Shown here: one piece after another, positions 1-64,000 of the stretch | Layout: the number at the start of each line of letters is the position of its first letter | Numbering within the stretch: position 1 is the stretch's first letter | Origin: SAR86 cluster bacterium | Lineage (GTDB): Bacteria > Pseudomonadota > Gammaproteobacteria > Magnimaribacterales > AG-339-G14 | Reading direction: 5' to 3' | NCBI GenBank assembly: GCA_028140145.1 | Contig: JAOIOC010000005.1 | Location: forward strand, 19,433-83,432 | Length of the DNA: 64,000 bases | Notes under the pieces: generated by a model | Told to the model about the DNA's origin: nothing | Databases searched by the model: none | What the model saw: the letters and a program-made list of their open reading frames with translations, nothing else | Position numbers and translations under genes: made by a program

Positions 1-1188
1 TCTTCTATATTTAATTGGCGCCTCTCCTTGAATTAGTGGTTCAAGATATCTAATTCCACTTTGAGTTATACTGAAACCATCTTTAGAAATAAAGTTTATT
101 GGCAAAGTTTTCTCCACATTAGCAACTCTACTTAGTGAAGCGGATTCAACTTTCCACTTATAAGGTTTATTGCTTAACCTCTTGATAACAGGCATAACTG
201 CATTTTTTCCAGCTAAAGCAAATTCAACTGCTTTTTTACCGACTGCATAAGCTTGATCAAGGTCTGTTTTCGATGAAATATGTCTTGCAGATCTTTGTAG
301 GTAATCTGACACTGCCCAATGATTTTTAAGGCCGATTGAAGAAATCATTTGTGCTAGCACAGGAGCAACTCCACCCAACTGCTTATGACCGAATGCATCA
401 GTAAGGCCTGAATCAGCCAAAAACATTCCGTTTTTGTATTTTGTCCCTTCAGAAGCCACCACAACGCAAAAGCCTTCATTAGAGACTGTTTGTTTAACTT
501 TATCGATAAATTTCTTCTTCGCAAAAGGAACTTCTGGCATAAGAATTATATGAGGAGGATCGGTTTCATTTCTTGCAGCTAAGGCTGATGCTGCAGCAAT
601 CCAACCCGCGTGCCTTCCCATAACCTCTAGGATAAATACCTTTGTGGAAGTTTCTGACATGCTTTTAACATCTAAGCCTGCCTCCATCGTTGAAGTGGCA
701 ACGTATTTTGCTACAGAACCAAAACCAGGAGAACAATCAGTTATCGGCAGGTCGTTATCGACAGTTTTAGGAATGCCAATGCAAGTTAAAGGCAGTTTAA
801 GTTCTTTGGCCATCTTTGAAACTTTAAAAGTTGTATCCTGACTATCTCCACCACCGTTATAAAAAAAGTACTCAATGTTGTGGGCTTTAAAAACCTCAAA
901 TAACCTGAGGTATTCTTTCTTTTGCTTTACTGGATCCTGAAGTTTGAAGCGACAAGAACCGAAAGCTCCCCCAGGGGTTTGCCTGAGCTTGGCAATCTCA
1001 GACTTCTTTTCCTTAGATGTATCGAATAATTCTTCGTTCAGCGCTCCTAGGATCCCATTTTTTCCGCAAAGAACTTTATTTATTTTGGAGGATTTATTTG
1101 CTGTTTCTATTACGCCGCAAGCTGAGGCATTAATAACTGAAGTTACTCCACCTGATTGAGCATAGAAGGCATTTGCGGGCTTATTCAT
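1..1188 (-). CDS. pfp: Pyrophosphate-dependent 6-phosphofructokinase (3' end cut by window edge)
   Basis: This gene is missing from the ORF track because it runs off the left edge. I read it from the reverse strand, starting MNKPANAFYAQSGGVTSVIN at 1188, with 396 codons visible and no stop. It should phosphorylate fructose 6-phosphate using pyrophosphate rather than ATP, a reversible glycolytic step in the cytoplasm. Family motifs are YNGGGDSQDT, GIPKTVDNDL and MGRHAGWIAAASALA. The Lys in PKTVDND and the Asp in GGGDS sit where ATP enzymes carry Gly, and these substitutions are the known markers of PPi use. It is divergent from mpl across a 51-base gap. The family is near certain; PPi dependence is inferred from those two residues. 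Confidence 0.9.
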   Translation of the reverse strand, partial: MNKPANAFYAQSGGVTSVINASACGVIETANKSSKINKVLCGKNGILGALNEELFDTSKEKKSEIAKLRQTPGGAFGSCRFKLQDPVKQKKEYLRLFEVFKAHNIEYFFYNGGGDSQDTTFKVSKMAKELKLPLTCIGIPKTVDNDLPITDCSPGFGSVAKYVATSTMEAGLDVKSMSETSTKVFILEVMGRHAGWIAAASALAARNETDPPHIILMPEVPFAKKKFIDKVKQTVSNEGFCVVVASEGTKYKNGMFLADSGLTDAFGHKQLGGVAPVLAQMISSIGLKNHWAVSDYLQRSARHISSKTDLDQAYAVGKKAVEFALAGKNAVMPVIKRLSNKPYKWKVESASLSRVANVEKTLPINFISKDGFSITQSGIRYLEPLIQGEAPIKYRR

Positions 1189-1227
1189 AGAAATATGTTA
1201 CTGAAAAACTATTGATTTGGGAAAGGG

Positions 1228-1233
1228 TATAAT
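1228..1233 (+). promoter_or_regulatory. Candidate -10 box of mpl
   Basis: A perfect TATAAT lies six bases before the mpl ATG. A start about seven bases downstream would put the mRNA 5' end at or next to the start codon, so the transcript may be leaderless. I see no convincing -35 box at 16-18 bases spacing. Confidence 0.4.
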
Positions 1234-1239
1234 TTCTCT

Positions 1240-2571
1240 ATGAAGATTTATATCCTCGGTATAGGCGGTACTTTCATGTCTGGTATAGCTCAATTAGCTA
1301 AAGAGAAAGGTTATGAAGTCCATGGATGCGACCAAAAACTCTATCATCCTATGGATAAAGTTTTGCAAAGAGCGTCAATAAAAGTGGACGAAGGATACGA
1401 CGAAAAGAATCTCCCTTCAAATATTGATATTTTTGTCATCGGTAACGTTATCTCTAGAGGTAATCCTTTAATGGAGTATATTTTAACCAAAGGCTATAGA
1501 TATTGTTCAGGGCCTGATTTTCTTTATGAACACATTTTAAGGAATAAACATGTGATTGCTGTAAGTGGCACGCATGGCAAAACATCAGTTTCTGCGATGA
1601 CCTCAAAAATATTTTTAGATCAAAAGCCTGAGACTGGATACTTGATTGCCGGTGAAACGAAAGATTTTCCAAGTTCTTCAAGATTGGGCTCTGGGGATTT
1701 TTTTGTTCTTGAAGCAGATGAATATGATTCAGCGTTTTTTGATAAAAGATCCAAATTTATTCATTACAGACCAAAAACCTTACTCATTAATAACCTGGAG
1801 TTCGATCATGCTGATATTTTTAATGACCTTTCTGATATTCAAAAACAATATTCACAATTATTGAGAACCTTGGCTTCAGATGCTTGTGTGATCTATCCCA
1901 ATTCTGACTTAAATATAGAGGTACTTTTTGAGAGGGATTTTTTTAGCAAAACCAGAACCTTTTCTTTTGGGCAGGATGTCATAAAGATTTCTCAATTAAA
2001 TAATTATGGGTCAAAATTTGAGGTCTTCAGATCAGATGAGTCGTTTGGCGAGGTAAACTGGGAGCTAATAGGAGATCATAACTTAAACAATGCTTTAGCA
2101 TCTTTAACGATAGCCGACGAGTTGGGTCTTGATTTAACGAAAGCAACGAAATCTCTTTCATCTTTCAAAGGAGTTTCTAGAAGAATGGAGCTTTTATTTT
2201 CCAATGATGAAATTCATATCTACGATGATTTCGCTCATCATCCAACGGCAATAAAAAAGACCATAGAAGGCTTGAGGAAAAGAGTTGGTTCGGATCCCGT
2301 TCATTGTTTGTTAGAAATGAGATCGAACACAATGTCAGGCGGTTTTCATGATCAAGAAATACCTAGCGCTGTAGAGAAAGCTGATTTTGTTCATATTTTT
2401 TCTAAGAATAAATCTCAAGCATTGGGAATAGCTAAAAAGGCTAAAAATATAGTTGCAGAAGAAAGCGTAGAAAGTTTTTTGAGGAGGTGGAAGAAAACGC
2501 CCGGACATTACGTCTGTTTCTCAAACGGCTCCTTTGATGAGGTGCATCAAAAATTAATTAAATTAGTTTAG
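1240..2571 (+). CDS. mpl: UDP-N-acetylmuramate:L-Ala-gamma-D-Glu-meso-DAP ligase (Mpl)
   Basis: Mpl is the cytoplasmic murein-recycling ligase that attaches a tripeptide recovered from old peptidoglycan to UDP-MurNAc. The 443-residue protein opens with the Mur-family Rossmann glycine motif (ILGIGGTFMSGIAQLA). It has the ATP loop SGTHGKTS near residue 110, a central domain with EADEYDSAFFDKR and NNLEFDHADIF, and the C-terminal Mur domain motif DDFAHHPTAI. The EADEYDSAFFDKR and FDHADIF strings are characteristic of Mpl rather than MurC. Length is slightly under the E. coli enzyme (about 457). Its TAG stop interlocks with the TAA stop of the convergent oxygenase gene, leaving no room for a classical terminator. 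Confidence 0.95.
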   Translation: MKIYILGIGGTFMSGIAQLAKEKGYEVHGCDQKLYHPMDKVLQRASIKVDEGYDEKNLPSNIDIFVIGNVISRGNPLMEYILTKGYRYCSGPDFLYEHILRNKHVIAVSGTHGKTSVSAMTSKIFLDQKPETGYLIAGETKDFPSSSRLGSGDFFVLEADEYDSAFFDKRSKFIHYRPKTLLINNLEFDHADIFNDLSDIQKQYSQLLRTLASDACVIYPNSDLNIEVLFERDFFSKTRTFSFGQDVIKISQLNNYGSKFEVFRSDESFGEVNWELIGDHNLNNALASLTIADELGLDLTKATKSLSSFKGVSRRMELLFSNDEIHIYDDFAHHPTAIKKTIEGLRKRVGSDPVHCLLEMRSNTMSGGFHDQEIPSAVEKADFVHIFSKNKSQALGIAKKAKNIVAEESVESFLRRWKKTPGHYVCFSNGSFDEVHQKLIKLV

Positions 2572-3860
2572 TCTAAATTAATCCAACTTCCGTGGAAGCC
2601 AAAAGGCACTCTCTGTGGAAGGGAGACAGTAGCTAGCGGTTCATCTGAAAAATTGTTTGCATCAATGATTACGAATTCACTCGAGTCAGAAGTTTTATCG
2701 TAGACGAAACCTACAACAAAGCCATCATCTTCACTAACAGCATTTTTCTTTGGAATGAAAACTGGCTCAGCGGCTTGTTTGTTTCCTCCTAAAAAATGCT
2801 CCTTTGTCTGATCTTTAAAAAAGTCTCTTTTAAAAAATCTATTTAAACTGCCATCATTAAGCATGTACCCAAACTGATGCTCTTGACCATCAAGATCTGG
2901 ATGTACTCTAGAGAATTCCATGGATCTATCATCTAGCATAGTTTGTTTGCATGACTTCTTTTCAGTGTCTATGACCCATCTAGTTAGAAAAGGCTTATGA
3001 CCCATGGGCAAAGGATTTTCAAAATCAAACAGTTTATCGTACCGACAAAAATCAAGAATCACTTCGCCAGTTTCATTTTCATAAGAATTAACAATGTGAA
3101 ATAAAAAACCTTTTGGAACATCTATCCAAGTTATCTCATCTGAATGTCTGGACTGCAAACCGACTCTTGAATTATGATCTTCATCCCAAATCACCGGATA
3201 GTCACCAGAACTTGCTTTGTTTTGTCTTTCTCTTCTGCCTAAATTAAAGGTTGCAGGCAGATCAAAAACCAGAATATAGTTTTCCGTGATTGCACAATCA
3301 TGAACCATTGGACGGCTTGAAAGTTCTATAATTTGATCTTTTGTTTGTTTTCCATTCTTATCAATCACTACATAATGAACTTGTTCCTTTCCTTTTAAAT
3401 ATTCATTAAAGTCATAGCTGATGGCGTGCATCTCTCCAGATTTACTATCAATTTTTGGGTGTGCAGTGAATCTTTTATTCTGCGCAGAAGGAAAGGGCTC
3501 GTCATCTAGGAAGTTCATTTCTTCATCCATAATAACTGGAGCAAGTCCGCCTTCTACAAGTGCGTATATTTTATTTCCATGTTTCATGACGTGAGTATTT
3601 GGACCAAATCCATTGGGGGAGGTGACAAATTTATTTCGGTACCAAAGTGCCTGACCGTTTTCAAGTCTTAGACCATGAATCATGCCGTCGCCAAAAAAAG
3701 GATGGTAATTAGCCTCATCAAATTTTTTTGGATTTGGACCGTTTCTGAGAAACAATCCAGCTAATTCTTCTGGAATTTCTCCTGAGACTTTTAAGTTTTC
3801 AGCCGAAGTTTCTTCAACAGGATGCCAATTACCATCTAAAAATTTATTTTTACTTTTCAT
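2568..3860 (-). CDS. Carotenoid oxygenase family protein (RPE65/CCD/lignostilbene dioxygenase type)
   Basis: The 430-residue protein belongs to the non-haem iron carotenoid/stilbene cleavage oxygenase family, which splits a conjugated double bond into two carbonyl products. The start region carries LFLRNGPNP, typical of the family. Four well-spaced histidines suit the four iron ligands: FTAHPKID, MVHDCAITE, FHIVNSYEN and the C-terminal FGFHGSWI. No signal peptide is seen. It overlaps the upstream dedA gene by 11 bases, so the two are probably co-translated. The substrate (carotenoid, apocarotenoid or lignin stilbene) cannot be read from sequence. A retinal-forming role for a rhodopsin is possible, but no rhodopsin or carotenoid gene is in the window. 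Confidence 0.88.
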   Translation of the reverse strand: MKSKNKFLDGNWHPVEETSAENLKVSGEIPEELAGLFLRNGPNPKKFDEANYHPFFGDGMIHGLRLENGQALWYRNKFVTSPNGFGPNTHVMKHGNKIYALVEGGLAPVIMDEEMNFLDDEPFPSAQNKRFTAHPKIDSKSGEMHAISYDFNEYLKGKEQVHYVVIDKNGKQTKDQIIELSSRPMVHDCAITENYILVFDLPATFNLGRRERQNKASSGDYPVIWDEDHNSRVGLQSRHSDEITWIDVPKGFLFHIVNSYENETGEVILDFCRYDKLFDFENPLPMGHKPFLTRWVIDTEKKSCKQTMLDDRSMEFSRVHPDLDGQEHQFGYMLNDGSLNRFFKRDFFKDQTKEHFLGGNKQAAEPVFIPKKNAVSEDDGFVVGFVYDKTSDSSEFVIIDANNFSDEPLATVSLPQRVPFGFHGSWINLD

Positions 3861-4464
3861 CGTTTTCTTTTGTTTGTTTCATTACTCCAAACGGGTCTTT
3901 CCATATTGAGTACGCAAAGATGATAACAAAAATTATACCCATACCAATTAAGAAATTTTCTATAAATACTTCTCCCAAGAAATATCCTGATAAAACATAT
4001 AAGCCTGTCCAAACAGGCGCAGATAATATTTCAACCGGTGCGAAAATGATAAATCTCATGCCTAGAGAGCCAGCAGTCATTGGTACAAGACATCTTAAAG
4101 GCCCTAAAAACCTACCTAAAGCAACAGACAATATTCCGTACTTGTTCATAAATTGCTTAGCTTGATGAAGTTGTTTCTGATATTGATTTGGTACCCAGGT
4201 CTCAATTCTTGTGCCAATTATTAGCCCAATTGCATAACTAACTGTGTCGCCAATGATCATTCCTAGACTGGCATAAAACATAATCTCAATCGGGCCGATA
4301 CCAACTGCTGCGGCTAAGGCACCAATCCCTGGCATAACCAAACTTGCTGGAATGAATAAACCAAGAATAACTATGGACTCACCAAAAGTAAGCAGGAACA
4401 TAGCGGAAGTAATCCAAGCAGGATTAGCTTGAAGAAATTCCATAATGTTACTTAAATCATACAA
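3850..4464 (-). CDS. DedA/VTT-domain membrane protein
   Basis: This is a 204-residue polytopic inner-membrane protein of the DedA (SNARE-associated/VTT) family. Family features are the hydrophobic FGESIVILGLFIPASLVMPGIGALAA segment and the ALGRFLGPLRCLVPMTAGSLGM motif, with the conserved F/GRFxxxxR...P..AG pattern and re-entrant helices. Some DedA proteins are known to recycle undecaprenyl phosphate or other phospholipids across the inner membrane. Which lipid this one moves is unknown. It is the first gene of a two-gene unit with the carotenoid oxygenase and is divergent from proA across only 44 bases. Confidence 0.9.
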   Translation of the reverse strand: MYDLSNIMEFLQANPAWITSAMFLLTFGESIVILGLFIPASLVMPGIGALAAAVGIGPIEIMFYASLGMIIGDTVSYAIGLIIGTRIETWVPNQYQKQLHQAKQFMNKYGILSVALGRFLGPLRCLVPMTAGSLGMRFIIFAPVEILSAPVWTGLYVLSGYFLGEVFIENFLIGMGIIFVIIFAYSIWKDPFGVMKQTKENDEK

Positions 4465-4495
4465 AATATCTTTCTGGAAATATTTAAATCCATAG

Positions 4496-4501
4496 CATAA
4501 T
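4496..4501 (+). promoter_or_regulatory. Candidate -10 box of proA operon
   Basis: CATAAT lies seven bases before the proA ATG in the 44-base dedA/proA divergent gap, so the transcript would have almost no leader. There is no good -35 match at standard spacing. Position is the main support. Confidence 0.3.
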
Positions 4502-4508
4502 AACCCAT

Positions 4509-5771
4509 ATGACGAATCAAAAGTTTAAGAAAGAGCTAAATTCTTTAGGAGCTAAAGCAAAAGAAGCAAAGGAATTCTTGCTTAATTCTTCTGTGGACAC
4601 CCGAAATGATGCGTTAAAATTTGCCTGCGAGGAAATACATAAAAACAGATCTGATCTTTTCAAAGAAAATGAAAAAGATTTAGAAGAAGCAAAAAAGTTG
4701 GACTTGCAAAATAGCTTCATTGACAGACTTGAGCTAAATGATAAGAGAGTAGACTCAATGGTAGATGGACTCAATAAGGTCATAAACCTAAACGATCCTA
4801 TTGGAGAGTTAGAAGGTATGAATCCTTCACCCTCAGGATTCAAAGTAAGCAAGATGAGAGTGCCATTAGGCACTATAGGAATTATCTATGAATCAAGACC
4901 AAATGTAACAGCTGATGCTTCGGCTTTGTGCATTAAATCGGGAAATGCATCAATCTTAAGAGGGGGATCTGAGGCCGTTCGCTCAAATAATCACATTGTT
5001 ACACAAGTAAGAAAAGGCCTTACAAAAGCTAATTTGCCTGAAGACAGCGTTCAATTAATTCAAAATCAAGATCGAGACTTGGTTAAAGAATTCATTAAAT
5101 TTGATGAATGCATTGATTTAATTATTCCGCGAGGGGGATCTAGTTTGGTAAGACTTATTGCTGCAGAGTCAAAAGTTCCAATACTTAAGCATTTTGAGGG
5201 ACTGTGTCATGTATTCGTTGATTCAGAAGCTGATGTTGAGCTAGCTCAAAAAGTTGTAAGCAATGCAAAATCTTATAGATATGGGATATGCGGAGCTATG
5301 GAAACTCTTCTAGTTTCTGAAGATATTGCCCAAAAATTCTTACCTAATATAGTTAATGAATTCAATGAGCAAGGGGTTGAGGTAAGAGCATGTAGTCAAA
5401 CTCTCAATATTATCTCAGCGAATAAAGCTACTGAAGAAGATTGGTCAACAGAATATTTAGAACCTATTATTTCAATTAAGATCGTTGAAGGCTTAGATGA
5501 AGCAATAAAGCACATTAATAATTATGGCTCTGGTCATACGGATAGCATCATCACTGAAAATCAAGAAAACAAAGAAAAATTTTTTAAGTTAGTCGACTCA
5601 AGCTCTGTCATGCACAATTTACCAACTTGTTATGCTGATGGATTCGAATATGGTCTGGGGGCTGAGGTAGGAATATCTACAGATAAATTGCATGCAAGAG
5701 GCCCTGTTGGATTGAATGGTTTAACAACTCAAAAGTTTATTTTGGAAGGAAGAGGCCAAATTAGATCTTGA
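4509..5771 (+). CDS. proA: Gamma-glutamyl phosphate reductase (ProA)
   Basis: ProA reduces gamma-glutamyl phosphate to glutamate semialdehyde with NADPH, the second step of proline synthesis. The 420-residue length equals the usual size. The aldehyde-dehydrogenase-fold core is clear: MRVPLGTIGIIYESRPNVTADAS, the nucleotide-binding GNASILRGGSEA, and the active-site cysteine in YRYGICGAMETLL near residue 260. LGAEVGISTDKLHARGPVGL near the C-terminus is diagnostic. It begins the plus-strand operon. Its TGA stop overlaps the TTG start of nadD, indicating translational coupling. The proB partner is not in the window. Confidence 0.97.
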   Translation: MTNQKFKKELNSLGAKAKEAKEFLLNSSVDTRNDALKFACEEIHKNRSDLFKENEKDLEEAKKLDLQNSFIDRLELNDKRVDSMVDGLNKVINLNDPIGELEGMNPSPSGFKVSKMRVPLGTIGIIYESRPNVTADASALCIKSGNASILRGGSEAVRSNNHIVTQVRKGLTKANLPEDSVQLIQNQDRDLVKEFIKFDECIDLIIPRGGSSLVRLIAAESKVPILKHFEGLCHVFVDSEADVELAQKVVSNAKSYRYGICGAMETLLVSEDIAQKFLPNIVNEFNEQGVEVRACSQTLNIISANKATEEDWSTEYLEPIISIKIVEGLDEAIKHINNYGSGHTDSIITENQENKEKFFKLVDSSSVMHNLPTCYADGFEYGLGAEVGISTDKLHARGPVGLNGLTTQKFILEGRGQIRS

Positions 5772-6409
5772 GTAAAAAAGATTACATAGGGATCTTTGGA
5801 GGATCTTTTGATCCTATTCATAAAGGGCACATAGAGTCCTTAAAAAGTGTTACCAAGAAATTAAAGTTATCTAAGGTATTAGTAATACCAAACAAGGTTT
5901 CTCCCTTAAAAGATTTGTCAGTTGCTAGCTCAATGGAAAAAATCAAAATGCTTGAAATAGCTTTCAAAGACCTCAAAGAGATTGAAATTGAAGATTATGA
6001 ATTAAAGAAGGAAGGTCCATCTTTTATGATTGAAACCCTGGAATACCTAGGTAAGAAATTTGGAAAGAAAAAACATTTTTTATTAATTATTGGAGAGGAT
6101 TCATTTCAAAGTTTTCATCTTTGGAAAAACTACCAACACATCTTAAAAATGACGTCATTATTAGTCATGAATCGACCAGGCTTAAATAATGATCTAACTA
6201 CAAAGGCAATTAAACTCCATCAAGGTTTTATTGAAAATACTTATGGAGATAACAATTTTAAAACAGGAAAAATTTATTTTATTAGAATTAAACCAAACTC
6301 AGCTTCGTCAACTCACATTAGAGAGAATATGGATGATCAAAGTATTTTGGCGGAGAGTCTTGATGATGATGTGTTGAAGTATTTAAAAGAGCAAAAGATC
6401 TATAATTAA
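5768..6409 (+). CDS. nadD: Nicotinate-nucleotide adenylyltransferase (NadD)
   Basis: NadD converts nicotinate mononucleotide and ATP to deamido-NAD in NAD synthesis. The 213-residue protein has the nucleotidyltransferase signature GIFGGSFDPIHKGHIE at the N-terminus, the LLIIGEDSFQSFHLWKNY segment, and SSTHIRE near the C-terminus (the ISSTxIR motif). The start is TTG, overlapping the proA stop by four bases; no better start lies downstream because the catalytic motif begins only eight residues in. It sits between proA and rsfS, the arrangement I recall from Pseudomonas-type genomes. Confidence 0.95.
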   Translation: MSKKDYIGIFGGSFDPIHKGHIESLKSVTKKLKLSKVLVIPNKVSPLKDLSVASSMEKIKMLEIAFKDLKEIEIEDYELKKEGPSFMIETLEYLGKKFGKKKHFLLIIGEDSFQSFHLWKNYQHILKMTSLLVMNRPGLNNDLTTKAIKLHQGFIENTYGDNNFKTGKIYFIRIKPNSASSTHIRENMDDQSILAESLDDDVLKYLKEQKIYN

Positions 6410-6410
6410 C

Positions 6411-6737
6411 ATGACTAAAACTTCTCATAATTTAATCATGAATTCTTTGGAAGAATTAAAGGCAGTAGATACTAAAATATTGTCTTTAAAAGATATAAGT
6501 AGTTTCACAGATATCATGATCATAACCTCAGGCACTTCCTCTAGACATATGTCTGCTATCTCAGACAAAATTCAAGAGAACCTTAAGGAAAAATCTATCC
6601 CAATTATCTCAGTGGAAGGAAAAGGTTCAAGCGAATGGGTGTTGTTAGATTTAGGAGATATTGTAGTCAACATAATGTCTAAATCTGCCAGAGAGCTTTA
6701 TGATCTAGAGAGTCTCTGGGACCCTGATTTACTGTAG
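6411..6737 (+). CDS. rsfS: Ribosome silencing factor RsfS
   Basis: RsfS binds ribosomal protein uL14 on the large subunit and blocks subunit joining when nutrients are scarce. The 108-residue size is normal. The conserved core is visible: SLKDISSFTDIMIITSGTSSRHMSAISD, then GSSEWVLLDLGDIVVNIMS and the terminal ARELYDLESLW. It follows nadD directly and is two bases from mrdA. In most relatives rlmH (23S pseudouridine-1915 methyltransferase) lies between rsfS and mrdA, and it is absent here. Confidence 0.95.
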   Translation: MTKTSHNLIMNSLEELKAVDTKILSLKDISSFTDIMIITSGTSSRHMSAISDKIQENLKEKSIPIISVEGKGSSEWVLLDLGDIVVNIMSKSARELYDLESLWDPDLL

Positions 6738-6739
6738 CA

Positions 6740-8551
6740 ATGAAAATGAAAAAGTTTTTTTCGGGTAAACGAGACTCAGAGTCCCGCAAGCTTGTACTGT
6801 ATTTAATTTTACCTATTTTTATTATGTTTGTAGTTTTGCTACAAACTATTAATTTGACAGTTATAAATGGAAAAAAATATGAGACTCAGTCTGAGAACAA
6901 TAGAATCGTTTCGAGAACAATCTATCCTACGAGAGGACTAATTTACGATACACACGATAAGTTGTTAGTTGAAAATATTGCCTCATCACAGTTGAATCTG
7001 GTTCCTGAAAGATCATCAGATACCTCAAAAAAAATTAAAGAGATTGCTGATCTTTTGAATTTAGAAAAGTCTTTTTTGTTAGGTATCTATGAAAAACAAA
7101 TAAAAAAACCTAGGTATCCTTTTCAACCAATTACCCTAGCTAAATCATTGGATGATGAGCAGATAGCTTTATTTAGCGTTTCAAGTGAAAAATTTAAGGG
7201 ATTTAGCGTAGAAACCGGCCTAGTTAGGTCTGTAGTAAATAAGCAATCATTAGCTCATGTTCTTGGTTACATGGGATATTCAGTGTCAAATGATGTAAAC
7301 AAAAGTTCAAATTTTATTTCAGGCAATCAAGTTGGAATTTCCGGGATAGAGAAAACTTATCATGATCAATTAAGTGGCAAAGTGGGTACGAGAATTGAAG
7401 AAAAAGATGTATCTGGTAAGTTTGTTCGGGTTCTATCTGAAAATAATGCTGAAAGCGGGAAAGACTTAAAACTATCTATTGATCTTGATTTACAAAATTT
7501 CTTAATTCCTTTTTTTGAGGGACAAAAAGGTGCGCTAGTAGCTTTAGAACCTAAGTCAGGATTAATTAAGGCATTAATTAGTTCGCCTGCATACGATCCT
7601 AATATTTTTAACTCAAGTAGTTCTTTAGCTGAAATCCAATCTATTTTAAGTGATCATGAAGGACCTTTATTCAACAGAGCAACTATGGGTAATTACCCGC
7701 CTGCTTCAACTATAAAACCAATCCTTGGTTTAGCAGCTCTTGATGAGGGAATAGTCGATTGGAATACAATTATTCAAGATGATGGAGAATTTTATGTTGA
7801 AGGTGATCCGCGACCCTACAGAGGTTGGAAGGAAGATGGTCACGGCAAGGTAGATCTAGAAAAAGCGATCGTGGAATCTTCGGATGTTTATTTTTATTCC
7901 ACAGCCTATGATCTTACGATAAAAAGGTTAGAACCTTTTCTGAATAAATTTGGTTTTGGTGGAAAGACCAATATTGATGTGGAAGAATCTAATGGACTTG
8001 TCCCTAACGAAAAATGGAAGTTAGGCTACATAGGAGAGTTTTGGTTCAAAGGAGACAGCATCAACTTAGGCATTGGTCAAGGTTACATGCTTTCCACCCC
8101 AATTCAAATTTCACAGGCTATAGCGGTAATAGCCAATAGAGGAGAGATAATTAAACCTCGTTTAGTGGAAGAAATTGATGAATCGCCTACAGAATTAGAG
8201 TCTTTAGGAAAAATTAACCTTAAAGATGAGACTAATTGGGAAAAAATTGAAAAATCAATGATCGAAGTCATTAACTCCCCAAATGGCACTGCAAACAATA
8301 TAAAGGATACTAGATATCTGATTGCAGGTAAGACCGGTACGGCCCAAATCAAAAGTTATGAAGATCAGGAATATGAAGATATTAGAGAAAATCCATTCTT
8401 CAGGGATCATGCTTTATTCGTTGGTTATGCCCCTATCCCTGATCCAGAACTCCTGATCTTGGTCATCATTGAAAATGGAGAATCTGGAAGCAGGGTAGCG
8501 GCACCAATTGCGAAAGCAGGTTTTGATTATTATTTGACTAAGAATGAGTAG
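6740..8551 (+). CDS. mrdA: Penicillin-binding protein 2 (elongasome transpeptidase)
   Basis: PBP2 is the transpeptidase that cross-links side-wall peptidoglycan with RodA. The 603-residue protein has a cytoplasmic tail and one membrane anchor (about residues 20-45, LYLILPIFIMFVVLLQTINL). It then has a dimerisation domain and a transpeptidase domain with active-site STIK (PPASTIKP), SSD (IVESSDVYFYS) and KTGTAQ. WKxDGHG and WFKGDSINLGIGQGYMLSTP are typical of PBP2. Length is slightly under the E. coli protein (633). Eight bases overlap the rodA start. The paired mrdA-rodA arrangement is the usual one. Confidence 0.96.
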   Translation: MKMKKFFSGKRDSESRKLVLYLILPIFIMFVVLLQTINLTVINGKKYETQSENNRIVSRTIYPTRGLIYDTHDKLLVENIASSQLNLVPERSSDTSKKIKEIADLLNLEKSFLLGIYEKQIKKPRYPFQPITLAKSLDDEQIALFSVSSEKFKGFSVETGLVRSVVNKQSLAHVLGYMGYSVSNDVNKSSNFISGNQVGISGIEKTYHDQLSGKVGTRIEEKDVSGKFVRVLSENNAESGKDLKLSIDLDLQNFLIPFFEGQKGALVALEPKSGLIKALISSPAYDPNIFNSSSSLAEIQSILSDHEGPLFNRATMGNYPPASTIKPILGLAALDEGIVDWNTIIQDDGEFYVEGDPRPYRGWKEDGHGKVDLEKAIVESSDVYFYSTAYDLTIKRLEPFLNKFGFGGKTNIDVEESNGLVPNEKWKLGYIGEFWFKGDSINLGIGQGYMLSTPIQISQAIAVIANRGEIIKPRLVEEIDESPTELESLGKINLKDETNWEKIEKSMIEVINSPNGTANNIKDTRYLIAGKTGTAQIKSYEDQEYEDIRENPFFRDHALFVGYAPIPDPELLILVIIENGESGSRVAAPIAKAGFDYYLTKNE

Positions 8552-9644
8552 AAGCCCTTTAGAATTTTCTTTATCTTCTAGAATGATTAAGCCTAATAGG
8601 TGGCTTAATCAAGATTGGTTAGTTCTTTTCTTAGTTATTTCTTTAGTTAGTTTTGGATTAATGATGATCTACAGTGCTTCTAGCTCTGTGGAGATGGTTT
8701 TAAGACAAGGTATTTTTGCAGTGATCGGCATTGTCTTTATGATCTATTTATCTTTCAGCGATTATCAGAGGTTATTGCCCATTTACTTGAATGTCTTTTG
8801 GATAGGAATATTTTTTTTACTGGTAGTTCTTGTAATTCCATCTGATGCAGCTACAAGAAGGTGGATTGATCTGGGAATTTTCGGTTTTCAGCCTTCTGAG
8901 CTTATGCGTTGTGTTTTGACAATAAGTGCAGCAGCTTTTCTTTCAAGAAATCCAAGAATAGTCTTTAGAGATTGGATGATAGTAATTGGAGTGAGTTTTT
9001 TATCCTTTTACCTAGTTTTTATTCAACCTGATTTAGGAACTGCGATTATGGTTTTGATTTCCGGCATTCTTCCAGTTTTAATATCCGGATTTCCAGTCAG
9101 CTATCAAATAATTGGAATAGTTATTATTTTATTATCGACGCCTTTTATTTGGATGAATTTATTAGATTATCAAAAACAAAGAGTGCTCACTTTTTTTGAT
9201 CCTAGTTCAGATCCATTAGGAACAGGATGGAATATTATCCAATCACAAATAGCTGTTGGCTCAGGAAGTCTTTTTGGTAAGGGATTTCTGCAAGGAACTC
9301 AAAGCCAATTAAATTTTGTACCTGAAAGTCATACAGATTTTATTTTCGCTGTTGTGGCTGAAGAATTTGGATTATTCGGAGTAATGGGACTGTTCTTGGT
9401 ATACTTATTATTAGCTTTTAGATTAGTTATGATTGCAAAGAACTCAAATTTTCTTTTTGTAAAACTAGTAGCCGGCACATTTATCTTTCTTCTTTTAACC
9501 TATGTAGCATTCAATACTGCTATGGTTGTTGGAATTTTACCAGTTGTCGGCATGCCACTTCCTTTCTTGAGCCAGGGTGGAACAGCATTAATCATTAACA
9601 TGATCATGATTGGAATTATTTTGTCTTTCAGGAGGACAGTATGA
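8544..9644 (+). CDS. rodA: Rod-shape determining glycosyltransferase RodA
   Basis: RodA is the SEDS-family lipid II polymerase of the elongasome. The 366-residue multipass membrane protein shows SEDS signatures: IYSASSSVEMVLRQG near the N-terminus, GIFGFQPSELMRC, FIQPDLGTAIM, and ESHTDFIFAVVAEEFGLFG with the conserved Asp/Glu pair. The C-terminal GILPVVGMPLPFLSQGGTALI is also present. It overlaps mrdA by eight bases and mltB by four, so the pair is strongly coupled. The gene predicts a rod-shaped or at least elongating cell. Confidence 0.97.
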   Translation: MSRSPLEFSLSSRMIKPNRWLNQDWLVLFLVISLVSFGLMMIYSASSSVEMVLRQGIFAVIGIVFMIYLSFSDYQRLLPIYLNVFWIGIFFLLVVLVIPSDAATRRWIDLGIFGFQPSELMRCVLTISAAAFLSRNPRIVFRDWMIVIGVSFLSFYLVFIQPDLGTAIMVLISGILPVLISGFPVSYQIIGIVIILLSTPFIWMNLLDYQKQRVLTFFDPSSDPLGTGWNIIQSQIAVGSGSLFGKGFLQGTQSQLNFVPESHTDFIFAVVAEEFGLFGVMGLFLVYLLLAFRLVMIAKNSNFLFVKLVAGTFIFLLLTYVAFNTAMVVGILPVVGMPLPFLSQGGTALIINMIMIGIILSFRRTV

Positions 9645-10597
9645 GAAGAATCATATTTTTGATTATGTTTCTCACACCGCTATGCTTTGCTGATTATTCT
9701 TCTCATGACGATGTGAAAAGTTTTATCAAAGAGATGCATCAAAAACATGATTTTGATGAAAACTATCTAATTTCAATTTTTTCAAGTGCCATCAAGCAGC
9801 AAAAGATAATAGATCTTATGAATAGGCCTGCAGAAAAAACTTTTTCTTGGGACAAATATCGAAAAAGACTCGTTTCGCCAATGAGGATTGAAAATGGTCA
9901 AAAATTCTTAAGTAAATACATGACATATTTTATTGCTGCAGAAAAAGAATTTGGTGTTCCAAAAGAAATCATAGCTTCAATAATTGGCATTGAATCGAGT
10001 TATGGTTCCATAAAAGGAAGCACCAGAGTGATTGATTCTCTCGCTACATTAAGTTTTGATTATCCTAGGAGATCTAAATTCTTTAAGATCCAGTTAGAGA
10101 ATTTTTTACTACTTTCAAGGGAAGAAAATTTTGATCCTCTTAAATTAAATGGTTCTTACGCTGGAGCCATGGGCTATGGACAATTTTTACCTGATTCTTA
10201 TAGGAGACTTGCTATAGATTTTGATGATGACGGTGTAAGAGATATTATCAATAATCCAGTAGATGCTATCGGAAGTGTTGCCAACTACTTAAAGAGAAAT
10301 GGTTGGCAAAAGGATGCAAATATTGCTGTAGAAGCAAACTTAGTTGATAAGCAAAATCCTATTTCAACGATTTGGAAAATGAAAAAGAACGAATACCTTG
10401 AACTAGAGCCTAAAAATCAAGTCGAATTTGATGATCTGAAAAGTGAAACATACTTACAAGTTTCTGTTAGTGATAAGTCTTATTGGATAGGCGGCGAGAA
10501 CCTGAAGGTCTTATCAAGATATAATAAAAGCTCTTTTTACATTATTGCGGTATTTTTATTAAGCAAAGAGTTAGCTTTCACTATGAATGAGGTTTGA
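9641..10597 (+). CDS. mltB: Lytic murein transglycosylase B (MltB family)
   Basis: MltB cleaves glycan strands of peptidoglycan to 1,6-anhydro products. The 318-residue protein starts with a signal peptide (MRRIIFLIMFLTPLCFA) and has the MltB/Slt35 fold markers. These are IIGIESSYGSIKGSTRVIDSLATL with the catalytic Glu, LKLNGSYAGAMGYGQFLPDSYR, and the DFDDDGVRDI metal-binding-like loop. A convincing lipobox is not seen (PLCFA lacks the preferred small residues), so it may be soluble in the periplasm rather than lipid-anchored. The start overlaps rodA, and its 3' end overlaps dacA by 11 bases. Confidence 0.93.
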   Translation: MRRIIFLIMFLTPLCFADYSSHDDVKSFIKEMHQKHDFDENYLISIFSSAIKQQKIIDLMNRPAEKTFSWDKYRKRLVSPMRIENGQKFLSKYMTYFIAAEKEFGVPKEIIASIIGIESSYGSIKGSTRVIDSLATLSFDYPRRSKFFKIQLENFLLLSREENFDPLKLNGSYAGAMGYGQFLPDSYRRLAIDFDDDGVRDIINNPVDAIGSVANYLKRNGWQKDANIAVEANLVDKQNPISTIWKMKKNEYLELEPKNQVEFDDLKSETYLQVSVSDKSYWIGGENLKVLSRYNKSSFYIIAVFLLSKELAFTMNEV

Positions 10598-11750
10598 TTT
10601 GAGAATATTATTTATCTTCTTTCTACTTTCAATTTCAAATATATCATCCCAGACTTTGATACCAGACCCTCCTGAGGTAAATGCAAAAAGTTATATTTTA
10701 GTTGAGGCTCATACCAATGAAATTATTTCAGAGCAAAATGCAGATCTGCCATCTGGTTTAGCCAGCTTAACAAAAATTATGACAGGTTATGTGGTTGCTG
10801 ATCAAATTGAGAAAGGCTTCATATCAAAAGAAGATCAAGTTTTGATTTCTGAAGTTTGTTGGCGAATGGAGGGCTCAAGAATGTTTATCCAGGAAGGAAA
10901 AAGAGTTTCTGTTGATGATTTACTTAAGGGAATGATTATTCAATCTGGTAATGATGCGAGCTGTGCTTTAGCTGAGCATGTTGCTGGTACCCAAGGGGAT
11001 TTTGCTGTCTTGATGAATGAGTATGCTTTTGAATTGGGTATGCTAGATTCAAATTTTGTAAATCCAACAGGATTACCTGATGTAAACCATTACTCAACCG
11101 CTAGAGATTTAGCAAAATTAAGTATCAGAATGATAAATGATTTTCCAGAGCACTATTCTTTATATAAAGAAAAAGAATTTACTTTTGATGATATAAGACA
11201 ATTGAATAGAAACAGCTTACTCTGGCAAGACGATTCCGTTGATGGGATTAAAACTGGGCATACAAATGACTCAGGTTATTGTCTAGCTGGCTCTGCCATC
11301 AGAGGAGAAACAAGATTTGTAAGCATTGTTTTGAAGAGTGCATCTGAAAAGACAAGAATAAGAGATACTAGACGATTGCTGGACTATGCATTTAGGTTTT
11401 ACCAAACAAAAACAATCGTGAAAGCATACGAGCCATTAACAACCGTCGATGTTTGGGCTGGAATTGATGGAAAAGTCTCGCTGGGTTTAGGATCGGATTT
11501 AAAAATTACTCTGCAAAGGAATAAATTTAAAAATCTTGAATTAGATCTGCCCAGCAGTTTGGGTGTAAGGGCGCCAATATCCAGGGACCAAAAACTCGAT
11601 GAGTTAATTTTGTTATCTAACGGCGAAAGAATTCAGTCTTATGATTTAGTAGCCATAACAGACGTAAAGAAAAAAAGTTTTATTTCAGCATTGTGGGATA
11701 ACTTAATTTTCTCGATTTATAGTTTTTTCATGCAAGATGAAACTACTTAA
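10587..11750 (+). CDS. dacA: D-alanyl-D-alanine carboxypeptidase (PBP5/6 family)
   Basis: This low-molecular-weight PBP trims the terminal D-Ala from pentapeptide stems. The 387-residue protein has a signal peptide (RILFIFFLLSISNISS), the catalytic tetrad SLTK (SGLASLTKIM), SGN (IQSGNDASCAL) and KTG (DGIKTGHTNDSGYC), and a C-terminal beta-rich domain. It ends in an amphipathic tail (FISALWDNLIFSIYSFFM) that probably tethers it to the membrane, as in PBP5. The chosen ATG overlaps mltB by 11 bases; a TTG at 10600 just after the mltB stop is an alternative start and would still leave a signal peptide. rlpA, which commonly precedes dacA, is absent. Confidence 0.95.
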   Translation: MRFDLRILFIFFLLSISNISSQTLIPDPPEVNAKSYILVEAHTNEIISEQNADLPSGLASLTKIMTGYVVADQIEKGFISKEDQVLISEVCWRMEGSRMFIQEGKRVSVDDLLKGMIIQSGNDASCALAEHVAGTQGDFAVLMNEYAFELGMLDSNFVNPTGLPDVNHYSTARDLAKLSIRMINDFPEHYSLYKEKEFTFDDIRQLNRNSLLWQDDSVDGIKTGHTNDSGYCLAGSAIRGETRFVSIVLKSASEKTRIRDTRRLLDYAFRFYQTKTIVKAYEPLTTVDVWAGIDGKVSLGLGSDLKITLQRNKFKNLELDLPSSLGVRAPISRDQKLDELILLSNGERIQSYDLVAITDVKKKSFISALWDNLIFSIYSFFMQDETT

Positions 11751-12589
11751 TGTCTTTCTCTTCTTTAAATTTTGAGATAAAAGAATCTCATAAACTTTTT
11801 ATATCGCCCTTTGATAGGGGCTTTATATTCGGGGATGCTGTTTATGAAATGATCCTTTGTATAGACGGAAGATGTATCTTTCTCGAAGATCATCTTGCTA
11901 GGCTAAAGCAGAGTCTGGCTTCAATAAAACTAATTCCAGATTTTAAAGAAAAAAACTTAGAGGATGAAATTAATAGAATAGCAAATGTTAATGATGCTCC
12001 TTTTCAAGCAATTTATGTGCAAATTTCCAGAGGAGTTCAATTAATGAGAAATCATCTTCCTGAAAAAAATATAAGTCCTACAGTCTTTATAACGTCTATC
12101 AAAATTAATGATCCATCAGATCGTTATGTAGGAATTTCTGCTTTACTTAAAGATGATGAGAGGTGGTTAAAAACAGATATCAAATCTACATCTTTATTAG
12201 CAAACGTTTTGAGTAAAATTGAAGCTGATTCTGAAGGCCATGACGAAGTAATCTTACATAGAGATGGTTTTTTGAATGAAGGCGCAGTATCAAACTTATT
12301 TCTATTCATAAATGATGATCTTCATACACCATCTCTTGACGCAAACATATTGCCCGGGGTCACAAGGGCAAAACTCATTAATTTAGCTGAAGCTAATAAC
12401 ATCAAAGTTATACAAAGGATTATTCCTTTATCGGAAATTGATAACGCTCAAGAGGTTTTTATGTCTTCAACTACCAAAGGAGTAATTCCTGTAGTAAGAA
12501 TAATAGGCTCTAAGTTTGATACAGATAAACCAGGTGATCTCACATCGAGACTAAGAGAAATATATATAAAAGAAACTTATCAAACATAG
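11750..12589 (+). CDS. dat: Class IV PLP aminotransferase, probable D-amino acid aminotransferase
   Basis: The 279-residue protein is a fold-type IV PLP aminotransferase (D-alanine transaminase / branched-chain / ADC lyase family). Signatures are FDRGFIFGDAVYEMI at residues 20-34, ISRGVQLMRNHLPE, the catalytic-lysine region SLLANVLSKIEA, EGAVSNLFLFI and ILPGVTRAKLI. RGxxxRNH-type loops are typical of D-amino acid transaminases. The position directly after dacA (one-base overlap) supports a role in D-Ala/D-Glu metabolism for the wall, which is inference. ybeD, lipB and lipA, which often follow here, are missing. It is tail-to-tail with holA, overlapping ten bases. Confidence 0.82.
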   Translation: MSFSSLNFEIKESHKLFISPFDRGFIFGDAVYEMILCIDGRCIFLEDHLARLKQSLASIKLIPDFKEKNLEDEINRIANVNDAPFQAIYVQISRGVQLMRNHLPEKNISPTVFITSIKINDPSDRYVGISALLKDDERWLKTDIKSTSLLANVLSKIEADSEGHDEVILHRDGFLNEGAVSNLFLFINDDLHTPSLDANILPGVTRAKLINLAEANNIKVIQRIIPLSEIDNAQEVFMSSTTKGVIPVVRIIGSKFDTDKPGDLTSRLREIYIKETYQT

Positions 12590-13500
12590 GACATTAAGGC
12601 ATTGAAACGAACCTTAATTAACTTTTCATTATTTTCTGATTTAATCAATCTATCTAATCTAGCAATTTCAATTTTAATTTTATTAATAGAATCTTTTGAT
12701 ATTGTTTTAGCCTTATTTTTTAAATCAGATACATAATCAAAAGGCCCTGGCACTTTCATTGTTGGATTGGATTGTAATGCTTCGATAAAAGACAATTCTC
12801 TATTTAAGCTCCAAAGCATTAAAGTTAAAGGTACTTTCTCAATCAGAAGTTGATTAAGAAGTTTATTAAAAAGCTGTGCATTTGAATTGATGAAACTCCT
12901 TGAAAAAGAAAATATATCTTTGCTTGAACTATCGATCAATGAATCTTTGATGGTGATCATTTTTAGATCTTCATTTTTTGATATGAGTTTGAGACATTTT
13001 AGCTCTTGATCTGCAGCTAAGAGATTTCCATTTGTCAGTTCAGTTAAATAATCAGTCATTTGAACATCTAAATTCAAACCTCTTCTTTTAGCTCTGGACT
13101 TAAGCCATGTAGGAAATTGATTTGGATAAATCTTTTCTATGTGTGACGATTTCGTGATGGACGAAATTTTTTTAAACCATGCACTGCCTTTAACTTTGGT
13201 TACGTTCTCAATTGATAAGATAATTGTTTTGGAACTTTCTGCTTGACCTGAGAAGTTCTCTAAATAATTGAGACAGTCTTTCGTAGGAGCAAATCCATTA
13301 ATTCTTATATCTAAAAGCTCTTTATCCTCAAATAAAGATAAACTGTCATTGCTATCAAATTTATCCCAGTTAAACTTTTTGTCCACAAAAAAAATTTTTC
13401 TATTTAGAAACCCTTCTTTTTTTAATTTATTTATCTCGATTAATCTATTTTCTTGAAGCAGAAAGGGCTCGTCACTAATTAAGCAATATATGTTAGCCAT
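12580..13500 (-). CDS. holA: DNA polymerase III subunit delta (HolA)
   Basis: HolA is the delta subunit of the clamp loader that opens the beta sliding clamp. The 306-residue protein shows the delta pattern: YCLISDEPFLLQENRLIEI at the N-terminus, FFVDKKFNWDKF, SIEKIYPNQFPTWLKSRAKRRGLNLD in the middle, LTELTNGNLLAADQELKCLKL, and MLWSLNRELSF in the C-terminal collar. Size is a little below E. coli delta (343). It is the last gene of the minus-strand operon, overlapping lptE by eight bases, the lptE-holA order also found in E. coli. Confidence 0.92.
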   Translation of the reverse strand: MANIYCLISDEPFLLQENRLIEINKLKKEGFLNRKIFFVDKKFNWDKFDSNDSLSLFEDKELLDIRINGFAPTKDCLNYLENFSGQAESSKTIILSIENVTKVKGSAWFKKISSITKSSHIEKIYPNQFPTWLKSRAKRRGLNLDVQMTDYLTELTNGNLLAADQELKCLKLISKNEDLKMITIKDSLIDSSSKDIFSFSRSFINSNAQLFNKLLNQLLIEKVPLTLMLWSLNRELSFIEALQSNPTMKVPGPFDYVSDLKNKAKTISKDSINKIKIEIARLDRLIKSENNEKLIKVRFNALMSYV

Positions 13501-13969
13501 TAGAAATTTTTATCAGATTAAACTTAATATCATCTAGAGCTTTATCAAGAAAAGAATTTTTGATTTCTTCTGTAATTTTGTCATTCGAGAGAATATTTGA
13601 AGTATTGTAAGGATAAAGTTCCGAGTCATAGAAACTTTGTAAAATGATTTTGTCATCTAAGATAAATTCATACTCTAAAGAATATTCAATGCTTCCCACG
13701 GCAGGTGTAAGATTTTTATCCGTTGCAGAAAGAAATTTCCCAATTCTTTGTGAAATAATTCTAATTTTTAAATCAACTTGATCTGTTTTAGATAAGTTCA
13801 ATCCAACATATCCCTGATTAGATTTAATATTTTTGACAAGTAATTTATTAAGAGGAGTGCTTTCATAAATCAATAGGGCATCAAGCTTTGATGGATTATT
13901 AGAAACTAAACTATACCCGCAGGAATAAAAAAACAGACATAAAAGGGATAAACAGACATAACGCATCAC
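13493..13969 (-). CDS. lptE: LPS assembly lipoprotein LptE
   Basis: LptE is the outer-membrane lipoprotein that plugs the LptD barrel during LPS export. The protein is short and poorly conserved (158 residues). It has a signal sequence ending YSCGYSL, with Cys near residue 17 as the probable lipidated residue, although FYS-C is a weak lipobox. The GYSL start of the mature protein and the later TPAVGSIEYSLEYEF strand region fit LptE. Identification rests mainly on its place between leuS and holA, the standard gammaproteobacterial order, with four bases of overlap with leuS. Confidence 0.85.
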   Translation of the reverse strand: MMRYVCLSLLCLFFYSCGYSLVSNNPSKLDALLIYESTPLNKLLVKNIKSNQGYVGLNLSKTDQVDLKIRIISQRIGKFLSATDKNLTPAVGSIEYSLEYEFILDDKIILQSFYDSELYPYNTSNILSNDKITEEIKNSFLDKALDDIKFNLIKISNG

Positions 13970-16350
13970 ACAACAAAGTTTATCAATTTACCTTTAACAA
14001 ATATTATTTTTTTTACTTCTTTCCCTTCTAAATGCTTTGCAACATTTTCAATTTTCATCGACATAGATTTGACGTCATCTTCACCTGCTTCAATATCAAT
14101 GATTAACTTGCCTCTGGATTTCCCATTAACTTGAACAATGAAATCAACTTCATTAGATTCTAAGAAATTTTCATTTGGAACTGGCCAACTTTCATTGTAA
14201 AGAAAATGACCTCCAGCATCCTTCCACAGTTGTTCTGTAACATGAGGAATGATTGGATTGAGAAGACTTATAGCAACCCTTAAAGTTTCATTAACTAATG
14301 TTTTTTGATCTTCAGAAGAATTATCATCAAGGAATTTATCAGGTATTGCATTTATCATTTCCATGACTGAAGAAATTGCGGTGTTGAAAGAAAATCTTCT
14401 TGAGAAATCATCATTAACTTTTTTGATGGTCTGATTCACTTTGATGTAAAGTTTTTCCATTTCAGAATCTTCAGAGTTATGTTCATAGCGCCCAACAGTT
14501 GAAAAATGTTTTTGGGACATTGTCCAAAGTTTATTGATAAATTTAAACGAGCCTTTAATGCCACTATCGGACCACTCCAAAGACTGTTCAGGAGGGGCTG
14601 CAAACATCATAAACAATCTCAAAGAGTCAGCACCGTATTCTTCAATTAAATCATCTGGGTTCACTACATTACCTTTTGACTTAGACATTTTTGCGCCATC
14701 CATAAGAACCATTCCCTGACAGAGAAGATTCGTAAACGGCTCCCTTGTATCCAAATATCCTAATTCATTAAGAACTTTGCAGAAAAACCTAGAGTAGAGC
14801 AGATGAAGTATTGCATGTTCAATTCCTCCTATGTACTGATCGACCGGTAACCAATAATTTGCTTCATCATCTAAAATATCTTTATCTGATTTAAAAGATG
14901 CATACCTTGCGTAATACCAAGAGGATTCAAAAAAAGTATCAAGCGTATCTTTTTCTTTAACGTATTTTTTTCCATTTCTCTCTATTGACTCTGCCTTTAG
15001 CTCATCATCGGATAGATCTGAAAAAGGAATAGCATCGTTGTCATCTTCATTCTCAGAAATCATCATCGGAATAGGAGCGCCCCAAGATCTCTGCCTGGAA
15101 ACACCCCAATTTCTGAGCCTGAAATTTTCTTCAAATCTTCCAAAATTATTTTGCTCAGCAAATTTTTGTATTTTTATGAATGCATCTTCAAAACTTAAAC
15201 CATCGAATTGACCCGAATTAATCAATTTCCCTTTATCTGTAGATGCTTGATCAGAATCTTCGTTCTCGGAAGAAATTACCCTAAGGATAGGAAGTGAATA
15301 TTTTGTGGCAAATTCAAAATCTCTTTGATCGTGACCAGGTACACCCATCAATGCGCCTGATCCATAATCTGAAAGCACGAAGTTTGCTACCCAAATGGGT
15401 ATCTTTTCTTTTGTGACTGGGTGATAGGCAAATTCGTTAAGAAAAAAACCTTTTTTTTCTTGTAGCGCCTGATCTTTTTCTGCGCTTTTAACTTTACTCA
15501 TTTCTTCTATCCAGATCTGTAAATCTTTATTCTCAGATAGTTTTCTCTTCGTGATTTCATGTGCTGATGAAAGTGCAATAAAGCTGACACCCATGATGGT
15601 GTCAGGCCTTGTAGTAAAAACTTCAATTGGCTTATCTATCACTGAGTTTTCAAATTGGAATATCATTCCCTTTGATTTACCAATCCAATTCTCTTGCATT
15701 AGCTTTACTTGTTCAGGCCAGCCAGAAAGATTCCTTAATTCTGAAAGAAGTTCATCAGCATAGTCAGTTATCTTTAGAGACCACTGATTAAGGAATTTTT
15801 TTTCTACCGGAGCCCCAGATCTCCAGCCTCGACCATCGATGACTTGTTCGTTTGCTAAAACTGTTTTATCAACTGGATCCCAATTTACTTCAGCTTTTTC
15901 TCTAATAACCAAACCCTTTTCAAACATTTTACAAAACAGATCTTGCTCCCATTTATAATAGCTCTCATCACAAGTAGAAAATTCTCTTCGCCAGTCATAG
16001 GCAAATCCTAATTGTTTAAGCTGACTTCTCATTGTTTCTATATTCTGATAGGTCCAGTCTTTTGGAGAAACTTTGTTTTCTATTGCTGCGTTTTCTGCCG
16101 GCAACCCAAAAGCATCCCAACCCATTGGTTGCATGACGCATTTTCCTAATCTGATATTGAATCTAGAAATTAAATCACCAATCGTATAATTTCTAACGTG
16201 ACCCATATGGATTTTTCCAGACGGGTAGGGCAGCATGCTTAAGCAGTAAAATTTATCTTTATCAGTATCGGGGTCTACCTCGAAAGCATTATTTGAATCC
16301 CAGTAATCTTGAATAGATTGATCAATGACTTTTGGATCATACTCTTTCAT
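13966..16350 (-). CDS. leuS: Leucyl-tRNA synthetase
   Basis: LeuRS charges tRNA-Leu. The 794-residue class I synthetase carries the HIGH motif as HMGH in PYPSGKIHMGHVRNYTIGD and KMSKS in GAKMSKSKGNVVNPDDLI. The CP1 editing domain is seen in TTRPDTIMGVSFIALS, and GSGALMGVPGHDQRDFEFA is the editing-site aspartate region. The anticodon-binding region and the C-terminal domain (EVKKIIFVKGKLINFVV) are present. It is shorter than E. coli LeuRS (about 860), as expected from trimmed insertions. It lies eight bases after accC. Confidence 0.97.
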   Translation of the reverse strand: MKEYDPKVIDQSIQDYWDSNNAFEVDPDTDKDKFYCLSMLPYPSGKIHMGHVRNYTIGDLISRFNIRLGKCVMQPMGWDAFGLPAENAAIENKVSPKDWTYQNIETMRSQLKQLGFAYDWRREFSTCDESYYKWEQDLFCKMFEKGLVIREKAEVNWDPVDKTVLANEQVIDGRGWRSGAPVEKKFLNQWSLKITDYADELLSELRNLSGWPEQVKLMQENWIGKSKGMIFQFENSVIDKPIEVFTTRPDTIMGVSFIALSSAHEITKRKLSENKDLQIWIEEMSKVKSAEKDQALQEKKGFFLNEFAYHPVTKEKIPIWVANFVLSDYGSGALMGVPGHDQRDFEFATKYSLPILRVISSENEDSDQASTDKGKLINSGQFDGLSFEDAFIKIQKFAEQNNFGRFEENFRLRNWGVSRQRSWGAPIPMMISENEDDNDAIPFSDLSDDELKAESIERNGKKYVKEKDTLDTFFESSWYYARYASFKSDKDILDDEANYWLPVDQYIGGIEHAILHLLYSRFFCKVLNELGYLDTREPFTNLLCQGMVLMDGAKMSKSKGNVVNPDDLIEEYGADSLRLFMMFAAPPEQSLEWSDSGIKGSFKFINKLWTMSQKHFSTVGRYEHNSEDSEMEKLYIKVNQTIKKVNDDFSRRFSFNTAISSVMEMINAIPDKFLDDNSSEDQKTLVNETLRVAISLLNPIIPHVTEQLWKDAGGHFLYNESWPVPNENFLESNEVDFIVQVNGKSRGKLIIDIEAGEDDVKSMSMKIENVAKHLEGKEVKKIIFVKGKLINFVV

Positions 16351-16358
16351 AAAAATAT

Positions 16359-17696
16359 TTACTTTATGTTAAGAATATCTCTTAAGTAATTTATTGAGAT
16401 TTTTTCTTCAACAAAGTTTGGCTCAATAAGAATTCTTTGATGAAGAGGAGCATTTGTATTTATTCCCTCTATATAAGTTTCTTCGAGCGCTACTCGCATC
16501 TTTCTTATTGCAGAAATTCTATCGCTTGAATGCGCACATATCTTCGCTATCAAAGCATCATAATATTGGGGAACTGTATAACCAGAATAGAGATGAGAAT
16601 CGGTCCTAATCCTAAATCCGCCTGGAGGATGGAATTCAGTTACCTTGCCAGGAGATGGAATGAAAGTTTCGTGATGTTCAGCATTTATCCTGCATTCGAT
16701 TGCATGACCGCGGCAGTTAATATCTTCTTGAGACAAAGGAATTTCCTGACCTGCTGCAATCATAATTTGTAGTTTTACAAGATCAATCCCAGTTATCATT
16801 TCTGTGATTGTGTGTTCTACCTGCAATCTTGTATTCATTTCAATAAAGTAAAAATTTCCATCCTCATAAAGAAACTCAAAAGTACCTAAACCTTTATAAT
16901 TAATCTTTTTGCAGGTGTTCACTGCTATCTTTCTTATTTCATCTAATTTTTCTTGAGGAATATCAAAAGCAGGAGCTTCTTCAATGATTTTTTGATTTCT
17001 TCTTTGGATTGAGCAGTCTCTTTCAAAAAAATGAACAACATTACCGTGATCATCAGCGGCTACTTGTATCTCTACGTGCCTTGGAGTTTGGAGATATTTC
17101 TCTATATAAACTTCGTCACTTCCAAAGCTATTTAAGGCTTCAATTTGAGTGAGACTTAGTTTTGACAAAAATTCTTCTTTTTTCTCACAGATTTGTATTC
17201 CTTTACCTCCGCCTCCTGCAGCAGCTTTTATTATTACTGGATAGCCAATTTCATCAGCCATCTTCAATGCTTCTTCCTCCGAGTTAATTCTTCCTGTACC
17301 CGGGACGGGCTGCATTCCAGCTGATAAAACTGCTTCTTTGGCAGTGATTTTATTTCCCATCACTTTTATGGTTTCTGAATCTGGCCCTATGAATTTGTAT
17401 CCGCTAGATGTTACTTGTTGAGCAAAATGATCGTTTTCTGAGAGAAAACCTACGCCCGGATGAATAGCATCAATCCCTGTCAGTTCTGATGCGCTTATAA
17501 TAGCAGCGACGTTGAGATAACTTTTTGCTGATTCTGCAGGTCCGATACAAATGGATTCATCCGCCATCTTTACATGTTTTAAATCTTTATCTGCTGACGA
17601 ATAAACAGCAACAGTCTTTATATCAAGTTCTTCACATGCTCTTAAGATTCTTAAGGCGATTTCTCCTCTATTAGCTATAAGGATTTTTTTAAACAT
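16359..17696 (-). CDS. accC: Acetyl-CoA carboxylase, biotin carboxylase subunit
   Basis: AccC carboxylates the biotin carried on AccB with bicarbonate and ATP, starting fatty acid synthesis. The 445-residue length matches the family. Visible motifs are KILIANRGEIALRILRA, the ATP-grasp loop KAAAGGGGKGI, HVEIQVAADDHGNVVHFFERDCSIQRRNQK, and the catalytic FIEMNTRLQVEHTITEMITGIDLV. It follows accB by six bases in the normal accB-accC order. The matching ligase, birA, is also in this window. Confidence 0.98.
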   Translation of the reverse strand: MFKKILIANRGEIALRILRACEELDIKTVAVYSSADKDLKHVKMADESICIGPAESAKSYLNVAAIISASELTGIDAIHPGVGFLSENDHFAQQVTSSGYKFIGPDSETIKVMGNKITAKEAVLSAGMQPVPGTGRINSEEEALKMADEIGYPVIIKAAAGGGGKGIQICEKKEEFLSKLSLTQIEALNSFGSDEVYIEKYLQTPRHVEIQVAADDHGNVVHFFERDCSIQRRNQKIIEEAPAFDIPQEKLDEIRKIAVNTCKKINYKGLGTFEFLYEDGNFYFIEMNTRLQVEHTITEMITGIDLVKLQIMIAAGQEIPLSQEDINCRGHAIECRINAEHHETFIPSPGKVTEFHPPGGFRIRTDSHLYSGYTVPQYYDALIAKICAHSSDRISAIRKMRVALEETYIEGINTNAPLHQRILIEPNFVEEKISINYLRDILNIK

Positions 17697-17702
17697 TGGA
17701 CT

Positions 17703-18188
17703 TCAAGAAATAACAAATAAGGTTTGATCGAACTCAACAGGCTCAGCATTCTCAACTAAGATTTGTTTTACTGTTCCGGAAAACTCTGACTTTACCTCAT
17801 TCATCATTTTCATGGCTTCAATTATGCAAAGTACATCACCTTCATTAATCTGATCACCAACTTTTACAAAAGGTTCTGACTCTGGATTTGGAGCAGAATA
17901 AAAAGTTCCTACCATTGGAGAATTCATTTTATTTCCACTTTCAAGTACATCTGATGTTTGGCTTATTTCTTGTGTAACTGTTGCTTCAGATGAAGGTGCC
18001 GATGGCATAGCAATCGGAGACTGTTGAGTAGGTTCTGAAATAATAGCAGGAGTTGAAGAAATAAAATTACCTGGAATAGGATTACTTTTTACAAGTTTTA
18101 CAGCTTCTTCACCTTCTTTAATTTCTATTTCATTGAGATTAGATTCCTCTAACATTTCAATTAATTTTTTTACTTTACGAATATCCAT
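17703..18188 (-). CDS. accB: Biotin carboxyl carrier protein AccB
   Basis: AccB carries the biotin shuttled between AccC and the AccAD transferase. The 161-residue protein has an N-terminal domain ([27 protein letters not shown]), a Pro/Ala/Ser-rich linker and a C-terminal biotinyl domain with the acceptor lysine in [10 protein letters not shown] near residue 127. FEQTLFVI-type ending (FDQTLFVIS) is standard. Its ATG shares one base with the aroQ stop. Confidence 0.97.
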
Positions 18189-18634
18189 TAATCCTCCCTT
18201 AGTAGATAATTTTTTGCTGCTTGAAAGGCCATTAAATAACTTTGCTTTCCAAATCCTGAAACCACTCCCAAAGAAATGTCTGAAAAATATGACTTTTCTC
18301 TGAATTCTTCTCTGCCATAAATGTTAGATAAATGTATTTCAATCAAAGGAATATTTACACCAAGTATCGCATCCCTCAAAGATATGCTTGAGTGGGTGAA
18401 GGCGCCTGGATTGAATAGAATAATTTTTACTCCATTAGATTTAGCATTATGAATCTTGTCAACTAACTCATGCTCAGCATTACTTTGAAAGCATTCGGTA
18501 TCAATATTGTTCTCTTTGCCTAGCTTTTCTATTGTTTTTTCAATATCTTCAAGAGAAAAATCTCCGTAAATATCTGGCTCTCTTTCACCTAAAAGATTCA
18601 AATTTGGCCCATTTAAAAGCAAGATCGAAGACAT
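18188..18634 (-). CDS. aroQ: 3-dehydroquinate dehydratase, type II (AroQ)
   Basis: AroQ dehydrates 3-dehydroquinate to 3-dehydroshikimate in aromatic amino acid synthesis. The 148-residue type II enzyme has the signature [19 protein letters not shown], followed by the conserved [17 protein letters not shown] and the active-site [19 protein letters not shown]. Size and motifs fit the dodecameric family. It precedes accB with a one-base overlap, the familiar aroQ-accB-accC order. Confidence 0.97.
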
Positions 18635-18644
18635 TGAGCGAATT

Positions 18645-19085
18645 TTAAAGTATTTTTTTAGAAATTAAACGATTTTCTTTGAATAATAGATCTATTTTGT
18701 TATTTTTTTCTGGATAGCAATATTTTCCTTGATAGCATCCCAAATAGTTTAATTTGAATGACAAGATGCCGTCCTTTAGATTTGGGAGATTAAAGAAAAT
18801 ATTATTAATGAAGACTTCAGACTCTCCAAAAAACTCATCTTTTAAAACTAATGACTCTGTTTCTACCTTTAAATTTTTATTTTCCGGAGAGACTGTGAAG
18901 TTTAGCTTATCGGAATAAACGTAAACATTTTGATGTAATTCCAAATCTATCAAAACATGATCATCAAAAGAATTTATAGTGATAGTATATGCCTCCTCAG
19001 GAGATACGAATTGATCACTCGTTTCAATAAACAAGAAACTATTGCTTGAAAAGATAGCTGAAACAAAAAGTAAAAATAAATTCAT
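18645..19085 (-). CDS. Stand-alone DsbD alpha (N-terminal) domain protein
   Basis: I use the ATG at 19085, not the ORF-track start at 19235, because a signal peptide begins there ([19 protein letters not shown]). That gives 146 residues. The mature part matches the periplasmic N-terminal domain of DsbD: EAYTITINSFDDHVLIDLELHQNVYVYSDKLNF, and near the end LNYLGCYQGKYCYPEKN. The last string has two cysteines spaced five apart, as in the E. coli DsbD alpha redox pair (GCADAGFCYP). The membrane and thioredoxin domains of DsbD are absent. Full-length dsbD often precedes aroQ-accB-accC in relatives, so this looks like a cut-down dsbD. The start codon interlocks with that of the divergent ABC ATPase gene. 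Confidence 0.72.
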   Translation of the reverse strand: MNLFLLFVSAIFSSNSFLFIETSDQFVSPEEAYTITINSFDDHVLIDLELHQNVYVYSDKLNFTVSPENKNLKVETESLVLKDEFFGESEVFINNIFFNLPNLKDGILSFKLNYLGCYQGKYCYPEKNNKIDLLFKENRLISKKIL

Positions 19086-20679
19086 GAATAATTTTGGTGA
19101 ACCAATTTTGAAAGTTAACAACCTTAATGTTGAATTTGCAAATGAATTTTCAACTTTTAAGGCTGTAAATAATTTAAATTTCAACCTCTCTGAAAAAGAG
19201 ACTTTAGCCGTTGTGGGAGAAAGTGGATCAGGCAAATCAGTTACAGCTTTATCTATAATGCAATTACTTCCTTATCCAATTGCATTTCACAGCAAAGATA
19301 GTTCCATAAACTTTCAAGGTACAGAACTTATAAATCTTCCTAAAAAAGAACTTGAGAATATCAGAGGTAAAAGAATATCAATGATATTCCAGGAGCCAAT
19401 GACTTCATTGAATCCCTTCATAAAGGTAGGTAAGCAAATTATGGAGTCTATTCAAGTCCATAATAAGAAATCTAATAAAGAGGCACAAGAAAAAGCCATA
19501 GACCTATTAAGGAAAGTTGAAATACCAAACCCAGAGCAAAAATTTTCTTCATTTCCTCATCAGCTCTCTGGAGGACAAAGACAAAGGGTGATGATCGCAA
19601 TGGCATTGTCAAACAATCCTGAAATATTGATTGCAGACGAACCAACAACAGCCTTGGATGTGACTGTCGAAAAAGAACTCTTAATTCTTTTAAATAAATT
19701 AAAAGAAGAGGAAAACCTCAGCATAATATTCATTACGCATGATTTAAATGTTGTCAAAAGATTCGCAGATAAGGTTCTAGTGATGAATCAGGGTAATGTG
19801 ATCGAAAGAGGAACTACTGAAGAAATTTTTTCATATCCAAAAGATTCTTATACAAAAAGGCTGATAGAGTCCATTCCTGAGCCTAAAGATATTAAAAGTG
19901 TTTCAGATTCCAGAATTCTAGAATGCGAAAAATTAAATGTAAGCTACCAAGTAAGAGAAGCTTCTCTTTTCCAAAAGGAAGAAAGATTTGATGCAGTCAA
20001 AGAAGTCTCATTCTCTTTATCAGCTAATTCAACTCTTGGAATTGTTGGAGAATCAGGATCAGGAAAATCTACTATTCTAAAAGCAATTCTTGGCATAGAA
20101 GAGTATTCAGGAAAAATTATCTTTGAAAATGAAATATTAAAGAAAGATAAGCTAACTGATTTGAGGAAGAAGTGTCAGGTTGTCTTTCAAGATCCCTTTA
20201 GTTCTCTCTCTCCCAGAATGAGGGTGGAAGAGATCATCAAAGAGGGTTTGGATATTCATTTTAAGCAATTGAGCAAACAAGAAAAAAAACAACGCATCAT
20301 GGAATCAATAAATGACGTTCATTTGGATCCATCATGCCTTGAAAAGTTTCCACATGAATTTTCTGGAGGCCAAAGACAGAGAATTGCAATAGCAAGGGCA
20401 TTGATTACAAATCCTAAATTGATCTTGCTCGATGAGCCAACTTCAGCATTAGATGTTTCAATTCAAAAGGAGATACTTTTGCTCTTGAAGGATTTGCAAA
20501 ATTCCAAAAATATAAGCTATGTTCTGATTAGTCATGATTTAAGAGTAATCAGATCAATGTCAGATAGAGTTTTAGTCATGAAAAAGGGCACAATAGTTGA
20601 ATCTGGTCCAACTGATCAGATATTTGATACACCTCAAGATGAATATACAATCAATCTTATAAATGCTGCTTATAATTAA
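19084..20679 (+). CDS. Double ATP-binding ABC transporter ATPase (oligopeptide/YejF-like)
   Basis: The likely start is the ATG at 19084; the track start at 19042 would lie inside the divergent gene. The 531-residue protein is two fused ABC ATPase domains, each with Walker A (GESGSGKSV near residue 43, GESGSGKST near residue 325), a signature (SGGQRQRV and SGGQRQRI), Walker B (ILIADEP, LILLDEP) and H-loops. This fused arrangement is typical of YejF and related dipeptide/oligopeptide or microcin-type importers. Permease and binding-protein genes are not adjacent, so it must work with products encoded elsewhere. It is followed by ilvD after five bases. Confidence 0.9.
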
Positions 20680-20684
20680 AATTA

Positions 20685-22355
20685 ATGTCTAAAAAAAGAA
20701 AATATTCATCCTCTCTGGTTGATGGAATTGATCAAGCTGGTGCTCGGTCAATGCTTAGGCCAACAGGTTTTTCAGATGAGGATTTTAAAAAACCACAAGT
20801 CGGTATTGCTTCAACTTGGTCAAATGTGACTCCTTGTAACATGCACATCAATGAATTAGCACAAACCATATGTAGCTCTGTTGATGATGCAGGGCTCAAA
20901 TCAGTTCTTTTCAATACAATCACAATTTCTGATGGTATTTCAATGGGTACTCTTGGCATGAGATATTCGTTGGTTTCTAGAGAGGTCATTGCAGATTCAA
21001 TTGAAACTGTTGTTGGGTGCCAGTCATTTGATTCCGTTGTAGCAATAGGTGGATGCGATAAAAATATGCCAGGTTGTATGATGGGATTGATAAGGTTGGA
21101 TAGACCAAGTCTATTTGTTTACGGTGGTTCTATCAAGCCTGGGAAGGATCATACTGATTTTGCCACTGTTCTTGAAAAGGTTGGCGCATATTCTCAACAT
21201 CAAATAAGTGAAGAGGAGCTAATAGCAATTGAGAAAAATGCACTCCCTGGACCTGGTTCATGCGGAGGAATGTACACTGCAAACACTATGGCATCAGCAA
21301 TTGAAGCCTTAGGAATGAGTTTGCCTGGAAGTAGCTCACAAGATGCAATCTCTCAGGAGAAGAAAAATGATTGCCTGGCTGTAGGTCAAGCTATCGATTA
21401 CTTATTAGAAAAGGATATTAAACCTAGCGATATTCTAACCAAGAGCGCTTTTGAAAATTCTATTAAAGTAGTTATTGCACTAGGCGGCTCTACTAATGCA
21501 GTCCTTCACCTCCTAGCAATGGCAAAATCAGCAAATGTTGATTTAAATTTAGACGACTTTACCAGGATAGGGAAAAATACACCTGTTTTATCTGACATCA
21601 GGCCTTCTGGTTACTATTTAATGAGTGATCTGAATGAACAGGGCGGTATTCAACCCTTAATGAAAATGATGCTTAATGATAGATTGCTGGATGGAAGTTG
21701 TATGACTGTTTCAGGAAAAACTTTAGAAGAAAATCTTAAAGACATAGAACCCTATAAAGACGATCAAAAAATTATTGCTCAAATTAGTAAACCTATAAAA
21801 AAAGAAAGTCATATTAGAATTTTGAAAGGTAATCTAGCTCCTCAAGGAGCTGTAGCTAAAATAACTGGGAAAGAAGGACTGTCTTTTTCTGGTCCTGCAA
21901 TAATTTTTGAATCTGAAGAAGAGGCAGTTGAAGCAATTTTCAAGAATACCATTCAAGAAGGTTCGGTAATTGTTATCAGATATGAAGGTCCTGTAGGAGG
22001 CCCAGGCATGCGTGAAATGCTAAAACCGACTGCGGCAATCATGGGAGCTGGACTAGGAGATAAAGTTGCTCTAATTACTGATGGAAGGTTCTCAGGTGGA
22101 TCTCATGGTTTTGTAGTTGGGCATATTACCCCTGAAGCTGCGAATGGAGGTCCTATTGGACTCTTACAGAATGGAGATTTAATCACTATAGATGCAAAAA
22201 AAGATCAAATAAACATTGATATCTCAGAAGAACAGTTAGCAGATAGAAAGAAAAACTGGCAATCTTTAAAAGAACCTCCCAGCAGAGGAGTGTTAGCTAA
22301 ATACGCCAGATCAGTGTCTTCAGCTTCCGAGGGCGCTGTAACAGACGATTTTTAA
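20685..22355 (+). CDS. ilvD: Dihydroxy-acid dehydratase (IlvD)
   Basis: IlvD dehydrates dihydroxy acids to the 2-keto acids of valine and isoleucine synthesis. The 556-residue protein has the family's iron-sulfur cysteines in [13 protein letters not shown] and [15 protein letters not shown], and the third near STPCNMH ([11 protein letters not shown]). [11 protein letters not shown] and [21 protein letters not shown] are diagnostic. Length and spacing resemble the shorter [2Fe-2S] type; that subtype is inference. The ilvBHC cluster is about 10 kb away in the same orientation. Confidence 0.96.
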
Positions 22356-22356
22356 T

Positions 22357-22386
22357 TTGCATTTTTAAAATTTAACCTAATATAAA
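22357..22386 (+). promoter_or_regulatory. Candidate trxA promoter
   Basis: TTGCAT, an 18-base spacer and TATAAA lie just before trxA; an overlapping TAATAT at 22378 is a second -10 choice. Either puts the 5' end at or within a few bases of the ATG at 22391, so the mRNA would be leaderless or nearly so. Confidence 0.4.
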
Positions 22387-22390
22387 AATC

Positions 22391-22711
22391 ATGAGCAAAA
22401 CTATAGAACTAAATAAAGAAAACTTCACAGAAACGGTTGGTTCAAATAAACCTGTTTTAGTCGATTATTGGGCAGAATGGTGTGGTCCATGCAAAATGGT
22501 AGCTCCAATACTTGAAGAAGTTGCTTCAGATATGTCAGATAAGCTGACGGTTGGAAAAGTTGACGTGGATGAAAATCAAGAATTAGCAGCCCAATTAAAC
22601 ATAATGAGCATTCCTACGTTAGTACTATTTAAAGATGGAGAGGTGGTTGATCAGGCGATAGGTGCTTTATCAAAGTCTCAGCTTCTATCCTTTTTGGAAC
22701 AACACCTATAA
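22391..22711 (+). CDS. trxA: Thioredoxin 1
   Basis: This is a cytoplasmic disulfide reductase of 106 residues, close to the E. coli size. It has the active site WAEWCGPCKM at residues 27-36, the buried Asp region (VDYWAEW), KVDVDENQELAAQ, and the cis-proline loop IMSIPTLVLFKDGE. It stands before rho, the order also known in E. coli. No thioredoxin reductase gene is present in the window. Confidence 0.97.
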   Translation: MSKTIELNKENFTETVGSNKPVLVDYWAEWCGPCKMVAPILEEVASDMSDKLTVGKVDVDENQELAAQLNIMSIPTLVLFKDGEVVDQAIGALSKSQLLSFLEQHL

Positions 22712-22735
22712 ATTTTACCTAGACTAGGGCTAACT

Positions 22736-22758
22736 AAGGTGTTAAATTTATTCACCTT
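22736..22758 (+). terminator. Hairpin between trxA and rho
   Basis: AAGGTG and CACCTT form a six-pair stem around an 11-base loop in the trxA-rho gap. No good T-run follows, so it could be a weak terminator, an mRNA end-protecting hairpin, or part of a rho leader. Rho autoregulates in its leader in E. coli, but I see no specific match to that. Confidence 0.35.
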
Positions 22759-22795
22759 GTCTTAGACAATCTTTAATTAAATCCCAAAATTTGTT

Positions 22796-24058
22796 ATGCA
22801 TTTAGGCGAATTAAAAGCCAAGCCCGTAGAAGAATTGCTCAGTCTTGCTGAGGACATGGGTATTGAAAATTTAGCCCGCTCAAAAAAACAAGATGTTATT
22901 TTTGGAATTCTCAAATCTCATTCTGGAAAAGGTGAAGATATTGAGGGCGAGGGAGTTCTTGAAATTTTAAATGATGGGTTTGGATTTTTGAGATCACCGT
23001 CGTCTTCTTATTTAGCAGGTGCTGACGACATATATGTTTCACCAAGCCAAATAAGAAGATTTGGACTCAAAACAGGTGATTCTATATCTGGAAAAATAAG
23101 ACCACCAAAAGAGGGCGAGAGATATTTTGCCTTGCTGAAGATTGATGAGATCAACTTTAATGCACCAGAGCAAACGAAATCAAAAGTTGCATTTGAAAAC
23201 TTAACACCTTTGTTTCCTGAAGAAAGAATCGTGATGGAGGCAGGAAATGGAACAACTGAAGACTTATCAGCAAGAATAATTGATCTAACTGCCCCAACAG
23301 GTAAGGGTCAGAGAGGACTTATCGTTTCTCCACCCAAAGCAGGAAAAACTCTTCTTCTTCAAACCATCGCTCATTCAATTGAAAGGAATAGCCCTGACAG
23401 CAAGCTCATGGTTCTTTTAGTTGATGAAAGACCTGAAGAGGTTACTGACATGAAACGTTCTGTTCGAGGGGAAGTAATCGCTTCTACCTTTGACGAACCT
23501 CCATCAAGACATGTTCAAGTAGCTGAGATGGTAATTGCCAAAGCCAGAAGACTTGTTGAAACAAAAAATGATGTCATTATTTTGTTAGATTCAATCACTC
23601 GTTTGGCAAGAGCTTATAACTCTACTCAAGCAGCTTCTGGGAAAATATTAACAGGTGGTGTTGACGCTAATGCCCTTGAAAAACCAAAAAGATTTTTTGG
23701 TGCTGCCAGAAATATTGAAGGTGGAGGAAGTCTCACCATTATTGCCACAGCGCTCATTGACACTGGATCGAGAATGGACGAAGTAATTTACGAAGAATTT
23801 AAAGGTACTGGAAATCAAGAAATTCATCTTGATAGAGCAATTGCTGAAAGGAGAGTCTTTCCAGCTATCAACATAAGACGTTCAGGCACAAGAAGAGAAG
23901 AGCTCATAACCGATGATGCCGAACTTCAACGAATAAATATTCTAAGAAAGCTTCTCAATGATATGGAAGATGTCGATGCAACTGAATGGCTGATAGACAA
24001 ACTTGGAAAACACAAGACAAACAATGAATTCTTCAGTTCAATGAAGAAAGGAAAATAA
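22796..24058 (+). CDS. rho: Transcription termination factor Rho
   Basis: Rho is the hexameric RNA helicase that ends transcription at C-rich untranslated RNA. The 420-residue protein matches E. coli Rho in length. It has the N-terminal helical domain ([38 protein letters not shown]), the RNA-binding cold-shock-like domain ([16 protein letters not shown]) and Walker [24 protein letters not shown] and the Q/R-loop region follow. Its stop directly abuts the stop of convergent rsmD. Confidence 0.98.
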
Positions 24059-24628
24059 CTATTTTTCTTTGAGAAGCAGATATTTCTTCCTGCCAGAGTT
24101 AGTCTCTTTTATAACCTCCCAATTATTTTCTAAAAACCTTAAGTCTAGATCTTTTTCTACTTCAAGATAAATATTTCCAGATTTAGCAAGAAGAGATTTT
24201 GTTTTAATTTTTAAAAGAACTTTTTCAGCAAGTTGTTCATAGAATGGAGGATCAACAAAAATTAGATCAAATTCATCATTTGCTTCATCTAACCAAGTAA
24301 GGACATCCTTATTATTTATAGATATATCCTCAAAAGCATCTAGCTTTTTGAGATAGCCTTTCAATTTGTCAAAGTGCTCAAAATTTTTTTCTACAAATGT
24401 AACTTTTTGAGCTCCTCTAGACAATGATTCCAATCCTAAAGAACCTGTCCCAGAAAATAAATCAAGACAAGTCTTCCGATCAATGACCTGTCCAAGCCAA
24501 TTAAATAATGTTTCCCTGAGTCTATCTGGAGTTGGTCTAAGATCATTAGAAGGTGAGAATTCGAATTTTCTTCCTTTGTATTTTCCACTGATTATTCTAA
24601 ATGAACCTTTATTTGCTTTATTGCTCAT
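24059..24628 (-). CDS. rsmD: 16S rRNA (guanine-966-N2)-methyltransferase RsmD
   Basis: RsmD methylates G966 of 16S rRNA. The 189-residue protein has FRIISGKYKGRKFEF, the substrate motif RPTPDRLRETLFNWLG, the SAM motif DLFSGTGSLGLESLSRGA and the catalytic FDLIFVDPPFYE. Length is typical. In many gammaproteobacteria it neighbours ftsY or coaD; here it stands alone, divergent from the flavin reductase gene and tail-to-tail with rho with no spacer. Confidence 0.95.
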   Translation of the reverse strand: MSNKANKGSFRIISGKYKGRKFEFSPSNDLRPTPDRLRETLFNWLGQVIDRKTCLDLFSGTGSLGLESLSRGAQKVTFVEKNFEHFDKLKGYLKKLDAFEDISINNKDVLTWLDEANDEFDLIFVDPPFYEQLAEKVLLKIKTKSLLAKSGNIYLEVEKDLDLRFLENNWEVIKETNSGRKKYLLLKEK

Positions 24629-24666
24629 AATTTTCTTTTATAATTCTCTTTTCTAATCACTTATCA

Positions 24667-25125
24667 ATGCAAGATATATTTCTAAATATTTTAAGAACGC
24701 AAGCTCAAACTGTATATGTAATTTCTTCAGGAAATTCAGATTCGAAAGAGGCAATGACAGTTTCTTCAGTAGCATCGTTATCAGCTGATCCACCAAGGAT
24801 GCTAGTTTGCATTAATAAATCTGCTGCCATGCATGATTTTTTAAAAACAACTCAATCTTTTTGTCTTAATTTATTAAGCAATGGACAAAAACATGTAGCT
24901 GATATTTGTAGCAACTCAGAGAAAATAAATGAAAGATTTTCAAATGATTCTTGGCTTAATAAGCAAGAGACACCATATTTAGAAAATGCTCAATCAAACC
25001 TCTTCTGTAATTTAAAAGAAATTATGGAAGACACAACTCACTCAATCTTCGTTGGCGAGGTTCAAGATTTAATTCATAATGACGCTTTAAAACCCTTGGT
25101 ATATCAAGAAGGAAAATATGTTTAA
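24667..25125 (+). CDS. Flavin reductase domain protein
   Basis: This 152-residue protein resembles the FMN-binding flavin reductase family (HpaC/ActVB type), which reduce free flavin with NAD(P)H to supply a partner monooxygenase. Supporting strings are the early Thr/Ser-rich EAMTVSSVASLSADPPRMLVCINKSAAMHDFL and FCLNLLSNGQKHVADICS, standard for this split-barrel fold. No partner monooxygenase is beside it. A TATAAT at 24639-24644 sits 22 bases before the ATG. The DUF4399 gene overlaps its end by eight bases. Confidence 0.8.
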   Translation: MQDIFLNILRTQAQTVYVISSGNSDSKEAMTVSSVASLSADPPRMLVCINKSAAMHDFLKTTQSFCLNLLSNGQKHVADICSNSEKINERFSNDSWLNKQETPYLENAQSNLFCNLKEIMEDTTHSIFVGEVQDLIHNDALKPLVYQEGKYV

Positions 25126-25516
25126 GTTTCTTTATCTTTTAATTTTTGTTTTATGCTCAAACCTGGCATTTTCAGGCGAGAATAAACTTTATTTTATTGA
25201 GCCTAAAGATGGTGCAACTCTAAATGGGCCTGTAAAAATAGTTTTTGGGTTATCTGGAATGGGAGTGGCTCCAGCTGGAATAGATTTTCCTAATACTGGG
25301 CATCATCATCTTCTTGTAGATTTAGAAGATTTGCCTGACCTTTCGAAACCTATCCCCGCTAATAAAAATCATATTCATTTTGGCAAAGGTCAAACTGAAG
25401 CAATCCTTGAATTACCTAAAGGAAAGAGAACCTTGCAACTGTTAATGGGCAACTATCTTCACATTCCACACAAAGAGCCATTAATTTCAGATAAAATTAC
25501 AATCTTTATTAAGTAA
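25118..25516 (+). CDS. DUF4399 secreted protein
   Basis: The 132-residue protein has a signal peptide (FKFLYLLIFVLCSNLAFSGE) and one small domain with the DUF4399 pattern. That pattern is FIEPKDGATLNGPVKIVFGLSGMGVAPAG, the His-rich TGHHHLLVDL, NHIHFGKGQTE and the C-terminal LLMGNYLHIPHKEPLIS. The conserved histidines suggest metal binding, but no activity is known to me. It is tucked between the flavin reductase and the first DUF5916 protein, 18 bases upstream of the latter, suggesting one transcript. Confidence 0.8.
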   Translation: MFKFLYLLIFVLCSNLAFSGENKLYFIEPKDGATLNGPVKIVFGLSGMGVAPAGIDFPNTGHHHLLVDLEDLPDLSKPIPANKNHIHFGKGQTEAILELPKGKRTLQLLMGNYLHIPHKEPLISDKITIFIK

Positions 25517-25534
25517 ATTTCCTTATAAACTCTA

Positions 25535-27883
25535 TTGATTTACCAAATCTTAAAATTTAAGAAAAAATTATTTATTTTTTTCTGCTTACTCACTTTATCT
25601 AACTTTTCAGTAAGTGAAATTTTCATAGATGGAATTCTTGATGAAGAGCAATGGAGCTCAGCTAAACTCATTGATGACCTTGTAATCGTTCAGCCAAATA
25701 CCTTAGAGAAATCAAAATACAAAACCGAGGTTTTATATTTTGCCAACGAAAAAGGAATTTATTTTGGTTTTAAAAATTTTAAACCTCCAGAAAGACAAAC
25801 GCCGATTCAACATAAGCGGGATGCATGGATGGCAGACGGAGATAGAAATTTCATCATCATTGATTTTGTTGGTAATGGTAACAATGGATACTCTTTTGGA
25901 ACTTCTTTAGGAGATTCGGTTGGCGACGGCACTGTATCAAATGAGAATCAGTTCAATCAGGATTGGGATGGGGTGTGGTTTGTCAAAACCAGTCAAGATG
26001 GCGAAGCTTGGTACTCTGAATTCTTGATACCTTGGGATGTAGCACCTATTAGTTCTTCTACCGAAGATGAACTAGAAATAAAAATTAGAATAAATACTTT
26101 CGATTTTCTCAGTAATGAATGGTCAAGTTTTCCTGCTATTTGGAGCACCGATTCAGCCTTTTTATCAAAATTTGAACCTATAAGAATTAAGAATTATGCC
26201 CGTGATGCTCAAAGTGATGCTGACTTCTACCCATACATTTCAATTTCACAAGAGCAAGTTACAGACGAGCAAATAAATAAAATAGGTGGAGAAATATTTT
26301 GGTCGATAGATGCTGAAAAGAGATTAGATGTAACTATAAATCCTGATTTTGGCCAAGTAGAAAGCGATGATGTTATTGTTAATTTTGATTCAACAGAGAC
26401 TTATTATGAAGATAGGAGGCCGTTCTTCACTGAAAATCAAAACTTATTTCAAATAACTGGCTGGAGAACTTATCTAATAAATACAAGAAGAATTGGAGCA
26501 GCACCAGATTATGATTGTAATCAGCTTAGCGAACGATTAGTTGAAAAATGTCTTCAAGATAATTCATCTACAAGCGATATTGACCTTGCTCTAAGATATA
26601 CCCAATCAGGAGCACTTAACGAGTTTGGTATCTTCTCTGCTTTTGAAAGAGGAACGGATATTTATAAAGGAAGAAATTTCCAAGCTATTCGCTACAGAAG
26701 AAATTTTAATGCAGGGAAGGTAGGCTATCTTCTAACTTATGCAGATAAACCAAACATTTCAAGGAGCGCTCAAGTACACACTTTTGATTACGAATATTTT
26801 ATTAATCAAGATACTCGTTTTTTTGGAATGTTAAGTTACTCAGATATTGATGATCCTAATTTATCCAAGAATGGATCTGCAATAAGAGCTCTTATCTCGA
26901 AACAATTTACAAAAAAATTCTCTGGTTTATGGGCTTTCTCATCTTATGGCAAAGGATACGACATTAACGATATGGGTTACAGTGAAATGAAGGAATATAT
27001 GTCAACTGGATGGGTAGCAAACTATAGAGAAGCTGAATTTGCTGAAAACTCTCCTCTCCAAAGTTTGACTGTTGACTCGAACGGTGGATTTAATAAAAGT
27101 GCCTCAGGAATATACGGCGGGTCTTTAGCTAATGTGAGTTTAAGTCTAGATTTTAAGGATTTTTCTTCTGTAAGACTGAGCTGTGAGTGTTTTCTTGATG
27201 CCGGTAAAGATTATATGGAAACGAGAGGTTTCCCAGATGCACCTTATATAAGAAATAAAGGAGGATACACCTTTGCTATTAGCTATGAGGCACCTGAGAC
27301 TCTTGTATTTATTCCCTCAATGAAGGTGGAAAGTAGATCATCAGGATATGAATTTGATGATTCTTTGCTATCGAGAAAAGAGGAAGGTTGGGGTTTTAAT
27401 TTGGGCGCAACTGTAAAACCAACAGATAATCTTAATATTAATTTGGGTCTAATTAGATATGACGAGGATGAAAACTGGAGTAAATTTGAATACGACAACG
27501 TGTTCGGTTACTACCATAAGAAGAAACTCTCATCCTCTTTATCTTTAGGGTATTATGAAAGAAAGCATGAATTAAGAATAAAAGCCCAGTTTTACTCTTT
27601 AACTGCAGAAGATCCCGAAGCTTTCTTTGTATCACCTGAAGGAAAAATGAAGTTCGCTGATGCAAACCTAAATTCATTCGAGTTGAGCCAAATGGCATTT
27701 CAAATCAGGTATAGGTATGAGTTGGCACCTCTATCTCATATATATGTGGTCTACACTAGAGGTGGAGATTATTTCAGCTCTGATATGTCCTCATCATCAT
27801 TTGATAAGCTTTATACAAAAGGATGGGATACAACATACTCGGATCAATTTATTGTAAAAATAAGGTACAGATTTTCATCGTAA
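25535..27883 (+). CDS. CBM9-like/DUF5916 outer-membrane-type protein, copy 1
   Basis: This 782-residue protein begins at a TTG and has a signal peptide (KKKLFIFFCLLTLSNFSVS). An N-terminal carbohydrate-binding family 9-like domain follows (EIFIDGILDEEQWSSAKLID; VLYFANEKGIYFGFKN; DWDGVWFVKTS; FLIPWDVAPI), then the DUF5916 region with NPDFGQVESDDVIVNF and RPFFTENQ. The C-terminal half is rich in alternating aromatic strands and ends YSDQFIVKIRYRFSS, which looks like an outer-membrane beta barrel. CBM9-type domains bind glycans; whether this one does is unknown. It is a tandem paralogue of the next gene. There is no TonB plug domain. Confidence 0.82.
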   Translation: MIYQILKFKKKLFIFFCLLTLSNFSVSEIFIDGILDEEQWSSAKLIDDLVIVQPNTLEKSKYKTEVLYFANEKGIYFGFKNFKPPERQTPIQHKRDAWMADGDRNFIIIDFVGNGNNGYSFGTSLGDSVGDGTVSNENQFNQDWDGVWFVKTSQDGEAWYSEFLIPWDVAPISSSTEDELEIKIRINTFDFLSNEWSSFPAIWSTDSAFLSKFEPIRIKNYARDAQSDADFYPYISISQEQVTDEQINKIGGEIFWSIDAEKRLDVTINPDFGQVESDDVIVNFDSTETYYEDRRPFFTENQNLFQITGWRTYLINTRRIGAAPDYDCNQLSERLVEKCLQDNSSTSDIDLALRYTQSGALNEFGIFSAFERGTDIYKGRNFQAIRYRRNFNAGKVGYLLTYADKPNISRSAQVHTFDYEYFINQDTRFFGMLSYSDIDDPNLSKNGSAIRALISKQFTKKFSGLWAFSSYGKGYDINDMGYSEMKEYMSTGWVANYREAEFAENSPLQSLTVDSNGGFNKSASGIYGGSLANVSLSLDFKDFSSVRLSCECFLDAGKDYMETRGFPDAPYIRNKGGYTFAISYEAPETLVFIPSMKVESRSSGYEFDDSLLSRKEEGWGFNLGATVKPTDNLNINLGLIRYDEDENWSKFEYDNVFGYYHKKKLSSSLSLGYYERKHELRIKAQFYSLTAEDPEAFFVSPEGKMKFADANLNSFELSQMAFQIRYRYELAPLSHIYVVYTRGGDYFSSDMSSSSFDKLYTKGWDTTYSDQFIVKIRYRFSS

Positions 27884-27957
27884 AAATAGTTAATAAACTA
27901 ATCAAAAATATTCATAACTTCCAATAAAAAATATATAAGTTAATCTGACTTCAACAT

Positions 27958-27986
27958 TGATCATATGATTTCAGATAAAATATCAT
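27958..27986 (+). promoter_or_regulatory. Candidate promoter of DUF5916 copy 2
   Basis: TTGATC, a 17-base spacer and TATCAT lie in the 159-base gap between the two paralogues. The predicted start is about 50 bases before the ATG. It suggests the second copy can be expressed on its own. Confidence 0.4.
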
Positions 27987-28042
27987 CTTTGATAGGTTAA
28001 TCTTTTTTCAGATTTACACCAGTGCTATGCAAAGCATTCAAT

Positions 28043-30352
28043 ATGGTTAGAAAATTAATACTTTTATTTTTATTTGCACCGCTATCTGCAGAGATTATTG
28101 TTGATGGCAAATTAAATGAAATTGAGTGGGATTCTGCAGGAGTCATTGATACTTTTTTTGTTACCGAACCTCTAACTTATGCAATTCCAGAAGTTGCAAC
28201 TGAAGTTTTATATTTTGCTAATGAGGATGGAATATATTTTGGGTTTAAAAATTATGAACAAACTATAGAGGATCAAACAACATTGCTGCATAAAAGGGAT
28301 GTTATGGATGCATCAGCAGATAGAGCATTCATTGCAATTGACTTTAATGGAAACGGTATAAGAGCATATAGTTTTTCAGTTACTTTGGGCGGATCTATCA
28401 GTGATGCAGTTTGGGCAAATGAAAATCAACCGTCATTAGACTGGGATGCAATTTGGTTCGTTAAAACATCTCAAACCGACTATGCTTGGTTTGCTGAGTT
28501 CATGATTCCATGGGATGTTGCTCCATTGGAATACTCAGATGAAGAATTTATTGAAGTTAATGTCAGGACGTCTAGAGGTTATTTTTTAAAAAACGAATGG
28601 CACGGTTTTCCAAAAATCAATTGGACTGATACAAAATTTATCTCAAGATTTCATCCAATAAAAATAAGAAATTTTGCTAAAAAATCTGCCTCGGACGTCG
28701 ATTTCTTCCCATACATTTCAGTTTCTCAGGAAGAGGTTACAGGAAAACAGGAAAATAAAATTGGAGGAGAAATATTTTGGGCTATCGATTCAGAAAAAAG
28801 ATTAGACGTCACTTTAAATCCTGATTTTGGCCAAGTAGAAAGCGATGATGTCATTGTGACTTTTGATGCAATAGAGACTTTTTACGAAGATAAACGACCA
28901 TTCTTCACAGAAAATCAGGATCTTTTTCAAATAAGAGGTCGAACTTCTTTTCTGATCAATACTAGAAGAATTGGTGCTCGACCAGACTATGATTGTTCTT
29001 CAGAGATAGACGAATCAGATTGTAATTCGCAAAGAAAAACCTACAGTGAAATTGATTTAGCCTTGAAATATACCCAGACTGAAGCTAGTGATGAATTCGG
29101 AATTTTCTCAGCTTTTGAACGAGATGGAAAATACTATAAAGGAAGGAATTTCCAGTCTATTAGATACAGAAAAAGTTTAGACGATCTTCGTATTGGCTAT
29201 CTTTTAACTTATGTTGATCGTCCAAACATATCAAGGGCTGCCCAAGTCCATACAATGGATTTTGATTATTCCTTCGATGCAACAAGCAGATTTTCAGGGA
29301 CGTTAAGTTATTCAAACATAGATTCAGAATCAACCTCAACCGAAGGTGTTGCTCTAAGAGGTAGAGTGGCTAGAAACTTTACAGAAAAATTTTCCGCTCT
29401 TTGGGGTTTTGGTATTTATGACGAAGGCTATGACATGAACGATATGGGTTATTTGGACATGAGAAATTTTGCAGAAACAGGCATTACAGCCGTTTACAAA
29501 GAAACCAATTTCTCAGAAGAATCTCTTGTTAGAAGTCTTACATTGGATGTGAATGGCGGTCACCAACGAAGCATATCAGGAATAAACGGCGGGATGATGG
29601 CGTGGATATCACTTAATTTAGATCTTAAGGATTTTTCTTCAATAGATATTTTTTGTGAATGTATCTTATCTCCTGGAAAAGATTTTGTTGAAGCAAGAGA
29701 TCATCCGGATTCTCCTTTTATAAGAAGGTTAGGGGGATACACATTGAACATGAGATATTCGGCACCTAGACAGAAGACTTTCATACCCTTCATAAAAATT
29801 GAAAGTTCATCTGGAGGTTATAAATTTGATAATCCATCAAATTCTAAAAGAGGTGAGGGTTGGGGATTCAACATAGGTGCAAATATTAAGCCCTCTAATG
29901 ATCTCGACTTAAATCTTGCTCTCATTAGATATGATGAATATGAAAATTGGGCTAAATATGAATTTGATAATGTATTTGGCTATTACAAAAAGAAGAAATT
30001 ATCTTCCTCTCTATCTTTAGGATGGATTAAAGACAACGTTCACGAATTAAGAATTAAAGCTCAATTTTATTCACTCACTGCTGATGATCCAGATCCTTAT
30101 TATGTTAGTTCGGATGGAAAAATGGTTAATTATGATGGGTCACTTAATCCATTTGAATTAAGTCAGGTCGCATTTCAAATAAGGTACAGATATGAACTAT
30201 CTCCTCTTTCTAATTTTTATGCAGTTTATACGAGAGGAGGATATTATTTTGACGACGATAAAGATTTAAAATCTTTTGGAGATTTGTATTCCACCGGATG
30301 GGATACTACTTATTCTGATCAATTAATTCTTAAACTGAGATATAAATTTTAA
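28043..30352 (+). CDS. CBM9-like/DUF5916 outer-membrane-type protein, copy 2
   Basis: I start at the ATG at 28043 (MVRKLILLFLFAPLSA, a clean signal peptide) instead of the GTG seven codons upstream. The 769-residue protein has the same layout as copy 1: CBM9-like domain (EIIVDGKLNEIEWDSAGVID), DUF5916 core (NPDFGQVESDDVIVTF, RPFFTENQ, INTRRIGARPDYDC), and a barrel-like C-terminal half ending YSDQLILKLRYKF. That is a terminal Phe as recognised by the BAM complex. Many 15-20 residue stretches are shared with copy 1, so this is a tandem duplication followed by clear divergence. Function is unknown. Its stop interlocks with that of the convergent PP0621-like gene. Confidence 0.82.
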   Translation: MVRKLILLFLFAPLSAEIIVDGKLNEIEWDSAGVIDTFFVTEPLTYAIPEVATEVLYFANEDGIYFGFKNYEQTIEDQTTLLHKRDVMDASADRAFIAIDFNGNGIRAYSFSVTLGGSISDAVWANENQPSLDWDAIWFVKTSQTDYAWFAEFMIPWDVAPLEYSDEEFIEVNVRTSRGYFLKNEWHGFPKINWTDTKFISRFHPIKIRNFAKKSASDVDFFPYISVSQEEVTGKQENKIGGEIFWAIDSEKRLDVTLNPDFGQVESDDVIVTFDAIETFYEDKRPFFTENQDLFQIRGRTSFLINTRRIGARPDYDCSSEIDESDCNSQRKTYSEIDLALKYTQTEASDEFGIFSAFERDGKYYKGRNFQSIRYRKSLDDLRIGYLLTYVDRPNISRAAQVHTMDFDYSFDATSRFSGTLSYSNIDSESTSTEGVALRGRVARNFTEKFSALWGFGIYDEGYDMNDMGYLDMRNFAETGITAVYKETNFSEESLVRSLTLDVNGGHQRSISGINGGMMAWISLNLDLKDFSSIDIFCECILSPGKDFVEARDHPDSPFIRRLGGYTLNMRYSAPRQKTFIPFIKIESSSGGYKFDNPSNSKRGEGWGFNIGANIKPSNDLDLNLALIRYDEYENWAKYEFDNVFGYYKKKKLSSSLSLGWIKDNVHELRIKAQFYSLTADDPDPYYVSSDGKMVNYDGSLNPFELSQVAFQIRYRYELSPLSNFYAVYTRGGYYFDDDKDLKSFGDLYSTGWDTTYSDQLILKLRYKF

Positions 30353-30537
30353 TGATCTTTACAGATCCAACCTCTTGATGTTTTTCTAGCTTCTAAGGCA
30401 GGGAAATAAACATTGCATTCTATACATTTGACCATGCTGGATTGATCTTCACTGATATCAACTGAACTTTCTCCCAAAAGACGTGCAAGCCCAACGACTA
30501 TTCCTACAAAAATTAAAACTGAAATTAAAATAGCCAT
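30349..30537 (-). CDS. PP0621-like small membrane protein
   Basis: This 62-residue protein has one N-terminal membrane segment (MAILISVLIFVGIVVGLARLL) and a small C-terminal domain with three cysteines and a histidine (MVKCIECNVYFPALEARKTSRGWICKDH), probably a metal-binding knuckle. It resembles the PP0621 family, which in Pseudomonas I recall next to bamD and rluD, as here. Function is unknown. Its ATG shares one base with the bamD stop. Confidence 0.75.
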   Translation of the reverse strand: MAILISVLIFVGIVVGLARLLGESSVDISEDQSSMVKCIECNVYFPALEARKTSRGWICKDH

Positions 30538-31310
30538 TAGGATTTAATTTTCTTTTCTTTGAAAGCGTCTAGTAAGGCTTGAGTAATGTTGGCCAGATCT
30601 GACTGGTTGAGTTCTTTATAAGCTTCAATTTTGATCTCAAGAGCTTGTTCTACTTGAGAGCTATTTGGGAGATGTTCAATCACATAATTAGCTCGGTTTA
30701 AGGCTGCAACAAAAGCCTTTCTTTCCATATAGAAAGTCGCTACATATATTTCTTTTTTTGCGATCAAATTCCTCAAGAAAACCATTCGTTGCCTTGCTTG
30801 ATCAGCGTAGTCACTATCTGGGAACCTAAGTAAAAAATCACTCAAGTCGGAAAAGGATTTCTTTGCTTGATTGAGATCTCTTTTCGAGGCCGCATCCTCG
30901 AGAATCATATTCGGATTAAAAATAGACATATCCGCAGTGTAACCAGACATTCCTTTTAAATAGTAGGCATAATCTATATTTGGATGATTAGGATGCAAGC
31001 TGATAAACCTATCAGCGGCTGATGTTGCAGCCTCATAGTTTGCTGATTTAAAATAAGCATAAATAAGCTCTGACTGAGCTTGAGTGGCAAATCTTCCGAA
31101 AGGGTATCTTGCTTCGAGCATTTCTAAGCTCATTGCAGCAGCAGCAAAATTTCCAGATCTCAATCTATTCTGCGCTTGATCAAATAATTCTTTTTCAAGT
31201 AAGACCCTTTCAATAGTTTCTTCTTTATTTGCACATGATGCGGATAAAGCCATCAAGATCAGTAAAAAAAGTAGATTAAAGATAAAATAAAGCCTATTAC
31301 GAGTTTGCAT
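30537..31310 (-). CDS. bamD: Outer membrane protein assembly factor BamD
   Basis: BamD is the essential TPR lipoprotein of the BAM complex that folds outer-membrane barrels with BamA. The 257-residue protein has a signal ending LSASCANKE, with Cys near residue 26 as the likely lipidation site. TPR repeats follow: LFDQAQNRLRSGNFAAAAMSLEMLEARYPFGRFATQAQSELIYAYFK and YYLKGMSGY. RFPDSDYADQARQRMVFLRNLIAKKE is family-typical. The Ser at lipobox -3 is unusual. It is divergent from rluD, the normal neighbour. Confidence 0.94.
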   Translation of the reverse strand: MQTRNRLYFIFNLLFLLILMALSASCANKEETIERVLLEKELFDQAQNRLRSGNFAAAAMSLEMLEARYPFGRFATQAQSELIYAYFKSANYEAATSAADRFISLHPNHPNIDYAYYLKGMSGYTADMSIFNPNMILEDAASKRDLNQAKKSFSDLSDFLLRFPDSDYADQARQRMVFLRNLIAKKEIYVATFYMERKAFVAALNRANYVIEHLPNSSQVEQALEIKIEAYKELNQSDLANITQALLDAFKEKKIKS

Positions 31311-31343
31311 CTGCTAATTCTATCTGTTTAAAGATTAAAAAAC

Positions 31344-32303
31344 ATGCCAAAAAAAATTTCAATTAATTTCGAGGTCAACGCTCAGGAGTCAGGAAAAAGA
31401 ATAGATGTAATCGTATCTAAGAGACATCCAGAGTTCTCAAGAATGCAAATTAAAAAGTTCATTGAGCTAGATTTTTTGTCTATTGATAATCAAATAATTT
31501 CAAAAGTAAGCGAGAAGGTTTCAATGGGCAGTAAGATAAATTTATCTGGTCTAATTAATGCAGAAGTTGAAGATCTTCCTGAAGATATTGAGATTGAAAT
31601 AAAAAAGGAGACAAAGGACTTCATAGTTATAAATAAAGCTCCAGGAATTGTTGTCCACCCGGGCTCAGGAAATAGATCAGGAACAATTCTCAACAGTTTA
31701 TTATTCAACTTTCCAGAGCTAGCAGACCTGCCACGAGCTGGAATAATTCATCGTTTAGATAAAGATACTTCTGGACTAATGGTTATTGCAAGAAATGAGA
31801 AGGCTTATAAATATTTATCAGATCAAATCTCCTCCAGAACTGTTAAAAGGGGATATGATCTAATAGTTATTGGAAAAACGTTGAGAGCAGGAACTTTAGA
31901 CTTCCCAATTGGAAGGCATCGCACTGTAAGAACAAAACAATCAGTTACAGAAAAAGGAAAAGAAGCAATTACAAAATTTAAAGTATTAGAATTTTTGGGA
32001 TTCTACACTTATATTCGAGCTTATTTAGAAACAGGGAGAACCCATCAAATTAGAGTCCATTTCAGCCATATTAAACATCCGCTAGTCGGAGATAAAACTT
32101 ATGGAACAAGTCAAAGATTTGCAAAAAATACCTCAGACGATTTGAAAGATTTTATTATCAAGTTTCCGAGACAAGCTCTACATGCTAGAGAACTTTCTTT
32201 TATAGATCCCTCGACCAATGAAACAGTAAATTTTGAAAGCAAAATTCCTAAAGATTTTCAAAGTTTATTGGATCGTCTAAAAACCAATGAAAACTTGACT
32301 TAA
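31344..32303 (+). CDS. rluD: 23S rRNA pseudouridine synthase RluD
   Basis: RluD makes pseudouridines 1911, 1915 and 1917 in helix 69 of 23S rRNA. The 319-residue protein has an N-terminal S4 RNA-binding domain (GKRIDVIVSKRHPEFSRMQIKKFIE) and a catalytic domain with GIIHRLDKDTSGLMVIARN (catalytic Asp). GRTHQIRVHFSHIKHPLVGDKTYG follows. The bamD-rluD head-to-head arrangement supports RluD over RluC. rlmH, whose product methylates the pseudouridine at 1915, is missing from its usual place in this window. Confidence 0.93.
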   Translation: MPKKISINFEVNAQESGKRIDVIVSKRHPEFSRMQIKKFIELDFLSIDNQIISKVSEKVSMGSKINLSGLINAEVEDLPEDIEIEIKKETKDFIVINKAPGIVVHPGSGNRSGTILNSLLFNFPELADLPRAGIIHRLDKDTSGLMVIARNEKAYKYLSDQISSRTVKRGYDLIVIGKTLRAGTLDFPIGRHRTVRTKQSVTEKGKEAITKFKVLEFLGFYTYIRAYLETGRTHQIRVHFSHIKHPLVGDKTYGTSQRFAKNTSDDLKDFIIKFPRQALHARELSFIDPSTNETVNFESKIPKDFQSLLDRLKTNENLT

Positions 32304-32322
32304 AGGGTTCTAGTGTCACAAT
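32295..32322 (+). promoter_or_regulatory. Candidate ilvBHC promoter
   Basis: TTGACT (inside the end of rluD), a 16-base spacer and CACAAT precede ilvB by about 30 bases. The leader is too short for a classical peptide attenuator, so control by attenuation is unlikely. Confidence 0.35.
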
Positions 32323-32351
32323 TCGAATCTTTTTAAAACTGTTTAATAAAT

Positions 32352-34085
32352 ATGAAGAAAGAATCAGGTGGATCTGCACTTATTAGAGCTTTGGCAGATG
32401 AAAATGTAGACCTTCTCTTTGGATATCCAGGAGGAGCCGCCCTTCATATTTATGATGCAATTTATCAACAGGATAAAGTTCAGCATATTTTAGTCAGGCA
32501 CGAGCAGGCAGCAGTCCATGCAGCTGATGGATATGCCAGAGCTACCGGAAAAGTTGGAACTGTTCTTGTAACATCTGGTCCAGGAGCAACAAACGCAATC
32601 ACTGGTATTGCAACTGCATATATGGACTCTATTCCATTAGTGGTAATTTCAGGTCAGGTTGCAAGCCATTTAATAGGAACAGATGCCTTCCAAGAAACGG
32701 ATATGATGGGAATATCACGACCAATCGTAAAACATAGCTTTCTAATTCAAAGTCCAGAAGAGATACCAGAGGTTGTTAAAAAGGCATTTATCATCGCAAA
32801 AACAGGAAAGCCTGGACCAGTTGTAATTGATGTACCCAAAGATATGACAGATCCGAATCATCTTTTTGACTATCAGTATCCAAAAGACATAAAGATGCGA
32901 TCTTATTCAGTCCCCTCAGAGGTAGAAGAAAGCAACATAGAAGAGGCAGTTTCATTATTAGAGAAAGCAAAAAAACCTGTTTTATATGCAGGCGGAGGGA
33001 TTATTCAAGGTAATGCAACTGAGGAACTAAAAAAGTTAGCGAAAATCATGAATGCCCCTGTGACAAATACACTAATGGGATTGGGAGCCTTTCCTGCAAC
33101 TCATGAAAACTTTATTGGAATGTTAGGAATGCATGGAACCTACGAAGCTAACATGGCAATGCATGAAGCTGATTTAATTTTTGCTTTGGGTTCAAGATTT
33201 GATGACAGAACTACAAACAATCCTCAAAAATACTCATTAAATGCAAAAAAAATACACTTAGATTGTGATTACGGTTCTATTGAAAAGATTATAAATGTCG
33301 ATGTATCTCTAAATGGAGATGCTAAAAAGATTCTTAATCAAATTCTCAATAAAATAAATCCAAAAAATATTGATAAAGCATCAATAGATCTCTGGAATAA
33401 CGAGATTCTAAACTGGAGAGAAACCCATGGTCTTAATCATGATCTTCTGGATAAGAAGTTTCATCAGAAGCAAATCCTTCCTCAACAGGTAATACAGTCT
33501 CTTTATAAGTCTACGAACGGTAAAGCATTTATAACTTCCGATGTTGGCCAACACCAAATGTTTGCTGCTCAATATTATAAATTTGATGAGCCTAGAAAAT
33601 GGATCAACTCTGGCGGTCTTGGAACAATGGGATTTGGTCTGCCTTCTGCAATGGGAGTTAAATTTGCTTTCCCTGATGCAGATGTTGTTTGTGTAACCGG
33701 TGAAGGCAGTATTCAAATGTGTATTCAGGAGCTGTCTACTTGTATGCAGTATGGACTGCCTGTGAAAATAATTAATCTCAATAATAGAGCTTTAGGAATG
33801 GTTAAGCAGTGGCAAGATATGCAATACGGTGGAAGATATTCCAGTATTCTCTACGAAGATTCTTTACCGGATTTTGTCAAGCTTGCAGAATCTTATGGAC
33901 ATGTGGGTATCAAGGTAGAGAATATAAGTGAGCTAGAAGAAAGAATGGACGAATGTATTTCCATGAAAGATAAACTTGTATTCATGGATGTATATGTTGA
34001 TCCAGATGAGCATGTATACCCGATGCTTGAAGCCGGCGGCAATATGTCTGAAATGCGAGTTAGTAAAACTAAAAAGACTTTTTAA
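32352..34085 (+). CDS. ilvB: Acetolactate synthase, large (catalytic) subunit
   Basis: This TPP enzyme condenses two pyruvates, or pyruvate and 2-ketobutyrate, at the entry to branched-chain amino acid synthesis. The 577-residue protein has the catalytic glutamate region LVRHEQAAVHAADGYARATG, the FAD/ThDP domains, PGPVVIDVPKDM, and the TPP motif GEGSIQMCIQELSTCMQYGLPVKIINLNN. VKQWQDMQYGGRYS follows. It could equally be called ilvI. The regulatory subunit gene follows after one base, then ilvC. Confidence 0.96.
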   Translation: MKKESGGSALIRALADENVDLLFGYPGGAALHIYDAIYQQDKVQHILVRHEQAAVHAADGYARATGKVGTVLVTSGPGATNAITGIATAYMDSIPLVVISGQVASHLIGTDAFQETDMMGISRPIVKHSFLIQSPEEIPEVVKKAFIIAKTGKPGPVVIDVPKDMTDPNHLFDYQYPKDIKMRSYSVPSEVEESNIEEAVSLLEKAKKPVLYAGGGIIQGNATEELKKLAKIMNAPVTNTLMGLGAFPATHENFIGMLGMHGTYEANMAMHEADLIFALGSRFDDRTTNNPQKYSLNAKKIHLDCDYGSIEKIINVDVSLNGDAKKILNQILNKINPKNIDKASIDLWNNEILNWRETHGLNHDLLDKKFHQKQILPQQVIQSLYKSTNGKAFITSDVGQHQMFAAQYYKFDEPRKWINSGGLGTMGFGLPSAMGVKFAFPDADVVCVTGEGSIQMCIQELSTCMQYGLPVKIINLNNRALGMVKQWQDMQYGGRYSSILYEDSLPDFVKLAESYGHVGIKVENISELEERMDECISMKDKLVFMDVYVDPDEHVYPMLEAGGNMSEMRVSKTKKTF

Positions 34086-34086
34086 T

Positions 34087-34599
34087 ATGAGTCACATATC
34101 GATTTTAATGGAAAACCAACCGGGAGCTCTCTCTAGGGTTGTAGGTTTATTTTCACAAAGGGGTTACAACATAGACTCTTTATCTGTGGCTCCTACAAAT
34201 GATTCATCTTTATCAAGGCTCACCATGGTCGTTAAAGAAGAAGAAAGCGTAATATCTCAAATTCTCAAACAATTAAACAAAGTAATTGATGTTGTAGAAG
34301 TTCAGAATCTGTCCGATGTTGAATCTGTCTCACTGGAAATTGCTATTGTTAAATTAAAAATTACCGAGAAAGAAGCATCAAAAATTATTGAAAGTGCTTT
34401 TCCTATTGTTGGAGAAATTATTAATCATAAAGATGAATTTGTAATGATTAAACTTATTGGTTCCAACCATGAGGTTGATGATTTTCTTCTTTCTTTAAAT
34501 AAGCAAAAGTTTTTAGAGGTTACAAGATCAGGTCTACTTGGTATGGGGACAGGTGAAAACTTTCTCATTTCAGAAAGTGAAACTACAATTGAGTATTAG
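34087..34599 (+). CDS. ilvH: Acetolactate synthase, small (regulatory) subunit
   Basis: The ORF track extends upstream into ilvB; the real start is the ATG at 34087, giving 170 residues. The protein begins with the ACT domain MSHISILMENQPGALSRVVGLFSQRGYNIDSLSVAPT, which binds valine for feedback inhibition, and continues with the second domain (GSNHEVDDFLLSL; TRSGLLGMGTGENFL). Length matches IlvH/IlvN-long forms. It sits one base after ilvB. Confidence 0.96.
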   Translation: MSHISILMENQPGALSRVVGLFSQRGYNIDSLSVAPTNDSSLSRLTMVVKEEESVISQILKQLNKVIDVVEVQNLSDVESVSLEIAIVKLKITEKEASKIIESAFPIVGEIINHKDEFVMIKLIGSNHEVDDFLLSLNKQKFLEVTRSGLLGMGTGENFLISESETTIEY

Positions 34600-35640
<1,041 letters not shown>

Positions 35641-35653
35641 TACCATCGATAGG

Positions 35654-37168
35654 GTGTCAAATAAGATACTCGCCCTTATTCTAGGAATTTCTTTATTTTC
35701 CGTTTATCTTTTTTCTATTAACCTTTATCCATTAGTTGATGAAGACGAAGGTGCATTCGCTTCAGCAACTATGACTATGATGGATTCTGGTAATTATACA
35801 AACGTTGAGTTAGCAGGAGAGAGGAGGGATGACAAACCGGTTCTTACCCATTGGCTGCAGGTCATAAGTTTAAAAACCTTTGGCTTTTCAGAATTTGCTT
35901 TTAGATTACCGAGCGTAATCTTTGGGTTGCTCTGGGCATTCGTAACGTTTTGGTTTACAAAAAAGATTTCAAATAAAAGAAATGCTTTTTTAGCTGCTTT
36001 TTTCGTTCTAGCAAGCCTTGGGGCATCAATTATTATCAAAACAGCAACTGCGGATGGAATATTTAACTTTTTTGTGGCTTCAACAACCCTTTTGGCATTT
36101 TTAGCTTTAAGAGAACAACGGAGCAAGTATTTATACTATGCAGCAATTCTTGCCGGCTTTGGCTTTTTAACAAAAGGACCCGCTATTTTAATCGTGCCAG
36201 GAGGGGCTTTATTTTTCTGGGCTTGGTGGAATGGATATTTAACTGAAACGTTAAGAAAACTTTTCAATCCTTTTTTATGGCTAATCTTTTTTTGTATTGC
36301 ATCACCATGGTTTATCTATTTATATTTAAGCGAAGGCATAGATCCGATACTAGGATTCTTTTTAAAACATAACTTTCAAAGGTATACATCAACTTTTGAG
36401 GGCCACTCAGGACCATTTTATTATTATTTTGTTATTTTGATTTTTTTGGTGGCTCCATTTTGGAATAGTCTTTTTACGGTAGTCGGCAGAATTAAGACAG
36501 ACTTCAAAGATGAAACTAGAAGTTTTCTATGGATTTGGTTTTTATGGGTTTTACTCTTTTTTTCAATATCTTCAACTAAGTTACCGCACTACTTACTCTA
36601 TGGAATAACTCCACTATTCATATTAATGGCACTCAATTTTAAGCAGCAAAGCAAAAGAATAAATCTGCTAATTTTTATTTCTTTATTGGGCTTTATATCA
36701 TCTTTGCCAATTGTATTAGAAACTCTTGCTTCATCAGAGAAAGACATTATTTGGAATGTTTTGAGAGAGGAAATAGAGGTTTTCTTTACTCCTGCAAATT
36801 TCTTTATTCCAATATTAATTCTTCTAGCCCTTGGAATTGTCTCCTTTATGGTCTTTTCTAAATTTAACCAATTTATAATCTCGTCTTTATTATTTTTGAT
36901 TAGTATCCATTTAATTTTCCTTCCAAGTGCCATAGGACTATTCCAAGATCGATTCAAACAGGCTGGATTAAAGGTAAAAGAAATGAATAAGCCATTAGCC
37001 ATGCACAAGATGAACTTTCCCTCTTTTGGAGTATATGCAAGAGACACTGCCTATAGAAATCATAAGGATGGACAAATAATTCTTTTAAGGAGCAATCAAA
37101 TTGATGAGCTAGGTTCAGTGATAGAAATTTATAATAGGTCGGGTATTTCTGTGGTGATAAAAGAGTGA
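35654..37168 (+). CDS. GT39/ArnT-like membrane glycosyltransferase
   Basis: I prefer the GTG at 35654 (MSNKILALILGISLF, 504 residues) because the track's TTG at 35621 overlaps ilvC. The protein is a multipass glycosyltransferase of the PMT/ArnT (GT39) type, which moves a sugar from an undecaprenyl-phosphate carrier to an acceptor on the periplasmic side. Key signs are the first-loop acidic motif PLVDEDEGAFASATMTM, then RRDDKPVLTHWLQ and FRLPSVIFGLLWA. About a dozen hydrophobic helices and a small C-terminal periplasmic domain follow. The acceptor (lipid A, another lipid or protein) is not known. Its end overlaps the PAP2 fusion by four bases. Confidence 0.83.
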   Translation: MSNKILALILGISLFSVYLFSINLYPLVDEDEGAFASATMTMMDSGNYTNVELAGERRDDKPVLTHWLQVISLKTFGFSEFAFRLPSVIFGLLWAFVTFWFTKKISNKRNAFLAAFFVLASLGASIIIKTATADGIFNFFVASTTLLAFLALREQRSKYLYYAAILAGFGFLTKGPAILIVPGGALFFWAWWNGYLTETLRKLFNPFLWLIFFCIASPWFIYLYLSEGIDPILGFFLKHNFQRYTSTFEGHSGPFYYYFVILIFLVAPFWNSLFTVVGRIKTDFKDETRSFLWIWFLWVLLFFSISSTKLPHYLLYGITPLFILMALNFKQQSKRINLLIFISLLGFISSLPIVLETLASSEKDIIWNVLREEIEVFFTPANFFIPILILLALGIVSFMVFSKFNQFIISSLLFLISIHLIFLPSAIGLFQDRFKQAGLKVKEMNKPLAMHKMNFPSFGVYARDTAYRNHKDGQIILLRSNQIDELGSVIEIYNRSGISVVIKE

Positions 37169-38805
37169 ATCTTCAGCACAAAACAGGTTTTATTATCTTT
37201 GCTTTGGCGCTCGTTCTGATTGGTTTGAATTATTTAGATTCTGTAATTGTTCTAAATAACTTTATTTTTATTGGACTAAATAGTTTGGGAGCTTTTATAG
37301 ATCAATCAGCTCTCACTTTTCTTACCGAATTTGGTAACGCAGCCATACTGATGATTGCATCTGTAATCCCAATATATTACTCAAGAAAATTTTTCAGGCT
37401 AATCATCTCATCTACACTGATTGGAATCTTGCTCTCGAGAGGGTTAAAAATTTTACTGGATATTCCAAGGCCAGGAGCAATCCTGCCAAGAGAAGAATTT
37501 TTTGTTGTTGAGCCTCTTTTGTCCTCTCAATCCGTGCCTTCTGGACACGCATTTAGTCTCTTTTTATTTTTCTCTTGTTTGGTTGTCTCAGGCATGATTA
37601 AAAAAAACTATTTTGTACTGTTAATTTTCGCCTTTTCACTTATTGCTTTTACAAGGATATTAGTTGGGGCTCACTGGCCAATGGATATTCTGATTGGGGC
37701 TTCTTTGGGTTTTAGCTTGCCTTTACTCTTGGCTTCATTGTCAGAGAGATCGTCAAAAATTTTGGACACTTTATATTCGGTATTTTTCATTATTCTATTA
37801 AGCATCGCACTTTACACAATTCTCATTGGCAATTTTTCTACCTATGATTTTGCAAATGAAATCGGCTGGTTATACATTCTTATTTTCTTGAGTTTCCTTT
37901 TATTTCTTAATTTACTGAAGATAGAAAACATTTTTAGTATTGCTTTAGACTATTTCACCAAAATAAAGGTATCTCAGAGTAATTTTTTTAAAATCTTTAT
38001 GCCTTTGCTTATTTCTTCCACATTCATATATTTAATCTATAAATATGGATCTTTTAGTTCCTTTCTCTTCATGACAGGAAATTTGGATTTTCTCCTATTG
38101 TCCGTTGCATTAGGTCTTTTAGTTTTAAGCCTATTGATAAGGGCTGCTCGAATAAGAAGATTTTTTAAAAAGGAAACAAAGAGCCTAGGAGTTATGCGAA
38201 TCACTTTCTTGCATAACTTTTTAAATAATTTCTTACCTATGCGAATTGGAGAATTTTCTTTTCCTTTGCTTTTGAGAGAATCTTATGGGATCGATAATAA
38301 GATATCCCTCAGGGCACTTTTTATTTTCAGGCTCACAGATCTTTTATCAATCATTTTTTTGTCTTTATTTGTCTTTCTTAGTTTCTACTATTCTTTAATG
38401 CTTAACATCTTATTTTTTGTTGCTTGGTACTTAGGAGTGAGCTATTTATTGCAAGAAAGAGATATTAAAAAAAATCTTTTTGAAAAAATTGAAATTTTGA
38501 TTTTGTCTTTGTTAGCTTGGTTCATAAAAGTATTTGCACTCACCTATCTTCTGTTATCTTTGATTTCAGTAAGCTTAGAAAGTTCTTTCGTAGCAGTTAT
38601 TTTTGGTGAATTAACATCAATCCTACCCATCCATGGCTTTGCAGGAACGGGGACATATGAGGGAGGCATAATATTTGGGCTTAATTCTTTTGATAAAAAC
38701 ATTAATATCGATTCAATGATCAGTGCTTCTTTATTGGTCCACTTTACTGTTCTTTTATATAGTCTTATCCTTGCAATTGTTTCAACATTCATTAAGAAAA
38801 CATGA
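37165..38805 (+). CDS. PAP2 phosphatase fused to UPF0104/LPG-synthase-TM-like domain
   Basis: This 546-residue membrane protein joins two modules. Residues about 1-200 form a PAP2 lipid phosphatase with all three motif parts: KILLDIPRPGA, VPSGHAFSLF and TRILVGAHWPMD. Residues about 290-546 form a multipass domain of the UPF0104/lysylphosphatidylglycerol-synthase transmembrane type, marked by RAARIRRFFKKETKSLGVMRITFLHNFLNNFLPMRIGEFSFPLLLRESYG and the terminal LPIHGFAGTGTYEGGII. The GTG start overlaps the preceding stop as GTGA. PAP2 proteins remove phosphate from isoprenoid or lipid A phosphates. The second domain may move a lipid across the membrane; that function is inference. Confidence 0.83.
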   Translation: MNLQHKTGFIIFALALVLIGLNYLDSVIVLNNFIFIGLNSLGAFIDQSALTFLTEFGNAAILMIASVIPIYYSRKFFRLIISSTLIGILLSRGLKILLDIPRPGAILPREEFFVVEPLLSSQSVPSGHAFSLFLFFSCLVVSGMIKKNYFVLLIFAFSLIAFTRILVGAHWPMDILIGASLGFSLPLLLASLSERSSKILDTLYSVFFIILLSIALYTILIGNFSTYDFANEIGWLYILIFLSFLLFLNLLKIENIFSIALDYFTKIKVSQSNFFKIFMPLLISSTFIYLIYKYGSFSSFLFMTGNLDFLLLSVALGLLVLSLLIRAARIRRFFKKETKSLGVMRITFLHNFLNNFLPMRIGEFSFPLLLRESYGIDNKISLRALFIFRLTDLLSIIFLSLFVFLSFYYSLMLNILFFVAWYLGVSYLLQERDIKKNLFEKIEILILSLLAWFIKVFALTYLLLSLISVSLESSFVAVIFGELTSILPIHGFAGTGTYEGGIIFGLNSFDKNINIDSMISASLLVHFTVLLYSLILAIVSTFIKKT

Positions 38806-39752
38806 AAACTTATTTAAGCATTGTCGTTCCTGTTTATAACGAGGAAGAAAATATAAAACCTCTCGTCGATGAGATTTATCAATCGATGGAATCCCTAGAT
38901 AAAGAATGGGAATTACTCATTATTGATGATTCAAGCAAAGATAATACGGGAGATATATGTGAATCAATTGCCAAAGTAAAAAAAGAAGTCAGGTACCTAC
39001 TATTAGGAAGGAATTCAGGTCAAACGGCTGCCATGCAAGCAGGTTTTGACCACGTACAGGGAAAATACATAGCAACTTTGGACGGCGACCTTCAAAACGA
39101 TCCGAAGGATATTTTAAGACTCTTGAATAGGCTGAAAGAAGAAAAGTTGGATTTAATTGTTGGATGGAGAAAAGACAGAAAAGATCCCTTTCTTAGAAGC
39201 CTCATATCAAAGATGGCAAATTCTTTAATTGGTTGGTCGACTGATATAAAGCTCCATGATTACGGATGTAGCTTAAAGGTCTATAGAAATAAAACTCTCA
39301 AAGCTGTTCAGTTGTACGGCGAAATGCATCGGTTAATTCCTGCATGGATGAGTCTTTATACTGATAAGGCAAGGATAAGAGAAGAGGAAGTAAATCATAG
39401 ACCCAGAATTGCTGGCGAGAGCAAGTATGGGTTTGGAAGAATTGCTAGGGTACCTTTAGATTTATTTTCAATTATATTTTTCCAAAGGTTTTTATCTAAA
39501 CCAGCGCACTTTTTTGGTTTTCCTGGTTTAGTTTTTTTGGTTCTAGGAATAATTATCTTATCTATATTAAGCGCCCAAAAAATTATGCTTGGCATAGACT
39601 TAGGCGACAGACCACTTTTTTACGGGGGAATACTTTCTGTTGTGTTTGGAACCCAACTTTTAACGACCGGTTTATTGGCTGAAGTGGTCGTAAGAATTTA
39701 CTTTTCGAATAAAAACCGTCCTTATGTCATAAGAAAGGATTCTGATAATTAA
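38802..39752 (+). CDS. GT2 polyprenyl-phosphate glycosyltransferase (ArnC/GtrB/DPM1-like)
   Basis: This 316-residue protein should load a nucleotide sugar onto undecaprenyl phosphate at the cytoplasmic face. The GT-A domain has VVPVYNEEENIKPLV, the DDSSKDNT nucleotide motif, GRNSGQTAAMQAGFDH and the catalytic DGDLQNDPKDI. Two C-terminal membrane helices (FPGLVFLVLGIIILSIL; PLFYGGILSVVFGTQLLTTGLLAE) are as in GtrB/ArnC. The ATGA overlap with the PAP2 fusion and the upstream GT39 gene support one pathway: load, flip, transfer. The sugar cannot be read from sequence. Confidence 0.87.
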   Translation: MKTYLSIVVPVYNEEENIKPLVDEIYQSMESLDKEWELLIIDDSSKDNTGDICESIAKVKKEVRYLLLGRNSGQTAAMQAGFDHVQGKYIATLDGDLQNDPKDILRLLNRLKEEKLDLIVGWRKDRKDPFLRSLISKMANSLIGWSTDIKLHDYGCSLKVYRNKTLKAVQLYGEMHRLIPAWMSLYTDKARIREEEVNHRPRIAGESKYGFGRIARVPLDLFSIIFFQRFLSKPAHFFGFPGLVFLVLGIIILSILSAQKIMLGIDLGDRPLFYGGILSVVFGTQLLTTGLLAEVVVRIYFSNKNRPYVIRKDSDN

Positions 39753-39804
39753 TTTAACTTTATTTATTGATAATAGCTTGCTAAGGTTGCATTCCATTTC
39801 ATAT

Positions 39805-39881
<77 letters not shown>

Positions 39882-39897
39882 AATTCCTTAAAATCTT

Positions 39898-39926
39898 TTG
39901 ACACAATAACTGTCATAATTTATATT
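39898..39926 (+). promoter_or_regulatory. Strong candidate promoter of the sulfatase gene
   Basis: A perfect TTGACA, a 17-base spacer and TATATT (five of six) lie between tRNA-Ile and the sulfatase. The expected start is about 16 bases before the ATG. It is among the best sigma-70 matches in the window. Confidence 0.65.
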
Positions 39927-39948
39927 TTCCTGACATCATCATTCAATA

Positions 39949-41595
39949 ATGCTTAGGAAAACTTTAGTTACTTTTGCTCTTCTCGCCATACTAGGCATCA
40001 CAGCCTGGGAATTTAAAATAAATATACTTATTTGGTCTATACCGAAACTGTCGGCTATTTTTATGCCAATACAAGATAATATTCCAACCACTTGGACAGA
40101 GGGACCTGAAATTCCTACACAAGATGACCGTCCTAATATTATTTTAATTTTGGCTGATGATTTGGGATACAACGATATCTCTGCTCATAACGGCGGAGCA
40201 GCAGACGGATCTTTGATAACACCCCACATAGATTCGCTAGCAGAAAACGGCATTCTCTTTTCAAGAGGATATGCTGCCAATGCTACTTGTGCACCTTCAA
40301 GGGCATCCATCATGACAGGGAAATACCCCACAAAATTTGGATATGAATTTACTCCCGTACCGGCAACCGGAAGATTAATTATGCGCTGGCTTGCTGAAGA
40401 GGATGACTCAGAACTGAGAGCCAGAGTTGATAGAGAAGTAGCGACTCGGTTACCTCCTTTATGGGAGCAAGGAATGCCAACTGAGCAAGTAACAATTGCA
40501 GAGGTTCTTCGTGATGCAGGATATTACACAGCCCACATAGGAAAATGGCATCTTGGCCAAGCCAATGGCATGGATGCGCAAAGCCAAGGATTTAAAGATT
40601 CTTTATCTTTGGTGGGACCTTTGTATGCCCCAGAAGATGATCCAGATATAGTAAATGCAAAGTTCGATACTGGAATCGACAGAATGATTTGGGGTATTGG
40701 GCAGTATTCAGCAATGTTTAATGGAGGCGATTTTTTTGCTCCAGATAAATATGTTACCGATTACTATACTGAAGAAGCTTTGAAGGTTATTGAAAAAAAT
40801 AAAAACAGACCTTTCTTTTTATATTTAAGTCATTGGGCAGTTCATAATCCTCTGCAGGCATTGAGAAGCGATGTAGAGCATATGAGCCATATGCAAGGTC
40901 ATAATTTACAAGTTTATTCTGGAATGATTGCCGCGCTTGATCGAAGCGTAGGAAGAGTAATTCAGAAACTCAAAGAGCTCGAAATATATGGCAAAACTTT
41001 GATTATTTTTACTAGCGATAACGGTGGAGCTGATTATATTGAGTTAGAGGATATTAATAAGCCTTACAGAGGTTGGAAAATAAGCTTCTTTGAAGGTGGA
41101 ATAAGAGTTCCTTATATTGTCAGCTGGCCTGATGGAATAAGTCCTGCACAAGAATCAAATAGCGCGGTGCATCACTTTGATATTTTTTCTACAATTGCAT
41201 CTGCTGCGGGCATTGAATCTTCAGAATTAAATGATTTAGATGGTGTTAATCTTCTACCTTTTATAAATAAAGAAATATCCACTGAACCGCACGAAACGCT
41301 TTTTTGGCGTTCAGGTAATCATCAATCGGTCTTACATAAAAACTGGAAATATATAACTAGCAAAAAAGAAAATTTTCGGTGGCTCTTCAATACCGCAGAA
41401 GATCCCACAGAAAAGAATAATCTAATCGAAGTTTATCCTGAAAAAGCACAATTTCTCGAGCAGCTATTAGATAAATTTAATTCAGAGCAAGCTGACCCTG
41501 TTGTACCATCTGCATTTGAAGTTCCAATATTAATTGATAAATATGATGGACAGGAGTACGAAGAGGGAGATGATTATATTTATTGGTCTAACTAA
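39949..41595 (+). CDS. Arylsulfatase-type sulfatase
   Basis: The 548-residue enzyme should hydrolyse sulfate esters. An N-terminal hydrophobic segment (LVTFALLAILGITAWEF) exports or anchors it outside the cytoplasm. Metal-binding DDLGYNDISAHNGG is followed by the formylglycine signature CAPSRASIMTGKYP, with cysteine as the residue to be oxidised, then HIGKWHLG, LSHWAVHNPLQ and TSDNGGADY. The Cys-type site requires a formylglycine-generating or anSME activase, not found in this window. Substrate (sulfated algal polysaccharide, lipid or small ester) is unknown. It has its own promoter between two tRNAs, suggesting an accessory gene. Confidence 0.92.
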   Translation: MLRKTLVTFALLAILGITAWEFKINILIWSIPKLSAIFMPIQDNIPTTWTEGPEIPTQDDRPNIILILADDLGYNDISAHNGGAADGSLITPHIDSLAENGILFSRGYAANATCAPSRASIMTGKYPTKFGYEFTPVPATGRLIMRWLAEEDDSELRARVDREVATRLPPLWEQGMPTEQVTIAEVLRDAGYYTAHIGKWHLGQANGMDAQSQGFKDSLSLVGPLYAPEDDPDIVNAKFDTGIDRMIWGIGQYSAMFNGGDFFAPDKYVTDYYTEEALKVIEKNKNRPFFLYLSHWAVHNPLQALRSDVEHMSHMQGHNLQVYSGMIAALDRSVGRVIQKLKELEIYGKTLIIFTSDNGGADYIELEDINKPYRGWKISFFEGGIRVPYIVSWPDGISPAQESNSAVHHFDIFSTIASAAGIESSELNDLDGVNLLPFINKEISTEPHETLFWRSGNHQSVLHKNWKYITSKKENFRWLFNTAEDPTEKNNLIEVYPEKAQFLEQLLDKFNSEQADPVVPSAFEVPILIDKYDGQEYEEGDDYIYWSN

Positions 41596-41727
41596 GATTT
41601 TATTAAACTTTTAGACCTAAATTTCTATTTGATTTTGAGAGTTAAAATATATATTTATGTTAGTTCTATGAGTAAAATAATTGAAAAACTTAGCAATTTA
41701 CTAAGAATTTCTTAAACTGAAATTACA

Positions 41728-42309
41728 TTGGCATATACATTAAAAATAGGAGAAAGAGCTCCAGATTTCAATCTTTTGGGAACTGATGATGTATTTCATG
41801 ATCTATCAAGTTATCGCAAACATGAAATATTAATAATATCTTTTACCTGCAATCATTGTCCTTATGTAATTGGTTCAGATGAAATAACTCGACAAACTGT
41901 TGAAAAGTACAATCGAGAGAGTGTTAAGTTGGTATGTATCAATTCGAACAGTAAAAATACCTATGAAGAAGACAGTTTTGAGAATATGCAAGCTCGCATG
42001 TTAGAGCATCAGTTCCCCTGGGACTATCTTCACGATGAATCTCAGGAGATTGCTTCTAATTATGGAGCTCTAAAAACTCCGCATTTTTTTGTCTTTGATT
42101 CAGAAAGATCATTGATTTATACAGGAAGAGGAATTGACAATCCAAGAAATGGCTCTGAATCAACAATAAATGATTTGGAAAATGCAATTGATGATTATCT
42201 AAGAGGAAGTGACATTGCGGTTCCAGTTACCAACCCAATTGGATGTAATATAAAGTGGGATGGTAAAGATGCCCATTGGATGCCGCCCGCAGCTTGTGAT
42301 TTAATATAA
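41728..42309 (+). CDS. Thioredoxin-like/AhpC-TSA family protein
   Basis: The 193-residue protein starts at TTG (AYTLKIGERAPDFNLLG) and has a redoxin fold with CNHCPYVIGSDEITRQT, a CxxC-like pair, and KTPHFFVFDSERSLIYTGRGIDN near the cis-Pro loop. The C-terminal NPIGCNIKWDG carries another Cys. This subgroup (CNHCPYV) is usually annotated only as thioredoxin family or peroxiredoxin-like. There is no signal peptide, so it is probably cytoplasmic. The substrate is unknown. Confidence 0.82.
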   Translation: MAYTLKIGERAPDFNLLGTDDVFHDLSSYRKHEILIISFTCNHCPYVIGSDEITRQTVEKYNRESVKLVCINSNSKNTYEEDSFENMQARMLEHQFPWDYLHDESQEIASNYGALKTPHFFVFDSERSLIYTGRGIDNPRNGSESTINDLENAIDDYLRGSDIAVPVTNPIGCNIKWDGKDAHWMPPAACDLI

Positions 42310-42314
42310 TTTTC

Positions 42315-42320
42315 AGGAGG
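42315..42320 (+). promoter_or_regulatory. Strong Shine-Dalgarno site of the crotonase gene
   Basis: A full AGGAGG lies five bases before the ATG at 42326 and is one of the clearest ribosome-binding sites in the window, where most genes have weak or no such site. Confidence 0.7.
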
Positions 42321-42325
42321 AAAAA

Positions 42326-43000
42326 ATGAGTGAACCAGCAACCCTTAGCAAAGAAGGAGATATCTCAACTATTACATTGGATGATGGGAAGGTTAATGTC
42401 TTTTCATTAGAAATGCTTGAATCTATACAGAATTGTCTAGATCAAGTTTCCAAAGATAGCGGTGCATTAATTATAAGAGGAAGAGAAGGCATATTTTCTG
42501 CAGGATTTGATCTCAAGACATTTCAAAGTGGAGATGCGGAAAAGGCGCAAAAAATGACTGCCTTAGGAATGAAAACTTTGCATGATCTTTATACTTTTCC
42601 TAGACCAGTTATTATGGCTGTAACAGGGCACGCTATTGCCATGGGAATTTTTATTGTTTGTTGCGGGGACTACCGCATAGCACTAGAAGGAGAGTTTGTT
42701 GCACAAGCAAACGAAGTTAGAAACAACATGGATATTCCTTCTCCTATTATGGAAGTTGCTGAAAGTAGAATCGATAAAAAGCATGTTTATTCTGTGCTTT
42801 ATCATGCTGATCCTTATCCTTTTGATAAGTGTATTGAGGCTGGACTTCTCGATGAAATAGCATCATCTTCAGATTTTGAAAAAAGAATAATGGAGAAAGC
42901 AGAAGATTTAGCTAGTTTAGGTCATCCTCATTATGCAAAAACTAAGCAAGCACATCAGAGACCGCTCTTAGAGGCTATCTCAAATGCACTGCCTGCTTAA
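42326..43000 (+). CDS. Enoyl-CoA hydratase/isomerase (crotonase) family protein
   Basis: The 224-residue protein is a short crotonase-fold enzyme. It has ALIIRGREGIFSAGFDLKTFQSGD (oxyanion-hole strand and CoA-binding A-G-F-D-L) and PRPVIMAVTGHAIAMGIFIVCCGDYRIA, the second oxyanion loop. Typical crotonases have about 260 residues, so the C-terminal helices are trimmed. The usual catalytic glutamates are not evident at the standard site (FVAQANEVRNNMDIP), so the reaction could be hydration, isomerisation or hydrolysis. It lies between the redoxin and tRNA-Ala genes. Confidence 0.85.
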   Translation: MSEPATLSKEGDISTITLDDGKVNVFSLEMLESIQNCLDQVSKDSGALIIRGREGIFSAGFDLKTFQSGDAEKAQKMTALGMKTLHDLYTFPRPVIMAVTGHAIAMGIFIVCCGDYRIALEGEFVAQANEVRNNMDIPSPIMEVAESRIDKKHVYSVLYHADPYPFDKCIEAGLLDEIASSSDFEKRIMEKAEDLASLGHPHYAKTKQAHQRPLLEAISNALPA

Positions 43001-43006
43001 AAAAGT

Positions 43007-43033
43007 TAGACATTTCTTGCATCTTTCTCTAAT
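43007..43033 (+). promoter_or_regulatory. Candidate tRNA-Ala promoter
   Basis: TAGACA, a 15-base spacer and TCTAAT precede tRNA-Ala, with the expected start about eight bases before the mature 5' end. The spacer is short, which lowers confidence. Confidence 0.35.
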
Positions 43034-43048
43034 CTACTCCCTTCTTTT

Positions 43049-43124
43049 GGGGCCATAGCTCAGCTGGGAGAGCGCCTGCTTTGCACGCAGGAGGTCGGCG
43101 GTTCGATCCCGCCTGGCTCCACCA
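43049..43124 (+). tRNA. tRNA-Ala (TGC)
   Basis: The 76-base cloverleaf starts GGGGCCATAGCTCAG. Its anticodon stem-loop is CCTGC-TTTGCAC-GCAGG and CCA is encoded. Like tRNA-Ile(GAT) 3.2 kb upstream, it is normally an rRNA-spacer tRNA but is solitary here. Confidence 0.97.
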
Positions 43125-43166
43125 AAAATACTTCAATTTTCCTCATTACAGATACATAATAAGTTT

Positions 43167-45068
43167 ATGAGAGAGATGCACATACATGATTTAGTTATTA
43201 GAAACGGCAGTATAGTTGATGGATCAGGGAAAAAACCTTTTCTTGGCGATATTGCAATTGATGAGGGAAAAATCACCAAAGTTGGTGAAGTCATTAACTC
43301 CGGTAAAAAAGAAATTGATGCTGATGGAAACCTTGTTTCTCCTGGATGGGTAGATATTCATACTCACTACGATGGTCAGGTTTGTTGGGATCCTTATTTA
43401 ACTCCTTCGAGCTGGCATGGAGTAACCACAGTTGTAATGGGTAATTGTGGAGTTGGGTTCGCTCCCGTTAAACCCGGAGATCAAAATTTCCTTATTCAAC
43501 TTATGGAAGGTGTTGAGGATATACCAGGTACCGCACTGCATGAAGGCATTGATTGGGAATGGGAAACTTTTCCTGAATTTCTAGATGCAATTGAAAAAAA
43601 AGAATTTGTAATGGATTTAGGATTTATGATTGGGCATGGACCGGTTAGAAGTTATGTGATGGGCTACGACAGATGTCAAAACCAAGTTGATGCATCTAAA
43701 GATGAAATCAACCAAATGTCAGATATAGTAGAAAAAGCTATCAATGCTGGCGCATTAGGATTTAGCACATCAAGAACTATCTTACACAGGGACGTTCATG
43801 GTGTTTATGTGCCTGGCACAGAAGCAAGCTCAGAAGAAATGAAAGAACTTGCTTTCGCAGTGGACCGCGCAGGTGAAGGTACTTTAGAAATTGTATCTGA
43901 TTGGTTGGACCAAGAAATAGAAATGTCATGGATGAAAGAATACGTTGAAAAGTCTGATTGCGGTTTAACTGTGCTTCAAACAAATGGCGACTCCGTTAAA
44001 ACAATTCTTTACTGTGAAGAACAATTTCTTAAAGGTAAAAATGTTCGACCTCAATTCCCTGGAAGAAATGTGGGACTTATGTTTGGACTAGAAAGTTCTT
44101 TGCACCCATTTATAGGTCATCCTTCCTATAAAGAAATTTCTCATCTTCCCCTTAACGAGAGACTTTCAATCATGAGAGATCCTGCCTTTAAGCAAAAAAT
44201 CTTAAATGAGTCGCCAAGCTTTAGAGAAGATTTACAAAAAGCTGCTAAAGAACAAAAATCTAATAAGACTAAAGAAGAAATTAAAGCTGAAGCAGAAATA
44301 GGTAAAAAACTAATCTCTAACTATCAAACTCAATTCATTTTAAGTGATCCTCCTAATTACGAACCAACAAGAGAAGATAGCATTGCTTATATAGCTGAAC
44401 AGAGAAATCAGTCAGAAGAAGAAGTTATTTATGACGAATTGATTAAAGATAACGGAAAAAGCTTGATTTACGCATGTTTCACTTCTTATGAAAATCATAA
44501 GCTTGAGTTTGTCGAAACATTTTATAAACTTAAATCATCTGTAGCTGGCGGGAGTGATGGAGGAGCGCATTGCGGCCTCATTTGTGACGCAAGCATGCCC
44601 ACAACAAATTTATCTCATTGGGCAAGAGATAGATCAGCAGGCAATAAAATTCCTTTAGAGCTAATCATTAGAAAGCAGACAAAAGATACTGCTGAAACTT
44701 ATGGACTGTTTGATAGGGGAGAAATCAAAACTGGAATGATTGCAGATATCAATATTATTGATTTTGAAAAATTAAATGTCTCTCTTCCAAAAATGATCTT
44801 TGATCTACCTAAAGGAGGGAAAAGGCTTGTTCAGGAATCCTTTGGTTATTTAGCAACTATTAAAAGTGGTGAGGTTGTTTATGAGAATGGTCAAGCGACC
44901 GGTACTCTTCCAGGTCAAGTCATAAGAGGGAAGCAAACATCAGAGGTCAAAGATACTAAAGAAAAGATATCTTTTTATGATCGAACTGTTAGGTTATTTA
45001 TTATCAAATTCCTAAGACTTATTTGGGCTGCAAGAAACAAGCCTGTTAAAAGCACAGTTATTTCTTAG
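43167..45068 (+). CDS. N-acyl-D-amino-acid deacylase-type amidohydrolase
   Basis: The 633-residue protein belongs to the D-aminoacylase branch of the amidohydrolase superfamily. Motifs are LVIRNGSIVDGSGKKPFLGDIAIDEGKI, metal-binding DIHTHYDGQVCWDP, GVTTVVMGNCGVGFAP, GALGFSTSRT, and GGSDGGAHCG near the C-terminal metal site, ending with GMIADINIIDFE. It should remove an acyl group from an N-acylated D-amino acid or cleave a related cyclic amide; the substrate is uncertain. A charged insert (KEQKSNKTKEEIKAEAEIGKK) makes it longer than classic D-aminoacylases. There is no signal peptide. The second Met (MHIHDL) is an alternative start. It is convergent with the S46 peptidase gene, with interlocked stops. 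Confidence 0.85.
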   Translation: MREMHIHDLVIRNGSIVDGSGKKPFLGDIAIDEGKITKVGEVINSGKKEIDADGNLVSPGWVDIHTHYDGQVCWDPYLTPSSWHGVTTVVMGNCGVGFAPVKPGDQNFLIQLMEGVEDIPGTALHEGIDWEWETFPEFLDAIEKKEFVMDLGFMIGHGPVRSYVMGYDRCQNQVDASKDEINQMSDIVEKAINAGALGFSTSRTILHRDVHGVYVPGTEASSEEMKELAFAVDRAGEGTLEIVSDWLDQEIEMSWMKEYVEKSDCGLTVLQTNGDSVKTILYCEEQFLKGKNVRPQFPGRNVGLMFGLESSLHPFIGHPSYKEISHLPLNERLSIMRDPAFKQKILNESPSFREDLQKAAKEQKSNKTKEEIKAEAEIGKKLISNYQTQFILSDPPNYEPTREDSIAYIAEQRNQSEEEVIYDELIKDNGKSLIYACFTSYENHKLEFVETFYKLKSSVAGGSDGGAHCGLICDASMPTTNLSHWARDRSAGNKIPLELIIRKQTKDTAETYGLFDRGEIKTGMIADINIIDFEKLNVSLPKMIFDLPKGGKRLVQESFGYLATIKSGEVVYENGQATGTLPGQVIRGKQTSEVKDTKEKISFYDRTVRLFIIKFLRLIWAARNKPVKSTVIS

Positions 45069-47206
45069 TATTCAAGCGATAATTCTTCAAGAATATTTCT
45101 AGCTTCATCAAACTTCTCTAAAGTCCAAAGAAAGTACCTTGAATCTACAGATATAGTTCTCGCTTCTGGAATGTATTTATAGTCAGCGATAATCGTCTGA
45201 AGCATCCCATCAAAAGCAAGACCTACCAACTCACCTTTAGCGTTTAGCGTGGCTGACCCTGAATTTCCATTTGTAATATCAAGATCGCACAAAAAATTCA
45301 CCGGAACAGAACCTAAGGATTCCAACTCATATCTTCCATAATTTTTTTGAGAGATTAAATCCATTAGCTTATCTGGAGCATCAAAAGGCTCCTCTCCGAT
45401 ATGTTTTTTATTAATACCTTCTAAACGTGTAAATGGACCATAGGTAATGCCATCTTCTAGAGATACTCCCTTAACGTTACCAAAGGTAATTCTGAGGGTT
45501 CCGTTAGCATCTGAGTACAATGACTTTCCAATACTTTTATAATATTTTCTTAACGATTTTATGAAAGTTGATTTGAGTCTTTGTTTTTCGCTAGCTTCAG
45601 ACTTAGCAATGTTTTCATACTCCATTTGCTCATCAAAAAGAATCCTTGCAATGTTAATGAAAGGATCTTTAATTGAATTGAGTTCATCTAGAGATAAGTC
45701 AATCAAGGAAAGTCTATCTTCAGCAGAATCCATTAATGATTTTTGTGAGTAGATATCTTCAACAATTTTTTTAGACTTTTTAAAGTCTGCATCTAGTTGA
45801 AAATAATTGCTAAATTGTGGCCTTCTTAAATTTCCGTCAAAAGTTTTATATTTTTCAAGTCGGTTAATAAAAATTTCTTTATCAACTCTTTTATCAAAAC
45901 GATAATCAAGAGATTTAATTCCATTCACAATATTTTCATGATCTCTCTCTTGGAAGCCAATTTCTCGCTGATCATTTGGTTTGGTTCTTTCATAGGCGTA
46001 TCTGTAAATTCTTTGAGCAGTAGAAATCATTCTTGAATTCCCATAATAATAATTAGGTAACTCTTTTGCCTTTTGATCATCAATCAAAGAAATAAGCGAA
46101 TCTAAGGACTCCTTTTCTTGTTTAGAGCCTTTTTCATTTAAATAATCTATGAAACCTAACCAATCAGAATTAGCTTTGTCTTGAACTTTGAATGACTCAG
46201 CACCATCTATTTGTCCTGATATTTTTTTATAATAATTCTCATAACCACTAATTAATCCTCTGTATTTTAAAGAAGAACCATCGTCATCTTTCGTAGAAGA
46301 TCTCATTATGTCTATCCCAGACTTTAAAAAATTAACGAAACCTTTAAATCCCTCCTCTATATCAAATTCCACTTCGTTATATGTAAGCAACCTGTTGGTT
46401 GTGCCTGGATACCCTGCAACCATGACAAAATCTCCTTCTTGAACTCCTTTTGCTGATATCTTTAAATAGTTTTTGGATTTATATGGTTCATTTTGTGAAG
46501 CAAACTCTTTACTGCTTCCATCAGGAGCCACATAAGCTCGCAACAAGGCAAAATCCCCTGTATGCCTCGGGAACATCCAATTATCTATCTCGCCACCGTA
46601 CTCACCTATTGAAGCAGGAGGAGCGTAGACCAATCGAACATCTCTTATTTTTAATCTTTTTTCTAATTGATAAGTCTCTCCACTGAAAAATGACCTGACA
46701 TTGCATCTTATTTCATCACTTGTCTCGCATTGTTCAATGATGCTTTTTTTATTACTTTCAATTTTATTGTATCTATCAAGGTCATCTTTAAGGTTTTCCG
46801 CTTGTCTCAACACAGCCTCGGTAACATTGGTAATGCTTTGAGTGACATAAGCACTTGACCCAGGCGCAGACGGTTTTTCCTCTGATTTTCTTCTAGCAAC
46901 AAACCCGGTTTCGAATAAATTTTCCTTTTCAGATGAGTTAAATTGTAAATATGACCCTTCGATACAATGGTAATTCGTTGCAATAAGACCTTCTGGAGAG
47001 ACAAACGATGCAGAGCATCCACCAAGACTCACTATTGCATTAAGCGGGAAAGAAAATAAATCTGTAAGATTATCTGCGTCTCCAGAATACCCTGTACTTT
47101 CTAAATCCTTTTTTAAATTGCCCATTTGAGAAGGTTCCCACATACCCTCAACCGCAAACACATTAAGATTAAATACAGCTAAAACAATCAGTAATTTAAT
47201 CTTCAT
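45065..47206 (-). CDS. S46 family dipeptidyl-peptidase (DPP7/DPP11 type)
   Basis: This 713-residue secreted serine peptidase has a signal peptide (MKIKLLIVLAVFNLNVFA). The chymotrypsin-like fold is split by a helical insert. Catalytic His lies in GGCSASFVSPEGLIATNYHC, the Asp region is probably GGEIDNWMFPRHTGDF, and the nucleophile Ser is in DITNGNSGSATLNAKGELVGLAFDG. S46 enzymes release dipeptides from peptide N-termini in the periplasm. DPP7 and DPP11 differ at one S1-site residue that I did not assign. It is the last gene of a three-gene operon with the hydroxy-acid dehydrogenase and MFS genes (four-base ATGA overlaps). Confidence 0.93.
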   Translation of the reverse strand: MKIKLLIVLAVFNLNVFAVEGMWEPSQMGNLKKDLESTGYSGDADNLTDLFSFPLNAIVSLGGCSASFVSPEGLIATNYHCIEGSYLQFNSSEKENLFETGFVARRKSEEKPSAPGSSAYVTQSITNVTEAVLRQAENLKDDLDRYNKIESNKKSIIEQCETSDEIRCNVRSFFSGETYQLEKRLKIRDVRLVYAPPASIGEYGGEIDNWMFPRHTGDFALLRAYVAPDGSSKEFASQNEPYKSKNYLKISAKGVQEGDFVMVAGYPGTTNRLLTYNEVEFDIEEGFKGFVNFLKSGIDIMRSSTKDDDGSSLKYRGLISGYENYYKKISGQIDGAESFKVQDKANSDWLGFIDYLNEKGSKQEKESLDSLISLIDDQKAKELPNYYYGNSRMISTAQRIYRYAYERTKPNDQREIGFQERDHENIVNGIKSLDYRFDKRVDKEIFINRLEKYKTFDGNLRRPQFSNYFQLDADFKKSKKIVEDIYSQKSLMDSAEDRLSLIDLSLDELNSIKDPFINIARILFDEQMEYENIAKSEASEKQRLKSTFIKSLRKYYKSIGKSLYSDANGTLRITFGNVKGVSLEDGITYGPFTRLEGINKKHIGEEPFDAPDKLMDLISQKNYGRYELESLGSVPVNFLCDLDITNGNSGSATLNAKGELVGLAFDGMLQTIIADYKYIPEARTISVDSRYFLWTLEKFDEARNILEELSLEY

Positions 47207-48357
47207 TCTCCAGGCCTTCTTAAAAAAGATCTATTTAATTCACTAACGTTTTTGACTCCTGTGAGAATCATACTTTGTTCAACTTCATCTTTTAAAAGTT
47301 GTAATGCATATTTAGCACCTTTGTAGCCTCCTACTGATAGTCCATAAAGGTAAGGTCTACCTCCCATGCAGGCATTAGCTCCCATGGCGAGGGCTTTTAT
47401 GACATGAATCCCTCTTCTGATACCGCCATCAACTATAATCTCAATAGAGTCTCCAACAGCATCTCTAATTTCTTTCAACATTTCAAATGGCGCAGGACAT
47501 CCATCCAGTTGTCTTCCTCCATGATTTGAAATCATTATTGCTGAAGCACCAATATCCTTTGCCCGTTTTGCATCTTCTACAGATAAAATTCCTTTGACCG
47601 CAAAAGCCTTATCCCATTGACCTATCATCCACTCTGCATCTTTCCAAGTAACGGTCCTATCAAACTGACTGTTCATAAAATCCATTACAGAAATATCATT
47701 AGCAGCATCTTTCAACCTATGCTCAATATTGACCATGGAAGGAGTGGGGGGATGAGTAAGATAGTTCAATGTCCAATCAAACTTACTGGCAATATTTAGG
47801 TAAGACTTTAAAGTTAATTTTGGCGGCACGGTCATGCCCGTTCGCAGATCTCTTTCTCGTCTTCCGTTAACAGGAACATCGATAGTTAAGCAGAGAGCAT
47901 CGTAATTAGCAGCTTTACATCTTTCAATGTATTCGACAGAGATACTTCTATCCTTGAGAACATAAATTTGAAAAACTTTAGGACCTTTAGATTTTTCTGC
48001 AACCTCTTCAATAGTAGTTGTTGAAAGGGTAGATAGACAAAAAATAGTACCCATATCACTCGCAGCATTTGCTGCTGCTACCTCTCCCTCATGATGGAAT
48101 AATCTGTGATATCCGGTAGGCGAGCATATGTATGGCCAATCAATCTGTGTTCCAAGAACTTTTGTTGAAGTATCAATTTTATCTACATCAACTAAATAGT
48201 TCGGAATCACTTCATACTGTTCAAAGGAATTCGTATTGTGTTTTATTGTCCATTCATCACCCGCGGCGCCATCAATGTAATGGAACATTGCTGCTGGCAA
48301 TCTTTTTTCTGCAGCTTTTCTTAAATCGCTAATGTTATGACAATCTTTTAATTTCAA
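47203..48357 (-). CDS. FMN-dependent alpha-hydroxy-acid dehydrogenase (LldD-like)
   Basis: The 384-residue TIM-barrel flavoenzyme oxidises an L-2-hydroxy acid such as lactate, glycolate or mandelate to the 2-oxo acid. It has AEKRLPAAMFHYIDGAAGDEWT, ICSPTGYHRLFHHEGEVAAA, FQIYVLKDRS, and the catalytic-histidine motif ISNHGGRQLDGCPAPFEML. FMN-phosphate binding DGGIRRGIHVIKALAMGANACMGGRPYLYGL follows. The substrate is not resolved by eye. It is translationally coupled to both neighbours by four-base overlaps. Confidence 0.93.
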   Translation of the reverse strand: MKLKDCHNISDLRKAAEKRLPAAMFHYIDGAAGDEWTIKHNTNSFEQYEVIPNYLVDVDKIDTSTKVLGTQIDWPYICSPTGYHRLFHHEGEVAAANAASDMGTIFCLSTLSTTTIEEVAEKSKGPKVFQIYVLKDRSISVEYIERCKAANYDALCLTIDVPVNGRRERDLRTGMTVPPKLTLKSYLNIASKFDWTLNYLTHPPTPSMVNIEHRLKDAANDISVMDFMNSQFDRTVTWKDAEWMIGQWDKAFAVKGILSVEDAKRAKDIGASAIMISNHGGRQLDGCPAPFEMLKEIRDAVGDSIEIIVDGGIRRGIHVIKALAMGANACMGGRPYLYGLSVGGYKGAKYALQLLKDEVEQSMILTGVKNVSELNRSFLRRPGE

Positions 48358-49619
48358 TTGTTAAATTTTTCCAAAAGTCTTTTTCTATCTGATTCATAGA
48401 TTTTGCCACCAAAATAATAGCAAGGTATAGCTAATCCTGCGATCAAAGAAAAAGAAACTAGCATTATTGTATATGGTTCAGCCACATCAAAGGATCTTAA
48501 AAGATCAGTAAAGATTCCGCCTCCTAAAGAGCCAAATGTAAGACCTATCAGGTTTAGGCATAAAATATAAAATGCTACAACAGTTGCTCTTATTTTAGGC
48601 GGAACAAGCTCCTGAACGGTTGAGAAGGTTGGGCCGTAAAAACACCCTAGTTGGAAATAACCGATTACAACTCCCAGCCAAAAAATAAAAGTATTTGGTT
48701 CTACGAATCTATAAATTATTCCAAGAGGCAATAGCAACAGAGTGAGCCAAAAAAGAAACATTGGACGACCTTGATTGAAAGTTCTCAACCACCAGTCGCT
48801 CATTAAACCACCAAACAAGTTTCCAGCAAGACCTGCAACCACACCAATGATCCCAGTTAGTTGAGCAATTTCTGATCTTTCGAAACCTCTTTCTTGGGCA
48901 TACCAAAGTTGTTCAAAAACTGCCGCTCCAAGCGCTACGTGATAAAGAACTCCTCCAGCTATGGTTAAGATTAATGCATTAGAAGAGGTCAAGGCTTGCC
49001 TTAAAGTAGAAACTATCTCTGAAAAAGAGAGATTAACCTCATCTGGATTATCGATAAGATGTTTTCTAGGGCGATCTTTAAAGAAAAATGCAATGATCCC
49101 TAAAACTGCTCCGATACCTCCCAAAATGTAAAAACAGTTTCTCCATCCTAGAGGCTCACCAAGAAACCCTACTATAAGAAGACTTATCCCAACTCCAATA
49201 GGAACGCCCATATAATAGACTCCAGCAGCAAAACCCATCCTATTTGCTGGAAAGCTATCTGAAAGCATGGACATGGATGTTGGCGTCAAGATTGATTCTC
49301 CAACTCCAATGAAGGCTCTAGGAATAGCCATGCTTATAAATCCTTTGGCGGCACCTGTAAATGCAGTAAAAATACTCCAAAGTAGAACCCCAAAACCAAT
49401 TAATCTTGGTCTGTTGTACTTATCTGCCAGCGTTCCCATGAACAATCCCATAATTGAATAAAAAAAGACAAAAGCTAATCCAGTTAAAATACCGTACTGC
49501 CAATCAGTTAAGCCTAGGTCAGGAACAATAAAGTTTGCAAAGCTTGCAATAAGTTGACGGTCCACAAAATTTAAAAGATTCAGAAGCGTCAAAAAGAAAA
49601 GTAACCTATATGGATTCAT
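48354..49619 (-). CDS. MFS transporter (spinster-like)
   Basis: This is a 421-residue, 12-helix major facilitator protein. The loop 2-3 signature appears as GLFMGTLADKYNRPRLIGFGVLLWS, and the N-half has RAFIGVGESILTPTSMSMLSDSFPANRMGFAAGVYYMGVPIG. These are usual for the spinster-like group found in marine Proteobacteria. Substrate is unknown; its operon partners suggest a small organic acid, dipeptide or amino-acid product, which is inference. It is the first gene of the operon and divergent from coaE. Confidence 0.88.
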   Translation of the reverse strand: MNPYRLLFFLTLLNLLNFVDRQLIASFANFIVPDLGLTDWQYGILTGLAFVFFYSIMGLFMGTLADKYNRPRLIGFGVLLWSIFTAFTGAAKGFISMAIPRAFIGVGESILTPTSMSMLSDSFPANRMGFAAGVYYMGVPIGVGISLLIVGFLGEPLGWRNCFYILGGIGAVLGIIAFFFKDRPRKHLIDNPDEVNLSFSEIVSTLRQALTSSNALILTIAGGVLYHVALGAAVFEQLWYAQERGFERSEIAQLTGIIGVVAGLAGNLFGGLMSDWWLRTFNQGRPMFLFWLTLLLLPLGIIYRFVEPNTFIFWLGVVIGYFQLGCFYGPTFSTVQELVPPKIRATVVAFYILCLNLIGLTFGSLGGGIFTDLLRSFDVAEPYTIMLVSFSLIAGLAIPCYYFGGKIYESDRKRLLEKFNN

Positions 49620-49629
49620 ATTCCCCCAG

Positions 49630-49660
49630 TTGAATTATTTATCCGTTCATGGAATATAAT
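49630..49660 (+). promoter_or_regulatory. Candidate coaE promoter
   Basis: TTGAAT, a 19-base spacer and a perfect TATAAT lie in the 64-base MFS/coaE divergent gap. The long spacer is a weakness. The predicted leader is about 17 bases. Confidence 0.4.
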
Positions 49661-49683
49661 CATTATCCAGAAAAATAATTTTA

Positions 49684-50280
49684 ATGATAGTAGTAGGTTT
49701 AACAGGAGGAATTGGATCAGGAAAATCATCCGTCTCAGAAATCTTTGAGGGCTTAGGAGTGAAAGTTGTGGACGCAGATGTAGCTTCTAGACAACCTGTG
49801 ATGAAAGGACAACCAGCTTTAAAAAAAATCGCTGAAAAATTTGGATCAAATATTCTTAACTCTGAGGGAGAATTAGATAGAAGAAAGCTCAGAGAAATTA
49901 TATTTAAAGAGAGTTCTGCAAAAGACTGGTTAGAAAATCTACTTCATCCATTAATTCATCAAATACTCATCGATGATTTAGCAACAGCGAGTTCAAAATA
50001 TGCGATTTTGGTATCTCCTTTGTTATTTGAAACAAATCAAAAAGACCTATGTTCAAAAACAATAGTTGTCGATACAAGCGAAGATAATCAAATCGATAGA
50101 ACCACAAAAAGGGATAATGTTGAAGCCAGTCAGATTAAATCAATTATTGATTCCCAAATAGATAGAAAAAGCAGGAATGAGCTTGCAGATATTATTATTT
50201 CAAACGATGGATCTCTTCAGGAATTAGAGGAGAAAGTTAAAAAAATTCATCATGATTTAGAAAAAGAAATTTTTAAATGA
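49684..50280 (+). CDS. coaE: Dephospho-CoA kinase
   Basis: CoaE adds the 3'-phosphate that completes coenzyme A. The 198-residue P-loop kinase has GLTGGIGSGKSSVSEIF at the N-terminus, VVDADVASRQPVMKG, LENLLHPLIHQ, VSPLLFET and the late IDSQIDRKSRNELADIIISNDGS. Length is typical. Its TGA overlaps the yacG ATG as ATGA, the standard coaE-yacG pairing. Confidence 0.97.
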   Translation: MIVVGLTGGIGSGKSSVSEIFEGLGVKVVDADVASRQPVMKGQPALKKIAEKFGSNILNSEGELDRRKLREIIFKESSAKDWLENLLHPLIHQILIDDLATASSKYAILVSPLLFETNQKDLCSKTIVVDTSEDNQIDRTTKRDNVEASQIKSIIDSQIDRKSRNELADIIISNDGSLQELEEKVKKIHHDLEKEIFK

Positions 50281-50450
50281 AAAAAAAATGTCCTCGATGC
50301 AGAAAAATGTACTCAGTGAATAAAGATTCAAATCACAGACCTTTTTGCAGTGAGAAATGTCAGGCCATTGACTTAGGCGATTGGTTTTTTGAGAAACACA
50401 AGATTTCCAGACCCATAATAGATGAAGATGATCTTTCTATTGATCCATAA
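50277..50450 (+). CDS. yacG: DNA gyrase inhibitor YacG (zinc-binding)
   Basis: This gene is too short for the ORF track. I read 57 residues: MKKKCPRCRKMYSVNKDSNHRPFCSEKCQAIDLGDWFFEKHKISRP plus an acidic tail, ending TAA at 50450. The C-x2-C ... C-x3-C zinc site (CPRC, CSEKC) and DLGDW are the family signature. YacG binds GyrB and inhibits gyrase in E. coli. The ATG overlaps the coaE stop. Its 3' end overlaps the convergent ThiE-like gene by 14 bases. Confidence 0.93.
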   Translation: MKKKCPRCRKMYSVNKDSNHRPFCSEKCQAIDLGDWFFEKHKISRPIIDEDDLSIDP

Positions 50451-50988
50451 AAGAAGAAATACCTGCTATTCCATCAGCAGAATATTTTTTTGCTTCATTT
50501 AAGTCTGAGATTCTCATTCCACCTAGAGCATAAGTCTTAATTTCAGTTAGAGATCTTAATTCCTTGAATTTTTGCCAACCTATAGAAGATGCATCCTGAT
50601 GACTTTTTGTTTTTTTGACTGGTGAAATAAAAATATAATCCAACTTAAGTTGGTTTGCTTTATTGATCTCCTCCTCATTATGACAAGACGCACCCAAATA
50701 ATTTTGATAGCTTTCTAAGTCCGATAAATTCATCAAATCCGTTGAATTGAAATGAATGCCATCAAATCGTTCTGAGATGTCTAGGTGTCTAGAGCTCAAA
50801 ATCAGTTTGGTTTGATACTTTTTCTTTAGTAATAAAAATTTTTTTAAATTTTTATTAAGTTCTGAGTTATCTAAACATCTTAACAAAAGCAATTCTTTTT
50901 TAATCTTGATCGATTCCAACAGATCTAGGTAATTCTCAGGAATCACTTCAGGTGTAATAAAAAAATAATCAGGATCTATAGTCTGCAT
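50437..50988 (-). CDS. ThiE-like (thiamine-phosphate synthase-fold) domain protein
   Basis: The 183-residue protein matches the TIM-barrel TMP-synthase-like domain found at the C-terminus of MutT-ThiE fusions: YFFITPEVIPENYLDLLES, LILSSRHLDISERFDGIHFNSTDLM, LGASCHNEEEINKANQLKLDYIFISPVKKTKSH, and TYALGGMRISDLNEAKKYSADGIAGISSFM. In many gammaproteobacteria a Nudix-ThiE fusion lies right here, next to argJ and yacG. This protein lacks the Nudix half. True ThiE catalytic residues are incomplete by eye, so thiamine synthesis is not assured. It overlaps argJ by 20 bases. Confidence 0.78.
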   Translation of the reverse strand: MQTIDPDYFFITPEVIPENYLDLLESIKIKKELLLLRCLDNSELNKNLKKFLLLKKKYQTKLILSSRHLDISERFDGIHFNSTDLMNLSDLESYQNYLGASCHNEEEINKANQLKLDYIFISPVKKTKSHQDASSIGWQKFKELRSLTEIKTYALGGMRISDLNEAKKYSADGIAGISSFMDQ

Positions 50989-52126
50989 TCATGCTTACAT
51001 AATCTTTAGATAAATCCGACGTAAGGACTTTGCTTGTCTTACTGCTATCACCCAGCTTAATGATTATTTCTATTTTTCTTTTTTTAAATTCTTTCAATCC
51101 TAATTTTTCTGAATAACTTGAACTAAGTTTGTTATTTCTAAATACCTGGAGCTTGCCAAGCTTTAGATTAAATTTCTTCTTGTCAAAGCTAATATTGGTA
51201 TTGCCAACTGCCATTAAAATTCTCCCCCAATTAGGATCTTCTCCGAAAGCAGCTGTTTTTACTAAGAGAGAGTTAGCAATATTTTTAGCAACTGTTTTGC
51301 ATTCGTTTTCAGTCTTGAGTCCTTTAACAGTTATCGAAATTAGCTTTGTTGCTCCTTCAGCATCAAGTACTATTTTTTCTGCTAAAGAGTAAAAAATATC
51401 TTGAAGAGTCTCTAATATCTTTTTTTCATTGGCTTTCGACAGTGAAATTAGTGATGATCCTGTAGCGATAAGCAAAGAAGAGTCATTTGTTGATTGATCT
51501 CCATCAATAGTTATTGAATTAAAAGAACTTTCGCAGGCTAATCTATGGATTTTATCTAACTTCAATTTGCTTATCTTTAAGTCAGTAAATACAAAGGACA
51601 ACATTGTTGCCATGTTAGGTTCAATCATTGCTGAACCTTTAGCGACGCCAATGAAATTTATAGTTTCGCCTTTTATCTTGATACTCTTTTTAACTATTTT
51701 TTCTTTCTTGTCTGTTGTCATTATTGAAGTAGCAAAATTTTTCCAACTACTTCTACCAAGATTTTTATAAGCATTAAAAAAGGATTTTCCATACCTTTCT
51801 AGATCAAGTCTTTCTCCAATCACTCCGGTTGAAAAGGGCAGAACATTTACATCTTTATAATTAGCAAACATTTTATTTATGTCTTTTAAACCTTCTGGTC
51901 CAGTTGCAGCATTTGCATTACCCGCATTTATAAATAATGCAGTTTTCTTTTTTTTATCAAGGTTTGTTAAATTCCTTTTTGCAACCTTTACCGGCGCAGC
52001 AGGAAATTTATTTGAAGTAAATAAACCAGAGATGTTGCTGTTGTTAGGCACTTGAATTATTGCGGTATCAAGCCTTTTGCCATATTTTTGATAACTCGAA
52101 GAACAGCCAATTTTAACTTCTTTCAT
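50969..52126 (-). CDS. argJ: Bifunctional ornithine acetyltransferase / N-acetylglutamate synthase (ArgJ)
   Basis: ArgJ recycles the acetyl group from N-acetylornithine to glutamate in arginine synthesis. The 385-residue precursor has TAIIQVPNNSNISGLFTSNKFPAAPV, INAGNANAATGPEGL, the self-cleavage site KGSAMIEPNMATMLSFVFTD (cleavage before the Thr nucleophile), and SITIDGDQSTNDSSLLIATG. AAFGEDPNWGRILMAVGNT and the C-terminal SKDYVSMNADYRS complete it. Only three bases separate it from secA. Confidence 0.97.
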   Translation of the reverse strand: MKEVKIGCSSSYQKYGKRLDTAIIQVPNNSNISGLFTSNKFPAAPVKVAKRNLTNLDKKKKTALFINAGNANAATGPEGLKDINKMFANYKDVNVLPFSTGVIGERLDLERYGKSFFNAYKNLGRSSWKNFATSIMTTDKKEKIVKKSIKIKGETINFIGVAKGSAMIEPNMATMLSFVFTDLKISKLKLDKIHRLACESSFNSITIDGDQSTNDSSLLIATGSSLISLSKANEKKILETLQDIFYSLAEKIVLDAEGATKLISITVKGLKTENECKTVAKNIANSLLVKTAAFGEDPNWGRILMAVGNTNISFDKKKFNLKLGKLQVFRNNKLSSSYSEKLGLKEFKKRKIEIIIKLGDSSKTSKVLTSDLSKDYVSMNADYRS

Positions 52127-52129
52127 AAT

Positions 52130-54745
52130 CTATTTTCTTTTTTTCCTTTTGGCTTTGGCTTGAAGTCTTCTCATTCTTCTGTTTCCTGAAAATTCTTCAT
52201 TTGGTTCAGATTTATTTTTATTGACTTGTTCTTGTGGCGAATCAAAAGCGGATTGAATCTCTTCTTTATGACTTATCGTGTTTTTTATTACAGAACTTTC
52301 CTGAGCTGTTTGTTCTTCTTTATTGATTTGAATTTTGGATAAAAACTTAATGGCTTCGGAATTGATGTTTGTGAGAAGACCCTCGAACATTTCAAAAGCC
52401 TCTCTTTTATATTCAAGTCTGGGATCCTTTCCTGCATAACTTCTAAAGCCTATATTTTGTCTTAAGTATTCAAGAGCATTGATATGATTTTTCCAAGATA
52501 TATCTATGACTTGCAAAACAATTTGTTTTTCTAGACCAGGAAGAACTTCGCTGTATTCGATTCTTTTTTCAAGATATTTATTTTTAAGCTGACTTACAAT
52601 TTCATCGATTAATGTATCTTGATTATTCTTTTCATCATCTAAGAACTGAGCTGGGTCAAATTCAAAAGCGAAATCAGAAGACAAGGAATTCTTTAACTTA
52701 TCTGTTTGCCACTGACTTTCTACACTAGAAGGCGGCAGAAACGAATAAACTAAATCTGCTATTTCATTGAATCGCATTGAATCAATTAATTCTGTTAAGT
52801 CATCTTCCTGAAGAATTTCCTCTCTTTGTGAATATATAACCTGTCTTTGTTCATTAAGGACATCGTCAAATTCAAGAATTCTTTTTCTTAGATCAAAATT
52901 TCTTCCCTCAACTCTTCTTTGAGCTCTCTCGATCGCTCCGGTGAGCATTCTATGTTCTATGGATTCTCCCTTCTTCATACCTCCAATTGATTGCATAAGA
53001 TTTTTAACTCTTTCCGGTGCAAAAATCTTCATCAAGCTATCTTCTAATGACAGAAAAAATTGTGAGGAACCAGGATCTCCTTGTCTGCCAGATCTTCCTC
53101 TAAGTTGATTATCAACTCTCCTTGATTCGTGTCTTTCAGTTCCAATCACATGCAGACCCTCAAGAGATAAAACTTTTTCTCTGGAAGAAGCGTCCTTTTC
53201 ATTGCCTCCTAAGACGATATCTGTTCCTCTTCCTGCCATATTTGTCGCTATGGTTACAGCATTTTGAGCTCCTGCCTGAGATATTATTTCAGCCTCTCTT
53301 TCATGTTGTTTTGCATTCAAAACGTTATGTTCAATTTTTCTTTGTTTTAGTTTGCTAGATATTAATTCAGAAGTTTCTACGGAAATTGTCCCAACCAAAA
53401 TTGGCGCGCCGGTAGAGTTAATTTTCTCTATTTCCTCAACAAGAGCATCGTACTTCTCCTCAAGGGTTAAATAAATTTTGTCTTCCTTATCGTCTCTGAT
53501 CATGGGCAGGTTCGTTGGTATGACAATGGTCTCTAAAGAGTAAATTTCCTCAAACTCTTGAGCTTCAGTTTCAGCAGTTCCGGTCATGCCAGATAATTTA
53601 TCGAAGAGTCTAAAAAAGTTTTGAAAAGTGGTTGATGCTAAAGTCTGACTTTCGACTTGGATATTTACATTTTCCTTTAGTTCAAGCGCTTGATGAACTC
53701 CGTCTGATAATCGTCTACCTGGTAAAGCTCTTCCAGTGTTTGTATCAATCAATACTACTTGACCATTTTGCACAAGATAATCTGTGTTTTTTTCAAACAG
53801 ATTAAAGGCTCTTAGGGAAGACTGAACCATATTTAATAATTTTAGATTTTCACTCGCATAGAGCGAGTCATCCTCTTTAAGAAGTCCGTTGTGTACAAGA
53901 AGACGTTCAACGTTTTCATGACCTTTCTCGGTAAGTTCAGCAGATCTTACTTTTTCGTCAATCTGAAAATCTCCTTCTACAAAAACATCTCCTGTTTCCA
54001 AATCAAATTCTTCTTGCTTAAGACGAGGAATTATTTGGCCAATCTTTTTATATATTTCAGAATTATCTTCGGCGACACCGCTTATGACTAAAGGAGTTCT
54101 AGCCTCATCAATCAGGATTGAATCTACCTCATCAACCACAGCAAAAAAAAGGTCTTTTTGCATTTTATGGGCTTTGTCCATTGCCATGTTATCCCTTAGA
54201 TAGTCAAAACCAGCTTCGTTATTCGTTATGTAAACAACATCTGCCTGATAGGCATTTTTTTTCTCTTCAAAACTTTGATTTGGAACAACATGACTTACTG
54301 TCAATCCAAGGCCTTCAAACAAGGGCCTCATCCAATTTGCATCCCTTTCAGCTAGATACTCGTTAACAGTAATCACGTAAACACCTTTTCCGGTCAAAGC
54401 GTTTAAGTAACAGGGTAGAGTAGCCACAAGGGTTTTTCCCTCACCGGTAGCCATCTCAGCGATCTTCCCTTCATTAAGAATAACTCCTCCAACGAGTTGG
54501 CAGTCATAATGTCTCAGACCCAAATTTCTTTTACTCGATTCTCTAACTAATGCAAATGCTTGAGGAAGTACTTTTTCTAAGGCTTCCCCTGAACGAACTT
54601 GATCTCTCAGTTCATTAGATTTTGCCAGTAAATCATCAGCATTTAATTGCTCAAGAGAGGACTCCAAAGAATTAATTTGATCAACAGTTTTGGAAATACG
54701 GTTGATGACTCTTTTATGTTTTGAGCCAAATAAAAAGCCAAACAT
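52130..54745 (-). CDS. secA: Preprotein translocase ATPase SecA (no C-terminal zinc tail)
   Basis: SecA drives preproteins through SecYEG. The 871-residue protein has Walker A AEMATGEGKTLVATLP, DEAD-like VDEVDSILIDEARTPL, the preprotein cross-linking domain and TGTAETEAQEF. NMAGRGTDIVLGGN and the helical scaffold region through FRSYAGKDPRLEYKREAFEMFEGLL are also present. It ends NRRMRRLQAKAKRKKRK: the usual CxCxSGxxxxxCH zinc domain, which binds SecB and phospholipid, is missing. It lies in the rnr-rlmB-lpxC-secA-argJ operon with 2-4 base gaps. Confidence 0.97.
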   Translation of the reverse strand: MFGFLFGSKHKRVINRISKTVDQINSLESSLEQLNADDLLAKSNELRDQVRSGEALEKVLPQAFALVRESSKRNLGLRHYDCQLVGGVILNEGKIAEMATGEGKTLVATLPCYLNALTGKGVYVITVNEYLAERDANWMRPLFEGLGLTVSHVVPNQSFEEKKNAYQADVVYITNNEAGFDYLRDNMAMDKAHKMQKDLFFAVVDEVDSILIDEARTPLVISGVAEDNSEIYKKIGQIIPRLKQEEFDLETGDVFVEGDFQIDEKVRSAELTEKGHENVERLLVHNGLLKEDDSLYASENLKLLNMVQSSLRAFNLFEKNTDYLVQNGQVVLIDTNTGRALPGRRLSDGVHQALELKENVNIQVESQTLASTTFQNFFRLFDKLSGMTGTAETEAQEFEEIYSLETIVIPTNLPMIRDDKEDKIYLTLEEKYDALVEEIEKINSTGAPILVGTISVETSELISSKLKQRKIEHNVLNAKQHEREAEIISQAGAQNAVTIATNMAGRGTDIVLGGNEKDASSREKVLSLEGLHVIGTERHESRRVDNQLRGRSGRQGDPGSSQFFLSLEDSLMKIFAPERVKNLMQSIGGMKKGESIEHRMLTGAIERAQRRVEGRNFDLRKRILEFDDVLNEQRQVIYSQREEILQEDDLTELIDSMRFNEIADLVYSFLPPSSVESQWQTDKLKNSLSSDFAFEFDPAQFLDDEKNNQDTLIDEIVSQLKNKYLEKRIEYSEVLPGLEKQIVLQVIDISWKNHINALEYLRQNIGFRSYAGKDPRLEYKREAFEMFEGLLTNINSEAIKFLSKIQINKEEQTAQESSVIKNTISHKEEIQSAFDSPQEQVNKNKSEPNEEFSGNRRMRRLQAKAKRKKRK

Positions 54746-54748
54746 TTT

Positions 54749-55669
54749 TTATCCTGTACTCGGGTCAATGATTGGATCGATATATCTGATGAACTGATTG
54801 CCTTCCTCTGCAGTAATTATTTCCCAAGTATCAGGATTATCGATAAGTTTTCTTAAAAGTTGGTTATTATGAGAATGACCAGATTTATAACCTTCAAAAG
54901 ATCCAATTAGATTGTGTTTTAGTAAATATAAGTCACCAATGACATCAAGAATTTTATGTTTAACGAACTCATCCTCTGACCTCAAACCTTCTTCATTAAG
55001 AATTTCATTTTCACCAATTGCTATAGCATTTTTCTCACTTGCTCCTAGAGCTAAGTTTTCTTTTTTTAATGCATCAACTTCACTCATGAAGCCAAAAGTT
55101 CTTGCACGAGATATCTCTTTGAGAAAAGTTGTTGAATTGAAGTCAATGGTAGCCTTGTTGGGCTGTCTTTTATGAACAGGATGATCATAATCAAGTTCAT
55201 AACTTACTTTGAAACCATCATAGGGCGAAAGTGATACTCTTGCACCATTATTAGCTTCCACAGATACCGGTTTTTTTATTTTTATAAATTTTTTAACTTC
55301 TTTTTGCTCCTTTATGCCAGCTGATTGGATCAAAAAAACAAAAGGATTTGCCGAACCATCCATAATAGGGACTTCAATGTCATTAATTTGGACATAAGCA
55401 TTATCGATGCCTAAACCTGCAAAAGCAGAGAGCATATGTTCAACTGTAGAGATTTCAATATCTCCACTTACCAGTGTTGTTGCGAGCGCTGTAGCTCCTA
55501 CGTTTTCAACGGTAGCTTGGATCTCAACAATTGGGTCACAGTCAACTCTCTGAAAAATAATCCCAGTATCTTCAGGTGCGGGTAAAAGTTTTATTGTAAT
55601 TTTTCTGCCTGAATGCAAACCTACGCCACTTGCCTTGATGGGATTAGTTAAAGTTCTTTGAGCTAGCAT
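54749..55669 (-). CDS. lpxC: UDP-3-O-acyl-N-acetylglucosamine deacetylase (LpxC)
   Basis: LpxC catalyses the committed zinc-dependent step of lipid A synthesis. The 306-residue protein shows [20 protein letters not shown], the zinc histidine in [45 protein letters not shown] (second zinc His and Asp), and [12 protein letters not shown] with the catalytic His. Its presence shows the organism makes lipid A. In E. coli it also precedes secA, though with secM between; no secM-like gene exists here. Confidence 0.97.
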
Positions 55670-55671
55670 TT

Positions 55672-56382
55672 CTAGTTTGTTCTTTGTCTATTAATCTCAA
55701 AAACAATTACTGAAGTTGCAATAGCTGCATTGAGACTCTCCAATTTATCGCTTATTGGAATCTTGATTATTTTATCGCATTTTGATTTTAAAGTTTCTTG
55801 AATACCTGTATTTTCTGAACCTATTATTAAGCCTATTTTTTTGGAAAAATTAGTATCGTAAATAGATTCTGACTGTGAACTCCCTTCAGCTCCATAGATT
55901 AAAAACCCTCTAAGCTTTAGCATCTCTGCAATCCTCTTAAGGTTTGGCACAATCACAAATGGAATAAGTTCGCTTGATCCTTTTGAAACCTCTCTTACCG
56001 ATTTAGTTAAATGACATGCCCTGGATTTTGGAACCACTACCGCATCAACCATTCCACCCAAGCTTGTGCGGAGGATTGACCCTAGGTTGTTGGGATCCGT
56101 TATGTGATCGAGCAAAAGAATAACGGCATCCTCTTTATTTTCTGATAATTTTTCCAGGTACTCTATATTTTTTGGTTCTGATGGTTTAAAAATCAGATTG
56201 ATCTTTTTATCTGGATTTTTAAATTTTTTTATTTCAATTTTTAATTTCTTCTTTAAAGCGATCTTTTTTATTTCTTTAATTCTTTTTGAAATTGAATTGT
56301 CATCTACTTCCAACAACCTAACTGACTCAGGTTTGTTAGCAAGTAAAGTTTTGATCGTATTTAAATCTGATGTCTCGAACAT
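55672..56382 (-). CDS. rlmB: 23S rRNA (guanosine-2251-2'-O)-methyltransferase RlmB
   Basis: This 236-residue SPOUT methyltransferase follows rnr, as in E. coli. A substrate-binding N-terminal domain is followed by the trefoil-knot SAM domain: [62 protein letters not shown] and [18 protein letters not shown]. TrmH-family motifs are complete. Two-base gaps on both sides place it firmly in the operon. Confidence 0.94.
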
Positions 56383-56384
56383 TT

Positions 56385-58247
56385 TTATGCTGGTATTAAA
56401 CTTATTTTACCTTCATAAGGATGCACCGATTCGATAATGCAACTCATTTTATCTCCAATGCTTATCGTACCCTGTCTACTGACTAAGGATTTCATCTCAT
56501 AATTAAAATTGTAATATTTATTTTTGAATGCGCTTATGTGACACAATCCTTCAATGTTAATTTGATCTAGCTTTACAAATACTCCAAATTCTGTGACTCC
56601 GGTTATGATTCCAGAAAATTTATTCCCTATATAATTTTGCCCGCATCGCGATCTCAGAACTTTATCTGCTTCCTTAGAGATTTGATCAGCCTCTCTTTCT
56701 CTAAAACTGCAATTTTCTGCAATGTCAGCTAAATCATTTTTTGATAAAGATTTAAATTTCTTGTTATGAATAATTTGTTTTATACATCTATGAACCACTA
56801 AATCTGGATATCTTCTGATGGGTGAGGTGAAGTGTAAATATTCATCTAAACCCAAAGCGAAATGTTCACTCCTCTCAGAGGAGTATATTGCGAGTTTCAT
56901 GCTTTTTAGAATTTCAAGAGCTAAGATTTCATTGATCTTATGCTTTGAGGTTTTTTGAACCCAATCGAAAATGGATTTTCTTGAAAGATTAAAATCTTCT
57001 GATATGGGTAAACCTCTTGATTGAAGAAATTTTTGTAATGAAATGATCTTATCCATATCTGGGAAGTCATGAAATCTAAAAATAGTGCTTATTTGATTTT
57101 CCTTTATAAATTTTGCAGCAGATATGTTTGCCAAAATCATGCATTCCTCAATGGCCCTATGACTCAAATATCTAGTTACCGGAACAAAAGCTTTTAGTTT
57201 TCCTTTCTTAACTTCTGGTCGGTACTCATTCATTTCAAAATCTATTGCGAGCCTTTGTTTCCTTTTTTCAATTCTTTTTTTACATATTTCCAACAATTTC
57301 TTTAAATCATTTGAAAATTCTGGATGTCTATTTATGTCATCTTTCTCAAGATTTGAAAGTTCGTCGTAAGTAAACCTTTTCTTCGATTCGATAATTGCTG
57401 AATAAAATTTAAAAGTTTTGAGAGAACAATCTTTATCAAGAATCATTTCGCAGATCAGCGTTAACCTTTTTTCAAGGGGGCGAAGAGAGCAAATATCATT
57501 TGATAATTCTTTTGGTAGCATTGGAATAACTTTTGAATTTAAATAAATTGACGTTGCTCTTTCTGCAGCCACTTTATCCAAGGAAGATCCCTCAGAGACA
57601 AAAGCAGAGACATCAGCAATCGCTACTAATAATTTATATCCATTTGAAGTTTGTTCGCAGCAAATTGCATCATCAAAATCTTTTGCATTTTTACCATCAA
57701 TAGTAAAAAAATTTTTGTCAGTTAAATCTTCATATTCAGAAGGAAAATTTCCAGAATTATGTTCTTTCAAAATCCTATTTATTTCTGGCAAAATTGTTTT
57801 TGGAAAAGTTCTCTTAATATTAAGATTTGTTTGCAAAGCAATCTCGTCTGCTTCTTCAAAAATATTTGAAAATATAAGTTGCTCAACTATGTAACCTTCA
57901 GGCCTATGTTTTAAGCTTGGTTGTTTTTTTATTTTTATTTTACAAAAGTCACCATTTTTGAGTTTTTTAGAAGTATTCTTTTTTATAACTATTTCTAGAT
58001 GAAATTCATTGTTGACGGATTCTGCAATCCATCCTTTGTTAGTTTTTTTTAATTTACCTATGACTTCGGTTGTATTTCTCTCGATTATTTTTTGAATGGT
58101 TGCTTTATCTTGCTGAACTGAACATTCAACCTTATCGCCCGGAAATACTTTGAATAATTCCTTTCTTGAAAGTTTAAATGATAGATCTTCAGATACTAAT
58201 AAAGATCCTTTGCCATTTTTTGAAAGTTTTACAATTCCTTTAAACAT
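56385..58247 (-). CDS. rnr: Ribonuclease R (short form)
   Basis: RNase R is a 3'-5' exoribonuclease for structured RNA. The 620-residue protein begins directly in the cold-shock domains (FKGIVKLSKNGKGSLLVSEDLSFKLS). It then has the RNB catalytic domain with DLTDKNFFTIDGKNAKDFDDAI, YLSHRAIEECMILAN and FALGLDEYLHFTSPIRRYPDLVVHRCIKQ, and a C-terminal S1 domain (GIITGVTEFGVFVKLDQINIEGLCHIS). Compared with E. coli RNase R (about 813) it lacks the N-terminal helix-turn-helix and the lysine-rich tail. It is the first gene of the six-gene minus-strand operon. Confidence 0.94.
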   Translation of the reverse strand: MFKGIVKLSKNGKGSLLVSEDLSFKLSRKELFKVFPGDKVECSVQQDKATIQKIIERNTTEVIGKLKKTNKGWIAESVNNEFHLEIVIKKNTSKKLKNGDFCKIKIKKQPSLKHRPEGYIVEQLIFSNIFEEADEIALQTNLNIKRTFPKTILPEINRILKEHNSGNFPSEYEDLTDKNFFTIDGKNAKDFDDAICCEQTSNGYKLLVAIADVSAFVSEGSSLDKVAAERATSIYLNSKVIPMLPKELSNDICSLRPLEKRLTLICEMILDKDCSLKTFKFYSAIIESKKRFTYDELSNLEKDDINRHPEFSNDLKKLLEICKKRIEKRKQRLAIDFEMNEYRPEVKKGKLKAFVPVTRYLSHRAIEECMILANISAAKFIKENQISTIFRFHDFPDMDKIISLQKFLQSRGLPISEDFNLSRKSIFDWVQKTSKHKINEILALEILKSMKLAIYSSERSEHFALGLDEYLHFTSPIRRYPDLVVHRCIKQIIHNKKFKSLSKNDLADIAENCSFREREADQISKEADKVLRSRCGQNYIGNKFSGIITGVTEFGVFVKLDQINIEGLCHISAFKNKYYNFNYEMKSLVSRQGTISIGDKMSCIIESVHPYEGKISLIPA

Positions 58248-58283
58248 TTATGTCTCAATGAGTTACTCAAGTATACTTTTTCA

Positions 58284-59213
58284 ATGGGTAATAAGCTCAA
58301 ATTTGGATTACTGGGAGCACTAGGGTACATAGCTCCTCGCCATATTCAAGCAATCAATAATATTAGCGCAGATCTAAAATGTGTCAGTGATTTGGATTTT
58401 AACTCAGCCCAAAAAAAAGAATTCCTTTCTAAGAACATAGAAACCCTTGATAGTCTTGAGGAAATGATCAAATTCCATCAGAAAGATAACTTAGACTATA
58501 TTTCTATCTGCACTCCAAATCACTTACACGCTGATCAAATAATTACTTGCTTGGAAAATGATATCAATGTGATTTGTGAAAAGCCCCTCGCTTTATCTGT
58601 TTCAGACTTAGATAGGATTAGAAAATCTGAATCCGTTTCTGCTGCTAAGGTTTTTACAATTATGCAATTAAGATTTCATGAATCAATAATTCAATTGAAA
58701 CAAAATATAACCTCACAAAAGTCAGATGAAAAACATGAGGTCATCCTGATATATGCTACGACAAGAGGTTCAGAGTTTTTTTCTTCCTGGAGAGGAAGTG
58801 AAAATAAGTCAGGGGGTATTCTTTTCGAATTTGGTATTCACTATCTGGATATTTTGATTGATATTTTTGGCCAAGTTTCAAATTTCAATGTCAACAAGTT
58901 ATCTCTCAATAAAGCTAACGTTCTTATCGAACATGAAAACGCGAAAGTATTAATAATGATCAATGTTTTATCCAAAGAAAAACTTAAAGAAATGGGACAA
59001 GAGGAAGTTCTGTATCGATCTTTCACCATAAATGGAGATGAATTTGAATTTACTGGAGGATTCCAAGATTTGCATACCAAAAGTTATGAATCAATTCTTG
59101 AAGGAAAAGGTTTTACCGTTGAGGATGCGTCCAAATCAATTAAACAAATATCTCAAATAATGGATGAGTTTGAAAAAGGATCGACTTATAAACCAATTTT
59201 AAATAATCTTTAG
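58284..59213 (+). CDS. Gfo/Idh/MocA family oxidoreductase (WlbA/WbpB-like)
   Basis: The 309-residue NAD(P)-dependent oxidoreductase has the N-terminal Rossmann motif FGLLGALGYIAPRHIQAINNI, CTPNHLHADQIITCLENDINVICEKPLAL (the family EKP motif) and a C-terminal substrate domain with GGILFEFGIHYLDILIDIFG. The GALGYIAPRH start and GSEFFSSWRG resemble WlbA/WbpB, which oxidise UDP-GlcNAc-uronate for LPS sugars. That substrate is an inference and the gene stands outside any sugar cluster. TATACT ends seven bases before the ATG, again leaving little leader. Confidence 0.83.
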   Translation: MGNKLKFGLLGALGYIAPRHIQAINNISADLKCVSDLDFNSAQKKEFLSKNIETLDSLEEMIKFHQKDNLDYISICTPNHLHADQIITCLENDINVICEKPLALSVSDLDRIRKSESVSAAKVFTIMQLRFHESIIQLKQNITSQKSDEKHEVILIYATTRGSEFFSSWRGSENKSGGILFEFGIHYLDILIDIFGQVSNFNVNKLSLNKANVLIEHENAKVLIMINVLSKEKLKEMGQEEVLYRSFTINGDEFEFTGGFQDLHTKSYESILEGKGFTVEDASKSIKQISQIMDEFEKGSTYKPILNNL

Positions 59214-59215
59214 AA

Positions 59216-59719
59216 ATGCAAAAAATTTCAACTCCAGACCTTAGCGATCTTAATCCCGACGTTCCATTCGTGGGCTTACAATTTAATTCGTATGGAGCTA
59301 GAGATTTTCTTTACGGGCCTATAAAAACAGTTCATGCTCCAAACGATAATTCTTTTGTTAAAAAAATATTAGCAACAGAAGGACAGGGAGGTGTTCTTTT
59401 TGTCGATGGGAATAAAAGTTTTGAGGTCGCCCTCTTGGGAGACATGATTGCTGAAAATGCTTGTAAAAATAATTGGAATGGAATAATTATCCTCGGCTGC
59501 GTCAGGGATGTAGATGTCTTGAAAACAATCAATATGGGAATTTTTGCACTTGGCTCTGTTCCTAAAAAAAGTGAAAAAAAAGATAGAGGTTCCATAGATG
59601 CCCCTATTGAAATAGACGGATTGATAATAAATTCAAATGATTGGGTCTATGGAGATTCAACGGGAGTCTTAGTCTCCAAAGTGGAGCTGGCGATAGGAGT
59701 CGAACCTACGACCGCCTGA
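59216..59719 (+). CDS. rraA: RraA family protein (possible RNase E activity regulator)
   Basis: The 167-residue protein matches RraA: TPDLSDLNPDVPFVGLQFNSYGARDFLYGPIKTVHA, GGVLFVDGNKSFEVALLGDMIAENACKNNWNGIIILGCVRDVDVL and VYGDSTGVLVSK. E. coli RraA binds RNase E and slows RNA decay; other family members are aldolases, and GCVRD has the Arg-Asp pair of those, so function is uncertain. The last residues (ELAIGVEPTTA) are encoded inside the antisense strand of tRNA-Thr, overlapping it by 38 bases. It follows the oxidoreductase by two bases. Confidence 0.85.
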   Translation: MQKISTPDLSDLNPDVPFVGLQFNSYGARDFLYGPIKTVHAPNDNSFVKKILATEGQGGVLFVDGNKSFEVALLGDMIAENACKNNWNGIIILGCVRDVDVLKTINMGIFALGSVPKKSEKKDRGSIDAPIEIDGLIINSNDWVYGDSTGVLVSKVELAIGVEPTTA

Positions 59720-59757
59720 TTACAAATCAGGAGCTCTACCAACTGAGCTACGCCAGC
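59682..59757 (-). tRNA. tRNA-Thr (TGT)
   Basis: Read on the minus strand, the 76-base cloverleaf starts GCTGGCGTAGCTCAG. Its anticodon stem-loop is CCTGA-TTTGTAA-TCAGG and CCA is encoded. It lies 19 bases after birA on the same strand, so both may be on one transcript. Its 3' half overlaps the end of the rraA reading frame. Confidence 0.96.
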
Positions 59758-59776
59758 AACGAAAAGAATTATAAAC

Positions 59777-60574
59777 TCATTTCTTTAATTTTAAAGATAC
59801 TTCTCCGGAACTAAATTTCACTATCCTTTGATCCTTCAAATTTTGAGCGATTAAGAGGCCTTTTTTATCTATTCCTTTTCCAATGAATGTATCATTAGGT
59901 TTATCTTTCAGAGTAAATTCCTTATCTTTTAATAAATCTAAAGATGTAAATTTGTTAAGGAAGTAATCAAATCCTTCTTGCTCATACTTATTTAAGGTTA
60001 TGCATAATTGATTAATCATTTCTGTAATAATTGAGTTTCTATCTACTGATTGTTTCTTTTCTAATTTTATTGAGGTCCACTCTTGATCTATAAGCTCTGA
60101 ATATTCCATGTTTACATTGATTCCTATGCCAATAACTACTTTGGTCAATTCACCTACTTTTGCCGTTTCTATCAAAATTCCACAAATTTTTTTATTTCCT
60201 ACAAGAAGATCATTAGGCCACTTGATCAAAGACATCACATTTATTTTTGTAAGGACTTTAGATACTGATAAAGCTACTGCTATGCTGAGTCCAGATAAAT
60301 CTTCTTTTTCCAAATATGAGTTTAGGGAAAAATATATATTCTTAAATTTAGGACTAATCCACGATTTACCTCTTCGTCCTCTACCTTTAGTTTGCTCTTC
60401 TGCAATGCATATTTTTATATCTTTATTTTCATTTTTTTCTTTTCTTAAAAGGTAGTCATTCGTAGAACTAATGGTATCGAATACCTCTAGAACAACTTTT
60501 GATCTAAATTCATTACTAAGTTTCGATAATATTTTTTCTTTATCTAAAGGATTTTTGTTGACAACTTCTATCAT
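59777..60574 (-). CDS. birA: Biotin--[acetyl-CoA-carboxylase] ligase, without HTH domain
   Basis: The ORF track starts at 60682 inside the antisense of tRNA-Tyr (MEGAGFEPAKPKRL is a known tRNA artefact). The real start is the ATG at 60574 (MIEVVNKNPLDKEKIL), giving 265 residues. Ligase motifs are FDTISSTNDYLL, the biotinyl-AMP loop GRGRRGKSWISP, and KWPNDLLVGNKKICGILIE. A small C-terminal SH3-like domain follows. There is no N-terminal winged-helix, so it should biotinylate AccB but not repress a bio operon as E. coli BirA does. It neighbours tRNA-Tyr-tuf, as in relatives, but in the opposite orientation. Confidence 0.93.
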   Translation of the reverse strand: MIEVVNKNPLDKEKILSKLSNEFRSKVVLEVFDTISSTNDYLLRKEKNENKDIKICIAEEQTKGRGRRGKSWISPKFKNIYFSLNSYLEKEDLSGLSIAVALSVSKVLTKINVMSLIKWPNDLLVGNKKICGILIETAKVGELTKVVIGIGINVNMEYSELIDQEWTSIKLEKKQSVDRNSIITEMINQLCITLNKYEQEGFDYFLNKFTSLDLLKDKEFTLKDKPNDTFIGKGIDKKGLLIAQNLKDQRIVKFSSGEVSLKLKK

Positions 60575-60586
60575 GACTCCGAGAAT
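60558..60586 (+). promoter_or_regulatory. Candidate promoter of the tRNA-Tyr/tuf transcript
   Basis: TTGACA, a 17-base spacer and GAGAAT lie just before tRNA-Tyr, with the start expected about eight bases before the mature 5' end. The -35 box is inside the first codons of divergent birA, so the two genes share a very compressed control region. Confidence 0.5.
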
Positions 60587-60600
60587 ACCACGCTCTGACT

Positions 60601-60684
60601 GGAGGGGTTGGGGAGCGGTCAAACCCAGCTGACTGTAAATCAGCCGCTTCGGCTTCGCAGGTTCGAATCCTGCCCCCTCCACCA
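60601..60684 (+). tRNA. tRNA-Tyr (GTA)
   Basis: This 84-base tRNA has a long variable arm (CCGCTTCGGCTTCG region). Its anticodon stem-loop is GCTGA-CTGTAAA-TCAGC, its T-loop is TTCGAAT, and CCA is encoded. It opens the tRNA-tuf cluster; the tRNA-Gly that usually follows is absent. Confidence 0.97.
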
Positions 60685-60807
60685 GAAATTCTTGCCTTTA
60701 TGACAAGAAAACAGTATAAATGCCACCGGAGCGAAAGGTCTAGGATATTTCATTGTATTTTTAACAAGTATTTATCCTTTTTTGATCCGGAATTTATGAA
60801 CATTTAT

Positions 60808-60883
<76 letters not shown>

Positions 60884-60911
60884 GACAGTATATTTTTTAA
60901 GAGGATAGACA

Positions 60912-62105
60912 ATGGCGAAAGAAAAATTTGAAAGAACCAAACCCCACGTAAATGTGGGCACTATCGGTCACGTTGACCACGGTAAAACTACCTTGACTGC
61001 TGCTTTAACAAAAGTTTGTGCAGAGACTCATGGTTCCGGTGAAGCTGTAGCTTTTGAAGGGATCGATAATGCTCCTGAAGAAAAAGAAAGAGGTATAACC
61101 ATAGCAACATCACACGTTGAATATGATTCTCCAGCAAGACACTACGCACACGTAGATTGTCCAGGACACGCTGACTATGTAAAAAATATGATTACTGGTG
61201 CAGCCCAAATGGATGGAGCTATATTAGTTGTAAATGCCGCAGATGGACCCATGCCTCAAACTAGAGAACACATCTTATTAGCAAGACAGGTAGGTGTTGA
61301 GCACATCGTAGTCTTCTTAAACAAAGCTGATCAGGTAGATGATGCTGAGTTAATTGAGTTAGTAGAAGTAGAAATCCGAGACCTTTTAAATGAGTATGAT
61401 TTCCCTGGGGATGATACTCCTATAACCATTGGCTCTGCTTTAAAGGCTCTGGAAGGCGATGAAGGCGAACACGGAAAAGAAGCTATTCTTAAATTGGTTG
61501 AGTCATTGGACAGCCACATTCCTGAGCCAGTTAGAGATCTAGATAAGCCTTTCTTGATGCCAATTGAAGATATCTTCTCAATTCAAGGAAGAGGAACTGT
61601 TGTTACTGGAAGAATTGAAAGAGGTATGGTTTCTGTCAATGATGAGATGGAAATTGTTGGAATAAAAGACACAGAAAAAACTACTTGCACTGGTGTAGAG
61701 ATGTTCAGAAAACTTCTTGATGAAGGTCGTGCTGGTGAAAATGTTGGTGTTCTTCTAAGAGGTACAAAAAGAGAAGAAGTTGAAAGAGGTCAGGTACTGT
61801 CTAAGCCTGGTTCAATAACTCCTCACACTAAGTTTGAAGCACAAGTCTATGTATTAAATAAAGAAGAAGGTGGCAGACATACTCCTTTCTTTAAAGGCTA
61901 TAGACCGCAGTTTTATGTAAGGACAACCGACGTGACTGGTGAAGTCATTCTTCCTGATGGAGTTGAGATGGTTATGCCAGGTGATGATGTGGCAATTAAT
62001 GTTGAATTGATATCACCAATCGCAATGGAAGAAGGAATGCGTTTTGCTATCAGAGAAGGTGGTAGAACTGTTGGTTCCGGAGTAGTATCCAAAATCGTTC
62101 AATAG
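60912..62105 (+). CDS. tuf: Elongation factor Tu
   Basis: EF-Tu delivers aminoacyl-tRNA to the ribosome. The 397-residue GTPase has [14 protein letters not shown] (G1), [11 protein letters not shown] (G2), [12 protein letters not shown] (G3) and NKADQVDD (G4). [12 protein letters not shown] starts domain 2 and [15 protein letters not shown] lies in domain 3, ending GVVSKIVQ. An AGAGG site precedes the ATG. The TAG stop overlaps the first two bases of tRNA-Trp. A second tuf copy, if any, is outside the window. Confidence 0.99.
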
Positions 62106-62179
62106 GCCAGTAGCTCAATTGGTAGAGCGGCGGTCTCCAAAACCGCAGGTTGGGGGTTCGATTCCCTCCTGGCCTGCCA
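62104..62179 (+). tRNA. tRNA-Trp (CCA)
   Basis: The 76-base cloverleaf starts AGGCCAGTAGCTCAA. Its anticodon stem-loop is GCGGT-CTCCAAA-ACCGC, its T-loop is TTCGATT, and CCA is encoded. Its first two bases are also the last two of the tuf stop codon, so RNase P cuts at the end of the tuf message. Confidence 0.97.
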
Positions 62180-62205
62180 CGGAGATGGATATAAGATAAA
62201 ACAAT

Positions 62206-62553
62206 ATGACTTCAGTTAGCAGTAAAATTTTATGGATCCTTGGCTCAGCAGTTATCCTGATTGCTGTCTGGGGGAATTCTTATTACGCTGAAGTAGCTCT
62301 TTTATACAGAACCTTGATTGTGATTGCTCTATTGATTCTGGGTTTAGCAATAATTAGATTCACAATTTTTGGTAATTCTGCATACAACTTAATTGTTACT
62401 TCTCTAACTGAAATTAGAAAAGTAGTCTGGCCCAATAGAACTGAGACGACTCAAACAACTCTTATTGTTTTAGCTGCAGTAATTGTTGCTTCACTGTTGT
62501 TATGGGGCTTGGATTCTCTTTTTTCCTTTGGATTAAATTTATTATTGGGGTAG
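62206..62553 (+). CDS. secE: Preprotein translocase subunit SecE
   Basis: SecE clamps SecY in the translocon. The 115-residue protein has three membrane segments (ILWILGSAVILIAVWG; TLIVIALLILGLAIIRF; LIVLAAVIVASLLLWGLDSLFSFGLNLLL), the longer gammaproteobacterial form. The conserved amphipathic EIRKVVWPNRTETTQTT lies before the last helix. It lies between tRNA-Trp and nusG, the standard place. Confidence 0.96.
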   Translation: MTSVSSKILWILGSAVILIAVWGNSYYAEVALLYRTLIVIALLILGLAIIRFTIFGNSAYNLIVTSLTEIRKVVWPNRTETTQTTLIVLAAVIVASLLLWGLDSLFSFGLNLLLG

Positions 62554-62555
62554 AA

Positions 62556-63089
62556 ATGTCGAAATCTTGGTATGTTCTTAATTCTTATTCTGGTTATGAA
62601 AATAAGGCCAAAGAACAGCTTTTAGAGAGAATAACCCTTAACGGCATGGAGGATTTTTTTGGAAAGATAGAAGTGCCTTCCGAAGAAATAACTGAAATGA
62701 AAGGAGGAAAGGAAAAAACTATACAAAAGAAATTTTTCCCAGGTTACATTTTGGTTGAGATGGAAATGAATGACGATACATGGCACCTTGTCAAAGAGAC
62801 TCCAAGGGTTTTGGGTTTCATTGGAGGCACAAAAACCAATCCAAGACCAATTTCAGAAAACGAAGCAAACAGAATTTTAAATCAAATAGAATCTGGAGTA
62901 GAAACCACTTCACAACAAAATATTTATGAAGCCGGTGAAATGATTAGAGTTATTGATGGACCTTTTAACGATTTTAGTGGCGTGATTGAAGAAGTCGATT
63001 CAGAAAAAGGAAAAGTAAAAGTAGCGGTGATGATCTTTGGAAGATCAACTCCAGTCGAGTTAGATTTCAATCAAATTGAGAGAGCATAA
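62556..63089 (+). CDS. nusG: Transcription termination/antitermination factor NusG
   Basis: The track start lies within secE; the real start is the ATG at 62556 ([22 protein letters not shown]), giving 177 residues. The N-terminal NGN domain binds RNA polymerase ([32 protein letters not shown]) and the C-terminal KOW domain ([40 protein letters not shown]) binds Rho or ribosomal S10. Rho itself is also encoded in this window. Its stop shares one base with the rplK ATG. Confidence 0.98.
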
Positions 63090-63520
63090 TGGCGGACAAA
63101 AAGATAGATACATATATTAAACTTCAAGTACCTGCCGGCGCTGCCTCTCCTAGCCCTCCTGTTGGACCTGCGCTGGGTCAACATGGTGTTAACTTAATGG
63201 ACTTTTGTAATGCATTTAATTCTAAGACTAACGACCTGGAAAAGAATGTTCCTGTGCCTGTTGTTATAACAGTTTACGAAGACAAAAGTTTTGATTTCAT
63301 TGTAAAGACAACTCCTGCAAGCATTCTCCTAAAAAAGGCTGCTGGACTCGATAAGGGTAGCCCTACGCCAAACTCTTTAAAAGTGGGAAAAGTAACTAGG
63401 GCACAAGTTGAGGAAATAGCAGAAAAGAAAATGCAGGATCTCAACGCTGCTGATATGGATGCTGCAGTAAAAATTATTTCTGGTAGTGCCAGAAGCATGG
63501 GAATAGAGGTAATAGATTAA
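63089..63520 (+). CDS. rplK: 50S ribosomal protein L11
   Basis: L11 (uL11) forms the stalk base with 23S helices 43-44 and is needed for stringent factor activation. The 143-residue protein has [35 protein letters not shown] at the N-terminus, [21 protein letters not shown], and the C-terminal [40 protein letters not shown]. It overlaps both neighbours by one base. Confidence 0.98.
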
Positions 63521-64000
63521 TGGCGAAAACATCTAAGAAAAATAAACCTTTAAGAGAAAAGTTAGTAGAAGAAGCCTCCTATAATTTGGAAGAAGCTTTA
63601 GATATTTTGTTTGAACATAAATCTGAAAAATTTACTGAGTCAGTGGATGTAAGTATTAACTTAGGAGTGGATCCATCGAAGTCAGATCAAAACGTTAGGG
63701 GAGCATCTAACCTCCCTCACGGCACTGGCCGTTCATATAAGGTTGCTGTTTTTGCAGAGGGTGAAGAGGCTAAAAGTGCTCTTGAAGCTGGAGCGGATAA
63801 AGTTGGCATGGAAGATCTCGCTGATGAAATGAAATCTGGGGAAATAGATTATGATGTCATAGTTGCTACTCCCGATACGATGAAAGTTGTAAGTCCGTTG
63901 GGTCAAATTTTGGGACCCAAAGGATTAATGCCTAATCCTAAGTCAGAAACGGTAACAAAAGATGTTTCGGGTGCGGTAAAAAATGCCAAAGCTGGTCAGG
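63520..64000 (+). CDS. rplA: 50S ribosomal protein L1 (3' end cut by window edge)
   Basis: This gene is absent from the ORF track because it runs off the right edge. It begins [20 protein letters not shown] at 63520, sharing one base with the rplK stop; 160 codons are visible of about 230 expected. L1 motifs include [33 protein letters not shown] and [20 protein letters not shown]1 binds 23S rRNA at the L1 stalk, and in E. coli represses its own operon by binding the leader of rplK. Confidence 0.97.

Follow-up and report, generated by a model that had tools for sequence, protein, structure and literature searches.

Comparison of closely related genomes shows, as far as sequence can tell, that the genes for a large predicted surface protein of the DUF5916 family form a locus at which alleles are recurrently replaced among close SAR86 relatives. 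In the window, by which we mean the whole analysed stretch of 64,000 nucleotides from a SAR86 cluster bacterium, the locus is occupied by a tandem pair of genes, here called a and b. Both the recurrent allele replacement and the variation in tandem copies of DUF5916 genes are described here for SAR86, no earlier report having been found in the literature searched. The replacement is visible from genome comparison and not from one genome alone, and it is this main result, rather than the pair singled out in the original prediction, that we regard as the real point of interest.

The gene order at the site is conserved as rho, rsmD, flavin reductase, DUF4399, one to three DUF5916 genes, bamD and rluD. 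The features of the pair and its flanks are as follows.

24667–25125, plus strand: flavin-reductase-like gene, conserved left flank (PF01613; 99% in the relative G004).
25118–25516, plus strand: DUF4399 small secreted protein, directly upstream; left edge of the exchanged segment (PF14347, E=1.6e-33; 82% in G004).
25535–27883, plus strand: gene a, predicted DUF5916 outer-membrane barrel protein of 782 aa, TTG start (open reading frame; PF19313, E=2.7e-33; AlphaFold2 pLDDT 89.0, pTM 0.84).
25535–25615, plus strand: signal peptide of gene a, residues 1-27, cleavage placed by eye (sequence; helix 2-21 in the model).
25616–26215, plus strand: N-terminal beta-sandwich of gene a, CBM9-like by family homology (strands in the model; CBM9_1 over the homologous domain in relatives).
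26216–27880, plus strand: predicted barrel of gene a, 24 strands by our count (model; Foldseek matches are outer-membrane barrels).
27884–28021, plus strand: a-b intergenic gap of 138 bp, one sigma-70-like match, without enrichment.
28022–30352, plus strand: gene b, predicted DUF5916 outer-membrane barrel protein, 776 aa from GTG, likely start ATG 28043 (open reading frame; PF19313, E=2e-36; AlphaFold2 pLDDT 88.6, pTM 0.83).
28043–28090, plus strand: signal peptide of gene b, MVRKLILLFLFAPLSA, placed by eye (sequence; helix in the model).
28091–28696, plus strand: N-terminal beta-sandwich of gene b, CBM9-like by family homology (model; CBM9_1 in relatives).
28697–30349, plus strand: predicted barrel of gene b, 24 strands by our count, C-terminal Phe (DSSP strands; F776 nearly invariant).
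28817–29050, plus strand: conserved insertion of 78 aa separating barrel strands 3 and 4 (NPDFGQVESDD ... NTRRIG), probable lumen constriction or plug (lowest family variability).
30349–30537, minus strand: 62-aa membrane protein with CxxC motif, convergent, right flank (open reading frame).
30537–31310, minus strand: BamD/YfiO, conserved right flank (PF13525, E=1.5e-62; 98% in G004).

In the window's genus (g1) the gene is bordered by DUF4399 and bamD. Genus g3 has a single copy at this site and family f2 has one to three, and the gene is found elsewhere in g2, g4, f3 and f4. At 41728–42309 of the window, a small gene is strongly variable among close relatives (69-90%, most neighbours being above 90%).

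The two back-to-back large paralogues of the original prediction are present as open reading frames, their coordinates agreeing exactly with those given there, and are 57-58% identical to each other; each protein has a hydrophobic, signal-peptide-like N-terminal segment, and the DUF5916 core proposed for both is borne out by PF19313 scores of 116 and 126.3 bits against a Pfam cut-off of 22.6. No further DUF5916 gene was found in the genome from which the window comes, which is 71.5% complete. The true start of gene b is probably ATG 28043, because the relative G007 carries a stop codon upstream of the equivalent position and its gene begins there. The candidate promoter claimed for gene b did not hold up: the gap contains one sigma-70-like site (9/12, at 27957–27986), but the region has 17 such sites where 26.8 are expected by chance. 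A tandem-duplication scar, ATTTCAGATAAAAT, common to the a-b gap and the 3' end of DUF4399, was considered and not established, as good a local alignment score arising in 34 of 500 shuffles for the window, in 8 of 500 for G005 and in more for G001 and G003.

Confident AlphaFold2 prediction shows the fold class of both copies to be an N-terminal domain followed by a large outer-membrane barrel. Structure prediction had been proposed as a check, with a soluble protein lacking a barrel as the adverse outcome, and both models are large outer-membrane barrels of high confidence; the barrel-like C-terminal half foreseen earlier in fact fills about 70% of each protein. The strand number is a reading of the DSSP strings of the two models, from which we take the barrel to be closed. 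The strands are joined alternately by turns of 2-8 residues and by mostly longer loops, and the N and C termini lie on the same side. By the usual rule for outer-membrane barrels, this alternation would place both termini in the periplasm, and the N-domain is likewise probably periplasmic. The 78-residue insertion (residues 266-343 of b) is the most conserved part in the SAR86 family, with a variability of 0.54 compared with 0.81-0.91 elsewhere and with NPDFG invariant across 64 sequences, and it probably folds into the barrel lumen.

The N-domain is in both models a beta-sandwich of about 200 residues directly after the signal peptide. Its earlier description as CBM9-like is supported by family homology, since 15 of the 64 family members aligned match CBM9_1 (PF06452) at E<=0.01, the best at 1.2e-10, but not by a direct profile match in a or b, even at E<=1. 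Among eight matching members viewed singly, seven were above the Pfam cut-off, and the match always lay over the homologous N-domain.

The closest description of the pair is the Pfam family itself. DUF5916 (PF19313), often found with CBM9_1, shares with a and b the layout of N-domain and barrel and the NPDFGQ(V)E motif, and the match covers the family's barrel region above the cut-off; the family has no established function. This agrees with the original prediction, no paper in the literature searched mentioning DUF5916 or PF19313, and no solved structure matching by sequence. Foldseek gave mainly outer-membrane barrels with modest TM-scores of 0.40 or less, the best match being MtrB (6r2q_B, E=1.4e-7 and 1.4e-8), followed by TonB receptors, LptD and AlgE, while a search of PDB chains by sequence gave one chance-level match at E=0.4. 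MtrB-type and other large barrels are similar to a and b in size and strand number, MtrB having 26 strands, but the pair has no multihaem cytochrome among its neighbours (DUF4399, flavin reductase, BamD), in addition to the low TM-scores and the missing sequence match. TonB-dependent transporters also combine a large barrel with an N-terminal domain, and one of them is also exchanged in G004; they differ in that the N-domain of a and b is a beta-sandwich and the barrel has 24 rather than 22 strands. No Pfam match to the Plug domain or the TonB-receptor barrel was found in a or b at E<=1, nor to Porin_1, Porin_4 or Porin_O_P at the same level, and among 64 relatives a single weak Porin_4 match was found (E=0.0097).

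A DUF5916 gene is present in 168 of 203 genomes of the SAR86 order and in 37 of the 40 good ones, with one to five copies, and the family is also found in Xanthomonadales, Alteromonadales, Bacteroidota, Acidobacteria and Gemmatimonadota. Within the window's genus the a clade and the b clade are each supported at 100/100, so that the phylogeny suggested for dating the duplication shows, on this tree, a split at the base of the genus. The tandem copies of family f2 fall outside the f1 clade and therefore arose separately. Within each clade dN/dS is 0.06-0.11, which indicates strong purifying selection, and dS between a and b is above 2. Having been kept apart under such selection since the base of the genus, a and b are therefore not redundant junk. 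As to the original prediction overall, the pair, its family, the signal peptides and the barrels stand, the separate promoter of gene b is not supported, and the two distinct surface ligands suggested there are a guess. Positive selection within alleles was considered and is not seen gene-wide at these dN/dS values. In six genomes of genus f3g11 (L064, L216-L219 and L221) the DUF5916 frame lacks any ATG, GTG or TTG upstream of or within its signal peptide; an AUU start preceded by a good ribosome-binding site is suggested by a conserved AAAAGGGAGTTTTAAA-ATT, as at L064:7840-7905.

The clearest replacement in the window's genus is seen in G004, where both flanks are 95-98% identical to the window at the DNA level and one gene, as far from a as from b (63-64% identical to either), stands in place of the pair. 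At 4-fold sites this gene is 39-41% identical, compared with 77-98% in the flanking genes except the adjoining DUF4399 gene (67%), and its dS is 2.2 or saturated, against 0.15-0.26. The low 4-fold identity indicates an old allele and not fast protein evolution. The right edge of the exchanged segment coincides with the stop codon of b (about 30350), where identity rises from 82% to 96-100%, and the left edge lies inside DUF4399, identity dropping from about 25150. In a second relative, G008, copy a is deleted and the sole gene, a b allele (91%), lies directly behind DUF4399 and appears to open with the initial codons of a. Over the roughly 200 kb common to G002 and G004, to which this ranking applies, the 150 shared genes have a median protein identity of 98%. 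Those below 80% all encode surface proteins and comprise just both DUF5916 copies and a single TonB-dependent receptor. That receptor (G002:C3:171075-173813, L178) stands against a 27%-identical one in G004 (C1 near 628592, L184). A dehydrogenase and a second receptor beside it are diverged at silent sites, so that a second region of surface-gene exchange is apparent there. In G005 (L039) the left flank corresponding to 20685–24628 of the window has a 4-fold identity of 43-53%, and from the pair rightwards it is mostly about 75-91%, with a recombination boundary near the same place.

The same pattern was found when 40 further loci were added, giving 81 pairs whose flanking genes have a median 4-fold identity of at least 0.70. 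A reciprocal-best comparison with 4-fold identity under 0.5 and protein identity under 80% was counted as swapped, and by this measure DUF5916 genes were swapped in 26 of 119 comparisons, and the remaining genes of these loci in 5 of 972. The swaps fall in four genera (f1g1 6/33, f1g2 1/2, f1g4 2/3, f2g8 17/49), and there were none in f1g3 (14 comparisons, six genomes), in f3g11 (15 comparisons, six genomes) or among three f2g12 and f2g22 comparisons. Since genome pairs share history, we count at least six events and not 26: genera g1, g2 and g4 contribute a single event each, and f2g8 contributes three or more (G028/G180 vs G031/G176 at copy 1, the G034 array of two copies, and G178). Because the thresholds were set after G004 had been seen, independent testing is provided by the cases in g2, g4 and f2g8 and not by those in g1. 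Swap edges are sharp and near gene ends: between G031 and G028 the drop in identity, from 93% to about 65%, comes shortly after copy 1 begins, the signal peptide being kept, and identity recovers by the next copy; between G009 and G041 it drops at the gene start.

An artefact of assembly or binning, in which chimeric contigs or collapsed repeats imitate replacement and copy loss, is very improbable: most of the genomes are incomplete single-cell or metagenome assemblies and tandem repeats are error-prone, but single-contig genomes (G028, 1.59 Mb; G009, 1.19 Mb) show swaps too, as do contigs of 191-758 kb, the swap edges coincide with gene boundaries, and the same alleles are met in more than one genome (G031 and G176, G028 and G180).

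We rather favour the reading that the pair forms wide, constricted channels at a recurrently replaced site, and that the pool of alleles is kept because the proteins are a point of phage contact, nutrient specificity ranking second among the possible drivers. The two paralogues would, after export by their signal peptides, be outer-membrane proteins with a periplasmic CBM9-like beta-sandwich and a barrel of about 24 strands; the channel would be wide and constricted by the 78-residue insertion, with the binding domain at its periplasmic mouth. The conserved neighbours may serve homologous recombination by which the gene is replaced, duplicated or deleted, and through which long-diverged alleles would be brought in. 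Several alleles may thus be kept in SAR86 populations where the protein is met by phages or other surface-recognising enemies. Recurrent replacement by old alleles, with the flanks and most genes untouched, is as selection for surface difference would give. Channel activity and contact with phage or ligand are nonetheless our inference from the family's predicted structure and variation. Porin_1, Porin_4 and Porin_O_P gave no match in eight of nine SAR86 genomes checked, including all five of the window's genus, which leaves a porin-like role open in g1, although unclassified porins could be missed. TonB-receptor matches number 5-12 in each g1 genome and seven or more in the better SAR86 genomes checked. 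A clear Porin_4/Porin_1 match lies at G010:C1:177847-178695 (genus g3).

Simple phage escape is not what the variation resembles. Divergence between alleles is spread over the entire protein and highest in the N-domain (0.45-0.49) and the periplasmic turns, and loop-focused variation, typical of antigenic or phage-driven porins, was not seen. Replacement of whole genes accounts for the spread of the divergence, but gives no direct sign of phage selection. The low dN/dS within alleles, the absence of swaps in f1g3 and f3g11 and the modest TM-scores to known barrels also count against the favoured reading. A PHROGs search for phage-encoded relatives gave no match. The strong divergence of the CBM9-like N-domain would also suit an exchange of substrate niches, in which the alleles pass different oligosaccharides or polymers and are swapped as ecotypes track algal exudates, a and b serving two ligands. 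The other surface gene exchanged in G004, a TonB-dependent receptor, is likewise a nutrient gate, and a and b are kept distinct under purifying selection. We consider this explanation possible but doubtful: genes for polysaccharide utilisation are lacking next to the locus in the window, a conserved-neighbour comparison that included genomes outside SAR86 gave no functional partner recurring across taxa, and two sister species manage with one copy (G008 having lost a, and G004 having a single third allele), which speaks against two ligands.

Still less probable is the absence of any special selection, with the site being merely prone to recombination or allele replacement being common at many SAR86 genes. 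Recombination is evident elsewhere, in the diverged left flank of G005 and in the five swaps of other genes, but those five stand among 972 comparisons at the same loci, the swaps in f1g2 and f1g4 hit the gene at other chromosomal sites, and the outliers among the 150 genes are surface proteins.

Phage contact at a recurrently replaced channel remains our preferred reading, and it has parallels. In bacteria exposed to phages or to immune attack, porins and receptors at the surface undergo allelic exchange, and the DUF5916 locus is like these in the replacement of whole genes between near-identical genomes, in copy-number change and in surface location; it differs in that its variation is not loop-focused and lies in long-diverged alleles, not point-variable loops. 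One study deals with surface genes for phage recognition that lie in flexible regions (PMC3782348).

SAR86 are among the most abundant bacteria of the surface ocean, and were first cultured only recently (PMC11582366). It is tempting to speculate, though we hold it unlikely in this full form, that DUF5916 barrels are a major, hitherto unrecognised phage-contact channel of SAR86, drawn from a long-lived allele pool swapped by recombination and stacked in tandem. Overall, a near-universal SAR86 barrel family with repeatedly replaced alleles is a testable candidate for phage recognition or nutrient specificity, and the findings in SAR86 offer a possible function for DUF5916, a family that extends well beyond this group.

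Follow-up and report, generated by a model that had tools for sequence, protein, structure and literature searches.

A cassette of three genes in a SAR86 cluster bacterium encodes a GT39 transferase, a single protein that joins a PAP2 phosphatase to a UPF0104 membrane domain, and a GT2 sugar synthase. The cassette is real, conserved and coherent, and judging from sequence comparisons it appears to work much as three-component systems for extracytoplasmic glycosylation do, while adding an LpxE-like phosphatase. By homology and by analogy with known systems, it may be a compact glycosylation module that in net effect puts a sugar where lipid A had a phosphate, a reading that we favor tentatively and hold at a little under even confidence. 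Each part is a member of a known family. The fusion and the four-part set are undescribed in the literature searched, where we found neither a PAP2+UPF0104 fusion nor a class-wide set of the four parts, nor any biochemical work on a member of the set; a search for work on SAR86 lipid A returned nothing of use.

The window, meaning the whole stretch of 64,000 nucleotides that was analyzed, carries the cassette on the forward strand, as it does all features given here, between ilvC (34609-35640) and a tRNA-Ile(GAT) gene (39805-39881) that marks the downstream boundary. The first gene encodes a GT39, ArnT-like GT-C transferase of 504 residues (35654-37168; PMT_2, 2e-19) from a GTG start, 13 bases beyond the stop codon of ilvC; an in-frame TTG at 35621 is a possible alternative start, which would make the gene overlap ilvC. 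Co-transcription with ilvC is plausible because of this short distance. The four bases GTGA (37165-37168) hold both the stop of the GT39 gene and the GTG start of the fusion gene, which encodes 546 residues with two Pfam domains (37165-38805). Likewise, ATGA (38802-38805) joins the stop of the fusion gene to the ATG start of the third gene, encoding a GT2, ArnC/GtrB-like polyprenyl-phosphate sugar synthase of 316 residues (38802-39752; Glycos_transf_2, 8e-33). The initial annotation was right in describing three genes with four-base overlaps, including their coordinates; its gene order is corrected here to GT39, fusion, GT2. A scan of the cassette for promoters and terminators gave scores no better than those of shuffled sequences, and its base composition differs only in being slightly AT-richer. 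No sugar-nucleotide gene is linked to it. Past the tRNA gene lies a sulfatase gene (39949-41595) that varies within the genus: it is present in five of the eight loci checked, shifted by roughly 1.5 kb at L014, and was not found in three others (L017-L019).

The cassette occurs in all nine sampled genomes of its genus and in none of 31 genomes from the family's other three genera; the relatives that carry it are titled uncultured SAR86 cluster bacterium. In the eight other loci the synteny from ilvC to GT2 is identical, with ilvC as the same upstream neighbor, and the proteins are 88-98% identical. Because these loci share all three genes and both overlaps, the genes are not products of chance; conservation in all nine copies and low dN/dS, 0.04-0.25 for each gene and thus a sign of purifying selection, rule out chance open reading frames. 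A complete genome from a sister genus has no homolog of any of the four domains, and in the sister genus the slot between ilvC and tRNA-Ile is occupied by one gene of about 300 codons that, read by eye, resembles homocysteine S-methyltransferase. The layout behind ilvC is thus specific to one SAR86 genus and no general arrangement of marine Gammaproteobacteria.

Both glycosyltransferases resemble components of the Arn system over most of their length, as had been proposed. The GT2 matches ArnC (9hwj) at 2e-46 over nearly its full length, and GtrB (5eke) at 1e-29 over residues 5-311, a span that includes the GtrB-like C-terminal membrane part. For the GT39, the sole match among solved structures in the PDB is ArnT (5ezm, 1e-16), in which the DE and DKP motifs align; no protein mannosyltransferase structure was matched. 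The family motifs DEGAF, DKP and KLPHY are common to its relatives, and DE and DKP occur in the gammaproteobacterial relatives. Membership in the Arn equivalog families themselves is ruled out by scores far under the cut-offs (178.1 vs 529 bits for ArnC, 127.6 vs 567 bits for ArnT). The two proteins thus appear to be ArnC/GtrB-like and ArnT-like, and an assignment to unrelated subfamilies, which would have refuted the initial annotation, was not seen.

The N-terminal half of the fusion contains a PAP2 domain (37402-37740; PF01569, residues 80-192, 3e-14, above the curated cut-off) with three motifs that are invariant in 18 aligned sequences: K-x6-R-P (K95 to P103, 37447-37473), PSGH (residues 125-128, 37537-37548) and R-x5-H-x3-D (R164 to D174, 37654-37686). 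These match the tripartite motif of LpxE-type enzymes, KX6RP / PSGH / SRX5HX3D, including H170, with T in place of S before R164. All catalytic residues are invariant across the nine cassette copies. Among solved PAP2 enzymes, LpxE (6ebu) is the best profile match at 2e-27, against 9e-12 for PgpB, and it also ranks first by fold (TM 0.77 of target), with a Bacillus subtilis PGP phosphatase a close second. Sequence and predicted fold therefore suggest an LpxE-type phosphatase, with LpxE as the closest match among PAP2 enzymes of known structure. LpxE-type enzymes also hydrolyze Und-PP and PGP (PMC6581854), so the likeness leaves the substrate unfixed.

The C-terminal half contains an LPG_synthase_TM / UPF0104 flippase-like domain (38002-38766; PF03706, residues 280-534, 2e-11), scoring 44.6 bits against a curated cut-off of 33.4. 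Two signatures stand out in an alignment of 11 sequences: NNFLPMRIGE (38224-38253), in which the columns N, LP, R and GE are invariant or nearly so, and GELTSILPIHGFAGTGTYEGG (38605-38667), in which G, LP, G, YE and G are invariant. The predicted structure of the whole fusion has a mean pLDDT of 76.6 and a pTM of 0.50, with a low-confidence, poorly modeled linker at residues 222-278. When it was used in a fold search, the N-terminal half resembled LpxE and the C-terminal half MprF of Pseudomonas aeruginosa; the MprF structures 9j8s and 9goe were matched with probability 1.00 but weak E-values of 0.05-0.12, covering one domain. In P. aeruginosa, MprF acts as a scramblase for many different lipids and does so with no energy source (PMC11980842).

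A similar module, GT39 - PAP2a - PAP2b - GT2, occurs in 11 of 11 loci of another family within the SAR86 order (the second family); the gene order is the same, and a second PAP2 gene (PAP2b) takes the place of the UPF0104 part. In trees, PAP2a clusters with the PAP2 domain of the SAR86 fusion (support 99/99) and the GT2 proteins group together (94/91); for GT39 the support is only 70/29. The modules of the two families may go back to one inheritance. UPF0104 is present in none of the 11 genomes of this family, and GtrA in all six searched. In the genus of the window, GtrA was found in two of the four genomes searched, away from the cassette, and was lacking in two genomes that are 94% complete. 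The pattern, in small numbers, is what would be expected if one type of flippase had taken over from another. In one second-family locus (L069:5666-11835) a gene that by eye looks rhodopsin-like precedes the module, whose GT2 gene has a four-base overlap with a gpsA-like gene, likewise named by eye. Elsewhere in the window's own genome, a surface-glycan region contains another cluster, of the classical GT2-GtrA-GT-C type (L100, G000:C1:96000-106000).

LpxK is encoded in 20 of the 22 genomes searched and in all 15 near-complete ones, so lipid A is available as an acceptor. In the window's own genome LpxK is part of a 923-residue MsbA-LpxK fusion with ABC_membrane, ABC_tran and LpxK domains (L099:2682-5453, G000:C48). 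Nearly all SAR86 genomes matched have LpxK within frames of 913-942 residues, with a frame of 950 residues in G307.

The same four parts recur in other Gammaproteobacteria. A sample of 369 genomes was searched with thresholds of E<=1e-60 for GT2 and E<=1e-40 for GT39, giving matches in 52 genomes for GT2, 32 for GT39 and 50 for the domains of the fusion, which are mostly separate PAP2 and UPF0104 genes. Among the 368 genomes other than the window's own, each pair of the four parts occurs together in 22-28 genomes vs 2.8-5.4 expected, and PAP2 with UPF0104 in 23 vs 3.5 expected, a statistic inflated by kinship among genomes. Eighteen of these genomes have all four parts, in some cases with the genes spread over three or four contigs. 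When neighbors are counted up to a distance of 8 kb, 23 of 33 genomes have UPF0104 next to GT2 and 16 of 31 have PAP2 next to GT39; the other pairs reach 11-12. This can be read as a pairing of flippase with loader and of phosphatase with transferase. Compact clusters of four separate genes occur at six loci (L049, L050, L051, L055, L059 and L075). Beyond the class, UPF0104 adjoins a GT2-GT39 pair on pSymB of Sinorhizobium meliloti and on a plasmid of the haloarchaeon Halomontanus rarus, and a UPF0104-GT2 pair occurs on a plasmid of Azospirillum lipoferum.

Fusion of PAP2 to UPF0104 is not unique to SAR86, since a second such fusion was found in G374 (596 residues, L061:6446-8236) and G278 (601 residues, L086:6941-8746). 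In G374 it sits between a GT39 gene and a GT9 (heptosyltransferase-family) gene, and G351 (L062) has the same set unfused. The UPF0104 part of these proteins belongs to a different subfamily from that of the SAR86 fusion. A common origin of both fusions is rejected by the UPF0104 tree, which excludes a joint clade with p 2e-6, a value to be taken with caution given the long branches. G123 has PAP2 fused to GT39; at L075:9786-11909 a PAP2-GT39 fusion of 707 residues lies next to another GT39, a GT2 and a UPF0104 gene. The parts have thus been joined in more than one way. Every PAP2+UPF0104 fusion found, the independent second one included, is linked to glycosyltransferase genes, as opposed to being a scattered architecture.

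If the cassette is such a module, GT2 would load a sugar from its nucleotide onto undecaprenyl phosphate, as its full-length homology to ArnC and GtrB suggests. The loaded carrier would reach the periplasmic leaflet through the UPF0104 half, probably an MprF-like scramblase that works without energy input and could also let spent Und-P return. The LpxE-like PAP2 half would dephosphorylate the acceptor, most likely at a phosphate of lipid A, and the ArnT-like GT39 would then put the sugar on the exposed position. The net result would be a sugar in place of a lipid A phosphate, much as for rhizobial LpxE/RgtE/RgtF, except that here the phosphatase carries a dedicated flippase within the same protein. 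Throughout, we infer the sugar, the acceptor and the direction of flipping. The load-flip-transfer unit proposed in the initial annotation gains support from the resemblance of GT2 to ArnC/GtrB, of GT39 to ArnT and, as a weaker fold match, of UPF0104 to MprF, and from co-occurrence across the class. Of the two roles it offered for the phosphatase, freeing a lipid A phosphate site appears the better fit, since the PAP2 domain is nearest LpxE, LpxK is present, and PAP2 mostly lies beside the transferase and not the loader.

The same load-flip-transfer sequence could instead serve another acceptor, such as a phospholipid, a surface glycan or a protein, with PAP2 dephosphorylating that acceptor or a phospholipid precursor. 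Archaea are without lipid A, and PMT-family enzymes glycosylate proteins and glycans as well. Because the UPF0104-GT2-GT39 triad also occurs in an archaeon, which offers it no lipid A to modify, lipid A need not be the acceptor in every organism; the range of PMT-family targets and the overlap of the second-family module with a gpsA-like gene, hence with phospholipid precursor synthesis, point the same way. The UPF0104 partners in the gpgSDF and hexSDF operons act on phospholipids or glycolipids (PMC12713373). Against this, the solved structure that GT39 matches is ArnT and not a protein mannosyltransferase, the PAP2 domain most resembles LpxE, and lipid A is present in these bacteria; for the SAR86 cassette we consider a different acceptor unlikely, if credible.

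Alternatively, the fusion might act on the carrier and not on the acceptor, as an Und-PP phosphatase and scramblase that makes periplasmic Und-P and returns it to the cytoplasmic leaflet for GT2. LpxE enzymes show Und-PP phosphatase activity (PMC6581854), the best NCBIfam model for the fusion, although below threshold, is an undecaprenyl-diphosphatase, MprF-type scramblases are bidirectional and promiscuous, and joining a phosphatase to a scramblase would be sensible if the two shared one lipid. A GT-C enzyme that uses an Und-P-sugar donor, however, leaves Und-P and not Und-PP. The module itself therefore makes no Und-PP, and a recycling phosphatase is unnecessary, which leaves the recycling of undecaprenyl phosphate unsupported as a needed step. 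In addition, PAP2 pairs more with GT39 than with UPF0104 or GT2 across Gammaproteobacteria, and the second SAR86 family has two PAP2 proteins and no UPF0104. We judge carrier recycling improbable. That the fusion is meaningless, neighboring genes of separate pathways having been joined by streamlining of the small, tightly packed SAR86 genomes (the MsbA-LpxK fusion in the same lineage would be in keeping with this), is very unlikely given the independent second fusion, again beside GT39, in other Gammaproteobacteria and the co-occurrence of PAP2 and UPF0104 genes well above expectation.

A broader form of the lipid A reading is that the four proteins constitute an undescribed, class-wide gammaproteobacterial pathway that replaces lipid A phosphates with sugar and in which UPF0104 would be the donor flippase that had been missing; phosphatase and scramblase would in SAR86 have become one protein that works on donor and acceptor from a single side of the membrane. 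We regard this as doubtful at present. Were it true, surface charge would be changed in one of the ocean's most abundant bacteria. Should the acceptor of the cassette be lipid A, a less negative outer surface would be predicted in a major ocean lineage, with possible effects on phage adsorption, grazing and cationic peptides. Polyprenyl-phosphate sugar flippases are mostly assigned by context, and direct activity has not been shown for the GtrA- and MATE-type candidates (PMC5836110, PMC11127046). UPF0104 is a clear, testable flippase candidate: it lies beside GT2, it occurs in genomes that lack GtrA, as judged from a small number of SAR86 genomes, and it has twice been fused to PAP2.

Several known systems share parts of this design. 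In the Arn system (ArnC, ArnE/F, ArnT) the loader and the transferase correspond to the SAR86 GT2 and GT39 over most of their length; the cassette has UPF0104 where Arn has SMR-type subunits, and no ArnE/F, deformylase or Ara4N genes lie alongside it. GtrA-GtrB-Gtr, which glucosylates O-antigen in Shigella and Salmonella, follows the same logic of loader, flippase and GT-C transferase (PMC11127046), whereas the cassette lacks GtrA, has UPF0104 in its place and adds PAP2. Archaeal neighborhoods described by Makarova in 2015 link the same three kinds of protein, UPF0104, PMT/STT3-like and AglD-like, with UPF0104 proposed as a flippase (PMC5898192); those are dolichol-based with no PAP2 described, and AglD fuses UPF0104 to GT2 where SAR86 fuses it to PAP2. 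The gpgSDF and hexSDF glycolipid operons likewise place a predicted UPF0104 flippase beside a sugar transferase (PMC12713373), but theirs is a GT4 enzyme acting directly on phosphatidylglycerol, with a deacetylase and with neither PAP2 nor GT-C. MprF, whose flippase domain may resemble the UPF0104 half of the SAR86 fusion in fold, joins that domain to an aminoacyl-lipid synthase instead of a phosphatase.

The best precedent for PAP2, GT2 and GT39 acting together is the pathway in which galacturonic acid takes the place of phosphates on lipid A. Compared by kind of protein, rhizobial LpxE/RgtE/RgtF (also LpxF and RgtD) likewise comprise a PAP2 phosphatase, a GT2 polyprenyl-phosphate sugar synthase and a GT39/PMT-like transferase. 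In Oligotropha, rgtE, lpxE and rgtF have the consecutive locus tags c19730, c19740 and c19750, and the lipid A carries two GalA (PMC7663294). The SAR86 cassette similarly encodes PAP2, GT2 and GT39 together in a lipid A maker, and to the rhizobial set it adds a dedicated UPF0104 flippase, fused to the PAP2 phosphatase.
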